Positions 1-64,000 of a stretch of DNA of 64,000 nt are shown here, piece after piece. Source of the stretch: Clostridium pasteurianum DSM 525 = ATCC 6013 (GTDB taxonomy: Bacteria; Bacillota; Clostridia; Clostridiales; Clostridiaceae); assembly GCF_000807255.1 (NCBI RefSeq), contig NZ_CP009268.1:1208384-1272383 (forward strand), written 5' to 3'. How positions within the stretch are numbered: the stretch's first letter is position 1; each line of letters opens with the position of its first letter. The position numbers and the translations under genes were made by a program. Below the pieces are notes generated by a model. That model was not told the DNA's origin and did no database searches. It was given only the letters and a program-made list of their open reading frames with translations.

Positions 1-623
<623 letters not shown>

Positions 624-639
624 GATTCATTATTTTAAG

Positions 640-684
640 AGATGTTTCACAGTGTATGTTTATACATTGTGAAACATCTTTTTA
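640..684 (+). terminator. Intrinsic terminator after nifH
   Basis: A 17-bp inverted repeat (640-656 with 663-679, one G-T pair) with a 6-nt loop is followed by a T run. It ends the nifH transcript. Confidence 0.85.
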
Positions 685-717
685 AGTTTTCAATAGTATA
701 CTTTTAGTTAAAAATAA

Positions 718-846
718 CTACTTGTTTTTAGCAGGAGAACTATTATGAAAAGCTGTTTTTGCAGCATCTGTATCCATAGTTTTTTCAGTAATATTGTTTA
801 GGGCTTTATTTTGCTTTACATTTTTAGTCTTTTTGTTTCTGTTCAT
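718..846 (-). CDS. Small basic Asn/Lys-rich protein, 42 aa
   Basis: Unrecognised small protein. A perfect GGAGGAG lies 7-8 bases before the ATG at 846-844 and the frame runs 42 codons to TAG. The sequence starts MNRNKKTKN and is hydrophilic with no membrane segment. The strong ribosome binding site and composition make a real gene likely. It resembles in size and style the small-protein genes often found between clostridial operons. No function can be assigned. Confidence 0.55.
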   Translation of the reverse strand: MNRNKKTKNVKQNKALNNITEKTMDTDAAKTAFHNSSPAKNK

Positions 847-951
847 TTTTTTATCACTCCTCCATAAAAATATAGAAACTTAACAGCTATATTTTTAACA
901 AATATAATAAAAAATATTTGCAAAAATAAAAGAAAAGGGTAAATCAATATT

Positions 952-1148
952 TTAATTAAATAATAATTCATTTTCAGTAGTTAATTCAGTTAGTTCAGAT
1001 ATCTTTTTTATATCCAAGCTTTTTAGCATTTTGTAGCTACTTTTTCAATACCTTGTTTCAGTCTTCTTTTTTCTACATTTTTAAAATTTTTTTCAATAAG
1101 AATGAATTTTTTGTCTGTTAAAATTAAATTACCTTTTTTGTTAAATAT
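952..1148 (-). pseudogene. Remnant of Rpn/PD-(D/E)XK transposase-like nuclease C-terminus
   Basis: Read on the minus strand, the region gives a basic stretch RRLKQGIEKVATK and then, after a frame change, LDIKKISELTELTTE. This resembles the C-terminal tail of Rpn-family recombination-promoting nucleases, which typically ends with ...GLDIELISEITGL-like text. The nuclease core is absent and the frame is broken, so this is a decayed fragment. Its upstream side abuts the IS3-family remnant. Family assignment is by recall of the tail motif only. Confidence 0.4.
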
Positions 1149-1160
1149 GACCAATCTTTC

Positions 1161-2197
1161 TTTGTAAAACCTTTAAGGAATTCTAAAAAGTTATTAGGAG
1201 AAAAAGATTTAAAAATAGCAATTCTTGAAGATTTAATAAAAAAAGCAAACCCTCAATTAAAGATAAAGTAGAAATAGCTAAAAAATATATAACTCAAGGA
1301 TATAATGCAGTTTTTGTACTGAAAACAGTTAAGATTTCTAGGTCAACTTATTACTATAACTTAAGTGCTGAAGGTAAAGAAAAAGCTAAATCTAAGGGCG
1401 GTAAGCCTAGGGGATATAGCCTAAATAAAGAGAATAAAAAGATATGTGATGAGCTTATTAAAGAGTTTATTATAGAGTCAATTGATGGTGATGCCATTAA
1501 TTATGGATATAGAAAAATAACTTATCATCTAAGAAAATATTACAATCTTATAATTAATCCTAAGAAAGTTTATAGGCTTTGCAAGGAGCTCAATGTACTT
1601 AAAGAACAAAGAGTTATTAAACCTAAAGTAAAGAGAACCATTGCAGCTAACAGAATTGTAACAGGTTCAAATCAGCTTTGGGAAATGGATATAAAATATG
1701 GTTATATTCAAGGTCAAGATAAATTTTTCTATCTGCTAAATCTAATTGATATTTTTGATAGAAGTATTATTGACTACCACATGGGATATCACTGTGAAGC
1801 TAAAGATGCGGCAGCATTATTAAGAAAATGTTTAATGAGAAGAAATCTATTTGAAGATGGAGCTAAGAAACCTGTAATAAGAACAGATAACGGACCTCAG
1901 TTTGTAAGCTATAAATTCAGTGAGTGCTGTGAGAAAGTTAAAGTGGAACATGAGAGAATACCAGTAAAAACACCAAATAAAAATGCTCATGTAGAATCAT
2001 TTCATCGAATCCTTGAGGATGAATGTTTAAAAATTAATGAATTTCAAACTTATGCAGACGCATATGAGTCAGTAAACGAATTCATGATAAGATATAACAA
2101 TAGGAGAATGCATTCAAGCTTAGGTTTTATGTCACCAAATGAATTTTATACCCTTCATTTTGGAGAGAATCTAACTGGCATTGAAATAAGGGTCTAA
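1161..2197 (+). mobile_element. Degenerate IS3-family transposase (orfA tail plus orfB)
   Basis: The orfB frame is open from about 1244 to 2197. It encodes an rve integrase core: WEMDIKYG carries the first Asp, RTDNGPQF the second, and HVESFHRILEDE the Glu, with the usual C-terminal YNNRRMHSSLG. Upstream, the last ~30 codons of an orfA-like frame (KKLLGEKDLKIAILEDLIKK) overlap it in the frame one base ahead. A run of seven A's before GC at the overlap fits the usual -1 frameshift site. The orfA N-terminus (HTH) is missing and no left inverted repeat was found, so the copy is probably inactive. The right end probably lies near 2250. Confidence 0.8.
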
Positions 2198-2449
2198 TTC
2201 TAAGAAAATCGAAGAATTTATTAGGTTTTGTCCAAAACCAAGGGGTTAATCCGAAAGGTATTTTAATACGAAGAAAATAATCAAAACTCTGTAGTTGCAG
2301 TAATTTATAATATCTATTAGTTTGAATTAAGTATGACTATTATACTAATGTAATAATGGTAAATAAGTGCGATTCAACTTTTAATAATTATTAAATTGAA
2401 TTAAAAACTATTTAACAATAAGAAAATTATATTTAAAGGAAGTGAATAA

Positions 2450-3251
2450 ATGAATTTATCTATTGCTACAGCAACATTTTATCATGTGCCATTCAAAGAA
2501 ACTCTTGAAATTATTAAAAAGGCTGGATTTGAGTATATTGAACTTGATATTTACTGGAAGGGTGGAGATAACTGGGAAGCTGGGCAGCATCTAAAGAATT
2601 TAAAACCACGAGAAGTATTGAAAATGATTAAAGAAAGTGGCCTTAAAATAAGCTCACTTCATGATATTGGTGGAGTTGTTTATAGCGACAATGATTCTAT
2701 GATTTCATTTGATACATACGAGTATTTAGAGTATGGAGTAGATGATATTCCTTGCGTTGTATTCCATACACCACACAAAAAGACTGATGATATAGGTTGG
2801 TGGGAAAAGTACAAGGAAAAAGCAGGAGCAGATTTACAAGAACTTAAAGGCAAAGCTCTAATTTGTATTGAAAATATGTCCTGTTTTGATGGTTATCAGG
2901 TAGCACTAATTAATCCTACAGATATGATTGATTTTTCCAAAGAAAATGAGATATTTGTAAATATTGATACTACACATTACGCTGAAGCTGGAATTGATAT
3001 AGTACAAGCTGCCGATATATTGAAAGATTGCGTGAAAAGTATACATTTAAGTGATTTCAAGTATGGTAAAACACATTTATACATTGGAGAAGGTGACCTG
3101 AATTTTAAAGGCTTTTTTAATAATCTTTATTTAGATAATCTTCATGCAATTACTTTAGAATGTAATATACCATATTGATAGGAACAATCCAAACATAGCT
3201 GTGCAATCTATGAGGCAAGCTCGAAATTATTTGGAAAATATAATTGTATAA
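2450..3251 (+). pseudogene. Sugar phosphate isomerase/epimerase (TIM barrel), frameshifted near C-terminus
   Basis: Xylose-isomerase-like TIM barrel (AP endonuclease 2 superfamily), expected to isomerise or epimerise a sugar or inositol derivative. Metal and active-site style segments are visible: ECN near the end, HLSDFKYGK, ENMS and NIDTTHYAEAG. The annotated-length frame stops at 3178 after NIPY. Skipping one base there restores DRNNPNIAVQSMRQ and a stop at 3251, the normal family C-terminus. A single-base insertion at about 3174-3176 is the simplest reading. The start ATG follows AAAGGAAG. A second, also broken, relative lies at 4203. Confidence 0.75.
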
Positions 3252-3420
3252 TTTTTACATTATTAAAATGACACTGAGGTTTGATTCGGATTTTTCTAAT
3301 GAATTAAATTAAATCAAAGATTAGAAGCCTACCCGTATAGAAAAAAGAATGGTTATTTTGTAAAATAGTAAATGAAGAAATACTATTAGTAAATATCAAA
3401 CTAGCGTAAGAGGTTGGAAT

Positions 3421-4026
3421 ATGATTATATATTTGATAAGACATGGTAAAGACAATGATAATTATCGTGGTGGCTGGAGTGATTTGGGATTAGTAGAAGA
3501 GGGAATAAATCAATCCAAGTTATTATATAAAAATAAGGAAAAATATAAAATTGATACATTGATTAGCAGTGATTTAAGACATGCTGTTGAAACAACACAA
3601 GAGATAGAGAAAAAACTTAATATATCTGCAAAATTCTCTTCAAAGTGGAGAGAAAATAATAATGGTATATTATCCGGTATGCTGAATAGTGAAGCACTTC
3701 AGAAATATCCTAACCTTTTTTTCAATACATTGAGAATGGATGAACAATATCCTGGAGGAGAGAGTCCTGTAGAATTTTATAACAGGATTAAAGAGTCATA
3801 CAATAAACTCTGTAATAGGATCCTTAATGGTGAAATTGGTCCCAATGTAATGCTTGTTACACATGGTGGAGTAATAAATATTATTTATCATATTGTAAAG
3901 AGTATTAAATGGACTAATAAATGTAGTCCATTATGTAAATTGACAACTACAGGTATACATGCAATTGAATATACGGTAGATGGTTGGAAGATAACTATAT
4001 CTAATAATATAGAGCATTTACAGTAA
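3421..4026 (+). CDS. Histidine phosphatase family protein
   Basis: Phosphoglycerate-mutase-like phosphatase, 201 aa. The catalytic RHG lies at residues 7-9 (YLIRHGKDND), and the second catalytic His in MLVTHGGVI near residue 143. An acidic/basic pocket Arg is in SSDLRHAVETT. Substrate is unknown; such clostridial proteins act on small phosphates such as alpha-ribazole phosphate or sugar phosphates. It sits between two damaged sugar-isomerase genes and has its own weak AGAGG ribosome binding site. No signal peptide, so cytoplasmic. Confidence 0.85.
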   Translation: MIIYLIRHGKDNDNYRGGWSDLGLVEEGINQSKLLYKNKEKYKIDTLISSDLRHAVETTQEIEKKLNISAKFSSKWRENNNGILSGMLNSEALQKYPNLFFNTLRMDEQYPGGESPVEFYNRIKESYNKLCNRILNGEIGPNVMLVTHGGVINIIYHIVKSIKWTNKCSPLCKLTTTGIHAIEYTVDGWKITISNNIEHLQ

Positions 4027-4202
4027 AATATTAAAGATCACAATAGATTAAAAAAACGTTTTATGATATTGAGTGAATTACTGGGAAGCTTGACATAACA
4101 GTAACAGATTATTAAATTATATTTATAGCTTTTATAATCAATATCTTATGTTACCATAATAACTATGTGGAATATAACATTTATTGACTAGGAGTGAATA
4201 GG

Positions 4203-4982
4203 ATGAGAAAAACATGCATATTTTCATGGTTCGGATATCTAATTAATATGAATGAAAGGTTTAAATTAATTAAACAAGCAGGTTTTGATGGAGTACTTCT
4301 ATGGTGGAGTGATGAAAATATTGATACAGATGGAGCAAAAGAAAAGCAACCGGAATTAGTATTAAAAAATGATCTATTTATAGAGAACATACATTTGCCT
4401 TTTAGTGGTATAAATGATTTATGGATTGATAATATAAATGGTGATCATTATGAAAAGATGATCATTAATAGTATCAGACAGTGTGATAACTTTCAAATAC
4501 CAACAGTTGTTATGCATTTAACTAGAGGGGACAACCCTCCTTCAATTTGTAAAACTGGATTAAATCGTATAAAGAGAATTGTAGATACAGTTGAAAACTT
4601 AAATGTTAATATTGCACTTGAAAACTTAAGAAAGCCAGAATATATTGATTATATTTTTGAAGAAATATCCTCACCTAAACTCGGATTTTGTTATGATAGT
4701 GGACATAATAATTGTTTTACTCCAGAAAGAGATTTTTTAAAGGATTAAGGAGATAAGCTGTTTGCACTGCATTTACATGACAATGACGAAATAGAGGATT
4801 TACATATGCTGCCTTATGATGGAAATATTGAATGGAAGAAAATTAAGAATCAAATTGATAATACACATTATAGTGGAGCTATTTCTCTTGAAATTGAGCA
4901 AGGAACACACGAGAAATACAGAAATATGTCAGCAGAAGAATTTTTAAGAAGAGCATTTATTTCAGCTTCTAATTTAACTTAA
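4203..4982 (+). pseudogene. Sugar phosphate isomerase/epimerase with in-frame nonsense codon
   Basis: TIM-barrel isomerase of the same superfamily as the gene at 2450. ATG 4203 is preferred over the GTG at 4194 because AGGAG at 4190-4194 is correctly spaced from it. The protein reads through MRKTCIFSWFGY, IALENLRKPEY and LGFCYDSGHNN to a TAA at 4746-4748. In the same frame the sequence continues after the stop as GDKLFALHLHDND and SLEIEQGTHEKY to 4982, the family's metal-binding C-terminal third. One substitution (for example TAT to TAA) therefore explains the truncation. The truncated product would lack C-terminal metal ligands. Confidence 0.75.
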
Positions 4983-5199
4983 ATGTATTAAAATAATAAA
5001 TTTAGTGCAAAAGAAAATAGTACTAAGCTTTCTAGTGTAATTTATTAACTACAATTTTCAGGATTGGTAGTAAAAAAAGGATGAACATAATTAAAGATAA
5101 TAGTGAAATGTAAGTTTGCGGGATGTGATAAATTGCCTAGGAGAAAGAAAAAAATACTGGATGATAATTTCATAATGTCACCAATATGGAGGTATGTCT

Positions 5200-5943
5200 A
5201 TGGATTTATTGGAATGTAACCAATACTTGAGAAGCATGGAACTGAAAAGAAAAGATATAGAATCCTTTGATAAGTATCCTTATTGTTTATATGCAATAAA
5301 AAATTTATATAGTCTTAAATTCCATCCAAAGATTACTTATATAGTAGGAGAAAATGGTTCAGGTAAATCTACAATTTTAGAATCAATTGCGGTTGCCTAT
5401 GGTTTTAATCCTGAAGGTGGAACAATTAACTTTAACTTTTCATCTATGGATACTCATTCAGAGTTACATAATTATATAAAATTAATAAAAGGAGTAAGAA
5501 AGCCTAAGGATGGATTTTTTTTAAGAGCAGAAAGTTTTTATAATCTTGCAACCAATGTTGATGAACTTGATAGAGATATTCCAGGACTTGTGAATTATTA
5601 TGGTGGAAAGTCATTACACAAGCAATCCCATGGAGAATCTTTTTTTTCATTGTTCATGAATAGATTCTCTGGAAATGGACTATATATTTTAGATGAGCCT
5701 GAAGCGGCACTGTCTCCATCAAGGCAGATGTCCATGTTAGCAAGAATTCATGAACTGGTAAATAAAAAATCTCAGTTTATTATTGTAACTCATTCTCCAA
5801 TTATAATGGCATATCCGGATGCTGTTATATATGAAATAAAAGATACAATAAATGAAGTTAAATATGAATACACAGAGAATTATCAGATAATGAAAAGTTT
5901 TATTAATAATAAAGATAAAATGATAAGAATTCTTATGAATTAA
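5200..5943 (+). CDS. AAA-family ATPase (SMC/RecF-type, predicted ATP-binding)
   Basis: Stand-alone ABC-class ATPase, about 247 aa. Walker A is GENGSGKST and Walker B is LYILDEPEAALSP followed by a switch His in IIVTHSPIIM. The short region between Walker A and Walker B lacks the long coiled coil of SMC proteins, matching the compact AAA_21/AAA_23 proteins. These act in small-molecule sensing or defence and rarely have a defined function. ATG 5200 is preferred over 5194 because GGAGG at 5188-5192 is 7 bases away. The previous 220 bp hold no gene. Confidence 0.8.
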   Translation: MDLLECNQYLRSMELKRKDIESFDKYPYCLYAIKNLYSLKFHPKITYIVGENGSGKSTILESIAVAYGFNPEGGTINFNFSSMDTHSELHNYIKLIKGVRKPKDGFFLRAESFYNLATNVDELDRDIPGLVNYYGGKSLHKQSHGESFFSLFMNRFSGNGLYILDEPEAALSPSRQMSMLARIHELVNKKSQFIIVTHSPIIMAYPDAVIYEIKDTINEVKYEYTENYQIMKSFINNKDKMIRILMN

Positions 5944-6012
5944 ATTGTATAAATTATCAACGATAATCTGTTTTAATAACATCTATAAAGTATAAATTAT
6001 TAAGGAGAAAAA

Positions 6013-6339
6013 ATGAAATTTTCCAGAACAGCTATTATAATAGTATCATTTTTTTTAATAATTATTGGAGGGTTTATAATAAGTCATACCACTCCTTCAA
6101 TGTCTATTAGGGCACATATATTTATAAATGGATATCCAATTGGAGCATTTAAAGGAACTATACAGGTTAATAAAGGCCAATATAATATGGACAAGGATGT
6201 TCTTCATAGAGGAAATTCTATGATTTACACTATGGTTGGCTATCACATATATGACAGGGTAACAGGAGATGTAATATCCAATTATAAAGTTAAAAAAATT
6301 GGATTTTTATATTTTGTAGAAGACTATGGAGAAGGTTAA
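6013..6339 (+). CDS. Small membrane-anchored protein of unknown function, 108 aa
   Basis: Not recognised. Residues 6-26 form one hydrophobic segment (AIIIVSFFLIIIGGFII), followed by about 80 residues predicted outside the cell with a beta-rich composition and no cysteines. AAGGAG lies just before the ATG. It is 70 bp downstream of the ATPase and could be cotranscribed with it. A terminator shared with the convergent gap gene follows. Confidence 0.6.
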   Translation: MKFSRTAIIIVSFFLIIIGGFIISHTTPSMSIRAHIFINGYPIGAFKGTIQVNKGQYNMDKDVLHRGNSMIYTMVGYHIYDRVTGDVISNYKVKKIGFLYFVEDYGEG

Positions 6340-6355
6340 TTATTTATATAACAAG

Positions 6356-6396
6356 AAGCAGTGGATAAAATAACATTCCACTGCTTGCGCATTTTT
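6356..6396 (+). terminator. Hairpin between the 108-aa gene and gap
   Basis: A perfect 10-bp stem (AAGCAGTGGA with TCCACTGCTT) is followed by GCGCATTTTT. It lies between convergent genes and may end transcription from either side. Confidence 0.7.
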
Positions 6397-6412
6397 GGTA
6401 ATAATTATAAGA

Positions 6413-7438
6413 TTAATTGGCTGATTTTAGACTAACTGCATACTTAAGTATCCTCACCATCTGGCTTACAAAAGAGTTTTCGTTATCAAACCAGGCTGAT
6501 ACTCTAACCTGATATTCATCTGGGTGGCTTTGGATCACCAGAGTTTGGGTGGCATCAAATATGGAGGCATAAGTATTTCCAATAATATCAGAGGATACAT
6601 ATTCTTCTTCAGTATATCCGAAAAATTCTGATGATGCACCTTTCATGGTCTTATTAATATTGTCTGCTGAAATATCCTTTCCACATACAACTGCAGTAAA
6701 GGTTATGTAACAACCTATGGGTACAGGTACTCTTACTGCAGAGCCCATAAGTTTGCCTCTTAAATCAGGGATTACAATACCCACTGCCTTTGCAGCTTCT
6801 GCTGTTGTGGGTACAATGTTTGAGGATGCCGCACGTGAACGTCTGTAATTGCCTCTTCTTTGTGGTCCGTCCACCAACATTTGAGTGCCTGTAAAGCCAT
6901 GAACTACAGTCATAATGCCACTTTGAATAGGTGCATAAGCATTCAAGGTCTTCACAACAGGAGCAAGTGCATTTGTGGAACAGGATGCGGCTGATATTAT
7001 ATTGCTCACTGGTAATAAGATGTTGTGGTTTACACCGTACACCACGGTAGGAATGTCAGACCCTGCAGGAGCTGAAAGCAGTACTATCTTGGCACCTGCC
7101 TTTATGTGTCTCTGTGCCTTTTCCTTTGAAAGGTATGCACCTGAACAATCAATTACAACATCTATACCAAGCTGTTTCCATGGAAGGTTTACAGCATCAG
7201 TTTCGTTATAGACGTTTATTTTCTTTTTATTAACCGTTATGTAGTTACTGCCGGCTTCAATGCAATTTGCATAACGATATGTACCTTGTGTTGTATCATA
7301 TTTTAATAGATAAGAGAGCATATCTGTATCAGTTATATCATTGATTGCAGTTACTTCCAATTCATGTGAATCGAATATCTGCCTAAATGTAAGACGTCCT
7401 ATACGACCAAATCCATTAATTGCTATTTTAGTTCCCAT
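6413..7438 (-). CDS. gap: Glyceraldehyde-3-phosphate dehydrogenase, type I
   Basis: Glycolytic NAD-dependent GAPDH, 341 aa. The Rossmann motif INGFGRIGRL is at the N-terminus, the catalytic Cys is in SAASCSTNALAP, the active-site His is in TVVHGFTGTQ, and the C-terminal WFDNENSF is present. The start follows AGGAGG. There is no pgk or tpi neighbour, so it is a stand-alone copy, 40 bp downstream of an AbrB-type membrane protein with which it may be cotranscribed. A second GAPDH elsewhere in the genome would be expected, since the glycolytic gene is usually in a gap-pgk-tpi cluster. Confidence 0.95.
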   Translation of the reverse strand: MGTKIAINGFGRIGRLTFRQIFDSHELEVTAINDITDTDMLSYLLKYDTTQGTYRYANCIEAGSNYITVNKKKINVYNETDAVNLPWKQLGIDVVIDCSGAYLSKEKAQRHIKAGAKIVLLSAPAGSDIPTVVYGVNHNILLPVSNIISAASCSTNALAPVVKTLNAYAPIQSGIMTVVHGFTGTQMLVDGPQRRGNYRRSRAASSNIVPTTAEAAKAVGIVIPDLRGKLMGSAVRVPVPIGCYITFTAVVCGKDISADNINKTMKGASSEFFGYTEEEYVSSDIIGNTYASIFDATQTLVIQSHPDEYQVRVSAWFDNENSFVSQMVRILKYAVSLKSAN

Positions 7439-7478
7439 AAGTATTTCCTCCTAAATCTATTTGTATTATGCTTAATTG

Positions 7479-8543
7479 TTATTTACCAATAAAATATACT
7501 ACAATATGTATAATCTGTGGAAAGAAAGTCATTACAATAACTGCCCGCAGTACTTGCATTATTATCACATCTGTATTTTCAACACCCATATCAGAGGAAA
7601 TCAGTGCCATATCAGAAGCACCAGCAGGAGTTGTTATGAGCATGGACTCTTTTCTTGTAAATCCACAGGTTTTTCTGATTATTATGCCTGTAAAGAAGCA
7701 GTTTATCATATAGGCAATAATAATGATTAGCAGTGGAATAAAAAGATATCTCAGCTCTAGTAAATCCTGCAATACTATATTACTTCCAAGATAACAGCCG
7801 CTTAGAACTTGAGCACATTTTTTTGCCCAGCGTGGTATGTAAGCAAAATCAAAAACTAGTTTTAGAATAAGTACTGCAATAATGGGAAATGAAAAGGAAG
7901 CAGATGGAATCTTTGTCATACTACCAAGTATTCCTGCTATTGCAGCAACTATGAAGGTGCAAGCAAAAGATTGCCAAGATTTTGTTTTAGATTTTTTACG
8001 TTTTTCAGTATTAGCTTCTCTTTTTTTATACTTTTCAGTAGACTTTTTACTTCTATCATAGGCAAGTATTAATGAAGGGAATACACCTATCCCTAACACT
8101 TGTCTTACTATTTGCAGTACAGCTACCTTTGGTGCATCAGCTCCCATAGCGGCTGCTATAATTGGTGTATCGCTGATGCCTCCGGGAACAACAGACATAA
8201 GTGAAGTTAAAAGATCTAAGGGACTTACCAAGTATATAAGTAAACCTGCCGAAAGATTTAGTATAAGAAAACTAATCAGCATAATAGCAGCAGGCTTAGC
8301 TATTATAGGAATTCTTTTTACATCACTTTTCTCCATAATACATCCAATAAATGCTCCAGCAACTATTTGTACAAATAATTTAGTCTCGTTAGGTACATAT
8401 GTAGTTCCAAAAAAAATGTTCAGTATAGCAGCTCCTACAATAGCACCGGCCAGAAGGCCACCTGGAATTTTAATTTTAACTGCAGCAAGTCCAAAAATAC
8501 TTCCAATAAACAATGTTAGAAATAGATAAAAAATGTTCATCAT
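7479..8543 (-). CDS. AbrB-family membrane protein (AbrB duplication, putative transporter)
   Basis: Integral membrane protein of the AbrB/COG3180 family, 354 aa, about ten hydrophobic segments. The internal duplication is visible: VVPGGISDTPIIAAAMGAD with a following QIVRQ in the first half, and TTPAGASDMALISSDMG with QVLRA in the second. A charged loop (TEKYKKREANTEKRKKSK) separates the halves. The family was once called ammonia monooxygenase-like and is now regarded as a transporter of unknown substrate. AGGAGG precedes the start. It is upstream of and codirectional with gap. Confidence 0.85.
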   Translation of the reverse strand: MMNIFYLFLTLFIGSIFGLAAVKIKIPGGLLAGAIVGAAILNIFFGTTYVPNETKLFVQIVAGAFIGCIMEKSDVKRIPIIAKPAAIMLISFLILNLSAGLLIYLVSPLDLLTSLMSVVPGGISDTPIIAAAMGADAPKVAVLQIVRQVLGIGVFPSLILAYDRSKKSTEKYKKREANTEKRKKSKTKSWQSFACTFIVAAIAGILGSMTKIPSASFSFPIIAVLILKLVFDFAYIPRWAKKCAQVLSGCYLGSNIVLQDLLELRYLFIPLLIIIIAYMINCFFTGIIIRKTCGFTRKESMLITTPAGASDMALISSDMGVENTDVIIMQVLRAVIVMTFFPQIIHIVVYFIGK

Positions 8544-8651
8544 TTGCTCCTCCTATTTAATTTTTTATATATAAATTCATATAGATTCACACTTGTAGTG
8601 AATAAAAATGTGTGATATAATATGAAATGACATATTAATATACATAAATAA

Positions 8652-8846
8652 GTTTTTAAGTATAATATTATATTATTTCGTGCATATAATCAATATAAAA
8701 AATATGTAGATTTAAAATATAAAGATAAATTTAATTACTATAATGAATGGAAAAAGTGGTCAATGGCAGATAAAAATATTAAAAAGAAAGATGAGGTGAA
8801 AAATCCTGATTTTTGGATAGTAAACAGAAAAAAATTAGTAAGTTAG
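8652..8846 (+). other. Open frame without good start: probable gene remnant
   Basis: A 64-codon open frame lies between two stops. It contains protein-like Lys/Tyr/Trp-rich text (NEWKKWSMADKNIKKK, NPDFWIVNRKK) but has no ATG until 8766 and no ribosome binding site. It looks like the C-terminal end of a lost gene. From 8847 to about 9070 I see no gene, only a weak hairpin CCACAA...TTGTGG at 8874-8907. Confidence 0.3.
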
Positions 8847-9070
8847 TATTAACTTTAAAATAGATTGAATTTTCCACAAGAACACCTAGTAGGAAAGCCT
8901 TGTGTGGATAGATATATTTTAGGGGCTGAGTAACACTAGCAATTCTACTGAACTTTATAAGGATATTGGAAATCGTTAAATTATAAAGGCATTGTGGAAT
9001 TTTAATAGGTCAGTATTAACCTTAGTAGTTGAATTCTGTGATACTACCATTCTATTAGTTGATAGAATGA

Positions 9071-9102
9071 AAATATTAGATACGTATGTTTGTCTAATAT
9101 TT
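9071..9102. promoter_or_regulatory. Inverted repeat, candidate operator of the HTH/PBP regulator
   Basis: A perfect 10-bp inverted repeat, AAATATTAGA and TCTAATATTT, is separated by 12 bp. It ends 15 bases before ATG 9118. The position fits an autoregulatory operator and argues that translation starts at 9118, not upstream. Confidence 0.45.
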
Positions 9103-9117
9103 AGAAATCAGGTTTAC

Positions 9118-10053
9118 ATGGAAGAGAGAAATGCTTTATCTACTCAGGAAGTTGCAGATATGCTTCATGTTAGTAAAAGTAAAATATACGATTTGATAAA
9201 AAAGGGAGAAATAAATTCTTATAAAGTAGGTAGAAAAGTGCGCTTTATGGAAAAAGACGTAAAAGAGTATATTGCTCGTTCACGAAATAATCAGCCTATT
9301 GCAGCAGCTTCTGCTAGTGAAGATTTTAATCTTATGGGTAGTAATAAGAAAAATGAGGGTTTTATTATATGTGGGCAGGATTTAATACTAGATGTGCTTT
9401 CTAATTATATGAGGCTTCATGGTATTCCTGCATTAAGAGCTTATATAGGAAGCTATGACAGCTTGATATCTCTTTATAAGAATAAGGTGAATGTAGCATC
9501 GGCGCATTTGCTGGACATTGATACTGGTACATATAATATTCCCTATGTTAAGAGGCTTATTCCTGGAATTCCAACTGTTATCATTCATTTGACTTGGCGA
9601 ATTCAAGGATTGTATGTTCAAAAAGGCAATCCAAAGGGTATTTATGATTGGAAGGATTTTGGAAGAGATGATATTACTATGATTAACAGAGAACGGGGTG
9701 CTGGTTCAAGAGTATTGCTTGATGAAAATTTAAAACTTCTTGGGATATATGGAAGTTTTATTAGAGGATATGGTAATGAAACTCAGTCACATCTGGCAGT
9801 TGCCAGTGCAGTTAGCAGTGGTAAGGCAGATGTAGCAGTAGGTAGTGAAAAAATAGCAAGACAGGTGGATAATATAGAATTTATTCCACTCCAGAAGGAA
9901 AGATACGACCTAGTTATAAGAAAAGAAGATCTTCACACCGCTGAAATGGAAACTCTATTGAAAATAATTCGTTCAGATACATTTAAGAATGAATTTGAAC
10001 ATATAGGCGGATATGATACAAGTGATATGGGAAAAATTATTGAAAGAATATAA
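9118..10053 (+). CDS. HTH (excisionase-type) regulator with periplasmic-binding-protein-like ligand domain
   Basis: One-component regulator, 311 aa from ATG 9118. Residues ~8-55 are a MerR/excisionase-type winged helix (LSTQEVADMLHVSKSKIYDLI, then GEINSYKVGRKVRF). After a short linker, residues ~80-310 form a PBP_like (PF12727-type) ligand domain with VQKGNPKGI, RERGAGSRVLLDE and AVSSGKADVAVG. This domain resembles molybdate/tungstate or related anion binders, so oxyanion sensing is inferred, not shown. A longer frame to 8992 exists but is not like the paralog at 10059-11096, which begins directly before the HTH. Convergent with that paralog, 5 bp between the stops. Confidence 0.8.
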   Translation: MEERNALSTQEVADMLHVSKSKIYDLIKKGEINSYKVGRKVRFMEKDVKEYIARSRNNQPIAAASASEDFNLMGSNKKNEGFIICGQDLILDVLSNYMRLHGIPALRAYIGSYDSLISLYKNKVNVASAHLLDIDTGTYNIPYVKRLIPGIPTVIIHLTWRIQGLYVQKGNPKGIYDWKDFGRDDITMINRERGAGSRVLLDENLKLLGIYGSFIRGYGNETQSHLAVASAVSSGKADVAVGSEKIARQVDNIEFIPLQKERYDLVIRKEDLHTAEMETLLKIIRSDTFKNEFEHIGGYDTSDMGKIIERI

Positions 10054-10058
10054 TTGAT

Positions 10059-11096
10059 CTAAACTTCAGTTATCTTTCCAATTTCACTTAAATTGTACCC
10101 TTTAATACCTTGTAATTCCATCTTAAAATTTTCTGAATGAAGTATATCTATTAATGCATCAAAAGGTATACTGTGTAAATACTCTTTTTTTAGAATGAGT
10201 TCATACCTTTCTTTTTGCAAAGGTATAAATTCTATATCTGGTATTTGATAAGCTGTTTTTTCTATTCCAAGACCAAAGTCAGCTTTACCACTGGAAACAA
10301 TACTTGCTACAGCTACATGGGTTAAATATTTTTCATTGTAACCTCTTAAATCTTTACTGGAAAGTCCAAGTAGTTTTAGGTGCTGATCTAGAAGTACCCT
10401 TGTACCGGCACCATTTTCTCTATTGGCAAAGGTTATATCCTTTCGTTTTAAATCTTCCCAGCCAGTAATTTTTTTAGGGTTACCTTTTTGCACATAAAAT
10501 CCTTGAACACGAGATACCAGATGTACTATTATGGCGGAAATACCAGGAAGAAATTTTTTAACGTAGGATATATTGTATTCATCTGTTTCAGAATCCCAAA
10601 GATGACAGGCGGCAATTTGTGCTTCACCTTCATAGAGATTTACCAGACTCCTATAGCTGCTTACACAGGAAAGTGCAGTACGTGAACCTTTAGGATGTTT
10701 TGAAAGATAACGAGATAGTGTATCTAAAATTATATCTTCACCGGCAATTAACAAAGTATTTGTTCTGGATTGCGGATTGTAATTTGTTTTTATTTCCTGA
10801 AATTCATTTAAATTATATAAGCTTGCAATATTGTTATTGTAATTATTATCTGTAATGATGTTTTTTGTGATGTTATTTCCAGTGTTATTATTTGTATTAG
10901 AAATTTTATTCTTAGGATTATTCAGATTTTTTGATCTATTTTTATAATCTTCTACATCACTTAGCTCTACTCTTACTCTTCTGCCAATTCTATAGGCATT
11001 GAGCTCTCCCCGCTTTATAAGTTCATATACAGTGGTTTTTGCAATTTTTAAAATATCTGCCACTTCTTGTGGTGTTAGTGAAGAATTTTCACTCAT
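10059..11096 (-). CDS. Paralogous HTH/PBP-like regulator with Asn-rich linker
   Basis: Same architecture as the gene at 9118: HTH LTPQEVADILKIAKTTVYELI, RIGRRVRV wing, then a PBP-like domain with FYVQKGNPKKI, RENGAGTRVLLD and IVSSGKADFGLG. The linker (about residues 58-90) is unusually rich in Asn/Thr/Ile and is much longer than in the partner. ATG 11096 follows AAAGGA. The two genes are tail to tail and clearly arose by duplication, but identity looks only moderate, so they probably recognise different sites or ligands. Confidence 0.8.
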   Translation of the reverse strand: MSENSSLTPQEVADILKIAKTTVYELIKRGELNAYRIGRRVRVELSDVEDYKNRSKNLNNPKNKISNTNNNTGNNITKNIITDNNYNNNIASLYNLNEFQEIKTNYNPQSRTNTLLIAGEDIILDTLSRYLSKHPKGSRTALSCVSSYRSLVNLYEGEAQIAACHLWDSETDEYNISYVKKFLPGISAIIVHLVSRVQGFYVQKGNPKKITGWEDLKRKDITFANRENGAGTRVLLDQHLKLLGLSSKDLRGYNEKYLTHVAVASIVSSGKADFGLGIEKTAYQIPDIEFIPLQKERYELILKKEYLHSIPFDALIDILHSENFKMELQGIKGYNLSEIGKITEV

Positions 11097-11497
11097 AAGG
11101 TTTTGATTTCCTTTCTAAAATATAATTTTTATTGTCAATATAACAATTATAATGCTTTTTTCCGATTAAATACAATACAATAATTTAAAATGTATAATTA
11201 TTATATGAAAAAAGTGTTCTTAAAATACAATATTTGTTTTATAAATTAATATATGACAGTGAATTAACACTAGCTTAAATTATCAATACTAATTATTAGA
11301 TAATAAAAATATAAATTATAAACATAATATAATTTTAATAATAGCTATAAATAATAAACAATAACAAATAAAAATAATTTTACAATCTATAACTATATTA
11401 TACAGAAAGGATTGATTTATATATTATGTATTCTTAGCATAAGAATAGTAAAATATCTGTATCACAATGCACGGATATTCACTATGATACAGATACT
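11097..11497. other. AT-rich intergenic region, no gene seen
   Basis: About 400 bp of very AT-rich sequence between divergent and terminating units. On the minus strand it should hold the promoter of the regulator ending at 10059. No hairpin with a T run, repeat copy or open frame was found. Confidence 0.4.
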
Positions 11498-12532
11498 TTA
11501 GTTCAGTTTTGTTCTTTGAAGCTTGCCATTTTCCAAAGATAATACTTCACTACTGGTTATAGCGAGGAAATTGCCTTTATAAATAGTTTTCTTATTATTT
11601 TGTTTATTAAGTATATAGGAATTTTCAGGATATTTTATATATAAATTTTCTTTACTCATTATAATATTATCTTTATTAACAGGAGTTTCAATATCTATTG
11701 AATACCATTTTGAGATATCAGCTTCTCTAGAGCCATATAGTATTTTAGTCACTGTACTATCTTTAAGGACACCTATATATATATTTTCATTATCATCTGT
11801 ACTGAGTATGCAATAATTTTCATTATCTATACTTTTTTTATTATTAGTAAAGGTTATAACATTATCACTTAAGTTCTCATATATAAGACCTGGAATATTT
11901 TTGAAAGCTTTTATAGTACCAATCTCTGTAGATGTAATTAAATGATTCATATTGCCATTTACATCATTGAAAAATATATCGCTGTTTCAATTAGTTTTTA
12001 AAGTTTTAATATAAAAAGTGTTCATAGCTGTAGAAAATTCTATATCAGATATTTTATCTTTGGAACTGCTTAAATGAAATTTTATATTTACATTAGCAGA
12101 ATCTGTTGGACTTTTTTTACTATTATTTTCCGCATTATAGGTGTAGATACTTACCTCTGTAGGATTTTCAATAGACTTTTCACATAAAATTATTATATTT
12201 ATATCGGGAAGCCATTTGCTATATATTTGTCTATTGTTTTTTTCAGCAGGCACTATCTCTTTTTTACCATTACTTGTATTAATTACATTTAATATATTAT
12301 TTTCATAATAGGATAAATATTCACCATCAAAGGAAGACTCCACTTTAGTTGCAGATGATGGTATATTAATATCTATATTTTTAGTATTAGTACTTTTGTC
12401 TTCAATTTTTACTTCTGTGGTTTTTGTATTCATTAAAGAGTTTTTATAATATTTATCCGCAGTAAAAAAAACTGCACTTTGAAGTATTACAGCAATTATA
12501 CTCCAGATAATTATGCTTTTTATTATTTTCAT
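11498..12532 (-). pseudogene. Membrane-anchored beta-propeller-like protein split by in-frame TGA
   Basis: Two frames on the minus strand (12532-11987, 181 aa, and 11950-11498, 150 aa) are in the same reading frame. They are separated only by one TGA and 12 sense codons (NSDIFFNDVNGN). Together they give a 344-codon protein with an N-terminal membrane anchor (IIIWSIIAVILQSAVFF) and repeated short beta-strand blocks such as SSFDGEYLSYYENNILNVI and TFTNNKKSI, suggestive of a propeller. Function unknown. GAGGAG precedes the start. It follows the phosphodiester-glycosidase gene by 14 bp and was surely its operon partner. A selenocysteine reading is unlikely: no clear hairpin follows the TGA. Confidence 0.6.
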
Positions 12533-12546
12533 GTTACTAATCTCCT

Positions 12547-13530
12547 CTAAGGTTCTACATATAAGGAAGTGGCAACATATCTTTCACCATTCCAGCTGCG
12601 AGTGTCATTTATTACTTTGCCATTATAGTACATAGTGGAAGAAAAGCCTCCATCAAGACTTGTTGCATTGACAGCACCATATTTTAACATTAAATCTTGA
12701 ACATCTTTTAGACTGGCTCCTGCATTAATAAGGTTTTTTCTTCCATCTAATACTAAAAATAAAACTGTGCCGTCAGCAGTTTGTCCTACTGCAGTACGAG
12801 GATTAAGACCTGTAGACATACCGTCAGATATCTGTCCCTTACCATTCACAACTAAAGCAGGTGGTATGAAACAAACCGCTTCTGAAACATTCATATTTTT
12901 TAAATCATTTATACTATGGTTACCAACAATAAGTTTACCGGATTTTGTAAAAGCAGTTACACTTTCTTTTTTATTTAAGTCAGCATTACTATAGGGATAT
13001 ATCAGGTTACCATTGGATATTACAAAACCACCTGGAAGGGCAGCTGATCCGCCATAAGTTTCAGATTTATTATCTGTAAAAGCTCCTCCATTTATTGCAG
13101 CTAGAGCATTATGATCTTTTGCCATCTCACTGGTTCGTTGACCCTCTTTGCCTAAATTTTTGGTCCAAGCCACTTTTATTTTATATTTAGAAGGTATTGA
13201 AAGTAAGTATCCTGTGTATCTTCCAGAGTCAGAACTAACTCCATAACAAGCAATTTTATTATCTTGATTTTTTACAGTTTGCATAACGTCAATGGATTGG
13301 TTTTGGGTATTGTTTGTATCACTGCTATTTAGTATATTGTTAATTTCATCTTGAGATAAAAATGAAGTGACAAAATATTGATGCCTTGTAGCCATTATGG
13401 TAGCAACTGTGATTTTTTTTAGAGTGTTAAAAGGTCCTCTATAAATATAGAAAGGTGAAGTTATTAAAATAAAGGCAATTTCATATATTATAAAACATAG
13501 AATTATTCTGATTTTATTTTTTTTACACAA
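12547..13530 (-). CDS. Phosphodiester glycosidase family protein (NAGPA domain)
   Basis: Surface enzyme, 327 aa, with an N-terminal membrane anchor at residues 8-28 and an extracytosolic NAGPA/DUF2233 domain. Family blocks seen: ALAAINGGAFTD, PRTAVGQTADGTVLFLVLDG, and a C-terminal NATSLDGGFSSTMYYNG. Related proteins hydrolyse phosphodiester-linked N-acetylglucosamine or process exopolysaccharide. Start is TTG 13530, seven bases after GGAGG. It leads a two-gene operon with the membrane-anchored protein at 11498-12532. Confidence 0.85.
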   Translation of the reverse strand: MCKKNKIRIILCFIIYEIAFILITSPFYIYRGPFNTLKKITVATIMATRHQYFVTSFLSQDEINNILNSSDTNNTQNQSIDVMQTVKNQDNKIACYGVSSDSGRYTGYLLSIPSKYKIKVAWTKNLGKEGQRTSEMAKDHNALAAINGGAFTDNKSETYGGSAALPGGFVISNGNLIYPYSNADLNKKESVTAFTKSGKLIVGNHSINDLKNMNVSEAVCFIPPALVVNGKGQISDGMSTGLNPRTAVGQTADGTVLFLVLDGRKNLINAGASLKDVQDLMLKYGAVNATSLDGGFSSTMYYNGKVINDTRSWNGERYVATSLYVEP

Positions 13531-13700
13531 AACATTTCCTCCTTTTTATCTGCTGATTTATATATTAAATTTATAATATATTTATGTCAAGAAAATATAT
13601 TTATCTACAAAAATAAATATATTTTTTAATATAGCTGTAAATGTGAAAAATAAGGTGTAATAAATTAAATATTAGTGTATTATAAGATTATATAATTTAA

Positions 13701-13829
13701 CCTGACTAACTTGTCGTAAGTCTCCCACTTCTTCAAGTAAGAGTTCAACGCCAAGTAAGCCATGCATTCGTAGTTCTAAAATTCAGATGGGGTAAAAGAA
13801 TCCCCACCTGAATTAAGAACTTACTTCAA
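13701..13829 (+). repeat. Dispersed repeat, copy A (129 bp)
   Basis: Begins CCTGACTAACTTG directly after TTTAA and ends ACTTACTTCAA. It contains two imperfect stem-loops: ACTTGTCGTAAG...CGCCAAGT at the left and GTTCTAAAATTCAGATGGGG paired with its complement at the right. It lacks the variable internal unit. Intergenic, 36 bp before the 116-aa gene. Confidence 0.9.
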
Positions 13830-13865
13830 TGGATAAGTTTTAATGTAAACAGGAGGATGATAAAA

Positions 13866-14216
13866 ATGGAAAAGGAACTGGAACAAATTTATAAAGAGAA
13901 ATTAAAAAGTTTAACAGATTACTTAGATAAGCATGATATAAAAGTACTGTATGTTTTAGAGGTAAATGAGAAGAATTCTATAGGAGGAAAAATACAATAT
14001 TATTTTGTCCATGAGGAAGATAGGGAACATGCAATTGAAAAATTTAAGGATTACCAATATAAAAAGTATGAAATAACTGAGTTTGATGATATCTATTACG
14101 ATAAAGGTGTTCCTACTTTTTCAGGAGATAATGGAGTTGAATTTGGAAGTATTGTAGGTCTTATAAAATTTAAACAAGAACTGAGATTTATAAAAATTCC
14201 AAATAAAGAAATATAA
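13866..14216 (+). CDS. Unknown soluble protein, 116 aa
   Basis: Not recognised. Acidic and aromatic-rich with no membrane segment (MEKELEQIYKEKLKSL..., HEEDREHAIEKFKDYQYKKYE). ATG 13866 is chosen because AGGAGG at 13851-13856 is directly adjacent to the ATG at 13857, leaving no spacer, but is nine bases from 13866. A terminator follows closely, so it is monocistronic. Confidence 0.65.
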   Translation: MEKELEQIYKEKLKSLTDYLDKHDIKVLYVLEVNEKNSIGGKIQYYFVHEEDREHAIEKFKDYQYKKYEITEFDDIYYDKGVPTFSGDNGVEFGSIVGLIKFKQELRFIKIPNKEI

Positions 14217-14220
14217 TAAA

Positions 14221-14265
14221 AATAAACTTAGTGGAAAGATAAATTTCACTAAGTTTATTTTTTTA
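14221..14265 (+). terminator. Intrinsic terminator
   Basis: Near-perfect stem AATAAACTTAGTG with CACTAAGTTTATT, followed by a run of T's. It ends the 116-aa gene. Confidence 0.85.
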
Positions 14266-14406
14266 TAAATTTACCTTTCATTTGATCATTGTGCAATATG
14301 TTAGAATCAGCTATTTAGAGTATAATTGTAGTTAAAATACAAAATTAGTACTTTTAAGTAATATAATTAATTCTGAGGAATTATTTTCATATTGAAAAAT
14401 CTGCTA

Positions 14407-14490
14407 ATGAAATATATACTAGTGCCAAGTGAACTTTATCTAGAAAATGACTTTATAAAAAATATTAATGAATTTTACTTAAATAAATAG
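14407..14490 (+). CDS. Possible 27-aa peptide or gene remnant upstream of mreB
   Basis: A short frame reads MKYILVPSELYLENDFIKN and ends at TAG 14488. Its composition is protein-like but no ribosome binding site is near. A TTG a few codons upstream has a weak GAGGA. It may be a remnant. The rest of 14266-14606 holds only AT-rich sequence and a TTATCGGATAA motif at 14539-14549 that recurs in the window. Confidence 0.2.
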   Translation: MKYILVPSELYLENDFIKNINEFYLNK

Positions 14491-14606
14491 GAGATTTTGT
14501 TCTTACTAAGTGTGGAGGGATTATTTGGAAATGAGAGACTGTTATCGGATAAATTTTCAAATGTTTGAATAAAGACATGTTGTAAAATTTGAAAGGGGAA
14601 ACTTTT

Positions 14607-15620
14607 ATGAAATTTTTTGTAATGTCTAAAGATATAGGAATAGATTTAGGCACATCCAATACCCTATTGTATATGAAAGAAAAAGGTATATTATTAAGAG
14701 AACCTTCAGTGGTAAGTGTAGATGTTATGAATAAAAAAGTCTTAGCTGTAGGTTTAGAGGCCAAAGAAATGATAGGTAGGACTCCTAAAGGTATTATAAC
14801 TGTAAAACCATTAAAGAATGGTGTGATAGGTGACTTTGATTTGGCACAACAAATGTTGAAAAAGTTCATTGAGAAAGTTATTGGTAAAGGTAATTTTATA
14901 AGTTCTAGAATTGTAATTTGCCATCCTTCAGGGATTACTGAAGTTGAAAAGAGAGCAATAAATGAGACTATAATTCAAGCAGGAGCACGTAAAGTTATGT
15001 TGATTGAGGGCCCTGTGGTTGCTGCTATAGGAGCAGGATTGCCTGTGGATGAACCTGTTGGAAGAATGATTGTGGATATAGGAGGAGGCACCACAGAGGT
15101 AGCTGTAGTTTCTCTTGGAGGGATTGTTACAAGTAAAACTTTGAGAGTTGCAGGAGATGCATTGGATGAAAAAATAATTAAATATGTGAGAAAAGAATTT
15201 AATTTAATGATAGGAGAAAGAACAGCTGAAGACATTAAAATAAAAATTGGTTCTGCTTATAAAGATGACAATGAAGAAGAAAAGAAGATTATAGTAAAGG
15301 GAAGGGACTTAACCACGGGGCTCCCCAAAATTGTTACTATCACGGAAACTGGAATAAGAAATGCTTTGAAAGATAAGGTGGCTTTAATGATCGATGCTAT
15401 TAAGACTACTCTTGAAAAAACTGAACCAGAGCTTGCAGCAGATATAATGGACAACGGTATAGTACTTTCTGGTGGTGGAGCTCTTTTGAAAAATCTGGAT
15501 AAACTTATATTCAAGGAAATACATATAGAGGTACATATTGCAGAATCTCCGCTTGAATGTGTTGTTATGGGGACTGGAAAGTGTCTGGGCATGATGAATA
15601 AAATTGGCAATATAAAATAA
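14607..15620 (+). CDS. mreB: Rod shape-determining protein MreB/Mbl
   Basis: Actin-like ATPase that organises lateral cell-wall synthesis on the inner membrane face, 337 aa. Phosphate-1 loop GIDLGTSNTLLY, connect-1 and phosphate-2 DIGGGTTEVAVVS, and adenosine motif NGIVLSGGGALLKNLD are intact. ATG 14607 follows AAAGGGG; the TTG at 14589 has no site. It stands alone without mreC/mreD or spoIIID, so it is a secondary MreB/Mbl paralog. Its own terminator follows. Confidence 0.92.
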   Translation: MKFFVMSKDIGIDLGTSNTLLYMKEKGILLREPSVVSVDVMNKKVLAVGLEAKEMIGRTPKGIITVKPLKNGVIGDFDLAQQMLKKFIEKVIGKGNFISSRIVICHPSGITEVEKRAINETIIQAGARKVMLIEGPVVAAIGAGLPVDEPVGRMIVDIGGGTTEVAVVSLGGIVTSKTLRVAGDALDEKIIKYVRKEFNLMIGERTAEDIKIKIGSAYKDDNEEEKKIIVKGRDLTTGLPKIVTITETGIRNALKDKVALMIDAIKTTLEKTEPELAADIMDNGIVLSGGGALLKNLDKLIFKEIHIEVHIAESPLECVVMGTGKCLGMMNKIGNIK

Positions 15621-15640
15621 TAGTCATAAAGTTTTATATA

Positions 15641-15690
15641 AAACTACCTAAGAATTAATATGTTAGTTCTTAGGTAGTTTCTAAATTTTT
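15641..15690 (+). terminator. Intrinsic terminator after mreB
   Basis: A perfect 14-bp stem (AAACTACCTAAGAA with TTCTTAGGTAGTTT), then a T-rich tail. Confidence 0.85.
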
Positions 15691-15794
15691 ATTTACAGTT
15701 TATAATATAAAGAGTTGTGTAGTATATAATATTTTTATATACTGAGTATCAGCTTATAAATTTAGACAGATTGATTGTAAGAGAATTATATCAA

Positions 15795-16277
15795 TTATTT
15801 AATATTGTACATTCCCTTGCTTTGCATATATTTAAATACAGCTTCTCCATGTTTTTGTTCTTCTTTTTGTATGTGATTTAATGCATCACGTACTTCTGTA
15901 TCTTTGCATTCAAAAATTGCAGTATCATAACTTCCTGATACGTATTTTTCTGTCATAAGTATATCGGAGCACATATCAGCATCATTTAAATCAGTAGCTG
16001 TTGTTGGAGTATTTGAAGTTGGTGTGCTTTGTGCAGAGTTTTGTTGCGCAGTATTTTGATTCTGCTGCTGATTCATTTGAGGTACAGTACCGCTTAATAG
16101 CTGATTAATACTATCCAAATGTGTCTGTTCTTGCTGCTTATTGGCGTTAAATATCTCCTTTAATTGTGGATCAGTAGCTTTATTGGCATAGTTGGTATAT
16201 TTTTCTATGCATATTTGTTCATGAGATTTTTGATCTTCTAATAAAGTTCTTTCTTTTTGTGATAAAGTTATTTGCAT
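15795..16277 (-). CDS. Spore coat CotF-like ferritin-fold protein
   Basis: 160 aa. Two helical blocks resembling CotF/ferritin-like coat proteins (KERTLLEDQKSHEQICIEKY..., then DLNDADMCSDILMTEKYVSG...EEQKHGEAVFKYMQSKGMY). They are separated by a Gln/Asn/Thr-rich linker at about residues 68-95. Clostridial homologs are spore-associated. AGGGTG precedes the start. Runs opposite to mreB; 16278-16576 is AT-rich with no gene. Confidence 0.8.
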   Translation of the reverse strand: MQITLSQKERTLLEDQKSHEQICIEKYTNYANKATDPQLKEIFNANKQQEQTHLDSINQLLSGTVPQMNQQQNQNTAQQNSAQSTPTSNTPTTATDLNDADMCSDILMTEKYVSGSYDTAIFECKDTEVRDALNHIQKEEQKHGEAVFKYMQSKGMYNIK

Positions 16278-16576
16278 TTTTTAAACACCCTTTTTATCAA
16301 TATTTTTTAGAACATTACCCTTAAAAAATGTTGTTAAATTTAGTAAAGTATATCCTTACACTTGCTTCAATTGGTACAATGCTCCAGTACTATTGTGTGT
16401 AATTTTTAGTATTTTATACTTTTATTAATCCCAAAATCGGTGATAAATAAGTTGAAGTTTATATGTAAAATATTTGTTAATTTGATTGTTTTTATGAAAT
16501 ATTTATTATAAAATCATGGTAGAGATAGTGATTATTTAACAATTATAATTATATAAATTTAATTTAGGGGTGGGTT

Positions 16577-16969
16577 ATGGTTAATGTTAAAAATATAGTT
16601 ATTTCTATTATTGGTTTATGTGTGGTTGCAGTTTTAGTTTTTGGAGTAAAGTATCTAATATATATACAGAATTATAAAAATATAATAAAGCAAATAAATA
16701 TAAGAAAAATTGATTTATCTAAAGTAGCAAATGGTACTTATTCAGGTTCTTTTGATGCCCTAGAAGTTGGGGCAGAAGTAAAGGTAACAGTAGATGATCA
16801 TAAAATTACAGATATAAAAATAGTTAATCATAAAAATGTAAGAGGAGAAAAAGCAGAAGTAATTCCTGAGAGAGTAATTGCGGCTCAATCTTTACAAGTA
16901 GATACAGTTTCAGGCGCAACAAATAGCAGTAAGGTGATATTAAAGGCTATTGATAATGCCTTGCAATAA
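16577..16969 (+). CDS. Membrane-anchored single FMN-binding domain protein
   Basis: 130 aa: an N-terminal membrane helix (residues 7-30) and one FMN_bind domain of the NqrC/RnfG type. The covalent attachment motif is DTVSGATNSS, with Thr115 the predicted FMN acceptor for ApbE. The domain would face outside the cytoplasm. Start ATG follows GGGGTGGG. It opens a run with a cytochrome-like protein, ApbE and the eight-repeat flavoprotein, consistent with a small flavin relay between the membrane and the large protein. Confidence 0.88.
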   Translation: MVNVKNIVISIIGLCVVAVLVFGVKYLIYIQNYKNIIKQINIRKIDLSKVANGTYSGSFDALEVGAEVKVTVDDHKITDIKIVNHKNVRGEKAEVIPERVIAAQSLQVDTVSGATNSSKVILKAIDNALQ

Positions 16970-17147
16970 AAAACTGAGGAATTATGTAAGCATCGAAGCT
17001 AATAAATAAAGGAATCCTGCCTTATGGCAATAAATTTGTATGTAAAAGAGAAGTATTCAGATAGCTCATCCAAAACTTAGATTGCAAGTACAAATTTTTC
17101 TGAGTTTAGATGAGTTAACTACTAAAAATAAATAGAGGTGTTTTTGA

Positions 17148-17543
17148 GTGGAAATGTATACTGACAAGCTAGGATGGATTGCAGCCATTCTATTTTTTGT
17201 TTGCTTTTGTTATTTTATATTGAAAAGATTTGTTATTAGTGGTTTTAAAATTAAGATTAAATTAAGACAAGTTCTTAATTTACACTGCTATTTAGGTATT
17301 ATTGGAACTATAATAGCTATTTTTCATGTAGGAAAAAATATAGTTTTTATTCAATTATCTGCAGGTTTTATATGTTTTTTCTCAATGATTTTACTCTGTA
17401 TATCAGGTATAGCTATAAAATGGTTTAAAAAAATTTCACCAGCAAGTAGAAAAGCATGGAGATTCATTCATATAGGATTGACTGCAGTTTTTGTGACTGC
17501 TTTATTATGGCATATAGTACTCTATCATTTTATTATGGGATAA
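17148..17543 (+). CDS. Four-helix membrane protein, probable di-heme b-type cytochrome
   Basis: 131 aa with four hydrophobic helices (about 9-29, 45-62, 65-90, 104-129). Helix 2 has His46 and His60 (LHCYLG...AIFH); helix 4 has His108 and His122 (FIHIG...LLWH). Both pairs are spaced H-x13-H, the arrangement that binds two stacked hemes in ferric reductases and NADPH oxidases. No flavin or NAD domain, so electrons would pass to neighbours. GTG 17148 is seven bases after GAGGTG. Lies between the FMN-binding protein and ApbE. Heme content is inferred. Confidence 0.7.
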   Translation: MEMYTDKLGWIAAILFFVCFCYFILKRFVISGFKIKIKLRQVLNLHCYLGIIGTIIAIFHVGKNIVFIQLSAGFICFFSMILLCISGIAIKWFKKISPASRKAWRFIHIGLTAVFVTALLWHIVLYHFIMG

Positions 17544-17820
17544 GCTTATATGTGGAAATTGTACTTATAATCAAGTTATTTGGTTTTGATTTGTGGGATA
17601 GGATGAAACAAAAATCAAAGTTCAGAGTTCAAAGAACAAATATCAGTTAATAATTGAATAGATTATTTAAATAATGTATGATAAAATGCAATTGAATGTT
17701 AATTTCAAATGAATGTGTTTATCGGTGTTTAGAAAAGAAAACTTTACATAGATATCTATGATGGTAGAAGTAAATAATAATTTTATATTTTAAATATAAC
17801 TAAACTAAAGGGAGAATTAT

Positions 17821-18780
17821 ATGAGTGAATTTTACGAATTAGAAACCTTTTGCATGGGGACTGTTATAAGTCAAAGGATTTATGGAGAGAAATCAGAAAT
17901 AGCTGCAATAAAAGTGGAGGAGGAAATGAAGAGACTAGAGTCTCTTATGAGCTTTTTTCTTGAATCCAGTGAAATAAGCAGATTAAACAGAGCAGCAGGG
18001 AAGCAGGCAGTAGAACTTGGCTGTGAATCACTATATGTACTTAACAGAGCTAAATATTTCTCAGAAATATGCAAAGGAACTTTTGATATTACTATAGGAC
18101 CTGTAGCTAAGCTGTGGGGTATATTTACGGATCATGCTAAAGTACCATCAGAGGAAGAAATTAATGAGGCATTAAGTCTCACTGGATACACAGATATTAC
18201 AATTGATAATGGGCTTGGTACGGTAAAGCTTGAAAAGGCTGGAGAAAGTGTAGATTTAGGTGCTATAGCAAAAGGATATACAGCAGATAGAGCTATAGAA
18301 ATATACAAGCAGCAGGGAATAGAGTCTGCTTTTATTAATCTTGGAGGAAATGTAATGGTATTAGGAAACAAGCCAGATGGTTCCCCTTGGAAGATAGGTA
18401 TACAAAATCCGTTACATGAAAGAGGGCAGTGTTTAGGAGTTGTAAACGCTGTAGATAAGACAATTGTAACTTCAGGAGATTACGTGAGATACTTTGAGAA
18501 AGACAATATAAAGTATCATCATATTTTAGATCCTAGAACAGGTTATCCTGCAGATTCTGGATTAATGAGTACTACAATTGTATCAGAAAAATCCATTGGG
18601 GCAGATGCATTGTCCACTGCTATTTTTATATTAGGTCTTCAGGAGGGAATGGAATTAATCAATAGCATTAAAGACATGGAAGCCATATTTGTTACAAAAG
18701 ACAAAAAAATCTATGTGACAGAAGGATTACAGAAAGACTTTATTTTATTTGAAGGAACAGAATTTTTAATTTCCTACTAA
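17821..18780 (+). CDS. apbE: FAD:protein FMN transferase ApbE
   Basis: Transfers FMN from FAD to the Thr of (S/T)GAT motifs by a phosphoester bond; Mg-dependent. 319 aa, with conserved FDITIGPVAKLWG, GAIAKGYTADRA, NLGGNVMVLG, DPRTGYPADSG and GADALSTA. The protein begins MSEFYELETF and lacks the lipoprotein or Tat signal typical of exported ApbE, so its site of action is not obvious. GGGAG precedes the ATG. Neighbours supply ten or more candidate substrate domains, so it is the likely flavinylating enzyme for this locus. Confidence 0.93.
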   Translation: MSEFYELETFCMGTVISQRIYGEKSEIAAIKVEEEMKRLESLMSFFLESSEISRLNRAAGKQAVELGCESLYVLNRAKYFSEICKGTFDITIGPVAKLWGIFTDHAKVPSEEEINEALSLTGYTDITIDNGLGTVKLEKAGESVDLGAIAKGYTADRAIEIYKQQGIESAFINLGGNVMVLGNKPDGSPWKIGIQNPLHERGQCLGVVNAVDKTIVTSGDYVRYFEKDNIKYHHILDPRTGYPADSGLMSTTIVSEKSIGADALSTAIFILGLQEGMELINSIKDMEAIFVTKDKKIYVTEGLQKDFILFEGTEFLISY

Positions 18781-18808
18781 AAATTATTATTAGCTTATTA
18801 GAAAAATT

Positions 18809-18856
18809 AGCGGCTGAATGCCTATTAAATACTAATAGATATTCAGCTGCTTTTTA
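18809..18856 (+). terminator. Intrinsic terminator after apbE
   Basis: Stem GCGGCTGAAT...ATTCAGCTGC with internal CTATTA/TAATAG pairing, then TTTTT. Separates apbE from the Fur-linked gene, which has its own promoter. Confidence 0.85.
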
Positions 18857-19002
18857 TGACAAAAATAGTACATATTATTTAGCACATGAATTTAAACAAC
18901 AATAAAATATCACCACATCTTATAAGTATAATGGGTTTTATAATATAATTATAATTTTAAATAAAAAAATGTATTAAAAACCAAATTATTTTAATGAATA
19001 TA

Positions 19003-19031
19003 TTGACATATTAATAGTTTTCACATATTAT
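19003..19031 (+). promoter_or_regulatory. Sigma-A-type promoter of the eight-repeat flavoprotein
   Basis: TTGACA at 19003-19008, a 17-bp spacer, and TATTAT at 19026-19031. The predicted start falls just before the Fur box. Confidence 0.7.
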
Positions 19032-19042
19032 TTATAAATAGT

Positions 19043-19061
19043 GATAATGATATTCATTATC
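19043..19061 (+). promoter_or_regulatory. Fur box
   Basis: GATAATGATATTCATTATC differs at one position from the classical Fur consensus GATAATGATAATCATTATC. It lies about 12 bp downstream of the -10 element, where Fur-Fe(II) binding would block initiation. This predicts induction of the flavoprotein under iron limitation. Confidence 0.85.
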
Positions 19062-19122
19062 ATAAGGAAGGGGGCTGTTTTGTATATTTATAATTGTTCT
19101 ATGTTATAAGGGGGAGTAGATC

Positions 19123-22100
19123 TTGAATAAAAAATTATCAGTATTAAAGAAAAAAATCTCTATATTGAAAATAGCTAGATTTATAATTCAACTTGTATTT
19201 TTATACTTTTTCTCAGGATTATTTACTCTAGCTTTTACCGGTTTTAAAAGTATATATTTAGGACTAGCTAGAGAAAATTTCAGTATTGCAAATTCTTTTA
19301 CTTTTTTAGCGGCCTTTACAGGGGTAGTAGTTCTATCTATATTAATAGGGAGATTTTTTTGTGGGTGGTTGTGTGCTTTTGGAACTTTTAATGATCTTTT
19401 ATACTTAACTTCATCAAAGATATTTAAGAAAAAAGTAAAAATACCACCTTCTGTAGATGAAAAATTAAAATACATAAAGTACATAATTTTATTGGAAATT
19501 ATAATTTTTATATGGTCCATGAACCGAGTACCGGAAAAGAGTATAAATCCATGGGATGCTTTTGCACAATTATTTCAAATTAAAACTATGGCATCTGAAA
19601 TGCCTATAGCTTTTATATTTTTGGCTTTAATTACTGTTGGAGCAATATTTATTGAGAGATTTTTCTGCAGATATTTATGTCCTTTAGGAGCTATACAAGC
19701 TATCCTTTCTAAGTTTAAAATTATTAATATAAGTAAGCCCAGTGAAAAATGTGGTAAATGTCAATTGTGTACAAGCAACTGTCCAATGGGCATAAATTTA
19801 TCGCAGGTAGAGGCTGTAGAGAGCGGAGAATGTATATCATGTTTAAAATGTGTAGATGCATGTTATAGGAGTAATCCTAAGGTTGTTATGTTTAAAAAGT
19901 TAAATATGCAATGGTATTCTTCTACAGCAGCAGCTATTTTAGTTTTTGGATTTATATTTTGGGGAAGTAAATTTGTAAAGCCAGAAGCCAAGATAGGATC
20001 AGTTAGTGCAGCTGAGATGTCAAAAGTTGACGAGGCTGTCTTTAGTGATGGTGTATATACTGGAGTGGGAAATGGTTACAGACCTAACCTGAAAGTACAG
20101 GTTAAAATAGCAAAAGGCAAAATTTCTGACATAAAAATAATATGCCATGAAGAAACTAAGGGATATTATGAACAAGCTTTTGACATAGTTCCAAAGGAAA
20201 TAATAGCGTCACAATCTACAAATGTAGATGTAGTATCAGGAGCGACAAGATCCAGTAATGGTATAAAGCAGGCAGTTAACGACGCTCTTAATAAAGCGAG
20301 AAAAGATAAGACTAAAAATCAAGTTGTAGATAGTCAGAAAAGTGATAGTGCTTCCACAGAAGCTGAAAACATCAGTGCAGATGTATCTATGGACAAGAAT
20401 GCAAAATTTAAAGATGGTACATATACAGGAGTAGCAAAGGGTTATGCTTCGGGACTTACAGTATCTGTAACTATAAAAGACGGAAAAATTTCCGACATAA
20501 AAATAATATCTCATAATGAAACACCAGGTTTCTATGAAAAAGCTTTTAGTACAGTACCAAAAGAAATAATAGCAGCACAATCTACAGATGTAGATGTGGT
20601 ATCAGGAGCAACTTTCTCCAGCAGAGGTATAATGGCAGCGGTTAAGAATGCACTTGAAAAGGCACTAATCAGTGGTGAATTACCAGAGGATAATACCTCT
20701 ACAACAGAAGATACAAATACAACTTTAAATAGCAATGTTGATGTTTCAAGTATAGTATCTAAATTGCCTGTATACACTGGTAAAGGACTATACAAAGATG
20801 GAGTTTATACAGGAACTGGCAAGGGCTTTATGCCTAATCTTAAGGTATCTGTTACAGTAAAAGATAGAAAAATATCAGATATAAAAATAATTTCCCACAA
20901 TGAAACACCAGGATTTTATGAAAAAGCATTTTCTATAGTACCAAAGGAAATAATAAGCAAACAGGCTACTGATGTAGATACAGTATCAGGAGCGACAAGA
21001 TCAAGTGAAGGTATAATAGCGGCTGTTAATGATGCATTAAAGAATGCAAGATTAGATGACAGTACGCCAAAGCCAGTTATACCAAATTCGGTTACTCCAA
21101 CACCATCTAATCCTACTCCACAACAACCTGCTGCACCAACAACACCAGCGGGAACTAAATATAAGGATGGAGTTTATACAGGAACAGCAGACGGATTCCA
21201 GCCAGGACTTACAGTATCAGTAACGATAAAAGATAATAAGATTTCAGATATAAAAATAACAGCGCACAATGAGTCCGAGGGCTTCTATGAAAAACCATTT
21301 GATTCAGTGCCAAAGGCAATAATATCAAAACAGTCTACAGATGTGGATGTAGTATCAGGAGCAACTTATACAAGTAAAGGTATAATGAATGCAGTAGCAA
21401 ATGCATTGAAGGATACAAAACTTGATGGTACAGGTGGAAGTACAACCCCAACTAATTCATCAGACAATAATAACGATACTGAGAAACCTGGAAATGAAAA
21501 GCCTATTACTACAGCAGCACCTTTATATAAGGATGGAAGATATACAGGAGTAGGAAAAGGACTTAAAAAGGATCTTACTGTGGATGTAACAGTAAAAGAT
21601 AATAAAATTACAGATATAAACCTTATAACTTATAAAGATGGCATAGAATACATGAAAAAAGCTATGACACCAATGACTGAAAGAATAATAGCAGCTCAAT
21701 CTACAGATGTAGATGTAGTATCTGGTGCAGTTGAGACAAGTAATGGAATAAAAGATGCAGTAAACAAAGCTCTTGAAAAGGCAGTTTATAAGGATGGAAC
21801 TTTTACTGGAGTTGGAAGAGGCTATAACAGAACAGATCGCATAAATCTTAAGGTAACAGTAAAAGACGGAAAAATGAGTAATATTGATATAATATCTCAG
21901 GCTGAAACACCAGAATATTTTGAAAAGGTATGGCCAACTATACCTAGTAAAATAATTGAAACTCAATCAGTTGCAGTAGATGCAGTATCAGGAGCCACAA
22001 GATCCAGTAATGGAATAATGAATGCCGTTAAGGCAGCCCTTGCAACAGATACAACTGTAGGAGAAACAAGTACTTATCCAAGTAAAGAAGATGTAGCAGC

Positions 22101-22677
22101 ACCATTTAGAGATGGAGTATATACAGGAAAGGGAAAAGGATATGCTGGAGATATTACTGTTAATATAACAGTGAAAGACAATAAGATATTAAAGATTGAG
22201 CTAGGAAATAATTCTGAAACACCATCTTATTTTGAAAAAGTATGGTCTATTATACCAAATGAAATGATAGAAAAACAATCAGCGGATGTAGATGCAGTAT
22301 CTGGAGCAACAAGGTCCACAAATGGAATAATCAATGCAGTTAAAGATGCCTTGAGGAATTCAAAACTTGCACTTTCAGCCCCAGCAGAGGCACCCTATAA
22401 AGATGGAAGCTATGAAGGTGAAGCAGAAGGTTTTAGAGGACCTATGAAAGTAAAGGTTGAAGTAAAGGACAATAAAATATTAAAAGTAGATATGATTTCA
22501 AATATGGATGATAAAGATTGGTTTAACAAAGCATGGACAACTATACCAGAAAAAATTGTTGAAACAAACAATGTCAATGTAGATGTAGTATCAGGAGCTA
22601 CTTATTCAAGCAAGGGAATAATTGGGGCAGTAAATGATGCACTTAGAGATGCTCATGATGCAACCTTAAATTATTAG
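19123..22677 (+). CDS. NapH-like polyferredoxin fused to eight FMN-binding repeats
   Basis: 1184 aa. Residues 1-290 form a membrane ferredoxin: about five helices, CGWLC (80-84) and CRYLC (182-186), then two [4Fe-4S] sites at Cys210/213/216/220 and Cys237/240/243/247, and a helix at 267-283. From ~305 there are eight FMN_bind repeats, each starting YKDG-YTG-like and ending with (S)GAT. Predicted FMN-bearing threonines are T375, T497, T625, T748, T959, T1063 and T1160. Repeat 5 has SGAV at 867-870 and lacks the acceptor. Thr/Pro/Ser linkers separate repeats 1-5. TTG 19123 lies six bases after GGGGAG. Predicted to carry electrons from quinol or a cytosolic donor to the outside; Fur-controlled. 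Confidence 0.9.
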   Translation: MNKKLSVLKKKISILKIARFIIQLVFLYFFSGLFTLAFTGFKSIYLGLARENFSIANSFTFLAAFTGVVVLSILIGRFFCGWLCAFGTFNDLLYLTSSKIFKKKVKIPPSVDEKLKYIKYIILLEIIIFIWSMNRVPEKSINPWDAFAQLFQIKTMASEMPIAFIFLALITVGAIFIERFFCRYLCPLGAIQAILSKFKIINISKPSEKCGKCQLCTSNCPMGINLSQVEAVESGECISCLKCVDACYRSNPKVVMFKKLNMQWYSSTAAAILVFGFIFWGSKFVKPEAKIGSVSAAEMSKVDEAVFSDGVYTGVGNGYRPNLKVQVKIAKGKISDIKIICHEETKGYYEQAFDIVPKEIIASQSTNVDVVSGATRSSNGIKQAVNDALNKARKDKTKNQVVDSQKSDSASTEAENISADVSMDKNAKFKDGTYTGVAKGYASGLTVSVTIKDGKISDIKIISHNETPGFYEKAFSTVPKEIIAAQSTDVDVVSGATFSSRGIMAAVKNALEKALISGELPEDNTSTTEDTNTTLNSNVDVSSIVSKLPVYTGKGLYKDGVYTGTGKGFMPNLKVSVTVKDRKISDIKIISHNETPGFYEKAFSIVPKEIISKQATDVDTVSGATRSSEGIIAAVNDALKNARLDDSTPKPVIPNSVTPTPSNPTPQQPAAPTTPAGTKYKDGVYTGTADGFQPGLTVSVTIKDNKISDIKITAHNESEGFYEKPFDSVPKAIISKQSTDVDVVSGATYTSKGIMNAVANALKDTKLDGTGGSTTPTNSSDNNNDTEKPGNEKPITTAAPLYKDGRYTGVGKGLKKDLTVDVTVKDNKITDINLITYKDGIEYMKKAMTPMTERIIAAQSTDVDVVSGAVETSNGIKDAVNKALEKAVYKDGTFTGVGRGYNRTDRINLKVTVKDGKMSNIDIISQAETPEYFEKVWPTIPSKIIETQSVAVDAVSGATRSSNGIMNAVKAALATDTTVGETSTYPSKEDVAAPFRDGVYTGKGKGYAGDITVNITVKDNKILKIELGNNSETPSYFEKVWSIIPNEMIEKQSADVDAVSGATRSTNGIINAVKDALRNSKLALSAPAEAPYKDGSYEGEAEGFRGPMKVKVEVKDNKILKVDMISNMDDKDWFNKAWTTIPEKIVETNNVNVDVVSGATYSSKGIIGAVNDALRDAHDATLNY

Positions 22678-22755
22678 AAGTTATTGTTTTATACAATAGG
22701 AAAATAAATGTGTTTTTCTATTGATAATGAAATTTATTATTAAAAATATTACTTA

Positions 22756-22803
22756 GGACTATCTTGTTTATTGAAGTAAAATAAATAAGATAGCCTTTTT
22801 TAT
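22756..22803 (+). terminator. Intrinsic terminator after the flavoprotein
   Basis: Imperfect stem GGACTATCTTGTTTATT with AATAAATAAGATAGCC, followed by a T run. Confidence 0.8.
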
Positions 22804-22859
22804 ATAAAACTACAATATACTAATATCAGTATTTTAAAATATTATTGAAAGAATAAAAA

Positions 22860-23063
22860 TTATAATTCTGGTCTTCGTATATCTTTCGCGTCTTTAATAT
22901 TTTCTTGCTGTGTTGCAATAGCAAGCATTGAGGCTCCAACATTAGTGATAAAAGTTCCAAGAACAGTATTATCATCTGCTGATCTACCTTCTGTAAGTAT
23001 AAAAGCAACTAAGTTTGTTAGAATAACAAATTCTTTAGGGGTTAATGAATCAAAATATGACAT
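22860..23063 (-). CDS. Small clostridial protein, 67 aa
   Basis: Unrecognised but real-looking: GAGGTGAG lies six bases before the ATG, and the sequence is a compact helical protein (FDSLTPKEFVILTNLVAFILTEG, NVGASMLAIATQQE) typical of short conserved clostridial proteins. A partly hydrophobic central helix is not clearly transmembrane. It runs opposite to the flavoprotein gene. Confidence 0.65.
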   Translation of the reverse strand: MSYFDSLTPKEFVILTNLVAFILTEGRSADDNTVLGTFITNVGASMLAIATQQENIKDAKDIRRPEL

Positions 23064-23345
23064 TGCAGCTCACCTCTGATTAATATAGTATATTCTGATA
23101 ATTTGTTAGGAGGTACAGCTGTAAACGAAATTTATAGGGATTCTTATAAAAATTAAATGTTTAGTTTCAATATTTTCTTGATTTATATAGTATAATTGTT
23201 TTGTAAAATATATAAATGTAAATATAAAAAATTATTTTTTTGTAACAATTTATAAATCTGTATGTATTGGATTAATTATTTATTTATAAGTATAAAACAT
23301 ATCAAAATATACATATGTTATTAAACAGTAAAGGAGTATTTTATT

Positions 23346-24164
23346 ATGATGAAAGTAGACACTGAAAAATGTATAGGTTGTGGACAATGTGTTAAAGATT
23401 GTTTTCCCATGGATATAGAGATTGTAGAAGGTAAAGCAAAAATTAACAATAAGGTCTGTATTAAGTGTGGACATTGCATTGCGGTATGTCCTAAAGATGC
23501 AGTTTCGACAGATGAATACAATATGGAAGATGTAAAAGATTATAACAAGGAAAATTTTTCTATAAATCCAGATACGCTTTTAAATTTTATAAAATTCAGA
23601 AGAACAGTAAGACAATTTAAAAATAAAGAAGTGGAGGAAGAAAAGATAATAAAAATTATAGAATCTGGAAGGTTTACCCAAACAGGCAGCAATATGCAGG
23701 ATGTATCTTATATAGTGGTAAAAGAAGAACTGGAGAAACTTAAAAATTTAACATTTGAAACCTTAAAAAATATGGGAGAATATGTGCTTAATAATAGAAC
23801 TCCAGAAACAAGAATTTACAGGAGATACGGAAAAATGTGGATAGAAATGTATGAGGAATACAAAAAGAATCCTAAAAATGATAAGATATTTTTTAATGCT
23901 CCTGTTATAATAGTTGTTACGGCTAATTCACAAGTAGATGGAGCTCTTGCATCTTCAAATATGGAACTTATGGCAGATGCACTAGGTCTTGGGACCTTTT
24001 TTAGTGGATTCTTTGTAAGGGCAGCACAGGAGAATAAAGATATTGTAGATTTCCTTGGAGTTAAGAGAAGAAAGGAAATTGTAACCTGTATGATACTAGG
24101 ATATCCTGATGTAAAATATTTAAGAACAGTACCAAGAAAAGAAGTAGATATAAGTTGGAAATAA
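23346..24164 (+). CDS. Nitroreductase with N-terminal 2[4Fe-4S] ferredoxin domain
   Basis: 272 aa. Residues 5-55 carry two cluster motifs, CIGCGQCVKDCFP and CIKCGHCIAVCPKDA. Residues ~75-270 form an FMN nitroreductase domain (FRRTVRQFKNKEV, then GLGTFFSGFF near the flavin site). The fusion lets ferredoxin electrons reach FMN directly for reduction of nitro, quinone or enoate substrates; the substrate is unknown. AAAGGAG precedes ATG. It follows the flavoprotein locus but is its own unit; a functional link is inference only. Confidence 0.9.
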   Translation: MMKVDTEKCIGCGQCVKDCFPMDIEIVEGKAKINNKVCIKCGHCIAVCPKDAVSTDEYNMEDVKDYNKENFSINPDTLLNFIKFRRTVRQFKNKEVEEEKIIKIIESGRFTQTGSNMQDVSYIVVKEELEKLKNLTFETLKNMGEYVLNNRTPETRIYRRYGKMWIEMYEEYKKNPKNDKIFFNAPVIIVVTANSQVDGALASSNMELMADALGLGTFFSGFFVRAAQENKDIVDFLGVKRRKEIVTCMILGYPDVKYLRTVPRKEVDISWK

Positions 24165-24187
24165 ATTTTATTAATTATTATCTTTCA

Positions 24188-24375
24188 CCTGACTAACTTG
24201 GCGTAAGTCTCCTATGCACTCTGTACAGCTCTCACACAAAATCAAAAAGAATATTTTGGTTCTCTTCTTGCACGCTGTGAAAGTGGGAGTTCGACGCCAA
24301 GTAAGCCATGCATTTGCAGTTCTAAAATTCAGATGGAGTAAAAGAATCCCTACCTGAATTAAGAACTTGCTTCAA
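24188..24375 (+). repeat. Dispersed repeat, copy B (188 bp)
   Basis: CCTGACTAACTTGGCG directly after TTTCA, ending CTTGCTTCAA. One copy of the variable unit (GCACTCTGTACAGC...TTTTGGTTCTCT) sits in the loop of the left hairpin. Located just downstream of the nitroreductase stop. Confidence 0.92.
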
Positions 24376-24390
24376 TGGAAAAGAGTTAAA

Positions 24391-24436
24391 AATGTCTCAC
24401 AATGTATACATATGCATGTTGTGGGGCATTTTTTGG
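24391..24436 (+). terminator. Hairpin with T run after the nitroreductase/repeat
   Basis: Stem AATGTCTCACAATGTAT with GCATGTTGTGGGGCATT (imperfect), followed by TTTTTT. Similar in sequence to the terminator after nifH. Confidence 0.7.
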
Positions 24437-24506
24437 TTTTAAATTTTGTTTATTACGGAGGATAATTATCGGATAAAATATATATGTTAATAATTTTTAA
24501 AAATAA

Positions 24507-24568
24507 TTGACTTTAAATATTTCAAGGAATATAATTAGGTAGGCTAATAAATAATTAGGCTACCTAAT
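24507..24568 (+). promoter_or_regulatory. Promoter and MarR operator
   Basis: TTGACT (24507-24512), 17-bp spacer, TATAAT (24530-24535). A 15-bp inverted repeat with one mismatch, ATTAGGTAGGCTAAT / ATTAGGCTACCTAAT (24534-24548 and 24554-24568), overlaps the -10 element and the start. A MarR dimer bound here would repress its own operon. Confidence 0.85.
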
Positions 24569-24585
24569 AAAAAGGAGGTGTAAAA

Positions 24586-25044
24586 ATGGACAAGGATATA
24601 AACCTGACAGCACAAAAAATCATCAGATGCTTAAATGAGTTTAGAAAGCTTAATAAACATAAAAGCAATGATTGTGGTTTAACTCATAGTGAGATAATGG
24701 TTTTATTTTACATAAGAAATCATATAGAAGAATATAAAGAAGGTATTAAAACATCTGAACTAAGCAATAAACTCAATGTAGCTTCACCAACTGTTACTCA
24801 GCAGATTAATAGTCTTGAAGCTAAGGGCTTGGTAGATAGAAATATAGATAAAAAAGATAGACGTGCCGTTAGAATTAACTTGACAGAAAAAGGTGAAAAA
24901 CTTTTAAAAAAGGCCTCCAAAGAATTGAGAGATTCTATTAGCGGACTGGTGAATTATTTAGGTGAGGAAAAAAGTAATCAGTTAGCTGAACTTTTATTAG
25001 AAACTTATAATTATTTCAGCAAAAAAAATAGAGAAAATGACTAA
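24586..25044 (+). CDS. MarR-family transcriptional regulator
   Basis: 152 aa winged-helix repressor: recognition helix TSELSNKLNVASPTVTQQIN, wing DKKDRRAVRINLTEKG. AAAGGAGG lies before the ATG. The palindrome in its promoter and the two ABC exporter genes 14 bp downstream indicate a self-repressed efflux operon induced by a drug or metabolite ligand. Confidence 0.93.
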   Translation: MDKDINLTAQKIIRCLNEFRKLNKHKSNDCGLTHSEIMVLFYIRNHIEEYKEGIKTSELSNKLNVASPTVTQQINSLEAKGLVDRNIDKKDRRAVRINLTEKGEKLLKKASKELRDSISGLVNYLGEEKSNQLAELLLETYNYFSKKNREND

Positions 25045-25058
25045 AAGGAGATGAATAT

Positions 25059-26789
25059 ATGCTAAAACTATTTAAACACCTAAAGCCCTTTGCTGTATCA
25101 GTGATTGTAGTAATATTACTATTTTTCATTCAGTCTCTGGCAGAATTATATTTACCAACTCTGATGTCTGATATAGTTAATGAGGGTATAGTAAAAAATG
25201 ACACAAATTATATTATTCATATAGGCAGGATTATGATATTAGTAGCATTAGGAGATGCAGTCTGTGTTGTTGTAGCTAACTTTATAGGGTCGAAAGTTGC
25301 AGTAGCTTTGGGAAGAAATCTTAGAGATATATTGTTTAAAAAAGCAGAAAAATTTTCTCTTCATGAATTTGATAAGGTTGGAACAGCTTCCATGATAACT
25401 AGAACTACTAATGATATTGTTCAGGTTCAACAAGTACTTGTAATGATAATGCGTATGATGATTAGTGCACCACTTATGTGTATAGGTGGAATTATCATGG
25501 CCATTCATAAGGATGCAGAACTTTCTATTATATTTGCAGTGGTAATACCACTTCTGCTGATTTTTATAGGTGTATTTTTACTTAAAGGATTACCTTATTT
25601 TAGAGTTATGCAGGAAAAACTTGATAAATTAAATCTTGTTGCCAGAGAAGGATTAACTGGAATAAGAGTAATTCGTGCTTTCAACAGAATAAATAGCGAA
25701 AAGAAAAAGTTTAAAAAGGCCAATATGGAAATAAGAGACGTTGGACTTAAAGTTAATAGGCTAATGGCAGGAATGATGCCGGTTATGATGTTCTCTCTAA
25801 GTGCTACACAAATTGCAGTAGTATGGTTTGGTGGACTTAGAATTGACAGTGGACACATGCAGGTGGGAGATATGATGGCATTTATACAATATGCTATGCA
25901 GATAATGTTTTCCTTCCTTATGATGGCAATAATGTTTGTTATGATTCCACGTGCACAGGCTTCTGCTGTAAGAATAAATGAAGTTCTTGGAATGGAACCA
26001 GAAATTGTGGACAAAGAAAATGTAAGTAATGTTCAGGGGGATAAGAGAGGATATATAGAATTTAAAGATGTAACCTTTAATTATTTTGGTGCAGAGCAGC
26101 CAGCTATAAGTAATATATCCTTTAGTGCAAAACCTGGAGAAATTACTGCAATTATAGGGGGAACTGGTTCTGGTAAATCTACTTTGGTGAATCTTATACC
26201 TCGTTTTTATGATGTTACAGAGGGAAGCATACTAGTAGATGGAGTAGATGTTAGAGATATGTCTCAGGAAACTTTGAGGTCAAAAATAGGCTTTGTACCT
26301 CAAAAGGCTGTATTATTTACAGGCAGCATAAATGATAATATAAGATATGGTAAAGATGATGCTACAGAAGAGGAAATTTCAAAGGCAGCGGATATTGCCC
26401 AGGCAACAGAATTTATATCAAATATGAAGGATGGATTTAATTCTGTTATATCTCAAGGTGGAAATAATGTGTCAGGGGGTCAAAAGCAGCGTCTTTCTAT
26501 TGCCAGAGCACTAGTGAGAAGACCGGAAATATATGTATTTGATGATAGTTTTTCAGCACTGGACTTTAAGACTGATGCAAGACTTAGAGCAGCTCTTAAA
26601 AATGAAACCAAAGAATCTACAGTTATTATTATAGCTCAAAGAGTTAGCACAGTAATGGATGCAGATAGAATTATAGTTTTAGATGAAGGAAAGATTAGCG
26701 GCATTGGCAATCATAAAGAACTTCTAAATACCTGTGATGTATACCGTGAAATTGTGTATTCACAGTTGTCAGAGGAGGAATTAGCATGA
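25059..26789 (+). CDS. ABC exporter half, degenerate nucleotide-binding site
   Basis: 576 aa, six-helix membrane domain then ATPase. Walker A GGTGSGKST, signature VSGGQKQR, Walker B VYVFDD-type with Asp (FDDSFSALD) where the catalytic Glu is expected, and IIAQRVST with Gln in place of the switch His. These two changes mark the degenerate site of heterodimeric exporters such as LmrC/BmrC. AAGGAG precedes ATG. The stop overlaps the next start by four bases (ATGA), so the two halves are translationally coupled. The membrane part points to multidrug or lipid export; the ligand is unknown. Confidence 0.92.
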   Translation: MLKLFKHLKPFAVSVIVVILLFFIQSLAELYLPTLMSDIVNEGIVKNDTNYIIHIGRIMILVALGDAVCVVVANFIGSKVAVALGRNLRDILFKKAEKFSLHEFDKVGTASMITRTTNDIVQVQQVLVMIMRMMISAPLMCIGGIIMAIHKDAELSIIFAVVIPLLLIFIGVFLLKGLPYFRVMQEKLDKLNLVAREGLTGIRVIRAFNRINSEKKKFKKANMEIRDVGLKVNRLMAGMMPVMMFSLSATQIAVVWFGGLRIDSGHMQVGDMMAFIQYAMQIMFSFLMMAIMFVMIPRAQASAVRINEVLGMEPEIVDKENVSNVQGDKRGYIEFKDVTFNYFGAEQPAISNISFSAKPGEITAIIGGTGSGKSTLVNLIPRFYDVTEGSILVDGVDVRDMSQETLRSKIGFVPQKAVLFTGSINDNIRYGKDDATEEEISKAADIAQATEFISNMKDGFNSVISQGGNNVSGGQKQRLSIARALVRRPEIYVFDDSFSALDFKTDARLRAALKNETKESTVIIIAQRVSTVMDADRIIVLDEGKISGIGNHKELLNTCDVYREIVYSQLSEEELA

Positions 26790-28774
26790 GTGAAAATAGA
26801 AAAAAAGCAGATGATGGGACAGCAAAGGGAGGCCCTATGGCTGGATTTGGAGCTCCAGTTCAAAAAGCAAAAGATGTTAAAGGAACTTTCAAAAGACTTT
26901 TAACATATTTTAAACCTCATACTGTAAAATTTATAATAGTATTTGTATTTGCCATATTAAGTACTATTTTTAACATAGTAAGTCCTAAAATATTGGGAAA
27001 TGCAACTACAAAATTATTTGAAGGTATCTATGGTAAATTAGCTTTGGCAAAATTAACAGCTCAACAGGCGGGCCTTGAAAAGCTGGCGGGTAATCAGGCT
27101 ACTGCCACTCCAGAGGTTTTAAAGGGTCTTGCAGCGGTTAAAGCTGGAATAGCTGAAGTTATAGAAAAAACTGGAGGAAAAATAGATTTTCCTTACATTG
27201 AGAAAATAATATTATTACTTATAGGATTATATGTTATAAGTTCTCTATTTTCCTTTGTTCAGCAATATATTATGGCAGGTATAGGTCAAAATGTTGTATA
27301 CAAAATGCGTCAGGATTTAAGTGATAAGCTCAATAAGCTGCCAATTAAATTTTATGATTCACGTACTAATGGAGAAATATTAAGCCGTGTAACCAATGAT
27401 ATGGATAATATATCTACAACTCTTCAGCAGAGTTTAACTCAGCTTATTACCTCTGTTGTTACTATTATTGGTGTATTAATAATGATGCTTACCATTAGTC
27501 CTGTGCTTACTCTTGTAGCTGTTGTGACATTGCCGCTATGTGGTATTGCGACCAGTGGACTTGCAAAAAAATCTCAGCAGTATTTTGCAGGACAGCAGAA
27601 AGAAATTGGTGAATTAAATGGACATGTAGAAGAGATGTATACCGGACATAAAATCGTTAAAGCTTTTGGAAAAGAAAAAGACTCTATAGAAAAATTTGAT
27701 AAAATAAATAAAAGATTATATGACGTAGGCTGGAAGGCACAGTTTATATCTGGTGTAGTAATGCCTATAATGAATTTTATAAATAATGTAGGATATGTAG
27801 TAGTCTGTGTTGTAGGTGGTATATATGTAGCCAAAAAGAAAATTGAAATTGGAGATATTCAGGCTTTCATACAATATACAAGACAGTTTACAATGCCAAT
27901 AGTCCAAACTGCCAATATAGTAAATATAGTACAATCAACTATTGCATCAGCAGAACGTGTATTTGAATTATTAGATGAGGTAGATGAAGTGGCTGAAGCA
28001 GCAGAGCCTAAGGTTATAGAAATGCCTAAGGGTGAAGTTAGATTTGAACATGTAGACTTTGGTTATAAAGAAGGTGTTACCCTTATAGAGGATATGAATG
28101 TTACAGCAAAACCAGGGCAGACAGTGGCTATAGTTGGACCAACTGGAGCGGGTAAAACCACTCTTGTAAATCTCCTTATGCGTTTTTATGAAATAAATGC
28201 TGGAAAGATAACTATTGATGGGGTAGATACTAGGGATATGACCCGGGAAAATTTACGTGGAATGTTTGGAATGGTACTTCAAGATACTTGGCTATTCAAT
28301 GGGACTATAAGAGACAATATTGCCTATGGTAAGGAAGGATGCACAGAGGAAGAAGTTATTCAGGCATCGAAAGCAGCTAATGCGGATCACTTTATAAGAA
28401 CTCTTCCAGAAGGTTATGATACAGTACTAAATGAAGAGGGAACTAATATATCTCAAGGACAGAAACAGCTTTTAACCATAGCAAGAGCTATACTTGCTGA
28501 TCCAAGAATTCTTATTTTAGATGAAGCTACAAGTAGTGTTGATACGAGAACAGAAGTGCATATACAAAAAGCTATGGAAAATCTTATGAAGGGCAGAACA
28601 AGTTTTGTTATTGCCCATAGATTATCTACAATACGTGATGCAGATTTGATACTTGTTATGAATAATGGAAGTATTATAGAGCAGGGAAATCATGAAGAAC
28701 TTATTGCTAAAAATGGTTTCTATGCAGATCTTTATAATAGTCAATTTAGTGACAATGATTCAGAGGTAGTTTAA
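26786..28774 (+). CDS. ABC exporter half, catalytically complete
   Basis: 662 aa partner of the gene at 25059. Walker A GPTGAGKTT, Walker B ILILDEATSSVD with the catalytic Glu, switch His in FVIAHRLST. The signature is ISQGQKQLL rather than LSGGQ, as usual for LmrD/BmrD-type subunits. An extra ~60-residue segment (about residues 75-130, rich in Ala/Lys) is inserted between the first two membrane helices, predicted on the outside. Ends in a strong terminator. Confidence 0.92.
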   Translation: MSENRKKADDGTAKGGPMAGFGAPVQKAKDVKGTFKRLLTYFKPHTVKFIIVFVFAILSTIFNIVSPKILGNATTKLFEGIYGKLALAKLTAQQAGLEKLAGNQATATPEVLKGLAAVKAGIAEVIEKTGGKIDFPYIEKIILLLIGLYVISSLFSFVQQYIMAGIGQNVVYKMRQDLSDKLNKLPIKFYDSRTNGEILSRVTNDMDNISTTLQQSLTQLITSVVTIIGVLIMMLTISPVLTLVAVVTLPLCGIATSGLAKKSQQYFAGQQKEIGELNGHVEEMYTGHKIVKAFGKEKDSIEKFDKINKRLYDVGWKAQFISGVVMPIMNFINNVGYVVVCVVGGIYVAKKKIEIGDIQAFIQYTRQFTMPIVQTANIVNIVQSTIASAERVFELLDEVDEVAEAAEPKVIEMPKGEVRFEHVDFGYKEGVTLIEDMNVTAKPGQTVAIVGPTGAGKTTLVNLLMRFYEINAGKITIDGVDTRDMTRENLRGMFGMVLQDTWLFNGTIRDNIAYGKEGCTEEEVIQASKAANADHFIRTLPEGYDTVLNEEGTNISQGQKQLLTIARAILADPRILILDEATSSVDTRTEVHIQKAMENLMKGRTSFVIAHRLSTIRDADLILVMNNGSIIEQGNHEELIAKNGFYADLYNSQFSDNDSEVV

Positions 28775-28815
28775 GTAAAATAAGAAAATTTATTCTATAT
28801 TGAGATTATAAAAAT

Positions 28816-28865
28816 GAAGAAGATGTCTTTCAATGTGTGTATATCCATTGAAAGACATCTTCTTC
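28816..28865 (+). terminator. Intrinsic terminator of the MarR-ABC operon
   Basis: A perfect 20-bp stem, GAAGAAGATGTCTTTCAATG and its complement, with a 10-nt loop. The flank is symmetrical, so it may also serve the opposite small gene. Confidence 0.85.
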
Positions 28866-28890
28866 GTATATTTTAGTACTAAAATAGTCA

Positions 28891-29037
28891 TTAAAATCTA
28901 AGAAGTCCTATTCCAAGCATTACTAATATGGCGTTGGCAATTCCAGCGGCCACTTTATAAGCCATATCTTTTTTTGATTCTTTCTTTTGATTGTTTTCAT
29001 CTAATACATTATCCATAGCAGTATTTTTATTGTTCAT
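28891..29037 (-). CDS. Small single-helix membrane protein, 48 aa
   Basis: Too short for usual callers but convincing: TAGGAG lies before the ATG at 29037. The product has a charged N-terminal half (DENNQKKESKKDMAYK) and a C-terminal membrane helix (AAGIANAILVMLGIGLL). Function unknown. It shares the intergenic region with the permease at 29521 in divergent orientation. Confidence 0.6.
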   Translation of the reverse strand: MNNKNTAMDNVLDENNQKKESKKDMAYKVAAGIANAILVMLGIGLLRF

Positions 29038-29520
29038 CTTATTACAACTCCTAAGTAATTTCATATTTATTTTAAAATGAAAGTTTAAATTTAAATTGAT
29101 AATTTTTAACCATGATTATTAACAATATGTAAATTATATCTGCGAATATGAATTATACACAAATTTATAATATTTGTAAAGCTAATTGCCATATTTTAAA
29201 AAAATGTTTATAAATAGTACTGATTATGATAAATAATAAAATTTAATTCGTATACAATTATAATTATTTCAAAACAACTTCCTTTACTGGATAAATTTTT
29301 CTTATAGACTATATAAACATAGAGTTTTGAATAAATGATGGATTTATCAGTAATGAAAACACTTATTTTTTATAGGGAATTTTTTATGAGTTTTACATTA
29401 TAAATTTAAGTTAAAGTAATACTTGAAAAATTTACTTAATAGGCGTATTTTATATAAGTATACATTAATTTTTAATACATATAATAAACTTTATATTTAA
29501 AGTTAGTGGAGGTTAAGACC
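29038..29520. other. Divergent intergenic region, no gene seen
   Basis: About 480 bp, AT-rich, separating the 48-aa membrane protein from the permease. It must hold both promoters. I looked for a c-di-AMP (ydaO) riboswitch, common before KimA-type genes, and saw none of its conserved G/C-rich blocks. Confidence 0.4.
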
Positions 29521-31395
29521 ATGTTAAATAAATTTTTGGATTTATTAATCGGTAAGCCCTTGGCCAATGAACAGCGTGGTAATGAAAAATACAATGTGCC
29601 CTTTGGACTTGCAGTAATGGCCAGCGATGCAGTCTCCTCTGTGGCTTATGCAGCAGAAGAAATTTTAGGAGTACTAATAGTAGCAATAGGTTTGGCATCC
29701 TATCAATGGCTGGGATGGATTTCTCTTATGATTATAGGATTGCTTTTTATACTTACAATTTCGTATCTGCAAATTATAAAAGCTTATCCTCATGGTGGAG
29801 GAGCCTATGTAGTGGCAAAGGAAAATCTTGGAATCAAACCGGGACTAGTAGCAGCAGCTTCACTGCTTATTGACTATGTACTTACAGTGGCTGTTAGTGC
29901 CAGTGCAGGAATGGCAGCTATAGTATCTGCATTTCCAAGTCTTCAGAGTCATGAAGTAGAGCTGGTAGTGATTCTTATTATAGTACTTACTATACTTAAT
30001 TTAAGGGGAGTTGGTGAATCATCTAAAATATTCAGTATACCTACTTATTTATTCATAATTAGTATGCTGTTTATGATCGTATATGGATTAATAAGATATT
30101 CCCTGTATGGAGCACCAACTCCTATGTTAAATGTACAAGTAAAGGCAATGGGTGATATAAGTTTATATCTTGTTTTAAAGGCATTTTCATCAGGATGTTC
30201 AGCTTTAACAGGTCTTGAAGCTGTAAGTAATTCTGTGCCAAACTTTAAAGAGCCAAGTCAAAAAAATGCAACATTGGTTATGATTTTATTGACAGCTTTA
30301 ATTTTTCTTATATTTGGTGGTACTTCAATATTAGCAAGATTTTATCATGCTTATCCAGTTTCAACTGGTAGTCCAACAGTAGTATCACAAATTGCATTTG
30401 GTGTTTTTGGTAGAACATTTATGTTTTATGTGGTTCAAATTACTACAGCGATTATACTCTTAATGGCTTGCAATACAGCATTTACAGGATTCCCAATGCT
30501 CATGTATGTAATTGCAAAGAATCGTTTTGCACCAAGACAATTTACGGTAAGGGGTAAAAGACTAAGCTTTTCAAATGGTATAATAGCTTTATCTTTTGTT
30601 GCCTGTATACTGGTTGTTATTTTTAATGCAAATACTCATCACTTAGTACCTTTGTATGCCGTAGGAGTTTTTCTATCCTTTACATTAGCACAGACTGGAA
30701 TGGTAATACATTGGAAAAACAAAAAAGAAAGAGGTTGGAAAAAACGTGCAGCTATTAATGGATTCGGAGCTTTTGTTTCTGTAATAACTGCAATGATAAT
30801 AATATATGAAAAGTTTACTCAAGGTGCATGGATAGTTATTGTAATTATACCTATTCTTGTATTTATAATGCTTGCAATAGGAAAACATTATAAAAGCGTA
30901 GCAGATCATTTAAGTACATCTTGTGATGAATTGGGCAGTGCTGATATAGGTAAGGAATATAACCATATTGTTGTAGTACCATTACAAAGTCTGAATAAAG
31001 CTACACTAAATGCTCTTCAATATGCAAGAAGTCTTACTCCTAATGTAATAGCACTGAGTATTTATACTAATGAAGATGAATTAAAAGCATTACAGAATAA
31101 ATGGAAACAACTTGATACGGATATACTCTTAGTTACTAGATATTCTCCTTACAGGGCTATACTTACTCCGTTGCTTAAATATATTGATCTTATAGCAAAG
31201 TCAGCAGGAGAAGATGAGAAAATTACGTTATTGTTATCTCAATTTATAGTTAAAGAGTGGTGGGGAGGATTACTTCACAACCATACAAGTTTCCTGCTTA
31301 GAGAGACAATTCTCCACAATGAAAATATTGTAGTATCAACCTGTCCATATCATTTTCATGATAAGTATGATGAAGATTATAAGGACAAGAATTAA
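29521..31395 (+). CDS. APC-family permease, KimA-like potassium uptake candidate
   Basis: 624 aa with about twelve membrane helices followed by a cytosolic C-terminal domain of ~150 residues. The N-terminus follows KimA (YdaO) of Bacillus: FLDLLIGKPL, MASDAVSSVAYAAEEIL, YPHGGGAYVVAKENLG and SLLIDYVLTVAVSASAG. KimA imports K+ with protons and is inhibited by c-di-AMP through its C-terminal domain. An amino-acid substrate remains possible. ATG 29521 follows GTGGAGG; the upstream GTG at 29506 is part of that site. Confidence 0.85.
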   Translation: MLNKFLDLLIGKPLANEQRGNEKYNVPFGLAVMASDAVSSVAYAAEEILGVLIVAIGLASYQWLGWISLMIIGLLFILTISYLQIIKAYPHGGGAYVVAKENLGIKPGLVAAASLLIDYVLTVAVSASAGMAAIVSAFPSLQSHEVELVVILIIVLTILNLRGVGESSKIFSIPTYLFIISMLFMIVYGLIRYSLYGAPTPMLNVQVKAMGDISLYLVLKAFSSGCSALTGLEAVSNSVPNFKEPSQKNATLVMILLTALIFLIFGGTSILARFYHAYPVSTGSPTVVSQIAFGVFGRTFMFYVVQITTAIILLMACNTAFTGFPMLMYVIAKNRFAPRQFTVRGKRLSFSNGIIALSFVACILVVIFNANTHHLVPLYAVGVFLSFTLAQTGMVIHWKNKKERGWKKRAAINGFGAFVSVITAMIIIYEKFTQGAWIVIVIIPILVFIMLAIGKHYKSVADHLSTSCDELGSADIGKEYNHIVVVPLQSLNKATLNALQYARSLTPNVIALSIYTNEDELKALQNKWKQLDTDILLVTRYSPYRAILTPLLKYIDLIAKSAGEDEKITLLLSQFIVKEWWGGLLHNHTSFLLRETILHNENIVVSTCPYHFHDKYDEDYKDKN

Positions 31396-31419
31396 AATGT
31401 TTTGATTTTTATACTTTAA

Positions 31420-31658
31420 CCTGACTAACTTGGCGTAAGTCTCCCACGCACTCTGTAAAGCGATTCATACCAAATACAAAATAAATTTTGTTTTGTCTGC
31501 TTGCACTCTGTGAAAGCGATTCACACAAAATCAAAAAAAGATTTTGGTTCTCTGCTTTTCTTCAAGTGGGAGCTGGACGCCAAGTAAGCCATGCATTTGC
31601 AGTTCTAAAATTCAGATGGGGTAAAAGAATCCCCACCTGAATTAAGAACTTGCTTTAA
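31420..31658 (+). repeat. Dispersed repeat, copy C (239 bp)
   Basis: CCTGACTAACTTGGCG directly after TTTAA. Two variable units sit in the left hairpin loop, each with GCACTCTGT...AGCGATTCA and a CAAAAT/ATTTTG hairpin. The right end is slightly diverged (CTTGCTTTAA). Located 25 bp after the permease stop. Confidence 0.92.
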
Positions 31659-31698
31659 AGAATATTGTCAGTAGATTAATTGCTATTGCTGATGAATA

Positions 31699-31747
31699 GA
31701 GGATATCTTATAATGCCTAAAGGGTATGTAAGATATCCTCTTATTTA
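31699..31747 (+). terminator. Hairpin with T-rich tail
   Basis: A perfect 12-bp stem, GAGGATATCTTA with TAAGATATCCTC, then TTATTTAT. Probable terminator for the permease transcript. Confidence 0.65.
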
Positions 31748-31763
31748 TATAGTATTGTAAACG

Positions 31764-31862
31764 GAGTTCTAAGTATCTGTATTTTAGATACTTAGAACTC
31801 GTTATCTAGGGATGTAACAGCCGTTATCTCCCACTACGGATGATGGTCATCGGATAAAAATT
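31764..31862 (-). repeat. Structured intergenic element with TATCCGAT motif
   Basis: A perfect 15-bp hairpin (GAGTTCTAAGTATCT with its complement, 31764-31800) adjoins a block that, read on the minus strand, gives TTATCCGATGA...GTGGGAGATAACGGC. The same block order (TATCCGATAA, GTGGAGATAACAGC, then a hairpin) occurs on the plus strand at 47130-47245, suggesting a second repeat family or a structured RNA. From 31863 to 32050 nothing is visible. Confidence 0.4.
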
Positions 31863-32071
31863 TAGAAATCTTCATAATATCTACATAAGTTTTTTGTATA
31901 ATTACTATTATTTAATAATAAGTATACAAATGGATTTTACTTTTGAGAGTATATTATACTCTCTATAATTCTGAATACTTATTTAGCCAGCTAGTAATGT
32001 TAACTTATTTTAAAAGATAGTTTGTTACAGATACTAGTTATGGTATAACTATAAAAGAAAGGATGATATCT

Positions 32072-32605
32072 TTGAAGAAAATAATAATAGTAATCATGTC
32101 ACTAATGATGATTGCTGTAGTAAGTGCCTGCAGTTCAACTAAAAGTAGTACTAATAATTCTTCAGGACATGGAGAATCTATGACTTCTGTAGAGGATCTT
32201 AAAAAAGCCGAAAATCCTAAGTATCCTCTTGGAACAAATATAACTATAACTACTGATCATATGGAGGGAATGAAAGGAGCAGAGGGAACTGTTTCTGGTG
32301 TATATGATACAACAGTTTATGCTGTGGATTATACTCCTTCTGACGGTGGTAAAGAAGTAAAAGATCATAAATGGGTAATAAAAGAGGAATTAGAGGATAG
32401 TGAAAATAAAACTTATGTTGTAGGTGATGAAGTTACATTAAAAAATGGCCACATGAGCAGTATGGGAGGAAAAGGTGTAAAAGCGAAAATTGTTCAAGTA
32501 GTTGAAGGTCCAGTATATATGGTAGATTATAAACCTACAGATGGTAGTAAAGAGGTTAAAAATCATCAATGGGTAATTGAAAGTGAATTAGAAGCTGCTA
32601 AATAA
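32072..32605 (+). CDS. YdhK-family lipoprotein (two DUF1541 repeats)
   Basis: About 177 aa. Signal peptide with lipobox VSAC (AVVSACSS). Two tandem DUF1541 units follow, each YPLGTNITITTDHMEGM.../YVVGDEVTLKNGHMSSM... and ending DHKWVI or NHQWVI. Surface-anchored; function unknown, though Met/His-rich turns (DHMEGM, GHMSSM) suggest possible metal contact. TTG 32072 is preferred: AGAAAGG is nine bases upstream, whereas the ATG at 32063 touches that site. Confidence 0.85.
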   Translation: MKKIIIVIMSLMMIAVVSACSSTKSSTNNSSGHGESMTSVEDLKKAENPKYPLGTNITITTDHMEGMKGAEGTVSGVYDTTVYAVDYTPSDGGKEVKDHKWVIKEELEDSENKTYVVGDEVTLKNGHMSSMGGKGVKAKIVQVVEGPVYMVDYKPTDGSKEVKNHQWVIESELEAAK

Positions 32606-32655
32606 AAGTGTTGATCTAGAATCAAAGAATTCAAATGAATTAGGCATTGCGTAAT

Positions 32656-32700
32656 CACCAATTAGTTTGTATATAAAGCTAATTGGTGGTTATATTTTTA
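32656..32700 (+). terminator. Intrinsic terminator after ydhK-like gene
   Basis: A perfect 10-bp stem CACCAATTAG / CTAATTGGTG, followed by GTTATATTTTTA. Confidence 0.75.
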
Positions 32701-32806
32701 TTCAAAATTTTATACAATATGTAAAGTTAAAATAAATTTGTCTATCATAGGTACAGAATCTATTTAGGCATATGAAAATAAATAGTAAGTCAAAGATGCA
32801 ACGGAT

Positions 32807-32885
32807 ATTTTTAATCCTACAAGGAAACGGGTTCCGAGGATAGTGAGCTATCTGAGGGTTCCGTTGACGTAGTAGGATTAAAAAT
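32807..32885. other. Large multi-stem hairpin of unknown role
   Basis: A perfect 14-bp outer stem (ATTTTTAATCCTAC with GTAGGATTAAAAAT) encloses AACGG/CCGTT and GATAG-TGAG-CTATC stems in a G/C-rich core unlike the surroundings. It lies between the YdhK terminator and the convergent MerR gene. It could be a structured RNA, a terminator for the minus strand or a mobile palindrome. I could not match it to a known riboswitch. Confidence 0.45.
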
Positions 32886-32904
32886 AGACTAGCATACTGA
32901 CTAG

Positions 32905-33300
32905 TTATTTATTTGAATATGCCTTATATTCTTTGCATTTTATATATCCGCTATACCACTTTATTTTTTCCTCAATTTTTAAAAGGTGTTTTTGAAGTTC
33001 TTCAATTTCCTGCAGAATATGTTCTCTATGAGAAGTAAATATTTTCATACGATTTTCTAATGTTGTATCTCCTTTTGAACAGAGATCAAAGTATTTTTTT
33101 ATGTCTTTTATAGGCATACCAGTACTTCTTAGACAACATACCATTCCAAGTTCTTCTAAATCCGAGTCTGTAAAGTAACGAATTCCACGTTCTGTTTTAT
33201 GTGGAGATATAATACCTTCTTTTTCATAATAACGAAGTGTATGTGTTTCTAAATCAAATTTTTTAGCGGCTTCTGAAATACTGTAATTCATTGGATTCAT
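32905..33300 (-). CDS. MerR-family regulator of the divergent MATE pump
   Basis: 131 aa: MerR HTH (YSISEAAKKFDLETHTLRYYEKEG), wing GIRYFTDSDLEEL, then a dimerisation coiled coil (HREHILQEIEELQKHLLKIEEKI). Several Cys are present but no MerR metal loop is obvious. It is divergent from the MATE gene, whose promoter has the 19-bp spacer and centred dyad typical of MerR activation, so it most likely switches that pump in response to a small ligand. Confidence 0.9.
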   Translation of the reverse strand: MNPMNYSISEAAKKFDLETHTLRYYEKEGIISPHKTERGIRYFTDSDLEELGMVCCLRSTGMPIKDIKKYFDLCSKGDTTLENRMKIFTSHREHILQEIEELQKHLLKIEEKIKWYSGYIKCKEYKAYSNK

Positions 33301-33430
33301 CTCCTAAAATAAAGATACTATGAAGTAGATTCATATAAAGCTTACTTTGTGAAAAGAAAATTGTCAATACACTAAATATAAGAAAAATATCTATGGAATT
33401 GTAAATGGTTACAAAAATTCAAAAAAGCTA

Positions 33431-33461
33431 TTGACTTAAAGTCCGCTTTAAGTATTAATAT
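33431..33461 (+). promoter_or_regulatory. MerR-type promoter of the MATE gene
   Basis: TTGACT at 33431-33436 and TAATAT at 33456-33461 are 19 bp apart. A perfect dyad, ACTTAAAG-TCCG-CTTTAAGT (33434-33453), lies in the spacer. Over-long spacers with a central dyad are the signature of MerR-activated promoters. Confidence 0.8.
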
Positions 33462-33559
33462 ATGATTTGTGTGCCAATACATAATTTAGTTTTGTATAGG
33501 TATCATCAATCATATGTTTTATAATGCAAGAATTTTTTGTATAAGGAAGGTAATTTTTT

Positions 33560-34918
33560 ATGACAAGAGATATAACCACTGGGAATCCAGCTAAAATCAT
33601 TATTCTTTTTACAATTCCATTGATTATTGGGAATCTTTTTCAACAGTTTTACAGTATAGCAGATACTTTGATTGTTGGACGTATACTTGGAATAAATGCT
33701 CTGGCAGCGGTAGGGTGTACGGCAAGTATTATGTTTCTAATTATAGGATTTGCTCAGGGACTTACTGCAGGATTTTCTATAATTACTGCTCAGCGTTTTG
33801 GAGCTAAGGATGAACAGGGAGTTAGGCAAAGTTATGTAGCAAGTATTATACTAAGCCTCTTAATCACAGTAGTGCTAACAATTATAAGTGTTGTATTAGC
33901 ACGACCAATTTTAAATATAATGAATACCCCAAAAGAAATTATAAAAGAAGCCTATGATTTTATTATTATAATTTATTGGGGTATTATAACAGCTATGATG
34001 TTTAACTTATTTTCTAATGTTATAAGGGCATTAGGTGATAGCCGTACACCCTTAATAATTTTGATTATTACTTCTATTTTAAACATAGTATTAGACTTTG
34101 TATTAATTTTACATTTTTCTCTAGGGGTTTCTGGAGCAGCTTTTGCTACTACAATATCTCAGGGAGTATCCGCTGTATTATGTATCGTTTATATTGCTAA
34201 AAAGGTACCAATTTTAAAGCTGCATAAAGAGGATTGGCACATAACAAAAGAGGTGCTGTTAGAACATTTAAGAATAGGTCTTCCTATGGGATTTCAGGCT
34301 TCTATTATCGCTATAGGTGCTATTATTATTCAATTTGCTCTTAATGATTTAGGTGCTTTGCCTGTGGCTGCATATACAGCAGCACAAAAGATTGATGCTG
34401 TTGCCGTTCAGCCAATGTTATGTTTTGGAATTACTATGGGAACTTATGTAGCACAAAACTATGGAGCCAATAATATTGATAGAATTCGTATTGGTATAAG
34501 AAAATGCAATATGATGTCTATAACTATCAGTATTATTGTTGGAGCAACAAATATTTTAGCTGGATCATGGCTGATCAAGTTATTTGTAGGGAATGGTCAG
34601 AATGAAGTGGTTTCTCTTGCACAGACATATTTAAACGTCAATGGCGTCACTTATTTTCTGCTGGCAATGTTATTTGTTTATAGGTATAGTCTTCAAGGCT
34701 TAGGACAGAGTTTTGTACCAACAATAGCAGGCATTATGGAGCTTGTGATGAGAATGTTTGCTGCTATTATTTTATCAAAAAATTTAGAATTTTTTGGTGT
34801 TTGTCTTGCTAATCCACTGGCCTGGATTGGTTCTTGTGTACCTTTAATGATTGCTTACTATGTAACTATGAAAAAACTGAATAGAATTAGTGAGACTGTC
34901 TTTGTATCCGAGAAATAA
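33560..34918 (+). CDS. MATE-family efflux transporter
   Basis: 452 aa, twelve hydrophobic helices. N-terminal GNPAKIIILFTIPLIIGNLFQQFYSIADTLIVG block and the repeated half (LPMGFQASIIAIGAIIIQ) are characteristic of NorM/DinF-like MATE exporters that expel cationic drugs using Na+ or H+. AAGGAAGG precedes the ATG. Monocistronic behind the MerR-type promoter. Confidence 0.93.
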   Translation: MTRDITTGNPAKIIILFTIPLIIGNLFQQFYSIADTLIVGRILGINALAAVGCTASIMFLIIGFAQGLTAGFSIITAQRFGAKDEQGVRQSYVASIILSLLITVVLTIISVVLARPILNIMNTPKEIIKEAYDFIIIIYWGIITAMMFNLFSNVIRALGDSRTPLIILIITSILNIVLDFVLILHFSLGVSGAAFATTISQGVSAVLCIVYIAKKVPILKLHKEDWHITKEVLLEHLRIGLPMGFQASIIAIGAIIIQFALNDLGALPVAAYTAAQKIDAVAVQPMLCFGITMGTYVAQNYGANNIDRIRIGIRKCNMMSITISIIVGATNILAGSWLIKLFVGNGQNEVVSLAQTYLNVNGVTYFLLAMLFVYRYSLQGLGQSFVPTIAGIMELVMRMFAAIILSKNLEFFGVCLANPLAWIGSCVPLMIAYYVTMKKLNRISETVFVSEK

Positions 34919-35068
34919 TTCGTTGAAAATTTTAATATAATTACAGCTGATAGTTGATGAGAGTATATTGACAATACTGTAAGAATGTAATAATATTACC
35001 ATATTAATTATATTTAAATACTATAAAACGATTTAAGACATATTACTGGTTTACCAGAAAACTGGAGG

Positions 35069-35109
35069 CTGGATATCTATTGATTATCAACAGATATCCA
35101 GTTGTTTTT
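35069..35109 (+). terminator. Intrinsic terminator after MATE gene
   Basis: Stem CTGGATATCT / AGATATCCAG, followed by TTGTTTTTA. Confidence 0.8.
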
Positions 35110-35161
35110 ATATTATATATATTCTATAGCTAAATATAAACTGTAAAGGAGTGTATCTCTA

Positions 35162-36208
35162 TTGAAAAGATTAAAATTTAAAAGTTATTTTTATGCTATA
35201 GTTATTTCTTTAGTAATTGTACTTTTATTACTTGGAAGTAAGTTTATAAAATCCCAGGGTAAAATAGCTCTTAGATCAAATAGTACAATTATATTTAAAG
35301 GTGAAGAAGCAAAATCAAATAGCAGCATTAATTCTCAAAAACTAAAAGCTGAGTCTATAAAAAATCTATATAAAGATGGAAGATACACAGGTACATCAGC
35401 GGGTTATAAAGATAATTTTATTCTAGATGTAACAGTTAAAGATAATAAGGTTACTGACATAAATATTATAAGTTACGAAGATGGAATAGAATATGTAAAA
35501 CAAGCTGCTATACCAATAAGTGACAAAATAATATCAGCCCAGAGTACTGATGTAGATACAGTATCTGGTGCTACTACTACAAGTAATGGAGTTAAAGCAG
35601 CAGTTAAGAATGCACTGCTAAAGGCAACTTATAAAGATGGAACTTATAATGGTAAAGGAATTGAATATACCACAAATAAATTTGTAAATGTCAATGTAAT
35701 AATTAAAAAAGGAAAAATAGATAAATTAGATTTAATATCTCAGGATGAAATACCTGAATTTGATAAAGCATGGACAAATGTTACCAATAAAATAATTAAA
35801 AGTCAATCTACAATGGTAGATGCAGTAACTGGGGCAACCTATGCAAGTAATGGAATAATTAATGCAGTGTACAATGGTATATCAAAGGCAGAAACCTTGG
35901 GGGCTGTGAGTACATATCCATCAAAAGATCAGATTATACCTCCTTTTAAGGACGGAAAATATGTGGGGAAAGATAAGGAAGGGAATCCCGTAGTTGAAGT
36001 AACTGTAAAGAATAATAAAATAGAAAAGCTTGATTTAAAAATTAATGATGAAAATTCAGAATATCTAAAAAAGGCAGGTAACAGTATAGCAGATGAAATT
36101 GTAAAAAAACAATTGGCAGAAGTAGATGCAGTATCAGGAGCAACCAAGTCCAGTAATGAATTGATAATTGCAGTTAAGGATGCATTGAGGAATGCAAAGG
36201 ATTGGTAG
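35162..36208 (+). CDS. Membrane-anchored protein with three FMN-binding repeats
   Basis: 348 aa: one N-terminal helix (residues 9-26), a ~40-residue linker, then three FMN_bind repeats with acceptor motifs SGAT (T138), TGAT (T226) and SGAT (T328). The repeats match repeats 5, 6 and 7 of the 1184-aa protein in order, including the linker STYPSK, so it arose by duplication of that segment or the reverse. Here the repeat-5 equivalent keeps its Thr. TTG 35162 follows AAAGGAGTG. Located 12 kb from apbE without redox neighbours; it still depends on ApbE for covalent flavin. No Fur box was seen upstream. Confidence 0.88.
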   Translation: MKRLKFKSYFYAIVISLVIVLLLLGSKFIKSQGKIALRSNSTIIFKGEEAKSNSSINSQKLKAESIKNLYKDGRYTGTSAGYKDNFILDVTVKDNKVTDINIISYEDGIEYVKQAAIPISDKIISAQSTDVDTVSGATTTSNGVKAAVKNALLKATYKDGTYNGKGIEYTTNKFVNVNVIIKKGKIDKLDLISQDEIPEFDKAWTNVTNKIIKSQSTMVDAVTGATYASNGIINAVYNGISKAETLGAVSTYPSKDQIIPPFKDGKYVGKDKEGNPVVEVTVKNNKIEKLDLKINDENSEYLKKAGNSIADEIVKKQLAEVDAVSGATKSSNELIIAVKDALRNAKDW

Positions 36209-36227
36209 AATTTATAGGAGGATAGCA

Positions 36228-36692
36228 ATGGATATTACACTTACAAAGGCAAATTTAAAGGATGCTGAAAATATACACAAAATGCAAGTGAAAGCATTTA
36301 TTCCATTATTAAAAAAATATCAAGACTTTGAAACTAATCCTGCCAATGAAAGTATTGATAAAATAATAGAAAGGCTAAATCAACCTTATACAGATTACTA
36401 TTATATAAATTTAGCAGATAAGATTGTTGGAGCCATTAGAATTGTCTCATTGAAAGATAATGTCTATAGAGTTAGTCCAATATTTGTGTTGCCAGAATAT
36501 CAAAATAAAGGAATAGCACAGAAGACCTTAAAAACTATTGAATTTATCTATAAAAACGCAAGCAGATGGAAACTTGAAACTATTTTACAAGAAAAAAGTA
36601 ATTGTTATTTATATGAAAAATTAGGCTATAAAAAAATTGGAAAAACACAATTAGTAAATGATAAATTAACTTTAGTGTTTTATGAAAAGTGA
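36228..36692 (+). CDS. GNAT-family N-acetyltransferase
   Basis: 154 aa from ATG 36228, which follows AGGAGG at the right distance; the longer frame overlaps the FMN-binding gene. Acetyl-CoA motif A is FVLPEYQNKGIAQKTL, and the C-terminal YEKLGYKKIG strand is present. Substrate unknown. A fragment of an HD-domain gene begins at its stop codon, showing recombination at this end. Confidence 0.85.
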   Translation: MDITLTKANLKDAENIHKMQVKAFIPLLKKYQDFETNPANESIDKIIERLNQPYTDYYYINLADKIVGAIRIVSLKDNVYRVSPIFVLPEYQNKGIAQKTLKTIEFIYKNASRWKLETILQEKSNCYLYEKLGYKKIGKTQLVNDKLTLVFYEK

Positions 36693-36807
36693 AAAAATTC
36701 CTAATAAACTCTATACAGTAAAAGCAAAAGAAATTGCACAAAGGAGAATTGAATTTATGGAAGAATATTTTAATAGATTAAAATCAGAAGTAGAGGGTAT
36801 TGAATAA
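36691..36807 (+). pseudogene. Duplicated 3' end of the HD-domain gene
   Basis: Encodes KIPNKLYTVKAKEIAQRR and continues to RLKSEVEGIE followed by a stop. This is nearly identical to the last 37 codons of the HD gene ending at 42192. It has no start and abuts the GNAT stop, so it is a leftover of a rearrangement. Confidence 0.85.
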
Positions 36808-36834
36808 ATTTGATGTTTAATGGAGTGAAGTAAA

Positions 36835-37293
36835 ATGATTATAAGGAAAGCAACAGAGGCTGATACAGAATCTCTTGTGAAATTAAGAATTAGACAACTT
36901 ATTGATGAGGGATATTCTCTCAAAAATGAAAATAAGGAAATGATTTTTAATGAGATAAAAAGTTATTTTCAACAAAATATCAAAACAGATCGTTATATTT
37001 CTTGGATAGCAATTGCCGAAGAAAAAATAGTTGCCACAAGTGGATTATGCTTTTTCCGATTACCTCCTTCCTTCGGTAATCCATCAGGAAAAATTGCTTA
37101 CCTTACGTCTATATATACTGTGCCAGCTTATCGAAAAAGAGGGTTGGCAACAAATCTCATTCAGAGGATGATAGTAATATCAAAGGAACAGGGATATACA
37201 GTTATTAGACTTCATGCCTCTGAAGCAGGAAAATCATTATATGTAAAGCTTGGATTTAGAGACATAGAAAATGATATGATTTTAAAAATTTAA
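36835..37293 (+). CDS. GNAT-family N-acetyltransferase
   Basis: 152 aa. Motif A YTVPAYRKRGLATNLIQRM and the C-terminal SLYVKLGFRD block are intact. GGAGTG lies before the ATG. Dispersed repeat copy D starts directly after its TAA stop, the stop being part of the TTTAA target. A fragment of a close relative of its 5' end is found at 45340. Confidence 0.88.
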   Translation: MIIRKATEADTESLVKLRIRQLIDEGYSLKNENKEMIFNEIKSYFQQNIKTDRYISWIAIAEEKIVATSGLCFFRLPPSFGNPSGKIAYLTSIYTVPAYRKRGLATNLIQRMIVISKEQGYTVIRLHASEAGKSLYVKLGFRDIENDMILKI

Positions 37294-37427
37294 CCTGACT
37301 AACTTGGCGTAAGTCTCCCACGCACTCTGTGAAAGTGGGAGACTTACGCCAAGCAAGCCGTGCATTTGCAGTTCTAAAATTAAGATGTGGTAAAAGAATC
37401 CCCACCTGAATTAAGAACTTGCTTCAA
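37294..37427 (+). repeat. Dispersed repeat, copy D (134 bp)
   Basis: CCTGACTAACTTGGCG directly after TTTAA (which contains the upstream GNAT stop), ending CTTGCTTCAA. Has only a stub of the variable unit (GCACTCTGTGAAAG), so the left hairpin is compact. Confidence 0.92.
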
Positions 37428-37503
37428 TAAAATTTATTTGATAGACAATTATGAGGTATTGGGAAATATTAATAATTTATATAGTACAGGGAGGAGCTAC
37501 TCT

Positions 37504-38008
37504 ATGAGTGAAATAATTGATTTGCTTGATGATAAACTAAAACAATATAATCTAACATTTACAAAGAAGCCGATACTAATTGGTGGAATGGCAATGGAAT
37601 ATTACGGAATGCGTAAATCAGGAAAAGATATTGATTTAGTCATCTGTAATGAAGATTATCAGCTACTTGCAAATACAATGCCTGAAAAGAGAAAGGATAT
37701 ATATGGGGATCTGGGTGTAGTGATTGGCCCCTTTGAAATATGGAGAAGCATTGCACTCTTGGACTATAATTTTTATAAAAAGGATGCAATTGATGTAGAA
37801 TTTGCATTTGTAGTTTCATTTAGATAGATTGTTATTTATGCGAGTTATTGCTATGCAAGTTGAAAAATATAAGAATGATTTGGAGCTGATGAAAGAATAT
37901 TACTATAAAAATTTTAGTAATCAAGATTTTTTAAATGAAGCTGAGAAACATAAATCATCATATGAAAAAAATAATGGCATAGTATTCAGTGGGGAATATG
38001 ATTTGTAA
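37504..38008 (+). pseudogene. Minimal nucleotidyltransferase, frameshifted
   Basis: Nucleotidyltransferase-fold protein with GGMAMEYYGMR and KDIDLVI (the catalytic GG...DxD pattern). The first frame stops at 37827 after FVVSFR. Removing one base near 37822 gives SFDRLLFMRVIAMQVEKY and continues to a stop at 38008, a plausible full C-terminus. A one-base insertion is the simplest explanation. ATG 37504 follows GGGAGGAG by seven bases. Could relate to AbiEii-type or DUF-NTase toxins; no antitoxin is adjacent. Confidence 0.65.
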
Positions 38009-38355
38009 GTAGGAGGAGCGGAACTTATGAATATAGATGAAAAGCACAAAAAAATTATAGAAGTTGTTAAAAATAAATTGACTTGTTCGGCCCATAATTT
38101 AGACCATGTATTTAGAGTCTATAATTGTTACGTGTCAAATTATTTAATCCTTAAAAAGTCAAATTATTTCAGCCTAAAATTAGTAATAATGTGGTAAAAA
38201 ATCAGTTTAAATAATCTTACTAATGGCAAATTAAGTCTCAAAAATCAAATTAAATAACCCTTTCTCCACAATATCCACAATGTATAAAATTCTAAAATTG
38301 GTCAATAAATATAGGCATAGAAAAACACTGCTCAGAATAAGCAGTGTAAAAAATT

Positions 38356-39162
38356 TTAAATTGTAAGATCAATTTCACTCTGAGATTTATAAACTGTATC
38401 TGAATTAATAGAAGTAAGTCTTTCATTAGCACCAGAGATAAGGCACATTCTCGTTAGAGAATTTAGTGGTCTTATAGCTCCATTAGTGCTTGAATAAATG
38501 AGTTCAAAAGCATCATCAGTAAAAATTGGTTCTGAACAGCCTGCGGCTTTTAGCATAGAAGTTATGTAGGGCTTACATTCATCATGCGTTAGCCCTTTTA
38601 AGCAATAATTCATTATGATTCGTTGACGTAGTGCTTCATGGACCTGCCTGCTGAGTTGAAGTAAAAAATTAGGTTGACCTGAAAGAATTAACATAGCATA
38701 ATTCTTTGAGTCCATATGAAAATTAAATATTATTCTTAAATCATCAAGAATGGAATTGCTTAAAAATTGACATTCATCAATTATAATAACTGGAATTACA
38801 TTTTTACTGTGGCTATAAGTGTATATAGACTCTTGTATTTGCTTAAACATAGTTACTTTTTTCTGAGCATGAATTATTCCAAGACCATCGCATAATGCTC
38901 TATAGAAGTCCATAACAGTTAAAGTGGAAATAGGAATGTATACGCACTTATATAAATTTGGATTTAGTGAATCTACAAAATTGCGGAGCAAGAAAGACTT
39001 ACCAACTCCAGGCTCTCCAGTAATAACGCCAATCCCTAAAACAGATTTTAAAAATTCTAATCTATTCATTGCTTTAGAGAAATCCTCAGATTTAAAACTG
39101 TATTTTAAGTCAAGATTTTTATCAAAAGGATCAAAAGTTAAGCCATAAAAAGCTTTATACAT
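38356..39162 (-). CDS. Transposon AAA ATPase (ExeA/TniB/TnsC-like)
   Basis: 268 aa. Walker A TGEPGVGKSFLLR, Walker B PVIIIDECQFLS, sensor region MLILSGQPNF, arginine-finger area HEALRQRIIMNYCL. Proteins of this ExeA/TniB type select targets and activate the DDE transposase. It lies 15 bp downstream of the transposase gene with GGAGG before its start, so both are one unit. A defined role in target immunity is likely by analogy but not shown. Confidence 0.9.
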   Translation of the reverse strand: MYKAFYGLTFDPFDKNLDLKYSFKSEDFSKAMNRLEFLKSVLGIGVITGEPGVGKSFLLRNFVDSLNPNLYKCVYIPISTLTVMDFYRALCDGLGIIHAQKKVTMFKQIQESIYTYSHSKNVIPVIIIDECQFLSNSILDDLRIIFNFHMDSKNYAMLILSGQPNFLLQLSRQVHEALRQRIIMNYCLKGLTHDECKPYITSMLKAAGCSEPIFTDDAFELIYSSTNGAIRPLNSLTRMCLISGANERLTSINSDTVYKSQSEIDLTI

Positions 39163-39177
39163 AATATCAACCTCCGG

Positions 39178-40440
39178 TTAGTTAGCTTCAAAGGCAGAAA
39201 AATCAACAGAATTAGTATTGTTAGTTCTTCTGATTTTTGAATTATCAATTTTTTTAACAGGGAAAATAGTATCTTCAAGTTTACCATCCTGTGAAAAAAT
39301 ATAAGCTTTATCAATAGATGATGGATCATAGCGTATATTTATTTTGTCACCAACATATTTTAGTGGTACTTCAAATATTTTTGTACCTATAGATACTGTG
39401 GAGTCATTTTTTACAGTACGGAGTACTTTATATAAAAATAAATAGTCTAGTTCAGTTTTAGAATCAATAAATCTTATATTTTCAGCATTAGACATGTACT
39501 TATCAATTGGTTTTTTGTTTATTGAGGAATGTATAGTGTTGTTATAACTGTTAACATAACCCGACAGGGATTCATTTAAAAGGTCTATAGATTTAAAATC
39601 ATTCCAATTAATTGAATTCATCCATTGTTTTTGCATAGTTTGGAACCATCTTTCAATTTTGCCCTTAGATTGAGGGGAATATGGTCTTGCAAAACTTAAA
39701 ATACTACCAAGAGCTGCACAAATCAAATGAAATTGCTCACTTTTATATATCTTTCCATTATCAACGAAAACTTTTTTAGGAATTCCCTTTGATGCTACCG
39801 CATCTTTAAATACAGACATAAGAGATAAAAGATCATCTTTAAAAAATGCTTTGCATCCTACAATGACTCTACTGGAATCATCTAAAAAAGCTATAATATA
39901 AGTCTTGAATTTTTTATCTTCTATAGTAAGGTAAGGACCTACAGATACGTCAGATTGCCAGCATTCATTGGAAAACTCAAATTCAAAGGCTCTTCTATCA
40001 TCAGGTACAAGCTTTTTAGAACCTATCTTAGCCTTATTTATAAATCTAGTTACTGTTGACAGAGAAATACTAGTTTCACTTTCAAAACCTTTAGCTATAA
40101 CTTCATGATATATGTACTTGGCAGTTTTTTTCGGTGAATTTAATTTACTGTTTATAATAAATTCTTTGGTTTCATTTGAAATTTTTCTGGAAGTACCTTT
40201 ATCAGCTCTTGATTTTGGATATAAACCATCAATACCATATTTCCTATATTGAACTAGCCATCCTTTGATTGTTGCAGGAGAGTACTCTTTTTTCTTGCCG
40301 TTAGGCAGTGTATAAGACTTTGCTGCGATTTCTGCTAAATAATCTTTTACAGAAGCCTGGGTAAATGTATTGGTTATAATGGGTGCAATCAGAGAATAAC
40401 GAAATAATGCTATCTTTTGATTAAATTCTTTTAATATCAT
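39178..40440 (-). CDS. DDE transposase (rve integrase fold)
   Basis: 420 aa. N-terminal HTH (SPATIKGWLVQYRKYGIDGL), second HTH (SISLSTVTRFINK), then an rve catalytic core with D164 (CWQSDVSVG), D227 (VFVDNGKIY) and E263 (SKGKIERWFQ), followed by a Mu-type C-terminal beta-barrel region. Resembles IS481/TnsB-like enzymes that work with an ATPase partner. AGGAGG precedes the start. All three catalytic residues are intact, so activity is plausible. Confidence 0.92.
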   Translation of the reverse strand: MILKEFNQKIALFRYSLIAPIITNTFTQASVKDYLAEIAAKSYTLPNGKKKEYSPATIKGWLVQYRKYGIDGLYPKSRADKGTSRKISNETKEFIINSKLNSPKKTAKYIYHEVIAKGFESETSISLSTVTRFINKAKIGSKKLVPDDRRAFEFEFSNECWQSDVSVGPYLTIEDKKFKTYIIAFLDDSSRVIVGCKAFFKDDLLSLMSVFKDAVASKGIPKKVFVDNGKIYKSEQFHLICAALGSILSFARPYSPQSKGKIERWFQTMQKQWMNSINWNDFKSIDLLNESLSGYVNSYNNTIHSSINKKPIDKYMSNAENIRFIDSKTELDYLFLYKVLRTVKNDSTVSIGTKIFEVPLKYVGDKINIRYDPSSIDKAYIFSQDGKLEDTIFPVKKIDNSKIRRTNNTNSVDFSAFEAN

Positions 40441-40638
40441 TGATTATCAACCTCCTATTTTTATTAATAATTATGACTTAAAATCGATATTTAAACCGTT
40501 AAAGGTTGTGTGGAATTATACAAAAATTTTAGATAAAACAAGAGAAATGAGGACAAGATTGATATAAAAAGACATTAAAAAAGTGTGAAGTATTTAATTT
40601 GATAAAAAAGACAAATCTAATTTGTACCTATTAAATTA

Positions 40639-41211
40639 TCATTTACAAAAGAAATACTTAGGCATGTGTAAAAAATAATCCAAGTTAAAATCGTGCCTTA
40701 AACGGCAAAAGATAATAATTTTTTTTATGATATCAATAGGTAATTTGCTATTTATATTAGAATTATAGAATTTATACTGTGCAAAAAATAAACGAATACT
40801 CGATAATGAGCTTGCTAGCCTATTTTTCCAAAATGATAGATCTGTTGTATTAAGAGATGAGTAGTTAATATTAAGAGATTTTATAAGAGTTAATATTTTA
40901 CTAAAGGAATAACCTAGTTTTAGCATCATAATAATGGAAGTTAGAATAACTTCATAAGCATATTGCCTATAAGGAATAATAAAGCTGGGTATAAGAGAAT
41001 AGGTTTTACCACAGGATTGACATTTACAACGCAGGATGACTATCTTGTATGCACCTTTAAGGGTAATTAAGTTTCTATAATAAAATCCATGTCTGTACAG
41101 CTTACCTTCAAATCCACATGCTTCGCATCCATATTTATTTGGAAATTGATTAAACTTACAAAGTTTATTGTATTTTTTTATGCCGTAAGGCATTTTTACT
41201 ATATTTATCAT
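40639..41211 (-). CDS. Transposon accessory zinc-ribbon protein (DUF6431-like)
   Basis: 190 aa. N-terminal zinc-binding pattern CEACG...CKCQSCG (two CxxC-type knuckles) followed by a helical region (YAYEVILTSIIMMLKLGYSFSKIL). I recall this as DUF6431, found next to such transposase/ATPase pairs. By position it may correspond to TniQ/TnsD-type target-site factors, but that is inference. Expressed toward the transposase with a ~200-bp gap. Confidence 0.65.
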   Translation of the reverse strand: MINIVKMPYGIKKYNKLCKFNQFPNKYGCEACGFEGKLYRHGFYYRNLITLKGAYKIVILRCKCQSCGKTYSLIPSFIIPYRQYAYEVILTSIIMMLKLGYSFSKILTLIKSLNINYSSLNTTDLSFWKNRLASSLSSIRLFFAQYKFYNSNINSKLPIDIIKKIIIFCRLRHDFNLDYFLHMPKYFFCK

Positions 41212-41434
41212 TATTATTTCTTCTCATAATTAAAAAATTTTCTCCTTACTAATTATTGTCAGATTAAATAATCTTATTCTTTTTGAGTCAGATTATTTAA
41301 TTTGACCTATAAATTAAGTCTATAATAATTTGACTTTTTTGAATGTTTTTTAGCTTAAGTAAAATGCCTAATAACATATAATTTATGTTTATTAATTTCA
41401 AAATATGAGAAAGATGTAGACTCAGAAATTTTCA

Positions 41435-41668
41435 CCTGACTAACTTGGCGTAAGTTTCTCACGCACTCTGTACAGCGATTCATACCAAATTAAAATTTGG
41501 GTTCTCTACTTGCACTCTGTGAAAGCGATTCACACAAAATCAAAAAAAAGATTTTGGTTCTCTGCTTTTCTTCAAGTGGGAGTCCGACGCCAAGTAAGCC
41601 ATGCATTTGCAGTTCTAAAATTCAGATGGGGTAAAAGAATCCCCTCCTGAATTAAGAACTTGCTTCAA
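41435..41668 (+). repeat. Dispersed repeat, copy E (234 bp), inserted in the HD gene
   Basis: Starts directly after TTTCA and ends CTTGCTTCAA. Deleting 41435-41668 joins GAAATTTTCA to TTCCAGCTGC and restores the HD reading frame (EIF-IPAALL) exactly, with no target duplication. Contains two variable units. This is the clearest evidence that the repeat is a transposed element. Confidence 0.95.
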
Positions 41669-42241
41669 TTCCAGCTGCTTTATTGCATGATATCGCAAGA
41701 GTAGAAGAAAGCAATGATAGAACTGGCGAAATTGATCATGCTGTTCTAGGTAGTAAAATTGCTGAAGGTATATTAAGAAAATTAGAATATGAAAATGACA
41801 AAATTGAGAAGATAAAGCATTGTATTGTAGCTCATAGATTTAGAACTGGTAATATACCTAAAACAATAGAAGCAAAAATACTTTTTGATTCAGATAAACT
41901 CGATGTTATCGGCGCCAGTGGCATTGCACGTACTTTTATGTTAGCAGGACAATTTGGTCAAAGATTAAATTGGGAAAAATCACTTGATAATTATTTAGAA
42001 AATAATACTGTTGAAAATGGAAGATTAAAAGATGTTTCAAAACATACACCTTTTATTGAATATGAAATAAAGTTTAAAAAAATTCCTAGTAAACTCTACA
42101 CAGCAAAAGCAAAAGAAATTGGACAAAAAAGGATTGAATTTATGAAAGAATATTTTAATAGATTAAAATCAGAAATAGAAGGTATTGAATAAATTTGATT
42201 AATAATATTCTTATATTGCAAATCTATGGGGGTATTGAAAA

Positions 42242-42712
42242 ATGCATACAAGAAAAATGGTAAAAGGTGATATTAATAAAGTTATAGATATTATTAATAG
42301 AAACTATGATGAGGTAATGATAGGGGTACATTCAAAAGATGTATTGGACAGATTTAAAAAGCACAATACTTTTGAAGATTGGGAAAAGCAAATGAAATGG
42401 AAGCAAATTTTTGTAGTTGAGGATAATGGAAAAGTTATCGCTACAGGTGCATTAGCTAATTTTGGGGATAATACTTATCCTAAATATTATATATCAAATT
42501 TTTTTGTAAAACCTGAAAATCAAAATAAGGGCGTAGGCGAAATCCTTTTTAAATATATATTGAAGCTTGTAAGAGATAGTAAAGTAAAATTTTTGCATGT
42601 GCCAAGCAGTAGAAATGGAATTGAATTCTATAAAAAAATGGGATTTATTGAGGACAGTATTCAAAATGATAAATTAGATGAAATTACATGGATGACTATG
42701 AATATATCATAA
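42242..42712 (+). CDS. GNAT-family N-acetyltransferase
   Basis: 156 aa. Acetyl-CoA site in FFVKPENQNKGVGEILFKY, then FYKKMGFIED. GGGGGTATT precedes ATG 42242. Follows the HD gene by 50 bp, in the same order HD-then-GNAT as the duplicated fragment at 36.7 kb. Confidence 0.88.
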   Translation: MHTRKMVKGDINKVIDIINRNYDEVMIGVHSKDVLDRFKKHNTFEDWEKQMKWKQIFVVEDNGKVIATGALANFGDNTYPKYYISNFFVKPENQNKGVGEILFKYILKLVRDSKVKFLHVPSSRNGIEFYKKMGFIEDSIQNDKLDEITWMTMNIS

Positions 42713-42848
42713 TGTAAAATAGGACTTATTTATCACAATCAAATTTATTTTGAAAATTTATCTCTCAAATTAATGTAAAATTACTTTGTTATAGTGGAGA
42801 CAATATTTATAATTACAGTGAGAAATGTGAATAAAAAGGGTGAGAATA

Positions 42849-43340
42849 ATGGAGATTAAGTGGGAACAGCAATGGGATAAAATATATAAAGAACAGGGAG
42901 AAGTTCAATCTGATGTACTGCCAACTGTAAAAGTAGCTATGGATATTTTTAAGAAAAACAATTGCAAGAGTGTAATGGATTTAGGATGTGGTACAGGAAG
43001 ACATTCAATATATCTTGCCAATCAAGGTTTCAAAGTATATGCTACAGATATTTCTGAAACAGGATTAGAAATAACTAAATCAAAGGCTGAAAAATTGAAT
43101 TTGAACAATATTGAATTTAAACAACATGATATGAGAAATATATCTTTTGATAATAATTTATTTGATGGCATTTTATGCTTATGGACAACAGGCCATGGCA
43201 CATTAGAGGATTCTCGTAAAAATGTAAATGAAATATACAGAGTATTAAAACCTAATGGGGTAGTAGTTATTGATTATGTTTCAATAGATGATAAAAATTA
43301 TGGTAAATATAAATTAGATGATTTTTTAAAGCGAGGTTAA
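42849..43340 (+). CDS. Class I SAM-dependent methyltransferase, C-terminally truncated
   Basis: 163 aa from ATG 42849 (AAAGGGTGAG upstream). SAM motif I VMDLGCGTGRHSIYLA, motif II ATDISETGL, and the IYRVLKPNGVVVIDY strand are intact. The family usually runs ~230 residues. Here the sequence ends KYKLDDFLKRG one base before the next start codon, so the substrate-binding C-terminus is lost, probably by fusion to the HAD gene's upstream end. Activity is doubtful. Confidence 0.75.
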   Translation: MEIKWEQQWDKIYKEQGEVQSDVLPTVKVAMDIFKKNNCKSVMDLGCGTGRHSIYLANQGFKVYATDISETGLEITKSKAEKLNLNNIEFKQHDMRNISFDNNLFDGILCLWTTGHGTLEDSRKNVNEIYRVLKPNGVVVIDYVSIDDKNYGKYKLDDFLKRG

Positions 43341-43341
43341 T

Positions 43342-44031
43342 ATGAAAAATGATGTAGATGTTGTATTCTTTGACTTGTTCCACACATTGATAACACCCAG
43401 ATATAGTGATTTTAGAAATGAAAATGATGTATTAAAGATAACACAAAAGGAATGGGAAAAATATGCAGAAGATAATGAATTATACTTACATAGAGCAATT
43501 GGAAAGGAAAAAAATCCTCAGAAGATAATTGAAAGTATTGTCAAAAAAATGAAAAGAGAAGTTAGCGAAAATGAAAAACAAGAAATTTTAAAATTAAGAG
43601 AAGAGAGATTTAAAAAATCTTTAATAGATATAGACTTTATAATTCTTAATGTTCTTATAGATTTAAAGAAAAATGGGAAAAAGATATGTTTGATTAGTAA
43701 TGCAGACATAATTGATGTAATGCATTGGAAAGAGTCTCCTCTAAATAATTTGTTTGATGATACGATATTTTCATATAAAGTAGGATATTTAAAACCACAA
43801 GCTGAAATATACCATATTGCATTAAAAAGGATGAATGCTATTCCACAAAAATGTATTTTTGTTGGAGATGGTGGTTCTGATGAACTAAAAGGTGCAAAAG
43901 AATTAGGAATAAAAACTATATTAACAGGATACTTATTAAAAAAGGAAGAAAAAGAACATAATGCAATAAAGAAATTTGCAGATTATTATATAGAAGATTT
44001 TAAAGAAATTATTGATATAGTAAATTATTGA
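43342..44031 (+). CDS. HAD-superfamily hydrolase
   Basis: 229 aa. HAD motif I FFDLFHTLIT (Asp nucleophile; the second Asp is replaced by His in DLFHT, a known variant), motif II CLISNADI, motif III Lys in KVGYLKPQ, motif IV FVGDGGSDELKGA. Phosphatase of unknown substrate. Starts one base after the truncated methyltransferase. Confidence 0.85.
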   Translation: MKNDVDVVFFDLFHTLITPRYSDFRNENDVLKITQKEWEKYAEDNELYLHRAIGKEKNPQKIIESIVKKMKREVSENEKQEILKLREERFKKSLIDIDFIILNVLIDLKKNGKKICLISNADIIDVMHWKESPLNNLFDDTIFSYKVGYLKPQAEIYHIALKRMNAIPQKCIFVGDGGSDELKGAKELGIKTILTGYLLKKEEKEHNAIKKFADYYIEDFKEIIDIVNY

Positions 44032-44087
44032 GAACTATTTAACGCTTAAAAAATTAAAGTACACATAATTATAATGGAGGTTGGATA

Positions 44088-44306
44088 ATGGATAAATATA
44101 TAAGACCTAATCTGAAAAAAGCAGCGATTATAACTATTGATACTCAAAATGATTTTAGTTTACCTGGAGCAGTTGCCGCATATGATGTCTTACCCAATAT
44201 AGCTAAAATATTGAATACCTGTAGAGAAAACAATGTACCAATTATACATGTTATTCGAATTTATAAAGAAGATGCTTCCAATGTTGATAAGGGAAAAGTG
44301 CATTAA
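44088..44306 (+). pseudogene. 5' fragment of an isochorismatase-type cysteine hydrolase
   Basis: 72 codons matching the N-terminus of isochorismatase-like hydrolases: AAIITIDTQNDFSLPG with the catalytic Asp, then NVPIIHVIRIYKEDASN. The Lys and Cys of the triad are missing because the sequence switches at about 44297-44300 to the 3' part of a methyltransferase gene. GGAGG precedes ATG 44088. Confidence 0.8.
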
Positions 44307-44709
44307 GGAATCTTTAAGAGTATTAAAAAAGGGTGGTATATTAGCAATTGCATACATAAACAAACATTTTGTATTGAATTCAATTATGACAAGAGATAAA
44401 AAATTTCTTACATATAACTTTATTGAGAAAGTTTTGAATAAAGGAGTAATTAAAGAAGGAGAAAAAGAGTGCTTTTGGACAGATACTTTTTTTACAACTC
44501 CAATGGAAATGGAATCATTTGTTAAAAAATTTAATACTGAAATCATTGATCATGTGGGAACTGATGGGTTAAGTCCACTCTTAAAAGATTTTGTAGACAA
44601 TATGAATGATGAGGAATATTCTACATGGCTTCATTATAGTTTAAATAGTTGCAGAGAAAAAAGTATTTTGGGAATGAGTAATCATGGATTATTACTGTGT
44701 AAAAAGTAA
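44298..44709 (+). pseudogene. 3' fragment of a SAM-dependent methyltransferase
   Basis: Reads CIKESLRVLKKGGILAIAYIN, the post-II strand of class I methyltransferases, through YEEFS-like LSPLLKDFVDNMNDEEYS to SMSNHGLLLCKK-type C-terminus. The SAM-binding half is absent. It joins the isochorismatase fragment within a few bases, a direct chimeric junction; the two fragments are in different frames. Confidence 0.8.
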
Positions 44710-44783
44710 AATTAATTTGTAACTTTTTAAAAGAATGCAATAGTAAAACAGTAAATTAAAATGAAATAAATAGGAGGATAAAA

Positions 44784-45281
44784 ATGAAAAGAGCATTAGT
44801 TAACACCATTATTGAACAAACTGATATTATGTTTTCTAATATGACGATAACATTACACACCTGTAACTTAAATGCCATTATCTGTGAAATGCCTATTTGG
44901 AAGCACTTGTATCATACACTTCATTCTCTTGATCAATGGTTTATTAATCCGGGAATATATGATGAACCTGCTTTTCACAAGGAAAATCTAAATTCTCTTG
45001 ATATTAAGAGTGATACAAGTCTCACTAAGGAAGAATTGATTGAATATTTTGAGGGCATAAAAATCAAGATTAATAAATATTTGAGCGGATTAACAGATAA
45101 TATGTTATATGAAAAACCTGAAAAATGTGAATATAACAGATTAGCCTTAGTGTTAGGGCAATATCGTCATTTTATGTGTCATATTGGAATCATAAATTCC
45201 TCTGCAATTAGTGAAACGGGAAAATGGCCAAGAGTTAATGGATTATTAAATAAGAATGTTGGAAATAAGTATTTTGAATAG
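44784..45281 (+). CDS. DinB-family protein
   Basis: 165 aa four-helix-bundle protein of the DinB/YfiT superfamily. Metal-type histidines lie at WKHLYHTLHSLDQW (helix 2) and GQYRHFMCHIG (helix 3). Members include thiol-dependent transferases such as bacillithiol enzymes; the actual role is unknown. AGGAGG lies before the ATG. Confidence 0.8.
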   Translation: MKRALVNTIIEQTDIMFSNMTITLHTCNLNAIICEMPIWKHLYHTLHSLDQWFINPGIYDEPAFHKENLNSLDIKSDTSLTKEELIEYFEGIKIKINKYLSGLTDNMLYEKPEKCEYNRLALVLGQYRHFMCHIGIINSSAISETGKWPRVNGLLNKNVGNKYFE

Positions 45282-45339
45282 CTCACAAAATTCTTAAAGA
45301 AAATATTAATATTAATAAGACTATTTTGGGGGGAGTAAA

Positions 45340-45408
45340 ATGATTATAAGGAAATCAACGGAAGAGGATGATATAGAATCTCTTGTTAAATAAGAATTAG
45401 AAAGGAAA
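45340..45408 (+). pseudogene. 5' fragment of a GNAT gene
   Basis: ATGATTATAAGGAAATCAAC encodes MIIRKSTEEDDIESLVK then TAA. It is a close copy of the start of the GNAT at 36835 (MIIRKATEADTESLVK). Homology continues through AAGAATTAGA after a one-base loss, then ends at the HAD gene. Its GGGAG site is intact. Confidence 0.75.
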
Positions 45409-45415
45409 ATAACTA

Positions 45416-46177
45416 ATGTTTGATGTAATTGCTCTTGATTTAGATGGAACGCTATTAAAAAATGATAAAACAGTTTCAGAAGAAACAATAAGAACTTTGA
45501 AAAAGCATGAAAAGTTAGGTAGGCAAATAGTTATTGTTACAGCAAGACCTCCCAGATTGGAACCAATAAAACTTCCAGTGGAATTACAACGAGAATTCAT
45601 GATATTTTATAATGGAGCAGAAATTTACCATAATAATAAAAGGATATATAGCGAAAATATATCTTTAGCTTCGGCCAAAAATATCAAAGATTTAATATTA
45701 CAGGATTATAGCGAATGTAAGATAGGCTTTGAAATTAATAATAAATTGTACACTAATTTTAAAAATAATAGTATTTTTGGAACTACTGAGTTTGAAACCA
45801 TTAATTTAAATATTTTTCAGTTGAAATCTCCTGCGAAAATTCTAATAGATATGAGCAATATACATAATATTGATGCTTTTAGATTGAAAATACCTTTAGA
45901 TTGCAATCTAATTATAACTGATAATGGGAAATTGGGGCAGATTATGGCTCATGGAGTAAATAAATTAAATGCATTAAGATATATTCTTAATAAACTCAGT
46001 ACAAGTATTGATAGAGTAATGTTTTTTGGTGATGATATTAATGATATTGAACTAATAAAAGAAAGTGGTATAGGAGTAGCAATGGGAAATGCAGTCGCAA
46101 AGGTAAAAGATGCTGCAAATTATATAACATCAAGCAATGAAGAAGATGGAATTGCAGTTTTCTTAAATAGATTATAA
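45416..46177 (+). CDS. Cof-type HAD phosphatase
   Basis: 253 aa, HAD IIB. Motif I IALDLDGTLLKND, motif II VTARPP, C-terminal KLNALRYIL and motif IV MFFGDDINDIELIKESGIGVAMGNA. Members dephosphorylate sugar phosphates, pyridoxal phosphate or FMN. GAAAGGA precedes ATG 45416. Confidence 0.9.
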   Translation: MFDVIALDLDGTLLKNDKTVSEETIRTLKKHEKLGRQIVIVTARPPRLEPIKLPVELQREFMIFYNGAEIYHNNKRIYSENISLASAKNIKDLILQDYSECKIGFEINNKLYTNFKNNSIFGTTEFETINLNIFQLKSPAKILIDMSNIHNIDAFRLKIPLDCNLIITDNGKLGQIMAHGVNKLNALRYILNKLSTSIDRVMFFGDDINDIELIKESGIGVAMGNAVAKVKDAANYITSSNEEDGIAVFLNRL

Positions 46178-46281
46178 TATAAAAAATAATTTACATTCTT
46201 CCTAAAATTCGCAAGAAATAGAATTAATTTCATTAAGCTATAAGGGTAATCAATACTTTTCAAGGAGGCTTAAATAATAGA

Positions 46282-46707
46282 ATGGGTAATATTGTATTAT
46301 TAGAAAACAAATTAACTGCGGAACAATTTTGTAATTTAGAGGAAGCGGTAGGCTTTGGAAGACAAAATATTAGGCAAAGTGAGAAGGCTATTAAAAATAG
46401 TATATATTCTATTTCTGTAAATATAGAAGAAGAAGTTATTGGAATGGGTAGATTGGTTGGAGATGGTGCAAGGATATTTTATATACAAGATGTTTGTGTC
46501 AAGCCAGAGTTTCAAAGAAAAGGAATTGGAAAGTTGATTATTGAAAAGTTACTTGATTATATTAAAAATAATAGTATACCAAATTCAAGGGTTACAGTCG
46601 GGTTAATGGCAGCAAAAGGTAAAGAAGGATTCTACCAAAAGCTAGGATTTAGAATTCGTCCCAATGAAAAAGAAGGTAACGGAATGATGATAAACATACA
46701 AATATAG
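46282..46707 (+). CDS. GNAT-family N-acetyltransferase
   Basis: 141 aa. Motif A VCVKPEFQRKGIGKLIIEKL, C-terminal GFYQKLGFRIRPN. AAGGAGG is about 12 bases before the ATG, slightly long. It is a paralog of the GNAT at 49018 (shared EQF, GMGRLVGD/GMARLLGD and VMLM-type ends). From 46708 to 46780 nothing is seen. Confidence 0.88.
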   Translation: MGNIVLLENKLTAEQFCNLEEAVGFGRQNIRQSEKAIKNSIYSISVNIEEEVIGMGRLVGDGARIFYIQDVCVKPEFQRKGIGKLIIEKLLDYIKNNSIPNSRVTVGLMAAKGKEGFYQKLGFRIRPNEKEGNGMMINIQI

Positions 46708-46782
46708 ATATTCAAGTTGAAATATAAATCTTATATTTCTTAAACAATGACAATAAGCCATTTATTAAATAAGCTTGGCGAT

Positions 46783-46828
46783 AGTCATAGTTCTGATATA
46801 CAAGGAGTAAATATCAGAACTATAGACT
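46783..46828. terminator. Large hairpin, possible terminator
   Basis: Stem AGTCATAGTTCTGATAT with ATATCAGAACTATAGACT (one unpaired base) and an 11-nt loop. No clear T run, so terminator function is uncertain. Confidence 0.45.
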
Positions 46829-47032
46829 TATTTGATAATGGAGTAAAAAGTTAAATTTTACTTTATAATGTCAAATTTCATTGACAATCGTTGTTAATAC
46901 ATCTATAATTATGTTAAATTGTTAGAAAAGGTGGTGTCTGTTTGATAGTGATTCTGTAATGAGCATTTATTTTTTATAGGTATATACAAAGCAAAAATTG
47001 CTTCTGTTTTGTGTGCCTAAAATGCCTTGCAG

Positions 47033-47245
47033 AAGATATCAGACTGACCCTATACGGATTATCAGTAGGTATGGTTTTGCTATACCTACTTTTCTTTTCT
47101 TCTGTAAGGCAGCTATTAAAAATATTTATCCGATAACTAGCTGCTGTAACACTCCACCATTATATAAGAAGGTGGAGATAACAGCGACAGGTTCATGGGT
47201 AATTCATCTAAACTTAGTTGGAGTACAAACTTCAACTAAGTAAGA
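47033..47245 (+). other. Complex structured leader upstream of a methyltransferase gene
   Basis: Outer stem GCCTTGCAGAAG / CTTCTGTAAGGC (47033-47109) encloses GTAGGTAT-loop-ATACCTAC plus a T/C-rich tract. Next come TATCCGATAA, a CTCCACC/GGTGGAG hairpin, and a final ACTTAGTTGG...CAACTAAGT hairpin just before the methyltransferase ribosome binding site. The TATCCGAT part matches 31764-31862 on the other strand. It could be a regulatory RNA or a repeat. No protein is likely here. Confidence 0.45.
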
Positions 47246-47270
47246 TTGATTGATATGGAGGGAAAGAATA

Positions 47271-47984
47271 GTGAAATATTTAAAAAGTAAAAAATATGAT
47301 ACTAAATTTATAAGAGAAAATATGATGGGACCAAATTCTATAAAGATTTTAGAAGAATTAATGAATGAAGTTAATCTAAAAAGTGATATGAGAGTTTTAG
47401 ACTTAGGCTGTGGAAGGGGCTTAACATCTATATTCTTAGCAAAGGAATTTGGAGTTCAAGTTTTTGCTGCTGATTTATGGATATCAGCAACCGACAATTA
47501 TAATCGATTCAAAAAATTGGAATTAGAAAATTCAATAATTCCAATACATTCAGATGCTACTAAATTACCTTTTGCAGATGAGTATTTTGATGCAGTGATT
47601 AGTGTTGATGCATATCATTATTTTGGAAGTAATAATCAATATTTTGATAGTTATCTAGCACCTCTTATTAAAAAAGGTGGAACTATTGCAATTGGAATAC
47701 CAGGGATGAAAAAGGAGATTATTGGTGAAGTACCGGAGGAAATGAAGCCCTATTGGCCAGAAGAAGCCTTAGCTACATGGAATTCTTGCAATTGGTGGAA
47801 AAAGATATTTGAACAATCGGAAAATATAGATATTTGTTCAATAAAAGAAATGATAGGATTTAAAGAACCCTGGAATGATTGGTTAGCATGTGAAAATGAA
47901 TTTGCAATTGGTGATAGAGCTATGCTTAAAGCAGATGGGGGAAGATACATGAATTTAATTTCAATTATTGGTAAGAAGAAATAA
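47271..47984 (+). CDS. SAM-dependent methyltransferase
   Basis: 237 aa from GTG 47271, eight bases after GGAGGG. SAM motif I VLDLGCGRGLTSIFLAKEF, then FAADLW, and AVISVDAYHYFG. Complete C-terminus, unlike the other two methyltransferases in this region. Substrate is a small molecule, unknown. Confidence 0.88.
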   Translation: MKYLKSKKYDTKFIRENMMGPNSIKILEELMNEVNLKSDMRVLDLGCGRGLTSIFLAKEFGVQVFAADLWISATDNYNRFKKLELENSIIPIHSDATKLPFADEYFDAVISVDAYHYFGSNNQYFDSYLAPLIKKGGTIAIGIPGMKKEIIGEVPEEMKPYWPEEALATWNSCNWWKKIFEQSENIDICSIKEMIGFKEPWNDWLACENEFAIGDRAMLKADGGRYMNLISIIGKKK

Positions 47985-48055
47985 ACACTTTCATATCTAA
48001 TTTATGCTAGTAAAATATTTGATATAAAATTATTCAGATAACAGGGGGGATTGTT

Positions 48056-48574
48056 ATGAAAATACGACAAGAAAAACCAGATGATTATTTAGAAGTTTAT
48101 GAGCTTGTAAAAAAATCCTTTGCAACATCTTCTCATGCTGATGGTACGGAGCCAGACTATTTGAATGAGATTCGCAAAAAAGATTCATTTATTCCTGAAC
48201 TTTCTTTGGTTGTAGAAAATCATGATGGAAAACTGATTGGACAAGTTGTTTTGTATAAAACAATTATTACTTTATTGGATAGAAAAATCACTGAATTACT
48301 TTTATCTCCCATATCTGTGCACCCAGATTTTTTTCGTCAAGGTATTGCATGTGCAATGATGGAAGAAGCATTCAAAATAGCCCTAAAAATGGGGTATTCT
48401 GCTGTTTTCCTTTGTGGGAATCCAGATTTTTATCACAAAATTGGTTTTAGACCAACCTATGAATTTTATATATTTCATATCAATGACCGCTCAAAGAAAG
48501 CAGAATGGTGCATGGTACGTGAATTAACAGTGGGAGCACTGAAAAATATAAATGGAACTATAGATATAAATTGA
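48056..48574 (+). CDS. GNAT-family N-acetyltransferase (YhbS-like)
   Basis: 172 aa. Motif A PISVHPDFFRQGIACAMMEEA, then VFLCGNPDFYHKIGFRPTYEF. GGGGGGA precedes the ATG. Repeat copy F begins in its stop codon: without the repeat the gene ends AAT-TAA, with it AAT-TGA, so the protein is unchanged. Confidence 0.9.
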   Translation: MKIRQEKPDDYLEVYELVKKSFATSSHADGTEPDYLNEIRKKDSFIPELSLVVENHDGKLIGQVVLYKTIITLLDRKITELLLSPISVHPDFFRQGIACAMMEEAFKIALKMGYSAVFLCGNPDFYHKIGFRPTYEFYIFHINDRSKKAEWCMVRELTVGALKNINGTIDIN

Positions 48575-48801
48575 AGCAAGTTCTTAATTCAGGTGGGGAT
48601 TCTTTTACCCTATCTGAATTTTAGAACTGCAAATGCATGGATCACTTGACGTGGAACTCCCAATTGAAGAAAAGCAGAGAAGCAAAATCTTTTTTTTGAT
48701 TTTGTGTGAGGGCTGTACAGAGTGCAAGCAGAGAGCCCCAATTTTAATTTGGTGCGAGGACTGTACAGAGTGCGTGGAAGACTTACGCCAAGTTAGTCAG
48801 G
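48571..48801 (-). repeat. Dispersed repeat, copy F (231 bp)
   Basis: Minus-strand copy; on that strand it follows TTTAA and ends CTTCAA. Carries two variable units. It supplies the stop codon of the upstream GNAT gene. An open frame inside it (48633-48824) is repeat sequence, not a gene. From 48802 to 49017 is AT-rich and empty. Confidence 0.93.
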
Positions 48802-49017
48802 TTAAAATTTTACAGATAAAATAGGTATAATGGATATATTTTCAATGTTATACTAAATATTAGTTGATAATCTATAAAATCTATTATACTATTTATGTAT
48901 ATTATAAGCTTACACATATTTGTCAGTATAACATACTCACTCATATTGATTTTATTTTTCAATAGTAAAATATGATGAATAAAAAAATTGTTTTAGTAAC
49001 TTAGTGGAGGAATTTAG

Positions 49018-49437
49018 ATGACAATAATCAGAGAGAATATTTTAACAGCAAATCAGTTTAATATGCTTTTTAATTCTGTTGGGTGGGACTCACCAAGTAA
49101 AGAACAAACTCAAACTGCACTAAAAAATTCGCTTTGTACATTTGCTATTTATAAAGAAGATAATCTTGTAGGTATGGCAAGACTCCTTGGTGACAGTGCT
49201 ATGAGTTATTATGTAAAAGATTTTGTAATTCTACCTGATTATCAAGGGAATGGATTAGGAAAAGCATTAATGAATCATATGATTTCATTTATAAAACAAC
49301 AGTTACCTAAAGGATATAAAGTAAGTGTTGAACTTATTAGTTCAACGGGAAAAGAACCATTCTATAGTAAATTTGGCTTTGAAGAAAGACCTTGCCAATG
49401 TGATGGTGCAGGAATGTTCATGATGGTTAAAGCATAA
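49018..49437 (+). CDS. GNAT-family N-acetyltransferase
   Basis: 139 aa. Motif A FVILPDYQGNGLGKALMNHM, then PFYSKFGFEERP. Paralog of the GNAT at 46282. GTGGAGG precedes the ATG. It leads a short unit with the Nudix and membrane-anchored genes downstream. Confidence 0.9.
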   Translation: MTIIRENILTANQFNMLFNSVGWDSPSKEQTQTALKNSLCTFAIYKEDNLVGMARLLGDSAMSYYVKDFVILPDYQGNGLGKALMNHMISFIKQQLPKGYKVSVELISSTGKEPFYSKFGFEERPCQCDGAGMFMMVKA

Positions 49438-49479
49438 ATTTCTTATATTATAAATTAAATAAGGGAGTATCTAAATCAT

Positions 49480-49911
49480 ATGATAAAAGTAAACTTTTAT
49501 AGATTGAATACAATAGAAGATAGTAAATTATTATTTGCTGTGATAATGGCCAAATATAATGGAAAATGGATTTATGTAAAACACAAAAAGAGAAATACTT
49601 GGGAAATCCCTGGTGGACATAGAGAAAAAAATGAAACTATAGATTCTACAGCTTCAAGAGAATTATTTGAAGAAACAGGAGCAAAAAAGTTTAATATAAC
49701 TCCAATATGTATTTATTCTGTAGATAGAGATGGAGCTAAGGATTACACTGAATCTTTTGGACAGCTATTTTATGCAGAAATAGAAACATTAGATAAGTTA
49801 CCTGATTTTGAGATAAATGAAATAAAACTATTTGATAATATACCGGAGAATTTAACATATCCTTTAATCCAACCCTTTTTACATGAGAAAGTATTGAAAA
49901 TATTTAACTAA
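49480..49911 (+). CDS. Nudix hydrolase
   Basis: 143 aa. Nudix box GGHREKNETIDSTASREL followed by FEETGA is complete (Gx5Ex7REUxEExGU). Hydrolyses a nucleoside-diphosphate-linked substrate, Mg-dependent. Its TAA overlaps the ATG of the next frame (TAATG), implying translational coupling. Confidence 0.9.
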   Translation: MIKVNFYRLNTIEDSKLLFAVIMAKYNGKWIYVKHKKRNTWEIPGGHREKNETIDSTASRELFEETGAKKFNITPICIYSVDRDGAKDYTESFGQLFYAEIETLDKLPDFEINEIKLFDNIPENLTYPLIQPFLHEKVLKIFN

Positions 49912-50549
49912 TGGAGATGAATAATATTTTGAAAAGCAAGATAAAACTATGTTTTATACTATTGTCAGTAGTTCTAATAGCTTTAAGCGGTATTTTCTTT
50001 GTTAAATATATAAATGAAAAAAATTATTCTAAGAGAGATAAATTCATAACAGCTATAGATATAAATGAAATCAAAGTTAAAAAAAATATAGATGTCTCCA
50101 ACATTAATGATGATGATAAATTCTATTTTTATGTTAAAAAAGATAACATGAATATAATAAAATTAATTGGAGTTAGAGGAAAATTTGGCTTTACAGAGGA
50201 TAATTATTATGCAAATAATTTTAGCTATACAAATCTTTACCTTTGGGGAGATGAAGACAATATATTAAACAAAAATTTAAAAATAACTGCTTCAAATAGT
50301 CAGGGAAATGTTATAGATATTGTTGACGGATTTAAGATAAAAAAAGAAGGACATGCCCCAGAGCCATCTGCTAGAGAAAATACTACTTCTACTGCAGTAG
50401 AGCAGTTAAATATAAAGCTTTCAGCAGAAGGCACTTGGAAATTAAGTGTTTATATAGACAATAATCTAATTGGAGAAATTAATATTGATGTTAAAAAAGA
50501 AAATGCTGATGATTTTAATAAAAATATAGTAAGACCATCTCCATTATAG
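49911..50549 (+). CDS. Membrane-anchored protein of unknown function
   Basis: 212 aa or slightly less. One N-terminal helix (LCFILLSVVLIALSGIFFV), then an extracytosolic domain with beta-rich text (ITASNSQGNVIDIVDGFK, LSAEGTWKLSVYIDNNLIGE) resembling immunoglobulin-like folds. The ATG at 49911, ATG 49917 or TTG 49929 are possible starts; GGAGA at 49913-49917 best fits TTG 49929. No family recognised. Confidence 0.6.
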   Translation: MEMNNILKSKIKLCFILLSVVLIALSGIFFVKYINEKNYSKRDKFITAIDINEIKVKKNIDVSNINDDDKFYFYVKKDNMNIIKLIGVRGKFGFTEDNYYANNFSYTNLYLWGDEDNILNKNLKITASNSQGNVIDIVDGFKIKKEGHAPEPSARENTTSTAVEQLNIKLSAEGTWKLSVYIDNNLIGEINIDVKKENADDFNKNIVRPSPL

Positions 50550-50571
50550 TGAATTTTATACATAACTTACA

Positions 50572-50752
50572 TTGAAGCAAGTTCTTAATTCAGTGTGGAT
50601 TCTTTTACCCCATCTGAATTAAGAACTGCAAATGTATGGCTTACTTGGCGTTGGAATTCCAACTGAAGAAAAGCAGAGAACCAAAATCTTCTTTTTGATT
50701 TTGTGTGAGGGCTGTACAGAGTGCTTTGGAGATTTACGCCAAGTTAGTCAGG
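50572..50752 (-). repeat. Dispersed repeat, copy G (181 bp)
   Basis: Minus-strand copy; on that strand it follows TTTCA and ends CTTCAA. Carries one variable unit. Intergenic, 22 bp after the membrane-anchored gene. Confidence 0.93.
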
Positions 50753-50919
50753 TGAAAACTTATTTTTAATACATAAATTTCAAGCAGAAACCTTATAATC
50801 ATGAAATTACCATTGACATAAGCGCCTTCTATATCTAAAATTAATTAAGTAAATACTCGAAAAATGTATAAAAATTTATTATTATTGTATGAATTTAAAA
50901 TGATGTATGGAGGAGAAGA

Positions 50920-52035
50920 ATGAGCAACAATCAAGTTTTCACCCATAATAATGGAGAATTGGGTCTAATTGTTTTAGAGAGTTTTAGAGAATTGGGAGTA
51001 AAAATTAATGAACACATTCAACAAAGACGAAATGTAGATGATAATTTTTTGTTACCTGTAGATGAAATACGTTTTTCTAATGGTGAAGGTAAAGTAAAAC
51101 TTTCAGAATCAGTTAGAGGGAAAGATATTTATATACTTTGCGATATAGGAAACCACAGTTGTACATATAACATGTTTGGTATAGAAAATCACAAGGGACC
51201 AGATGAGCACTTTCAAGATATTAAGAGAACTGTATCTGCTATAAGGGGAAAGGCTAAAAGAATAACTGTTATAATGCCCCTACTTTACGAATCAAGACAG
51301 CATAGAAGAAAGGGAAGAGAGTCTTTAGACTGTGCACTAGCTCTTCAGGAATTAGAACGTTTAGGAGTGCAGGAGATATTGACTTTCGATGCTCATGACC
51401 CCAATGTTCAAAATGCAATTCCACTATTGTCCTTTGAAAATTTATACCCTACATATGATATTCTTAAAACTATTATTAAAGAAGAAAAGGGTATAAAAAT
51501 ACCTAAAAAAGATATGCTTGTTATAAGTCCTGATACAGGCGCTATGGATAGAGCTATATATTATTCAAGTGTTCTTGGTGTGGATGTTGGATTATTCTAT
51601 AAGAGAAGAGATCATTCCACAATCGTAAATGGTAAAAATCCTATAGTTAAACATGAATATATGGGCAGAGATGTTGAAAATCAAGATGTTTTAATAGTTG
51701 ATGATATGATTGCCTCAGGAGAATCTGTACTTGATATAGCAAAGGAATTAAAATTGAAGAAAGCTAAAAATGTTTATGTTGCTACTACTTTTGCCTTCTT
51801 TACAGAAGGATTGGAAAAGTTCCAAAAATATTATGATGATAATATAATAACTAGAGTTTACTCTACAAATTTGACTTATATATCACCTGAACTTGAGAAA
51901 ACTGAATGGTTTAGACCAGTTGATATGTCAGAGCTTTTAGCAATAATAATAAATAGATTAAACAGAGAACAATCCATTGCTAAATTTATGGATGCTACTT
52001 ATGTAATACATGAACTTATAAGAAATGAAAATTAG
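50920..52035 (+). CDS. prs: Ribose-phosphate pyrophosphokinase (PRPP synthetase), long clostridial form
   Basis: Makes PRPP from ribose 5-phosphate and ATP for nucleotide, His and Trp synthesis. 371 aa, longer than the usual ~315. Conserved pieces: FSNGEGKV substrate loop, MPLLYESRQHRRKGRES flexible loop, LTFDAHDPNVQ, and PRPP-binding DVLIVDDMIASGES. GGAGGAG precedes the ATG. Because of its divergence it is likely a second PRPP synthetase beside the canonical one. Confidence 0.88.
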   Translation: MSNNQVFTHNNGELGLIVLESFRELGVKINEHIQQRRNVDDNFLLPVDEIRFSNGEGKVKLSESVRGKDIYILCDIGNHSCTYNMFGIENHKGPDEHFQDIKRTVSAIRGKAKRITVIMPLLYESRQHRRKGRESLDCALALQELERLGVQEILTFDAHDPNVQNAIPLLSFENLYPTYDILKTIIKEEKGIKIPKKDMLVISPDTGAMDRAIYYSSVLGVDVGLFYKRRDHSTIVNGKNPIVKHEYMGRDVENQDVLIVDDMIASGESVLDIAKELKLKKAKNVYVATTFAFFTEGLEKFQKYYDDNIITRVYSTNLTYISPELEKTEWFRPVDMSELLAIIINRLNREQSIAKFMDATYVIHELIRNEN

Positions 52036-52154
52036 TAGTATGCTTTACTTAATATAATTTGTGAATGAAAATCCTATTTTTATTTGAAAAATATATATTC
52101 TATTAGGATAAATATATTCTAAGCGTCACAATAATTTAAATATAGTATATTGAC

Positions 52155-52205
52155 AATAGGTTATTTAATACAATAGGTGTATTAAATAGCCTATTATTTT
52201 TGTTT
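52155..52205 (+). terminator. Intrinsic terminator after prs
   Basis: Stem AATAGG-TTATTTAATA with TATTAAATAG-CCTATT, followed by ATTTTTG. Confidence 0.85.
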
Positions 52206-52320
52206 AAAAGTTTTACAATATTAAAAATACTTTTTCAATTATAATGTATATATAATTACACTGTTAGATGGAAAATTGATTAATAATCAATTACAGCTTT
52301 GTAATATATCAATACAATAT

Positions 52321-52395
52321 AAAATAGTATTATGATATAATTAAGTATACTGTAATATTATGGTCTGTAATGTAGGTAATGCTAAACAAGAAATT
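52321..52395 (+). promoter_or_regulatory. Duplicated promoter module, copy 1 (before nfeD)
   Basis: Contains an extended -10, TATGATATAAT (52331-52341). Nearly the same ~75-bp block recurs at 54819-54893 before the next operon. Shared core: ACTGTAATATTATGGT. No good -35 is present, as usual with extended -10 promoters. Conservation beyond the -10 suggests a common regulator. Confidence 0.65.
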
Positions 52396-52408
52396 TAGGG
52401 GGAATCCT

Positions 52409-52969
52409 ATGGAACGAGTATACACAATTATATTTTTTGTGGGAGTTATTTATACAGTGGTTACCTTTTTATTTGGAGGTCTTTTAGGTATTATTGACGC
52501 TGGATTGGATGCACATATTGATACATCTTTAGATGGCAGCAGTCCTTTTATACTTCCATTAAAACCTATAACTATAGTTTCCTTTATTACTGTATTTGGA
52601 GGAATAGGTATTATTGGAACTCATTATAAATTTAATTGGATAGTCATACTTATAATAGCAATAATTTTAGGGCTTATAGTTTCGTGGTTATTATATAGAT
52701 TTATAGTAATTCCTCTGTATAGAGCTCAAAATACAAGTGCAGTTTATCAGGAGAAACTTATCGGTATGACAGCGACGGTTATATCCCCAATACTGAAGAA
52801 TGGATTCGGTACCATAGCTTATGTTGTTAACGGCAGTAAATATAATGCACCAGCACAGCATGTGGGAAAAGAAGAGATAAAACAAGGACAAGAAGTACTT
52901 ATCTATGAAATAAAAAACAATGTATTTTATGTAGAACCCTTAAATAGTGATTATAAAAAAGGTTCTTAG
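52409..52969 (+). CDS. NfeD-family membrane protein
   Basis: 186 aa from ATG 52409 (AGGGGGA upstream; the ATG at 52379 lies within the promoter block). Three hydrophobic helices then a C-terminal OB-fold NfeD domain (LIGMTATVISPILKNGFGT...GQEVLIYEI). NfeD proteins partner with flotillin/SPFH scaffolds in membrane microdomains; the flotillin gene follows. Repeat copy H has inserted between the two. Confidence 0.88.
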   Translation: MERVYTIIFFVGVIYTVVTFLFGGLLGIIDAGLDAHIDTSLDGSSPFILPLKPITIVSFITVFGGIGIIGTHYKFNWIVILIIAIILGLIVSWLLYRFIVIPLYRAQNTSAVYQEKLIGMTATVISPILKNGFGTIAYVVNGSKYNAPAQHVGKEEIKQGQEVLIYEIKNNVFYVEPLNSDYKKGS

Positions 52970-52992
52970 TAAATATAATGTATTTTATTTGT

Positions 52993-53106
52993 TTGAAGCA
53001 AGTTCTTAATTCAGGTAGGGATTCTTTTACCCCATCTGAATTTTAGAACTGCAAATGCATGGCTTACTTGGCGTCGAACTGGGAAACTTACGCCAAGTTA
53101 GTCAGG
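52993..53106 (-). repeat. Dispersed repeat, copy H (114 bp, shortest)
   Basis: Minus-strand copy; on that strand it follows TTTCA and ends CTTCAAA. No variable unit, so it shows the minimal element: two adjacent stem-loops. It sits inside the nfeD-flotillin operon and could attenuate or terminate read-through. Confidence 0.93.
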
Positions 53107-53215
53107 TGAAATGTATAAATAAATCATATTTGGAAAAGTTATTGAGAAATATGCTCATATATGGTATGTTAAAGGCAATAGGTATTATATAATTAATACG
53201 AGTGGGAGGGAAGAT

Positions 53216-54700
53216 ATGGATTTCAGTATATTGATTGTTCCAGGCATAATTGTAGTTGTAATTATATTATTAATAGCAGGTGTTTTTTCCATGTGGAAAA
53301 GAGTACCTCAGGACAAAGCTTTAGTAGTAACAGGTATGAAAAAGAGAGTAATCACCGGAGGTGGTGGATTTGTAATACCTCTTCTTGAAAGAACAGATAA
53401 GATTTCTCTTGAAAATATGGAGATTGAAGTAAGGATTGACGGGGCATTAACTGGACAAGGTGTTGGAATAATGGCTGATGGAGTTGCCGTAGTAAAGGTA
53501 AAATCAGATACAGATTCTATTTTATCCGCAGCAGAACAATTTAACACTTCCAATGGACTTCAACATACACTTCAGGTTATTGAACACACCACTAAAAATG
53601 TTCTTGAAGGTAAACTTAGAGAAATTGTTTCAAAGATGACTATAGAGGAAATTTACAAGGACAGAGAAAAGTTTGCTTCCCATGTTCAGGAAGTTGCGGC
53701 TATTGATCTCTCACAAATGGGATTGGAACTTAAGGTATTGACTATTAAAGAAATATCCGATAGAAATGGATATTTAGAAGCTCTTGGTAAGCCAAGAATA
53801 GCCGCTGTTAAGAGAGATGCACTTATTGCAGAGGCAGAAGCTGCAAAGGAAACAAAGATAAGAACTGCTGAGGCAAATAGATTAGGGGAAGCTGCAAAAA
53901 TTTTATCTGAAACTCAAATTGCTGAATCCTCTAAAGAAAAGGAATTAAAAGTACAATCCTATAGAAGTGAACAGGAAAAAGCAAAAGCTGCATCTGATTT
54001 GTCCTATGAAATAGAAGCCAATAAGGCAAAGAAAGAAGTTACAGAAACACAAGTACAAGTTGAAATAACTAAGAAACAGAAAGAAAGAGAATTGGCAGAA
54101 GCAGCACTTCAGGTAGAGCTTACCAAAAAAGATAGAGAAATAGAATTAGCTGAAAAAGAAGCACTTAGAAAAGAAAGAGAATTAGAAGCTACTGTGAAGA
54201 AACAGGCAGAAGCAGATAAGTATAGTCAGCTTCAAACGGCTGATGCAGTAAGATATAAAGAAATTGCAGATGCAGAAGCAAGAGCAAAATCCATTGAACT
54301 GGAAGGTAAAGCAAAATCAGAGGCCTTAAGACTTCAAGGTATGGCAGAGGTTGATATAATAAGAGAAAAAGGTAAAGCAGAGGCGGAAGCTATGATGAAA
54401 AAAGCAGAAGCTTTTAAATTGTACAATGATGCTGCTATGACTCAAATGATAATAGAAAAACTGCCTGAAATTGCAAAAGCAGTAGCTGAACCACTATCAA
54501 AAACAGAAAAAATTGTAATTGTGGATAATGGAAGTAGAGAAGGAAATGGTAAGGGAGCAGCAAAAGTTACTGGATATGTGAATGATATTGTATCTCAGCT
54601 CCCAGAAACCGTTGAAGCTCTAACGGGAGTGAATATTTTGGATTTTCTGTCAAAGAAAGTTTCTAAGGATGATAAAGAAGAAAAAGAAACTTCAAAATAA
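53216..54700 (+). CDS. Flotillin-like SPFH protein (YqiK/FloT type)
   Basis: 494 aa. N-terminal membrane segment (residues 3-24), SPFH/band 7 domain (~25-190; RVPQDKALVVTGMKKRVITGGG, AIDLSQMGLELKVLTIKEI), then a ~230-residue Ala/Glu/Lys coiled coil (~190-420) and a C-terminal tail. Scaffolds ordered membrane microdomains with NfeD. GGGAGG precedes the ATG. It neighbours a tandem ATP-grasp operon, a context known for YqiK-type flotillins and GspS-like amidoligases. Confidence 0.93.
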   Translation: MDFSILIVPGIIVVVIILLIAGVFSMWKRVPQDKALVVTGMKKRVITGGGGFVIPLLERTDKISLENMEIEVRIDGALTGQGVGIMADGVAVVKVKSDTDSILSAAEQFNTSNGLQHTLQVIEHTTKNVLEGKLREIVSKMTIEEIYKDREKFASHVQEVAAIDLSQMGLELKVLTIKEISDRNGYLEALGKPRIAAVKRDALIAEAEAAKETKIRTAEANRLGEAAKILSETQIAESSKEKELKVQSYRSEQEKAKAASDLSYEIEANKAKKEVTETQVQVEITKKQKERELAEAALQVELTKKDREIELAEKEALRKERELEATVKKQAEADKYSQLQTADAVRYKEIADAEARAKSIELEGKAKSEALRLQGMAEVDIIREKGKAEAEAMMKKAEAFKLYNDAAMTQMIIEKLPEIAKAVAEPLSKTEKIVIVDNGSREGNGKGAAKVTGYVNDIVSQLPETVEALTGVNILDFLSKKVSKDDKEEKETSK

Positions 54701-54753
54701 CAGTTGTGCAAGTATTATTTTATAGGGTTAAAATTTTATAATAAACATACTAT

Positions 54754-54787
54754 AAAAATCCTCTACTAGTGTTTGGAGGATTTTTAA
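54754..54787 (+). terminator. Intrinsic terminator after flotillin
   Basis: Perfect stem AAAAATCCTC / GAGGATTTTT with T run. Separates the two units that share the promoter module. Confidence 0.85.
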
Positions 54788-54818
54788 TCTTTAATCTTAT
54801 ATTGTGTTTATGCAATCA

Positions 54819-54893
54819 AAAATAATGTTATGGTATAATGAAGTGCACTGTAATATTATGGTTTGCAATGCAAGTAATGTTAAACAATGAATT
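54819..54893 (+). promoter_or_regulatory. Duplicated promoter module, copy 2 (before the ATP-grasp operon)
   Basis: Aligns without gaps to 52321-52395: extended -10 TATGGTATAAT and the same ACTGTAATATTATGGT core, with mostly transition differences. It predicts co-regulation of the flotillin and ATP-grasp units. Confidence 0.65.
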
Positions 54894-54948
54894 CAGAATG
54901 GTATGTGCTGTGCAGCCATTAATAAATTGTAATATAGAGGTGGACCTA

Positions 54949-55176
54949 ATGAATGGATTAGAACAATACTTATATTCTAAAGTAAAAGTATATATTTATA
55001 CTAATATTAAAGATTATAATAATGAAAAAGCTGAAGTGATATTAGAAGGAGTAACTTTAGAAAAAATAGATGGTAATTTTATAGACCTAAAGGACGAGAA
55101 TAATATTATTCATCGTATTAATGTGGATAAATGCTTCTCTTTTGTGGTTGAAGCTTATGGGGGAAGCAGATATTGA
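54949..55176 (+). CDS. Small unknown protein, 75 aa, first gene of ATP-grasp operon
   Basis: ATG 54949 after GAGGTGG; the longer frame from 54838 runs through the promoter and is rejected. Beta-rich, acidic (SKVKVYIYTNIKDYNNEKAEV, LEKIDGNFIDLKDEN), like a small barrel fold. Its stop overlaps the next start by four bases. Unrecognised. Confidence 0.7.
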   Translation: MNGLEQYLYSKVKVYIYTNIKDYNNEKAEVILEGVTLEKIDGNFIDLKDENNIIHRINVDKCFSFVVEAYGGSRY

Positions 55177-55787
55177 TAGATAGAATTATTAAACAATATT
55201 ATTATGATTTATATAAAAAATTTTATTTAAATGCAGGTATAATGTCATGTTTTGTTAAATCACTTCCCTTTGTTTCAGCAATAAACATGCAAAATTTAAA
55301 TCTAGAAATAAAACAGAAATCATCTTCCTTAAAACTGGAGTTGATAAAAGAAGATTTAATTATAATGGATATATCAGCTGAAAAAGGGCTGAATTATGCA
55401 TATAAATATAGAGGTGAGTATACTATAATACCTGATTTTAATATGGTATGTCATGATTTTGGAATAGTGAAAAGTAAGCCTATACTGGAAAAACTTACTT
55501 TATTTAAGGATGTAAATTTAAAAGTTGCTGATAAGTATATGATTGTATTAGATTATAATCGCTACAAAAATGTTGAGATAAAAAATATAAATGAATACAA
55601 TAATCAATATGAGGTTACAGAAGAAGATTTACCAGAAGTTGAAATGATAAAATTTTTAGATATAAAAACTGTTTCGTATATATGTCCCCATAAGATTAAA
55701 GAGGATATAGCAGCATATTTGAATTATCTTAAATTCAACAATATAAATGTAGATATTAAATATGTTGATTCAATCACAAAATCTTAG
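55173..55787 (+). CDS. Unknown soluble protein, 204 aa
   Basis: TTG 55173 overlaps the preceding stop (ATATTGA) and follows GGGGGAAG, so it is translationally coupled to the 75-aa gene. No membrane helix or signal. Features: LNYAYKYRGEYTIIPDFN, KYMIVLDYNRYKNVEIKN, VSYICPHKIKEDIAAYL. No family recognised; operon position suggests it helps the flotillin/ATP-grasp system. Confidence 0.7.
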   Translation: MIDRIIKQYYYDLYKKFYLNAGIMSCFVKSLPFVSAINMQNLNLEIKQKSSSLKLELIKEDLIIMDISAEKGLNYAYKYRGEYTIIPDFNMVCHDFGIVKSKPILEKLTLFKDVNLKVADKYMIVLDYNRYKNVEIKNINEYNNQYEVTEEDLPEVEMIKFLDIKTVSYICPHKIKEDIAAYLNYLKFNNINVDIKYVDSITKS

Positions 55788-55817
55788 TCTATTAAGAGGA
55801 TAGGAGTTAAATTTGTT

Positions 55818-56186
55818 ATGGACAAAAAGAAAATAGCATTAGGTTTGGTAGTTTCCATGTTGGTTGCCAGTCCCCTATATGGATGTCAAAATGGTATAAC
55901 GGATAAGGATAAGGAAGAAGCAGAGCAGCAGCAATCTGGTTACAGTGCTCCATTTACATACTATCCCAATTCTTTTTTTAGAGGATATACTGTAAATAAT
56001 GGTGTGAAGTCAAATGTGGATTTTTTTGGATGGCACAGCTGGACTAATTCTAGTACTGAAGTAAATAGTCCCTACACAAATTCAAGTACTAGTATTAAAG
56101 GAACTAAAGGAGGAGTTACCTCCATTGACGGCAGTACCAGCAGTTCCCATTATAGTGGAGTTCATGGAGGCAGTGCTACAGGCTAA
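55818..56186 (+). CDS. Lipoprotein with Ser/Thr/Gly-rich tail, possible amidoligase substrate
   Basis: 122 aa. Signal peptide with lipobox LYGC (Cys23), acidic spacer, then a low-complexity region rich in Ser, Thr, Gly and Asn ending SSSHYSGVHGGSATG. The design resembles YgiB, the lipoprotein paired with the GspS-like enzyme YgiC in Enterobacteria, whose tail is also Ser/Gly-rich. Located 20 bp upstream of the ATP-grasp gene. That its tail is modified by the enzyme is an inference. Confidence 0.75.
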   Translation: MDKKKIALGLVVSMLVASPLYGCQNGITDKDKEEAEQQQSGYSAPFTYYPNSFFRGYTVNNGVKSNVDFFGWHSWTNSSTEVNSPYTNSSTSIKGTKGGVTSIDGSTSSSHYSGVHGGSATG

Positions 56187-56206
56187 ACAGGAGGGCTGTT
56201 TAAAAA

Positions 56207-58648
56207 ATGAAATACAATAATGTAGTAGATAAATTACTTTTTGATTATTATTCTATACATTGCAGACGAAAGGGGGATATTTATTCCCCTTATCCTTTTT
56301 ATCTTTCAGGAGAAGAGTATAGAAAAATTAAATTTTTTACAGAGAGAATACACAAATTGTCTTTAGATATATTGAATAATATAGACAATAAATATGAGGA
56401 TTATAAGGATATGCTTCCTGACTTTCCTCTTAAGGATAAAATTTTAAATTTATCAGGAGAAGTTTCTGAGGTTTTTTGGGTGAGATACGATTGTTTCATT
56501 GAGGATAATAATAAAGTATTTTTCAGTGAAGGTAATTACGACAAACCTTGTGCTCAAAGAGAGCTTGCAATAGGTGAATATTTTAACTGTGATAATAATG
56601 TAAATAAGAAGTTTGTGGAAAATTTCAAATATAAATTTAAATTAATTGTGGATAAATACTATGGTAATAAAAAAATCAATATTTTAATATTAGCAGATCC
56701 CTGTCATTACGAGGAAGTACATTTGTCAATGCTGTACAGAGAATGGCTTGAAGATAGTAATATAAATGTAATTTTAGGTGGAAGCAATAATATATATGTA
56801 AGAGATGATAAAGTATATTGTTTTGAAAAGCCTATTCACATTATATTGAGGCAATTTCCTGCTGAAAATCTATATGAAGTTAATAATATAGAAACTGTAT
56901 TAAAATTATATGAGGAAAATAAAGTACTTATAATAAATGATCCTAGAATGATAATTCTTCAAAGTAAAAGTATCTTTGCTTATTTTCATAAATTACTAAA
57001 AGAAGAAAGGCTGGATAGGAATACTGCAAATATAGTAGAAGAGTGTATACCCTATACAGAAGTATTATCTAGGGAAATTATAAGTAAAGCCAGAGAAAAT
57101 AAAGATAAATACGTAATAAAACCTGTACTAGGGCGTTATAGTGAAGAGGTATTTATAGGAAAGTTATACTCTCATGAGGAATGGGAAGATATAATAAAAA
57201 GTATTGAAAACAATACAGAACATTATATTTTACAGGAATTTAGGAACATACGAAGGGACAACATCATTGAGATAAAAGGAGGATATCCATACAATGTAGA
57301 TGCTTTCTGTAATTTTGGTGTATATTTATGCTGCAATGAAGTTACGGGAATTTGTTCAAGATGGAATTATGATTATATTACAGAAAACAGCACTACCTTT
57401 GTTACACCCATTGGAATAAAGGATAATGCTTTGGAGATTAAACATAATAAATACATAAAAGACAAGAATAAAGAGTACAAAACTATAAATTTGGAACTGG
57501 TTAAGTCTGGATTTTTAGGAGCTTACAATAATGCAAGAGAGTATATAGCTTTAGATGAGCTCCATTTGAGCAAAGATAAGTTTTTAGAATTGAAGTATGC
57601 CTCAGAAGAAATTTTGAAAATATTTAATAAAGTCTCTGAATTTATCTATGAAAATAAAGGATGGTTTGACCAAATTTTAGGTATAGAAAATATGGATAAA
57701 AGTATATATTCTAAAAAGGACTTTAATTATTTGAGTATTTTAGGAAGAATGGACTGGGCTTTGGATATAGATAATAATTTAAAGTTAATGGAGCTTAATA
57801 ATGAAACTCCTGCAGGTTTATATGAAGCATCCATAGTGAATGACTATCTTATAAAAAGGTATAAACGAGATGTAGAAAATCCCAATGAGAACTTTTATAA
57901 TATTTTGCCTAGAAACATAGAAAGGTACATAGTAAAATATTCTCCAAAGACTATAGGAGTATTTAGCACTTGTTATTATGAGGATTATTATAATATAGAC
58001 ATTATTTTTAATATGGTAAAAAATATTGCTGGTAAATATAATGCGAAAGTATTAAAAGGTAATATATATAATTTAAGAGTTGAAAAAGATAAATTGTATT
58101 ATTTCAATGAAAACATAGATATGATTTATAGGTACTTTCCTCTAAATTGGTTTGATAAATTTAATCTTCAGGAAGTTGGAAAATGGATAAATAATAGAAA
58201 TTGTATAAATCAGCCTGCTACTATGATAGCACAAAGCAAAGCATTATTTGCTGTTATATATGAAATGATAAAGACAGATTTCTTTATGGATAATGAAAAA
58301 AATATAATATTAAAATATATACCTTATACAGATTTAAGTTATAGATCCATGAAAACTGTAGATTACATTTGTAAGCCTTTGCTTGAAAGAGAAGGTAATG
58401 GCATATACAGAAGTTGCGAGTTGTCTGATTTTTATTTGGAAAATATGGAAAATTATATATTTCAGGAGAGGATAAATATAAGGCCTTTAAGATACATCTC
58501 TAATTCAACTTATAATCAGAAAAAAGTGAATTTATTTCCTATACTGGGATGTTTCTATAGTAAAAATGAGTTTATGGGAGTCTATTGCAGACTAGGTGAT
58601 TTTATAACTAAAGAAAATTGTGTATATATGCCTCTCTATATTGACTAA
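56207..58648 (+). CDS. Tandem glutathionylspermidine-synthase-like ATP-grasp protein
   Basis: 813 aa containing two GspS/YgiC-type ATP-grasp modules. First (about 1-400): VFWVRYDCFIED, FSEGNYDKP, LQSKSIFAYFHKLL, VIKPVLGRYSEE, YILQEFRNIR. Second (about 400-813): ILGRMDWALDID, MELNNETPAGLYEA, AQSKALFAVIYEM, ICKPLLEREGNG, YIFQERINIR. The family ligates an amine to a carboxylate. The second module has the classic acidic pocket (ELNNETP) and the REG loop; the first is altered at both (SEGNYDKP, GRYSEE). Such modules normally occur singly. AGGAGGG precedes the ATG. Cytosolic. Confidence 0.85.
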   Translation: MKYNNVVDKLLFDYYSIHCRRKGDIYSPYPFYLSGEEYRKIKFFTERIHKLSLDILNNIDNKYEDYKDMLPDFPLKDKILNLSGEVSEVFWVRYDCFIEDNNKVFFSEGNYDKPCAQRELAIGEYFNCDNNVNKKFVENFKYKFKLIVDKYYGNKKINILILADPCHYEEVHLSMLYREWLEDSNINVILGGSNNIYVRDDKVYCFEKPIHIILRQFPAENLYEVNNIETVLKLYEENKVLIINDPRMIILQSKSIFAYFHKLLKEERLDRNTANIVEECIPYTEVLSREIISKARENKDKYVIKPVLGRYSEEVFIGKLYSHEEWEDIIKSIENNTEHYILQEFRNIRRDNIIEIKGGYPYNVDAFCNFGVYLCCNEVTGICSRWNYDYITENSTTFVTPIGIKDNALEIKHNKYIKDKNKEYKTINLELVKSGFLGAYNNAREYIALDELHLSKDKFLELKYASEEILKIFNKVSEFIYENKGWFDQILGIENMDKSIYSKKDFNYLSILGRMDWALDIDNNLKLMELNNETPAGLYEASIVNDYLIKRYKRDVENPNENFYNILPRNIERYIVKYSPKTIGVFSTCYYEDYYNIDIIFNMVKNIAGKYNAKVLKGNIYNLRVEKDKLYYFNENIDMIYRYFPLNWFDKFNLQEVGKWINNRNCINQPATMIAQSKALFAVIYEMIKTDFFMDNEKNIILKYIPYTDLSYRSMKTVDYICKPLLEREGNGIYRSCELSDFYLENMENYIFQERINIRPLRYISNSTYNQKKVNLFPILGCFYSKNEFMGVYCRLGDFITKENCVYMPLYID

Positions 58649-58793
58649 ACCTTTGTAGATATTGTAATTAATGTTGTTTATTTAATGAATACTAGTTGAA
58701 TAATAGCTATTTAAGGGAAATATAGTATTTAAATATGAAATTTATGGTAAGGCGTATAGTAAATTTTCTCTTTTTATTTAAGGTGGTATAGAT

Positions 58794-59261
58794 ATGAAAA
58801 AGATAAAAAATTTAGCTGTTGTAATAATAGTATCACTTTCATTATTATTTACAGCCTGTGGAGATAAATTGGTGAGCAGATCTTACGTGGGAACTTATAA
58901 ATTACATGAGGTAGATGGATATTATCTAGGCAAGGGAACTAATGAAGATGATAAAATGGAATATATTTTTCAGACGGAACCTATAGATAACTCTGATACA
59001 TTATCGGATAATATAGATGTTACTGATGGAGTTAAGATAAAGGATAATTATACTAAAGAAGAAAAGGAAAATATATTAAAGCAAGCTAATAAGTCCATAT
59101 CGAAAGAATCTATGAATATTTTTAAAAATATTCTGGGAAATGAAAATACAGTAACTGTCTTCGCAGCTTCTTATAAAGATGATAATGGGGGGATTTTTAC
59201 TAAGTATGAATATGAAATTATGGTTAAGAAAGATAAGATAAAGGATTTTGATAAGGATTAA
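58794..59261 (+). CDS. Unknown lipoprotein, 155 aa
   Basis: Signal peptide with lipobox FTAC, then an acidic, hydrophilic domain (DDKMEYIFQTEPIDN, KYEYEIMVKKDKIKD). AAGGTGG precedes the ATG. 145 bp separate it from the ATP-grasp gene, with no terminator seen between, so it may be the last gene of that operon. Not recognised. Confidence 0.7.
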   Translation: MKKIKNLAVVIIVSLSLLFTACGDKLVSRSYVGTYKLHEVDGYYLGKGTNEDDKMEYIFQTEPIDNSDTLSDNIDVTDGVKIKDNYTKEEKENILKQANKSISKESMNIFKNILGNENTVTVFAASYKDDNGGIFTKYEYEIMVKKDKIKDFDKD

Positions 59262-59286
59262 TAAAATTTTATAATAAACACATTAC

Positions 59287-59318
59287 AAAAATCTCCTGTC
59301 AATTTTCGGGAGATTTTT
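59287..59318 (+). terminator. Intrinsic terminator
   Basis: Stem AAAAATCTCC / GGAGATTTTT with T run. It closes the ATP-grasp operon. Beyond it, 59319-59600 is AT-rich with no gene. Confidence 0.85.
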
Positions 59319-59610
59319 ACATTATAGATATATAACTTGAAATATAAATTTAGATTTTTTATATCAAGTTACTCAGGCTATTTATGAGTATCTACATTTA
59401 ATTATGAATTTGGATATCTATAATGATATATTAATATTATCACAAATAATAATAAAATCATGTGTAATTGACAGATGATATCAAATCGTGTTATATTTTG
59501 TTGGTAAATTATAATTAAATTAAAATTACATTAAATATATATGTATTTAATACCTTATATAATACATACATACTAATTTTTGTATATTACAATAATATTG
59601 GGAGGTATAT

Positions 59611-60411
59611 ATGAAAGAATTATATTCAATTGGTGAGACAGCAAAACTTATGGGCATTTCTGTTCAAACTCTTAGAAACTATTCTAATTTACAATTATTA
59701 AAACCACAATATATTGATGATTATACAGGTTATCGTTACTATTCTTTTAAACAATTTCACTACATAGATAGAATTAAATATTTAAGATCATTAGGTCTTT
59801 CACTGTCTGAAATAGAAGAAATTTTAGATGATGGTAAACCAGATAAAATGTTATCTTATCTTGAATTACAGGAGAAAAGAATTGCAGAAGAATTGAACAA
59901 GCTTAGAGAAACTTATGAGGATATAAAATGGTATATAGGTTATTTTGAACATCTTAATGAATATCATTTTGATAATATTCCCTATGTACTTAAATTTGAC
60001 ACAAGATATATTATGTATGTAAATCATTTTGAAGATGATACAGTAGAAACAGTAGAAACAAGGCTTGCAGGACTTAAGAATAAACAGGATTTAAAATATA
60101 GAAGGCAATATGGCTACATTGCAGATTTTGATAATTTAATTAAAAAGAAATTTGTTCCTCAAAAATATTTTATTTACCTTAAAGAAAAACCAACAAAGGA
60201 AGCAGATTGGTTTATGGAACTGCCAGCAGGTGAATATTTATGTTTTCGCGGAAAAATTTGTACAGATGACTGGAATCCGTCTATGGTAGCAGCTTATTTT
60301 AAAGATCATAAAAAACCAACCTATGTTATAGCAAATGAGCATGAAGACAATTTGTCAGAATATCATGAGTGTCCTTATGAAATACAAACATTAATAAAAA
60401 AAAGTGAATAA
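59611..60411 (+). CDS. MerR-family regulator with GyrI-like effector domain
   Basis: 266 aa. MerR HTH (YSIGETAKLMGISVQTLRNYSNLQLL) and wing (TGYRYYSFKQF), coiled coil to ~115, then a ligand domain of the GyrI/BmrR kind (FMELPAGEYLCFRGKICTDDW). Binds a hydrophobic or cationic ligand. GGGAGG precedes ATG. The adjacent PLP gene has a 19-bp-spacer promoter, so it is the probable target. Confidence 0.88.
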   Translation: MKELYSIGETAKLMGISVQTLRNYSNLQLLKPQYIDDYTGYRYYSFKQFHYIDRIKYLRSLGLSLSEIEEILDDGKPDKMLSYLELQEKRIAEELNKLRETYEDIKWYIGYFEHLNEYHFDNIPYVLKFDTRYIMYVNHFEDDTVETVETRLAGLKNKQDLKYRRQYGYIADFDNLIKKKFVPQKYFIYLKEKPTKEADWFMELPAGEYLCFRGKICTDDWNPSMVAAYFKDHKKPTYVIANEHEDNLSEYHECPYEIQTLIKKSE

Positions 60412-60447
60412 AATTATAAAAAAGATAAAAACATCCCATAAAAATTA

Positions 60448-60478
60448 TTGACTCTGTAATAAATATAGACTATATAAT
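60448..60478 (+). promoter_or_regulatory. MerR-type promoter of the PLP enzyme gene
   Basis: TTGACT (60448-60453) and a perfect TATAAT (60473-60478) separated by 19 bp, which needs MerR-type distortion for good activity. No clear dyad was found in the spacer. Confidence 0.7.
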
Positions 60479-60572
60479 CAGCTTAAGTTGAATTTATATA
60501 TTTTGTTTATATATAAAAATAATTAAAAATAATACTCAGAGTATTTTTATTATATGTTATGGAGGCAATAAT

Positions 60573-61772
60573 ATGAAAAAGAGAAATATTAAATTTAGTG
60601 AAGCTACAGAACTTTTATATGAAGGGGAAAAGATAAATGGCTGTGACCTTACACCAGAGTCTGCTCCTATATTTTTAACTACAGCTTTTACTATGGGAAA
60701 TTTAGAAAATGTACAAAATACTTATGATGAAAAAGGATATACTTATGTTCGTACCCGTAATCCTAATAGAAATTCTTTAGCAGAAGCAATTTCATTTCTT
60801 GAAAAAGGTAAATATAGCCTTATCTTTTCTTCTGGAATGGGTGCTATTACAACAACCTATTTTTCAGTATTAAAACCAGGAGATCATTTTATTGCTAATG
60901 AAAATATCTATGGAGAAACTTTTGATGCAATTAATTTATTGCTTGTAAATTATGGTGTATCAGTTGATTATGTAGATTTTACAAATTTAGAAGCAGTAAA
61001 ATCAGCAATAAAGCCAAATACTAAAATGATATATACAGAAGTTGCAAGCAATCCTACAGATCGTCTTTCTGATATTGAGGAATTGGGAAAGATTGCTCAT
61101 GCAAATGGTGCAATGCTGATGGTTGATAATACCTTTACAACTCCAATTGCAATCAAGCCTATGACTTTGGGAGCAGATATAGTAATTAACAGCTTGACTA
61201 AATTTATAAATGGACATAGCGATGCATTGGCTGGATCAATTACAGTTAATGATAAAGAAATATTTGATAAAATTCATACTATACGAATGCTTACTGGAAC
61301 TTCTGGATGTCCTTTTAGTGCATGGACAGTTTATAGAGGTATCCATACAATGGATTTACGTGTAAGAAAACAGATGAAAAATGCTGCATTACTTGCAAAA
61401 TCCTTAGAGGATCATCCAGCTGTTTTAAAAGTAAATCACCCATCTCTTGATAGCAATCCACAGGCAGAACTTGCTAAAAAATTGTTCAAGAATAAAGAGA
61501 CCATGACAGGCATGCTAAGCTTTGAAATGCCAGATGACAGGCAGAAAATCAATGAATTTATGGATAGACTTTCTCTAGCTCATTATGCACCAACACTTGG
61601 AGGAATTCGTACTACACTTTCACATCCATTACATTCTTCTCATCATCATGTGCCTAAGGAAGATCTAGACAAAATGGGGATTTCCTATGGACTTATGAGA
61701 ATTTCTGTGGGGATTGAGGATATAGAAGATTTAATTTCAGACTTTAATTATGCTTTAGAGGTATTCCAATAA
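60573..61772 (+). CDS. Cys/Met-metabolism PLP-dependent enzyme (methionine gamma-lyase/cystathionine synthase family)
   Basis: 399 aa. PLP lysine in INSLTKFINGHSDALAG, ring-stacking region SSGMGAITTTYF, ENIYGETFD, and Asp in MLMVDNTFTTP. The family makes or breaks C-S bonds in methionine, cystathionine or homocysteine. NSLTK rather than the usual SATK, and the GTRT-less N-terminus, leave the exact reaction open; gamma-lyase is a reasonable guess. GGAGG precedes ATG. Confidence 0.88.
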   Translation: MKKRNIKFSEATELLYEGEKINGCDLTPESAPIFLTTAFTMGNLENVQNTYDEKGYTYVRTRNPNRNSLAEAISFLEKGKYSLIFSSGMGAITTTYFSVLKPGDHFIANENIYGETFDAINLLLVNYGVSVDYVDFTNLEAVKSAIKPNTKMIYTEVASNPTDRLSDIEELGKIAHANGAMLMVDNTFTTPIAIKPMTLGADIVINSLTKFINGHSDALAGSITVNDKEIFDKIHTIRMLTGTSGCPFSAWTVYRGIHTMDLRVRKQMKNAALLAKSLEDHPAVLKVNHPSLDSNPQAELAKKLFKNKETMTGMLSFEMPDDRQKINEFMDRLSLAHYAPTLGGIRTTLSHPLHSSHHHVPKEDLDKMGISYGLMRISVGIEDIEDLISDFNYALEVFQ

Positions 61773-61793
61773 TTTAGATTTTTATTCTATAAC

Positions 61794-61835
61794 TAGCTGC
61801 TGAGCCCTGAGCCTTTCAGGGGGAGCAGCTATAAA
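61794..61835 (+). terminator. Hairpin after the PLP enzyme
   Basis: Stem TAGCTGCT / AGCAGCTA with inner CCCTGA/TCAGGG pairing; T-poor tail, so moderate confidence. Confidence 0.6.
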
Positions 61836-61927
61836 TATATAGATATTTATAACCAATATATATTTGAATTTTTACTTTTGATTATGAGAAGATTAGAAAT
61901 ATATGTTGATTAGAGGAGGATTCATCA

Positions 61928-62668
61928 ATGGAGTTATCAGAAGTTGTTGAAAAAATTGTTAAAGATGAAGTTAAAAATCATAAAGAAAATTTTCGATTTC
62001 GTGAACCCATTTTGGGTTTTGCCAGTGCTGAAGATCCTTTGTATAGTCAATTAAGTCAAATTATAGGTAATAAGCAGCTGCATCCAAAAGATATAATGGC
62101 TGATGCAAAAACAATAATTGTATACTTTATTCCATTTTCTCTGGAAATTATTAAAAAGATTCAAGGGCAGAAAAATATAGTTCAGGAGTGGTCAGATAAT
62201 TATACAAGTACAAATATACTACTTGGCAGAATCAGTGATATATTAAAAAATGAATTGACCAACAGAGGAATTTCCGTTGCCACAGAACCTCCTACTAATA
62301 ACTATGACCCTATACAATTAAATGCCAAATGGGCACATAAGTCTTCTGCAGTTATTGCTGGAATTGGAACTTTTGGATTGAATAGACTTTTAATAACCAA
62401 GAGTGGTACAGCAGGACGCTTAAACAGCTTAATAATAAATGAGGAGATTGAGCCAACTAAGCGAGATGATAAAAGTTCTTATTGTCTTTATTATAAAACG
62501 GGAAAATGTAAGGTATGTGTTGAGAAATGTCCCTCCGGAGCCTTATCTACAGATGGTTTTGATAGATTTCGATGTAATGCCTATTTAGATGGAAAGAACA
62601 TCCATGATTTACAGCAGGGATGCGGCATGTGTAGCTCCGGACCTTGTGCAGCAAAAGGATTCATATAG
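61928..62668 (+). CDS. QueG-like iron-sulfur protein (epoxyqueuosine reductase-related)
   Basis: 246 aa. C-terminal double-cluster region: CLYYKTGKCKVCVEKCPSGAL, then RCNAYL and CGMCSSGPCAAKG. N-terminal region resembles the cobalamin-binding part of QueG (WAHKSSAVIAGIGTFGLNRLLIT). Such stand-alone relatives are common in clostridia, and most are not shown to make queuosine. GAGGAGG precedes the ATG. Confidence 0.8.
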   Translation: MELSEVVEKIVKDEVKNHKENFRFREPILGFASAEDPLYSQLSQIIGNKQLHPKDIMADAKTIIVYFIPFSLEIIKKIQGQKNIVQEWSDNYTSTNILLGRISDILKNELTNRGISVATEPPTNNYDPIQLNAKWAHKSSAVIAGIGTFGLNRLLITKSGTAGRLNSLIINEEIEPTKRDDKSSYCLYYKTGKCKVCVEKCPSGALSTDGFDRFRCNAYLDGKNIHDLQQGCGMCSSGPCAAKGFI

Positions 62669-62701
62669 AAATAATTATATATAAGGATTGGAGGAATTTC
62701 T

Positions 62702-63475
62702 TTGAGCACTTATACAGATAGGGAACATGAAAAGGAACTGAAAGAGACCTTATATTGGATGAGTAAGGAGCCTATTACAAAGGAAGAAAAGTATTATTAT
62801 GGAGAATATCAATATAATCTAAAGGATTATATTGAAGCTGTAGTATGGTATAAAAAATCTGCAGAAGAGTTTTATATTCCTGCTATGTATAAACTAGCCT
62901 ATTGTATGAGAAATAATTTGGGAATTTATTCTGATTATGAGATTGAAAATGAGCTTTTTAAAAAAGTAATAAATGAAGATAAGAAGCATGTACAGACAGA
63001 AAGTATTTACAGGCTTGGTATGTGCTATAACTATGGTTATGGTGTGGAATCAGATCACAAAAAAGCAGTTTCATATTTTAGAAAGATTGAAAATGAAAGT
63101 GCAGCTGCCATGTACGAGTTAGGTCTTATATATAGAGATGGAAAAGTTGGCTATGCAGTAAATAAAGAGAAGGCAAGGCAATATCTTCGTAAGGCTTATG
63201 ATGGTTTTTACGAAGATGCTATTTTTGCTTTATTTTATATGTTTAAAGGTGAATTTTCTCATTTTCCATATATAAGAGAAATTAAGGAAGCCTATAGTTT
63301 TAAACTTGGACAGTTGATGAGAGTAGCTGAACTTAACCCCTGCAGGGAATATATCCTTCGCTTGGCGGATTTTTATTACAGGGGATATCCAGGAGATACT
63401 GGAGAAAAATTGGAGAGATTTCGCAGTAAAGCACAAAAATATTATAAGAAGGTAGGGATAAGTAATGTTAAATAG
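62702..63475 (+). CDS. Sel1-repeat (TPR-like) protein
   Basis: 257 aa with several Sel1-type helical repeats: AVVWYKKSAEEFYIPAMYKL, SIYRLGMCYNYGYGV followed by KKAVSYF, and AAMYELGLIYRDGKVG. Scaffold for protein contacts; partner unknown. TTG 62702 follows GGAGGAA. Overlaps the next gene by 11 bases. Confidence 0.85.
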   Translation: MSTYTDREHEKELKETLYWMSKEPITKEEKYYYGEYQYNLKDYIEAVVWYKKSAEEFYIPAMYKLAYCMRNNLGIYSDYEIENELFKKVINEDKKHVQTESIYRLGMCYNYGYGVESDHKKAVSYFRKIENESAAAMYELGLIYRDGKVGYAVNKEKARQYLRKAYDGFYEDAIFALFYMFKGEFSHFPYIREIKEAYSFKLGQLMRVAELNPCREYILRLADFYYRGYPGDTGEKLERFRSKAQKYYKKVGISNVK

Positions 63476-64000
63476 AGAATTACCAAAAATAATAACTGAA
63501 AATTTACCAGGGCCTAAAGGAGAAGAGATAATAGAGAGACGTGGAATTGCTACACCAGATGCTATTCATTGTGGCTATCCTTGTGTAATGAATAAAGCAC
63601 AGGGGGCAATTATAGAAGATGTAGATGGCAACAAATTCCTTGATTGGATAGGTGGAGTTGGTGTGTTAAATGTAGGACATGCTCATCCAGAAGTGGTGGA
63701 AGCAATTCAGAAGCAAAGTGAAAAGTATCTTCATGGTATGTTTAATGTAGTAACTCATGAAGGCTATGTTAAACTTGCAGAAAAAATGAATGAAATTGTG
63801 CCGATAAAGGGTAAAGAGAAGAAGACAATGTTTGTAAATAGCGGCGCAGAGGCAGATGAAAATGCAGTAAAAATAGCTAAAGCATACACAAAGAGACCAA
63901 ATATAATAGTTTTTTCTGGTGCTTTTCATGGTAGAACTATGCTGACTATGGCCATGACATCAAAAAAAGCTTATTCCTTTGGCATGGGACCATTTCCTGA
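63465..64000 (+). CDS. Class III aminotransferase (4-aminobutyrate type), cut by window end
   Basis: 178 residues present. The N-terminus (GIATPDAIHCGYP, GAIIEDVDGNKFLDWIGGVGVLNVGHAHPEV), NSGAEADENAVKIAK and FHGRTMLTMAMT match GabT-type PLP enzymes that move an amino group from GABA or related omega-amino acids to 2-oxoglutarate. The PLP lysine lies beyond the window. ATG 63465 overlaps the Sel1 gene end and follows AAGGTAGGG. Confidence 0.88.
   Translation, partial: MLNRELPKIITENLPGPKGEEIIERRGIATPDAIHCGYPCVMNKAQGAIIEDVDGNKFLDWIGGVGVLNVGHAHPEVVEAIQKQSEKYLHGMFNVVTHEGYVKLAEKMNEIVPIKGKEKKTMFVNSGAEADENAVKIAKAYTKRPNIIVFSGAFHGRTMLTMAMTSKKAYSFGMGPFP

Follow-up and report, generated by a model that had tools for sequence, protein, structure and literature searches.

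The window, a stretch of 64,000 nucleotides from Clostridium pasteurianum DSM 525, encodes an 1184-aa protein (hereafter the octa protein) in which a NapH-like membrane module is followed by eight FMN_bind repeats. We assign a probability of roughly 0.57 to the reading that this protein is an electron arm for iron scarcity which reduces Fe(III) for uptake, with the only ApbE of the genome as its flavin loader. Multi-flavin proteins have been proposed as the flavin counterpart of multiheme wires, and their function is unclear. The octa group, whose Fur box is conserved and whose putative regulon also includes FeoB, flavodoxin and a ferric-reductase-like protein, would tie one such protein to iron starvation and offers a clean genetic test.

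Four genes and a predicted multi-flavin array

The domains and motifs of the locus, like its Fur box and the leaderless ApbE, are read directly from the sequence. Pfam confirmed the anatomy given in the original prediction, with genes for a small FMN_bind protein, a four-helix protein, ApbE and an 1184-residue fusion in this order on the + strand. The first gene (16577..16969) encodes a 130-aa protein (FMN_bind, 45.7 bits) with a single N-terminal membrane helix and a DTVSGATNS motif, homologs of which adjoin leaderless ApbE in six genomes (G001, G002, G026, G061, G081 and G095). The second (17148..17543, start GTG) encodes a 131-aa four-helix cytochrome b candidate of the DUF4405 type (PF14358, 34.5 bits against a cut-off of 26.7), for which heme b binding is predicted. 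Its two H-x13-H pairs were recognized correctly from the outset; they are H46/H60 and H108/H122, and both are kept in all four DUF4405 proteins encoded beside related ApbE genes, window included. Published flavinylation-associated DUF4405 cytochromes are described with six helices (PMC10979944) and share with the shorter four-helix form found here the conserved membrane His, in the same number, and a gene beside apbE. The third gene (17821..18780) encodes ApbE, a 319-aa FAD:protein FMN transferase (Pfam, 311 bits). Between apbE and the octa gene, energy folding alone gave a strong intrinsic terminator on the + strand (18809..18857, -22.9 kcal/mol, z -6.2), which is absent from the pattern-scan list, and a promoter-like TTGACA-17-TATTAT with 11 of 12 consensus letters lies at 19003..19031 (+).

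The octa gene (19123..22677, start TTG) encodes a protein with Fer4_5 and eight FMN_bind stretches (Pfam, 450 bits summed for the latter). Residues 1-285 (19123..19977) form a NapH-like membrane/ferredoxin module, for which the earlier term polyferredoxin is an overstatement. It has four clear helices and a fifth that is weaker, eight cysteines that make up two sets of the 4Fe-4S type, and two CX3C motifs. The repeats read SGATRS in repeats 1 (20044..20301), 3 (20794..21051), 6 (21790..22053) and 7 (22108..22365), SGATFS in repeat 2 (20410..20667), SGATYT in repeat 4 (21163..21420) and SGATYS in repeat 8 (22399..22656). Repeat 5 (21529..21786) reads SGAVET, with Val in place of the acceptor Thr, and the octa protein can therefore carry at most seven FMN, not the eight of its first label. 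Likewise, of the up to nine flavins proposed for the locus, seven in the octa protein and one in the small protein have the needed Thr, but the ninth, at the altered repeat, has to be dropped. The altered motif is not a family trait, since the three orthologs that complete this four-member group have SGAT at the same repeat. With SGAT kept in seven of eight repeats, the octa protein has more than one FMN_bind domain with a flavinylation motif, as multi-flavinylated proteins do, and this domain and motif evidence supports the predicted multi-flavin array on a NapH-type membrane module. The Listeria PplA model (NF041941) scored 87.3 bits, below its cut-off of 325 bits.

Fur box and probable iron control of the octa gene

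The Fur box at 19042..19062 consists of two overlapping matches on opposite strands. Both strands match the C. difficile consensus without a mismatch, where 0.08 such matches would be expected in 64 kb, and a single mismatch separates the box from the E. coli consensus. Exact C. difficile-type boxes lie within 400 bp upstream of the genes for 4/4 octa proteins, against 0/56 other distinct NapH-like ORFs. To the E. coli consensus the four octa boxes have 1, 3, 3 and 3 mismatches, with 0, 5, 0 and 0 of 2000 shuffles as good. The predicted box is thus real, being exact and conserved, and both features support iron control; with its upstream box kept in orthologs, the octa gene is a putative member of the Fur regulon. 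The presence of the box in the whole group indicates that the protein is probably made when iron is scarce, rather than when Fe(III) is plentiful.

This control does not extend to the whole locus. No box of up to four mismatches was found near the starts of the genes for the small FMN_bind protein, DUF4405 and ApbE, and together with the terminator after apbE this indicates that the box serves the octa gene alone. The original idea of one Fur-linked relay in gene order is therefore weakened, as the four genes are not a single Fur-controlled unit.

The genome has four Fur-family genes. Throughout it, the C. difficile consensus occurs 14 times at 10 places when the strands are counted separately, and its backward pattern occurs 2 times. 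The E. coli consensus with up to three mismatches occurs only 26 times, compared with 16 times for its backward control, which weakens the case. Seven of the 10 places are at the start of a gene, namely the octa gene, flavodoxin, FeoB, Ferric_reduct, a chemotaxis receptor, DUF2325 and a pilin-like gene, and the other three fall within genes; 3/7 of the gene-start boxes precede genes without a clear iron role. Fe(III) is a plausible acceptor, with the same type of box preceding FeoB, flavodoxin and Ferric_reduct. In Clostridium, NosR and ApbE are reported to be upregulated during iron-plaque reduction (PMC13134045, ISME J 2026), which also speaks for the preferred reading.

Alternatively, the main role could be redox balancing, in which fermenting cells pass surplus electrons to acceptors such as external flavins or Fe(III) oxides and Fur control is secondary. 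Clostridium NosR-ApbE has been proposed to ease the redox pressure of fermentation on Fe(III) plaque (PMC13134045). Moreover, NapH relatives are common (67/206 family genomes, E <= 1e-60), and the 56 shorter NapH-like ORFs examined are all free of an exact Fur box directly upstream. However, the box at every octa gene argues against this explanation, which we consider unlikely. As described in that source, the NosR-ApbE link to Fe(III) comes from expression and distribution, with no knockout, and concerns plentiful iron plaque, whereas the octa box points to scarcity; the description available gives neither repeat counts nor a Fur box nor the side of ApbE. No published case of a Fur-controlled NapH-FMN_bind protein in Clostridium was found in the open-licence literature, supplements apart.

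Leaderless ApbE and the side of the membrane

No signal peptide, lipobox or membrane helix could be found in the single ApbE that the genome encodes (maxH15 ~0, compared with at least 1.93 in leadered ApbE). A second ApbE was not found in the genome, and a hidden upstream start is excluded because no more than four codons separate the ATG from the stop that precedes it. Tat export was also rejected as a solution; three TatC genes are present, yet a reading by eye showed no twin-arginine motif ahead of octa helix 5 or where ApbE and the small FMN_bind protein begin. The enzyme matches PF02424 and contains the motifs DLGAIAKG and HHILDPRTG, which we take to have catalytic roles. Both align with Listeria FmnB (PDB 7ESA), the closest solved relative, which acts outside the membrane (PMC9973259). 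As the sole ApbE lacks a leader, extracytosolic flavin loading should not be taken for granted, a point against the preferred reading. In the standard picture ApbE works outside, and the leaderless enzyme raises the testable puzzle of which side of the membrane the flavins are attached on. Among the 152 ApbE examined, 28 are leaderless, and such systems may be under-counted because the main survey excluded genes without export signals when seeking extracytosolic components (PMC8238504). No published case combining a leaderless ApbE with extracytosolic FMN_bind acceptors was found in open-licence literature without supplements. In G003, the neighbourhood of ApbE shows no traces of the genes for NapH, DUF4405 or the small FMN_bind protein.

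The enzyme's lack of a leader or membrane helix would also fit an array that is not flavinylated in the cell or only in part. The substrate of ApbE would then be cytosolic, and the repeats would either hold flavin loosely or act as a spacer in the wall. Indeed, a leaderless ApbE of Klebsiella acts on a soluble fumarate reductase (PMC12052999). However, a search of the FMN_bind class in the genome placed 16/16 domains in six ORFs with membrane helices and none (0/6) in a soluble protein, so that a cytosolic FMN_bind substrate of the Klebsiella type was not found. This result, the SGAT kept in most octa repeats and the FMN_bind genes adjoining 25/28 leaderless ApbE genes make this reading improbable. 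Rnf was rejected as a client of ApbE, as none of the 16 matches lies in an RnfG-like gene among the ORFs read.

An outside position of the octa FMN_bind array is favoured, as originally proposed. NapH parity and the loop charge pattern of the sequence favour it, only one of the 894 residues after the membrane part is Cys, and the linkers are rich in S/T/P/N. The assignment nevertheless depends on a fifth helix that is weak (1.57 over 19 residues). Across the 38 NapH fusions that were checked, the octa proteins among them, the corresponding segment scores 1.12-1.83, and a 538-aa NapH fusion of the same genome has no segment of at least 1.4 at this place. An AlphaFold model of octa residues 1-396 from a 15-sequence alignment placed a helix at 264-284 but was too poor (mean pLDDT 55, pTM 0.39) to add topology evidence. 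In these fusions the fifth segment has a median of 1.52 where the neighbouring ApbE is leaderless (n=16) and of 1.42 where it is leadered (n=22; p 0.15). It is no weaker in the former, which gives no support to a switch of acceptor side along with the ApbE leader. A rival reading puts the domains that leaderless ApbE serves on the enzyme's own, cytosolic side, with the small protein reversed or the fifth helix not crossing, so that the array would not be extracellular. It draws on this weak helix and, by eye, on the charge around the small-protein helix: in the window protein and in most homologs, the residues that follow this helix carry no less positive charge than those that precede it. The reading is improbable in view of the segment comparison (substrates of leadered ApbE should be outside), the FMN domain of the related PceC, outside by experiment (PMC5928378), and a leaderless ApbE in G069 that adjoins an FMN_bind lipoprotein (LGC box), though G069 has three ApbE.

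A possible, if doubtful, answer to the puzzle is inside flavinylation in a branch of Clostridiaceae. A leaderless cytosolic ApbE would load the FMN of extracytosolic FMN_bind proteins, the octa array among them, ahead of their export or while it is under way, and the Sec translocon would pass a chain that already bears flavin. In the course of evolution, ApbE would have switched sides several times, with the acceptors staying outside.

Proposed electron path and related systems

For the preferred reading, an arm that reduces Fe(III) under iron scarcity, we infer the outward side, flavin attachment, the electron donor, Fe(III) as acceptor and reach across the wall. Electrons would enter the NapH-like module from menaquinol or on the cytosolic side. 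From there they would reach the eight FMN_bind domains, a flexible string outside the cell in which seven domains can carry covalent FMN. This string would reduce Fe(III), either itself or through soluble flavins, and FeoB would import Fe(II). The sole ApbE would load the flavins of the octa protein as well as those of the genome's five further FMN_bind proteins. Together with the small FMN_bind protein, the DUF4405 cytochrome may form a second, separately controlled electron exit. Of the two menaquinone synthesis genes searched for, MenD scored over its cut-off and MqnC under it. The NapH module itself uses iron-sulfur clusters, a cost counted against a role in iron scarcity. Linkers reach 42 residues, and the flavins may stand too far apart for direct hopping.

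The idea of such an array, with the comparison to multiheme cytochromes, is already published for the multi-flavinylated class, which is described with several FMN_bind domains, up to 13 predicted sites and often a membrane electron module (Meheust et al. 2021, eLife, PMC8238504; AlphaFold survey, mSystems 2024, PMC11334425). The octa protein shares the several domains and is distinguished by eight repeats fused C-terminally to NapH, a four-member group, a conserved Fur box and a leaderless ApbE. With a PF12801 membrane ferredoxin, FMN_bind and ApbE, the locus is also a NapH-like flavinylation system. FMN_bind is N-terminal in 1926 of the 2465 published clusters of this type (PMC8238504), unlike the octa array, which follows the last helix. 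Similarly, PceC/NosR share the NapH-like membrane part with CX3C and a covalent-FMN domain, but their single FMN domain lies between helices 1 and 2 (PMC5928378), a position at which the octa protein has none. PepSY-like systems, Fur-repressed in Shewanella and Caulobacter, share flavinylation-linked electron transfer under Fur; their membrane module differs, with no NapH-type module or FMN_bind array in the description available (PMC8238504). A plasmid origin of the octa gene was rejected, with no megablast match among 72,556 plasmid records. The window also encodes a related, membrane-anchored triple FMN_bind protein (35162..36208, + strand), whose repeats are closest to octa repeats 5, 6 and 7.

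Gene set and potential flavin sites

ORF reading of the window placed all four forward-strand genes where the original prediction had them, and Pfam recovered the claimed domains: FMN_bind in a small protein (16577-16969), DUF4405 (17148-17543), ApbE (17821-18780) and, in the 1184-residue product of 19123-22677 (hereafter the octa protein), a NapH-like Fer4_5 module followed by eight FMN_bind repeats. These repeats, each 86-88 residues long and 42-73% identical pairwise, end in SGAT in seven cases and in SGAV in repeat 5. Related proteins carry flavin on the threonine of an SGAT-type motif (PMC10339131; PMC5928378). Because the acceptor is this threonine and repeat 5 reads SGAV, the octa protein would bear at most seven covalent flavins, and at most eight are counted with the small FMN_bind protein, rather than the up to nine originally proposed. 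Flanking genes encode a Coat_F/ferritin-like protein next to the small FMN_bind gene (15795-16277, reverse strand) and, next to the octa gene, a nitroreductase that carries a two-4Fe-4S ferredoxin domain at its N-terminus (23346-24164, forward strand).

A NapH-domain search across 206 genomes of the family, counting relatives at E <= 1e-60, found them in 67 genomes. The octa group has just four members: the protein of the window and those of C. polyendosporum, G102 and G089, which share 79%, 69% and 67% identity with it over the NapH domain. The open frames of the four span 1185 to 1273 residues, and no other relative among the matches listed exceeds 51% identity or an open frame of 817. With an FMN_bind profile built in this analysis, all four contain eight repeats. 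The octa form occurs in one of five genomes of the window's genus (one of the five being 79% complete). Since repeat 5 reads SGAT in the other three orthologs, its valine is a change in the window's lineage. A second multi-FMN gene (35162-36208, forward strand) encodes a 348-aa protein with an N-terminal helix and three repeats, whose closest counterparts are octa repeats 5, 6 and 7 (64, 49 and 54% identity; the second is nearly tied, at 49% to repeat 6 vs 47% to repeat 2), and looks like a part-duplicate that has kept the threonine lost from octa repeat 5. Three further NapH fusions of this genome (L014, L015 and L016; 538, 391 and 420 aa) end in two, one and one FMN_bind domains, respectively, and lie away from its sole ApbE gene.

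Fur box and predicted iron control

The site at 19042-19062, upstream of the octa gene, has one mismatch to the E. coli Fur consensus. A looser genome search allowing up to three mismatches to that consensus separated less cleanly from its backward control (26 vs 16 matches). The best sites of the four octa genes have 1, 3, 3 and 3 mismatches to the E. coli consensus, matched by 0, 5, 0 and 0 of 2000 shuffles. The same site is, on each strand, an exact match to the C. difficile Fur consensus TGATAATVAWHWTCA (PMC6311696), for which 0.08 matches are expected by chance in the window. Genome-wide, this consensus gave 14 strand matches at 10 places vs 2 for the backward pattern. Three places are within genes and seven at gene starts. 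Besides the octa gene, these seven comprise the genes for a flavodoxin, for FeoB and for a Ferric_reduct protein, where the start of the longest ORF that can be drawn falls inside the box. The other three are a chemotaxis receptor gene, a pilin-like gene and a DUF2325 gene, the last transcribed divergently from a Na/H exchanger. The Ferric_reduct box lies at G000:C1:591836-591850 (L270) in the window's own genome, and the 253-aa membrane protein is a second candidate iron reductase.

The predicted Fur box held up in comparison: an exact C. difficile-type box lies within 400 bp upstream of all four octa genes vs none of 56 other distinct NapH-like ORFs, many of which follow apbE, so that a box farther upstream would escape the count. 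A promoter-like pair, TTGACA-17-TATTAT, stands just before the box. Because a hairpin with a T run follows apbE, the octa gene is predicted to be a transcription unit of its own; no box with up to four mismatches was found near the starts of the small FMN_bind, DUF4405 and apbE genes.

Topology and the leaderless ApbE

By hydrophobicity and charge, the NapH module has four clear helices, and its CX3C motifs and both 4Fe-4S sets lie on the positive, presumably cytosolic side. A weak fifth helix (1.57 over 19 residues) leads outward, and the repeats likely face outside; this location agrees with the single cysteine in the last 894 residues and with linkers in which S, T, P and N abound. The AlphaFold model (pLDDT 55) was too weak to count. 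Across 38 NapH fusions beside ApbE this segment is likewise weak (1.12-1.83), and the 538-aa fusion of the window's genome has no segment reaching 1.4 there.

The single ApbE of this genome, which has 16 FMN_bind domains in six ORFs each with at least one membrane helix, begins MSEFYELETFCMGT in a frame opening just four codons upstream, with no signal peptide, lipobox or membrane helix. It looks active, as DLGAIAKG and HHILDPRTG have aligned counterparts in Listeria FmnB. We scored leaders over the whole upstream open frame (15-residue mean hydrophobicity) in 152 distinct ApbE among the matches listed, from 107 of 130 ApbE-bearing genomes in a sample of 146. Among these matches, 28 have no hydrophobic stretch (<=1.27) and 124 have one (>=1.93), with none between. 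An FMN_bind gene lies within 1.4 kb of 25/28 leaderless vs 41/124 leadered ApbE, by a profile built from the window's genome that other FMN_bind types may escape; a window-type DUF4405 gene adjoins four vs none. In a quick tree (SH-aLRT support only, some long branches flagged), the window ApbE falls in a 13-member, wholly leaderless branch (support 93), and the leader label needs six changes, three forced by starred branches. Leaderless and leadered ApbE are mixed among those linked to NapH fusions. Among the matches listed, the sole ApbE found in G000, G003 and G132 is leaderless, and NapH-FMN_bind fusions are present. Of 22 named loci, in genomes partly overlapping the census, 11 have an ApbE gene, leaderless in nine (the L029 start was read by eye, the alignment giving none usable). 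The G003 ApbE (same genus; L105 5958-6914), the only one found there, shares 87% identity with that of the window; its surroundings were searched for NapH, DUF4405 and the small FMN_bind gene, and none was found.

This enzyme may leave the cell by some other route or may load flavin while inside; otherwise the flavins stay unattached or the acceptors face inward. Had acceptors switched sides with the ApbE leader, the fifth segment should differ, but the expected difference was absent among the 38 fusions (median 1.52 beside leaderless, n=16, vs 1.42 beside leadered ApbE, n=22; p 0.15).

Proposed route to iron

Multi-flavinylated proteins, with predicted sites numbering up to 13, NapH-like systems and Fur-repressed PepSY-like flavinylation systems (PMC8238504), beads-on-a-string models (PMC11334425), DUF4405 heme b cytochromes adjoining apbE (PMC10979944) and Clostridium NosR-ApbE for Fe(III) (PMC13134045) have been described. 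Given these multi-flavin, NapH-like, DUF4405 and NosR-ApbE systems, the kind has already been described; the octa form, with its putative Fur control and leaderless ApbE, is a variant of it.

The best supported mechanism is an octa route to outside Fe(III) driven by iron starvation. Starvation would lift Fur and allow the octa protein to be made; electrons would pass through the NapH module to the flavin string, which would reduce Fe(III) outside the cell, and FeoB would import the resulting Fe(II). MenD scored over the cut-off in a profile search of the window's genome, which suggests menaquinone in the electron path. We infer the flavin loading of the octa protein, its side, its electron donor and its acceptor. 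The small FMN_bind protein and its gene set are probably a second exit; a small FMN_bind gene with leaderless ApbE was found without detected DUF4405 in three genomes (G026, G081 and G095) and recurs with DUF4405 in three others (G001, G002 and G061).
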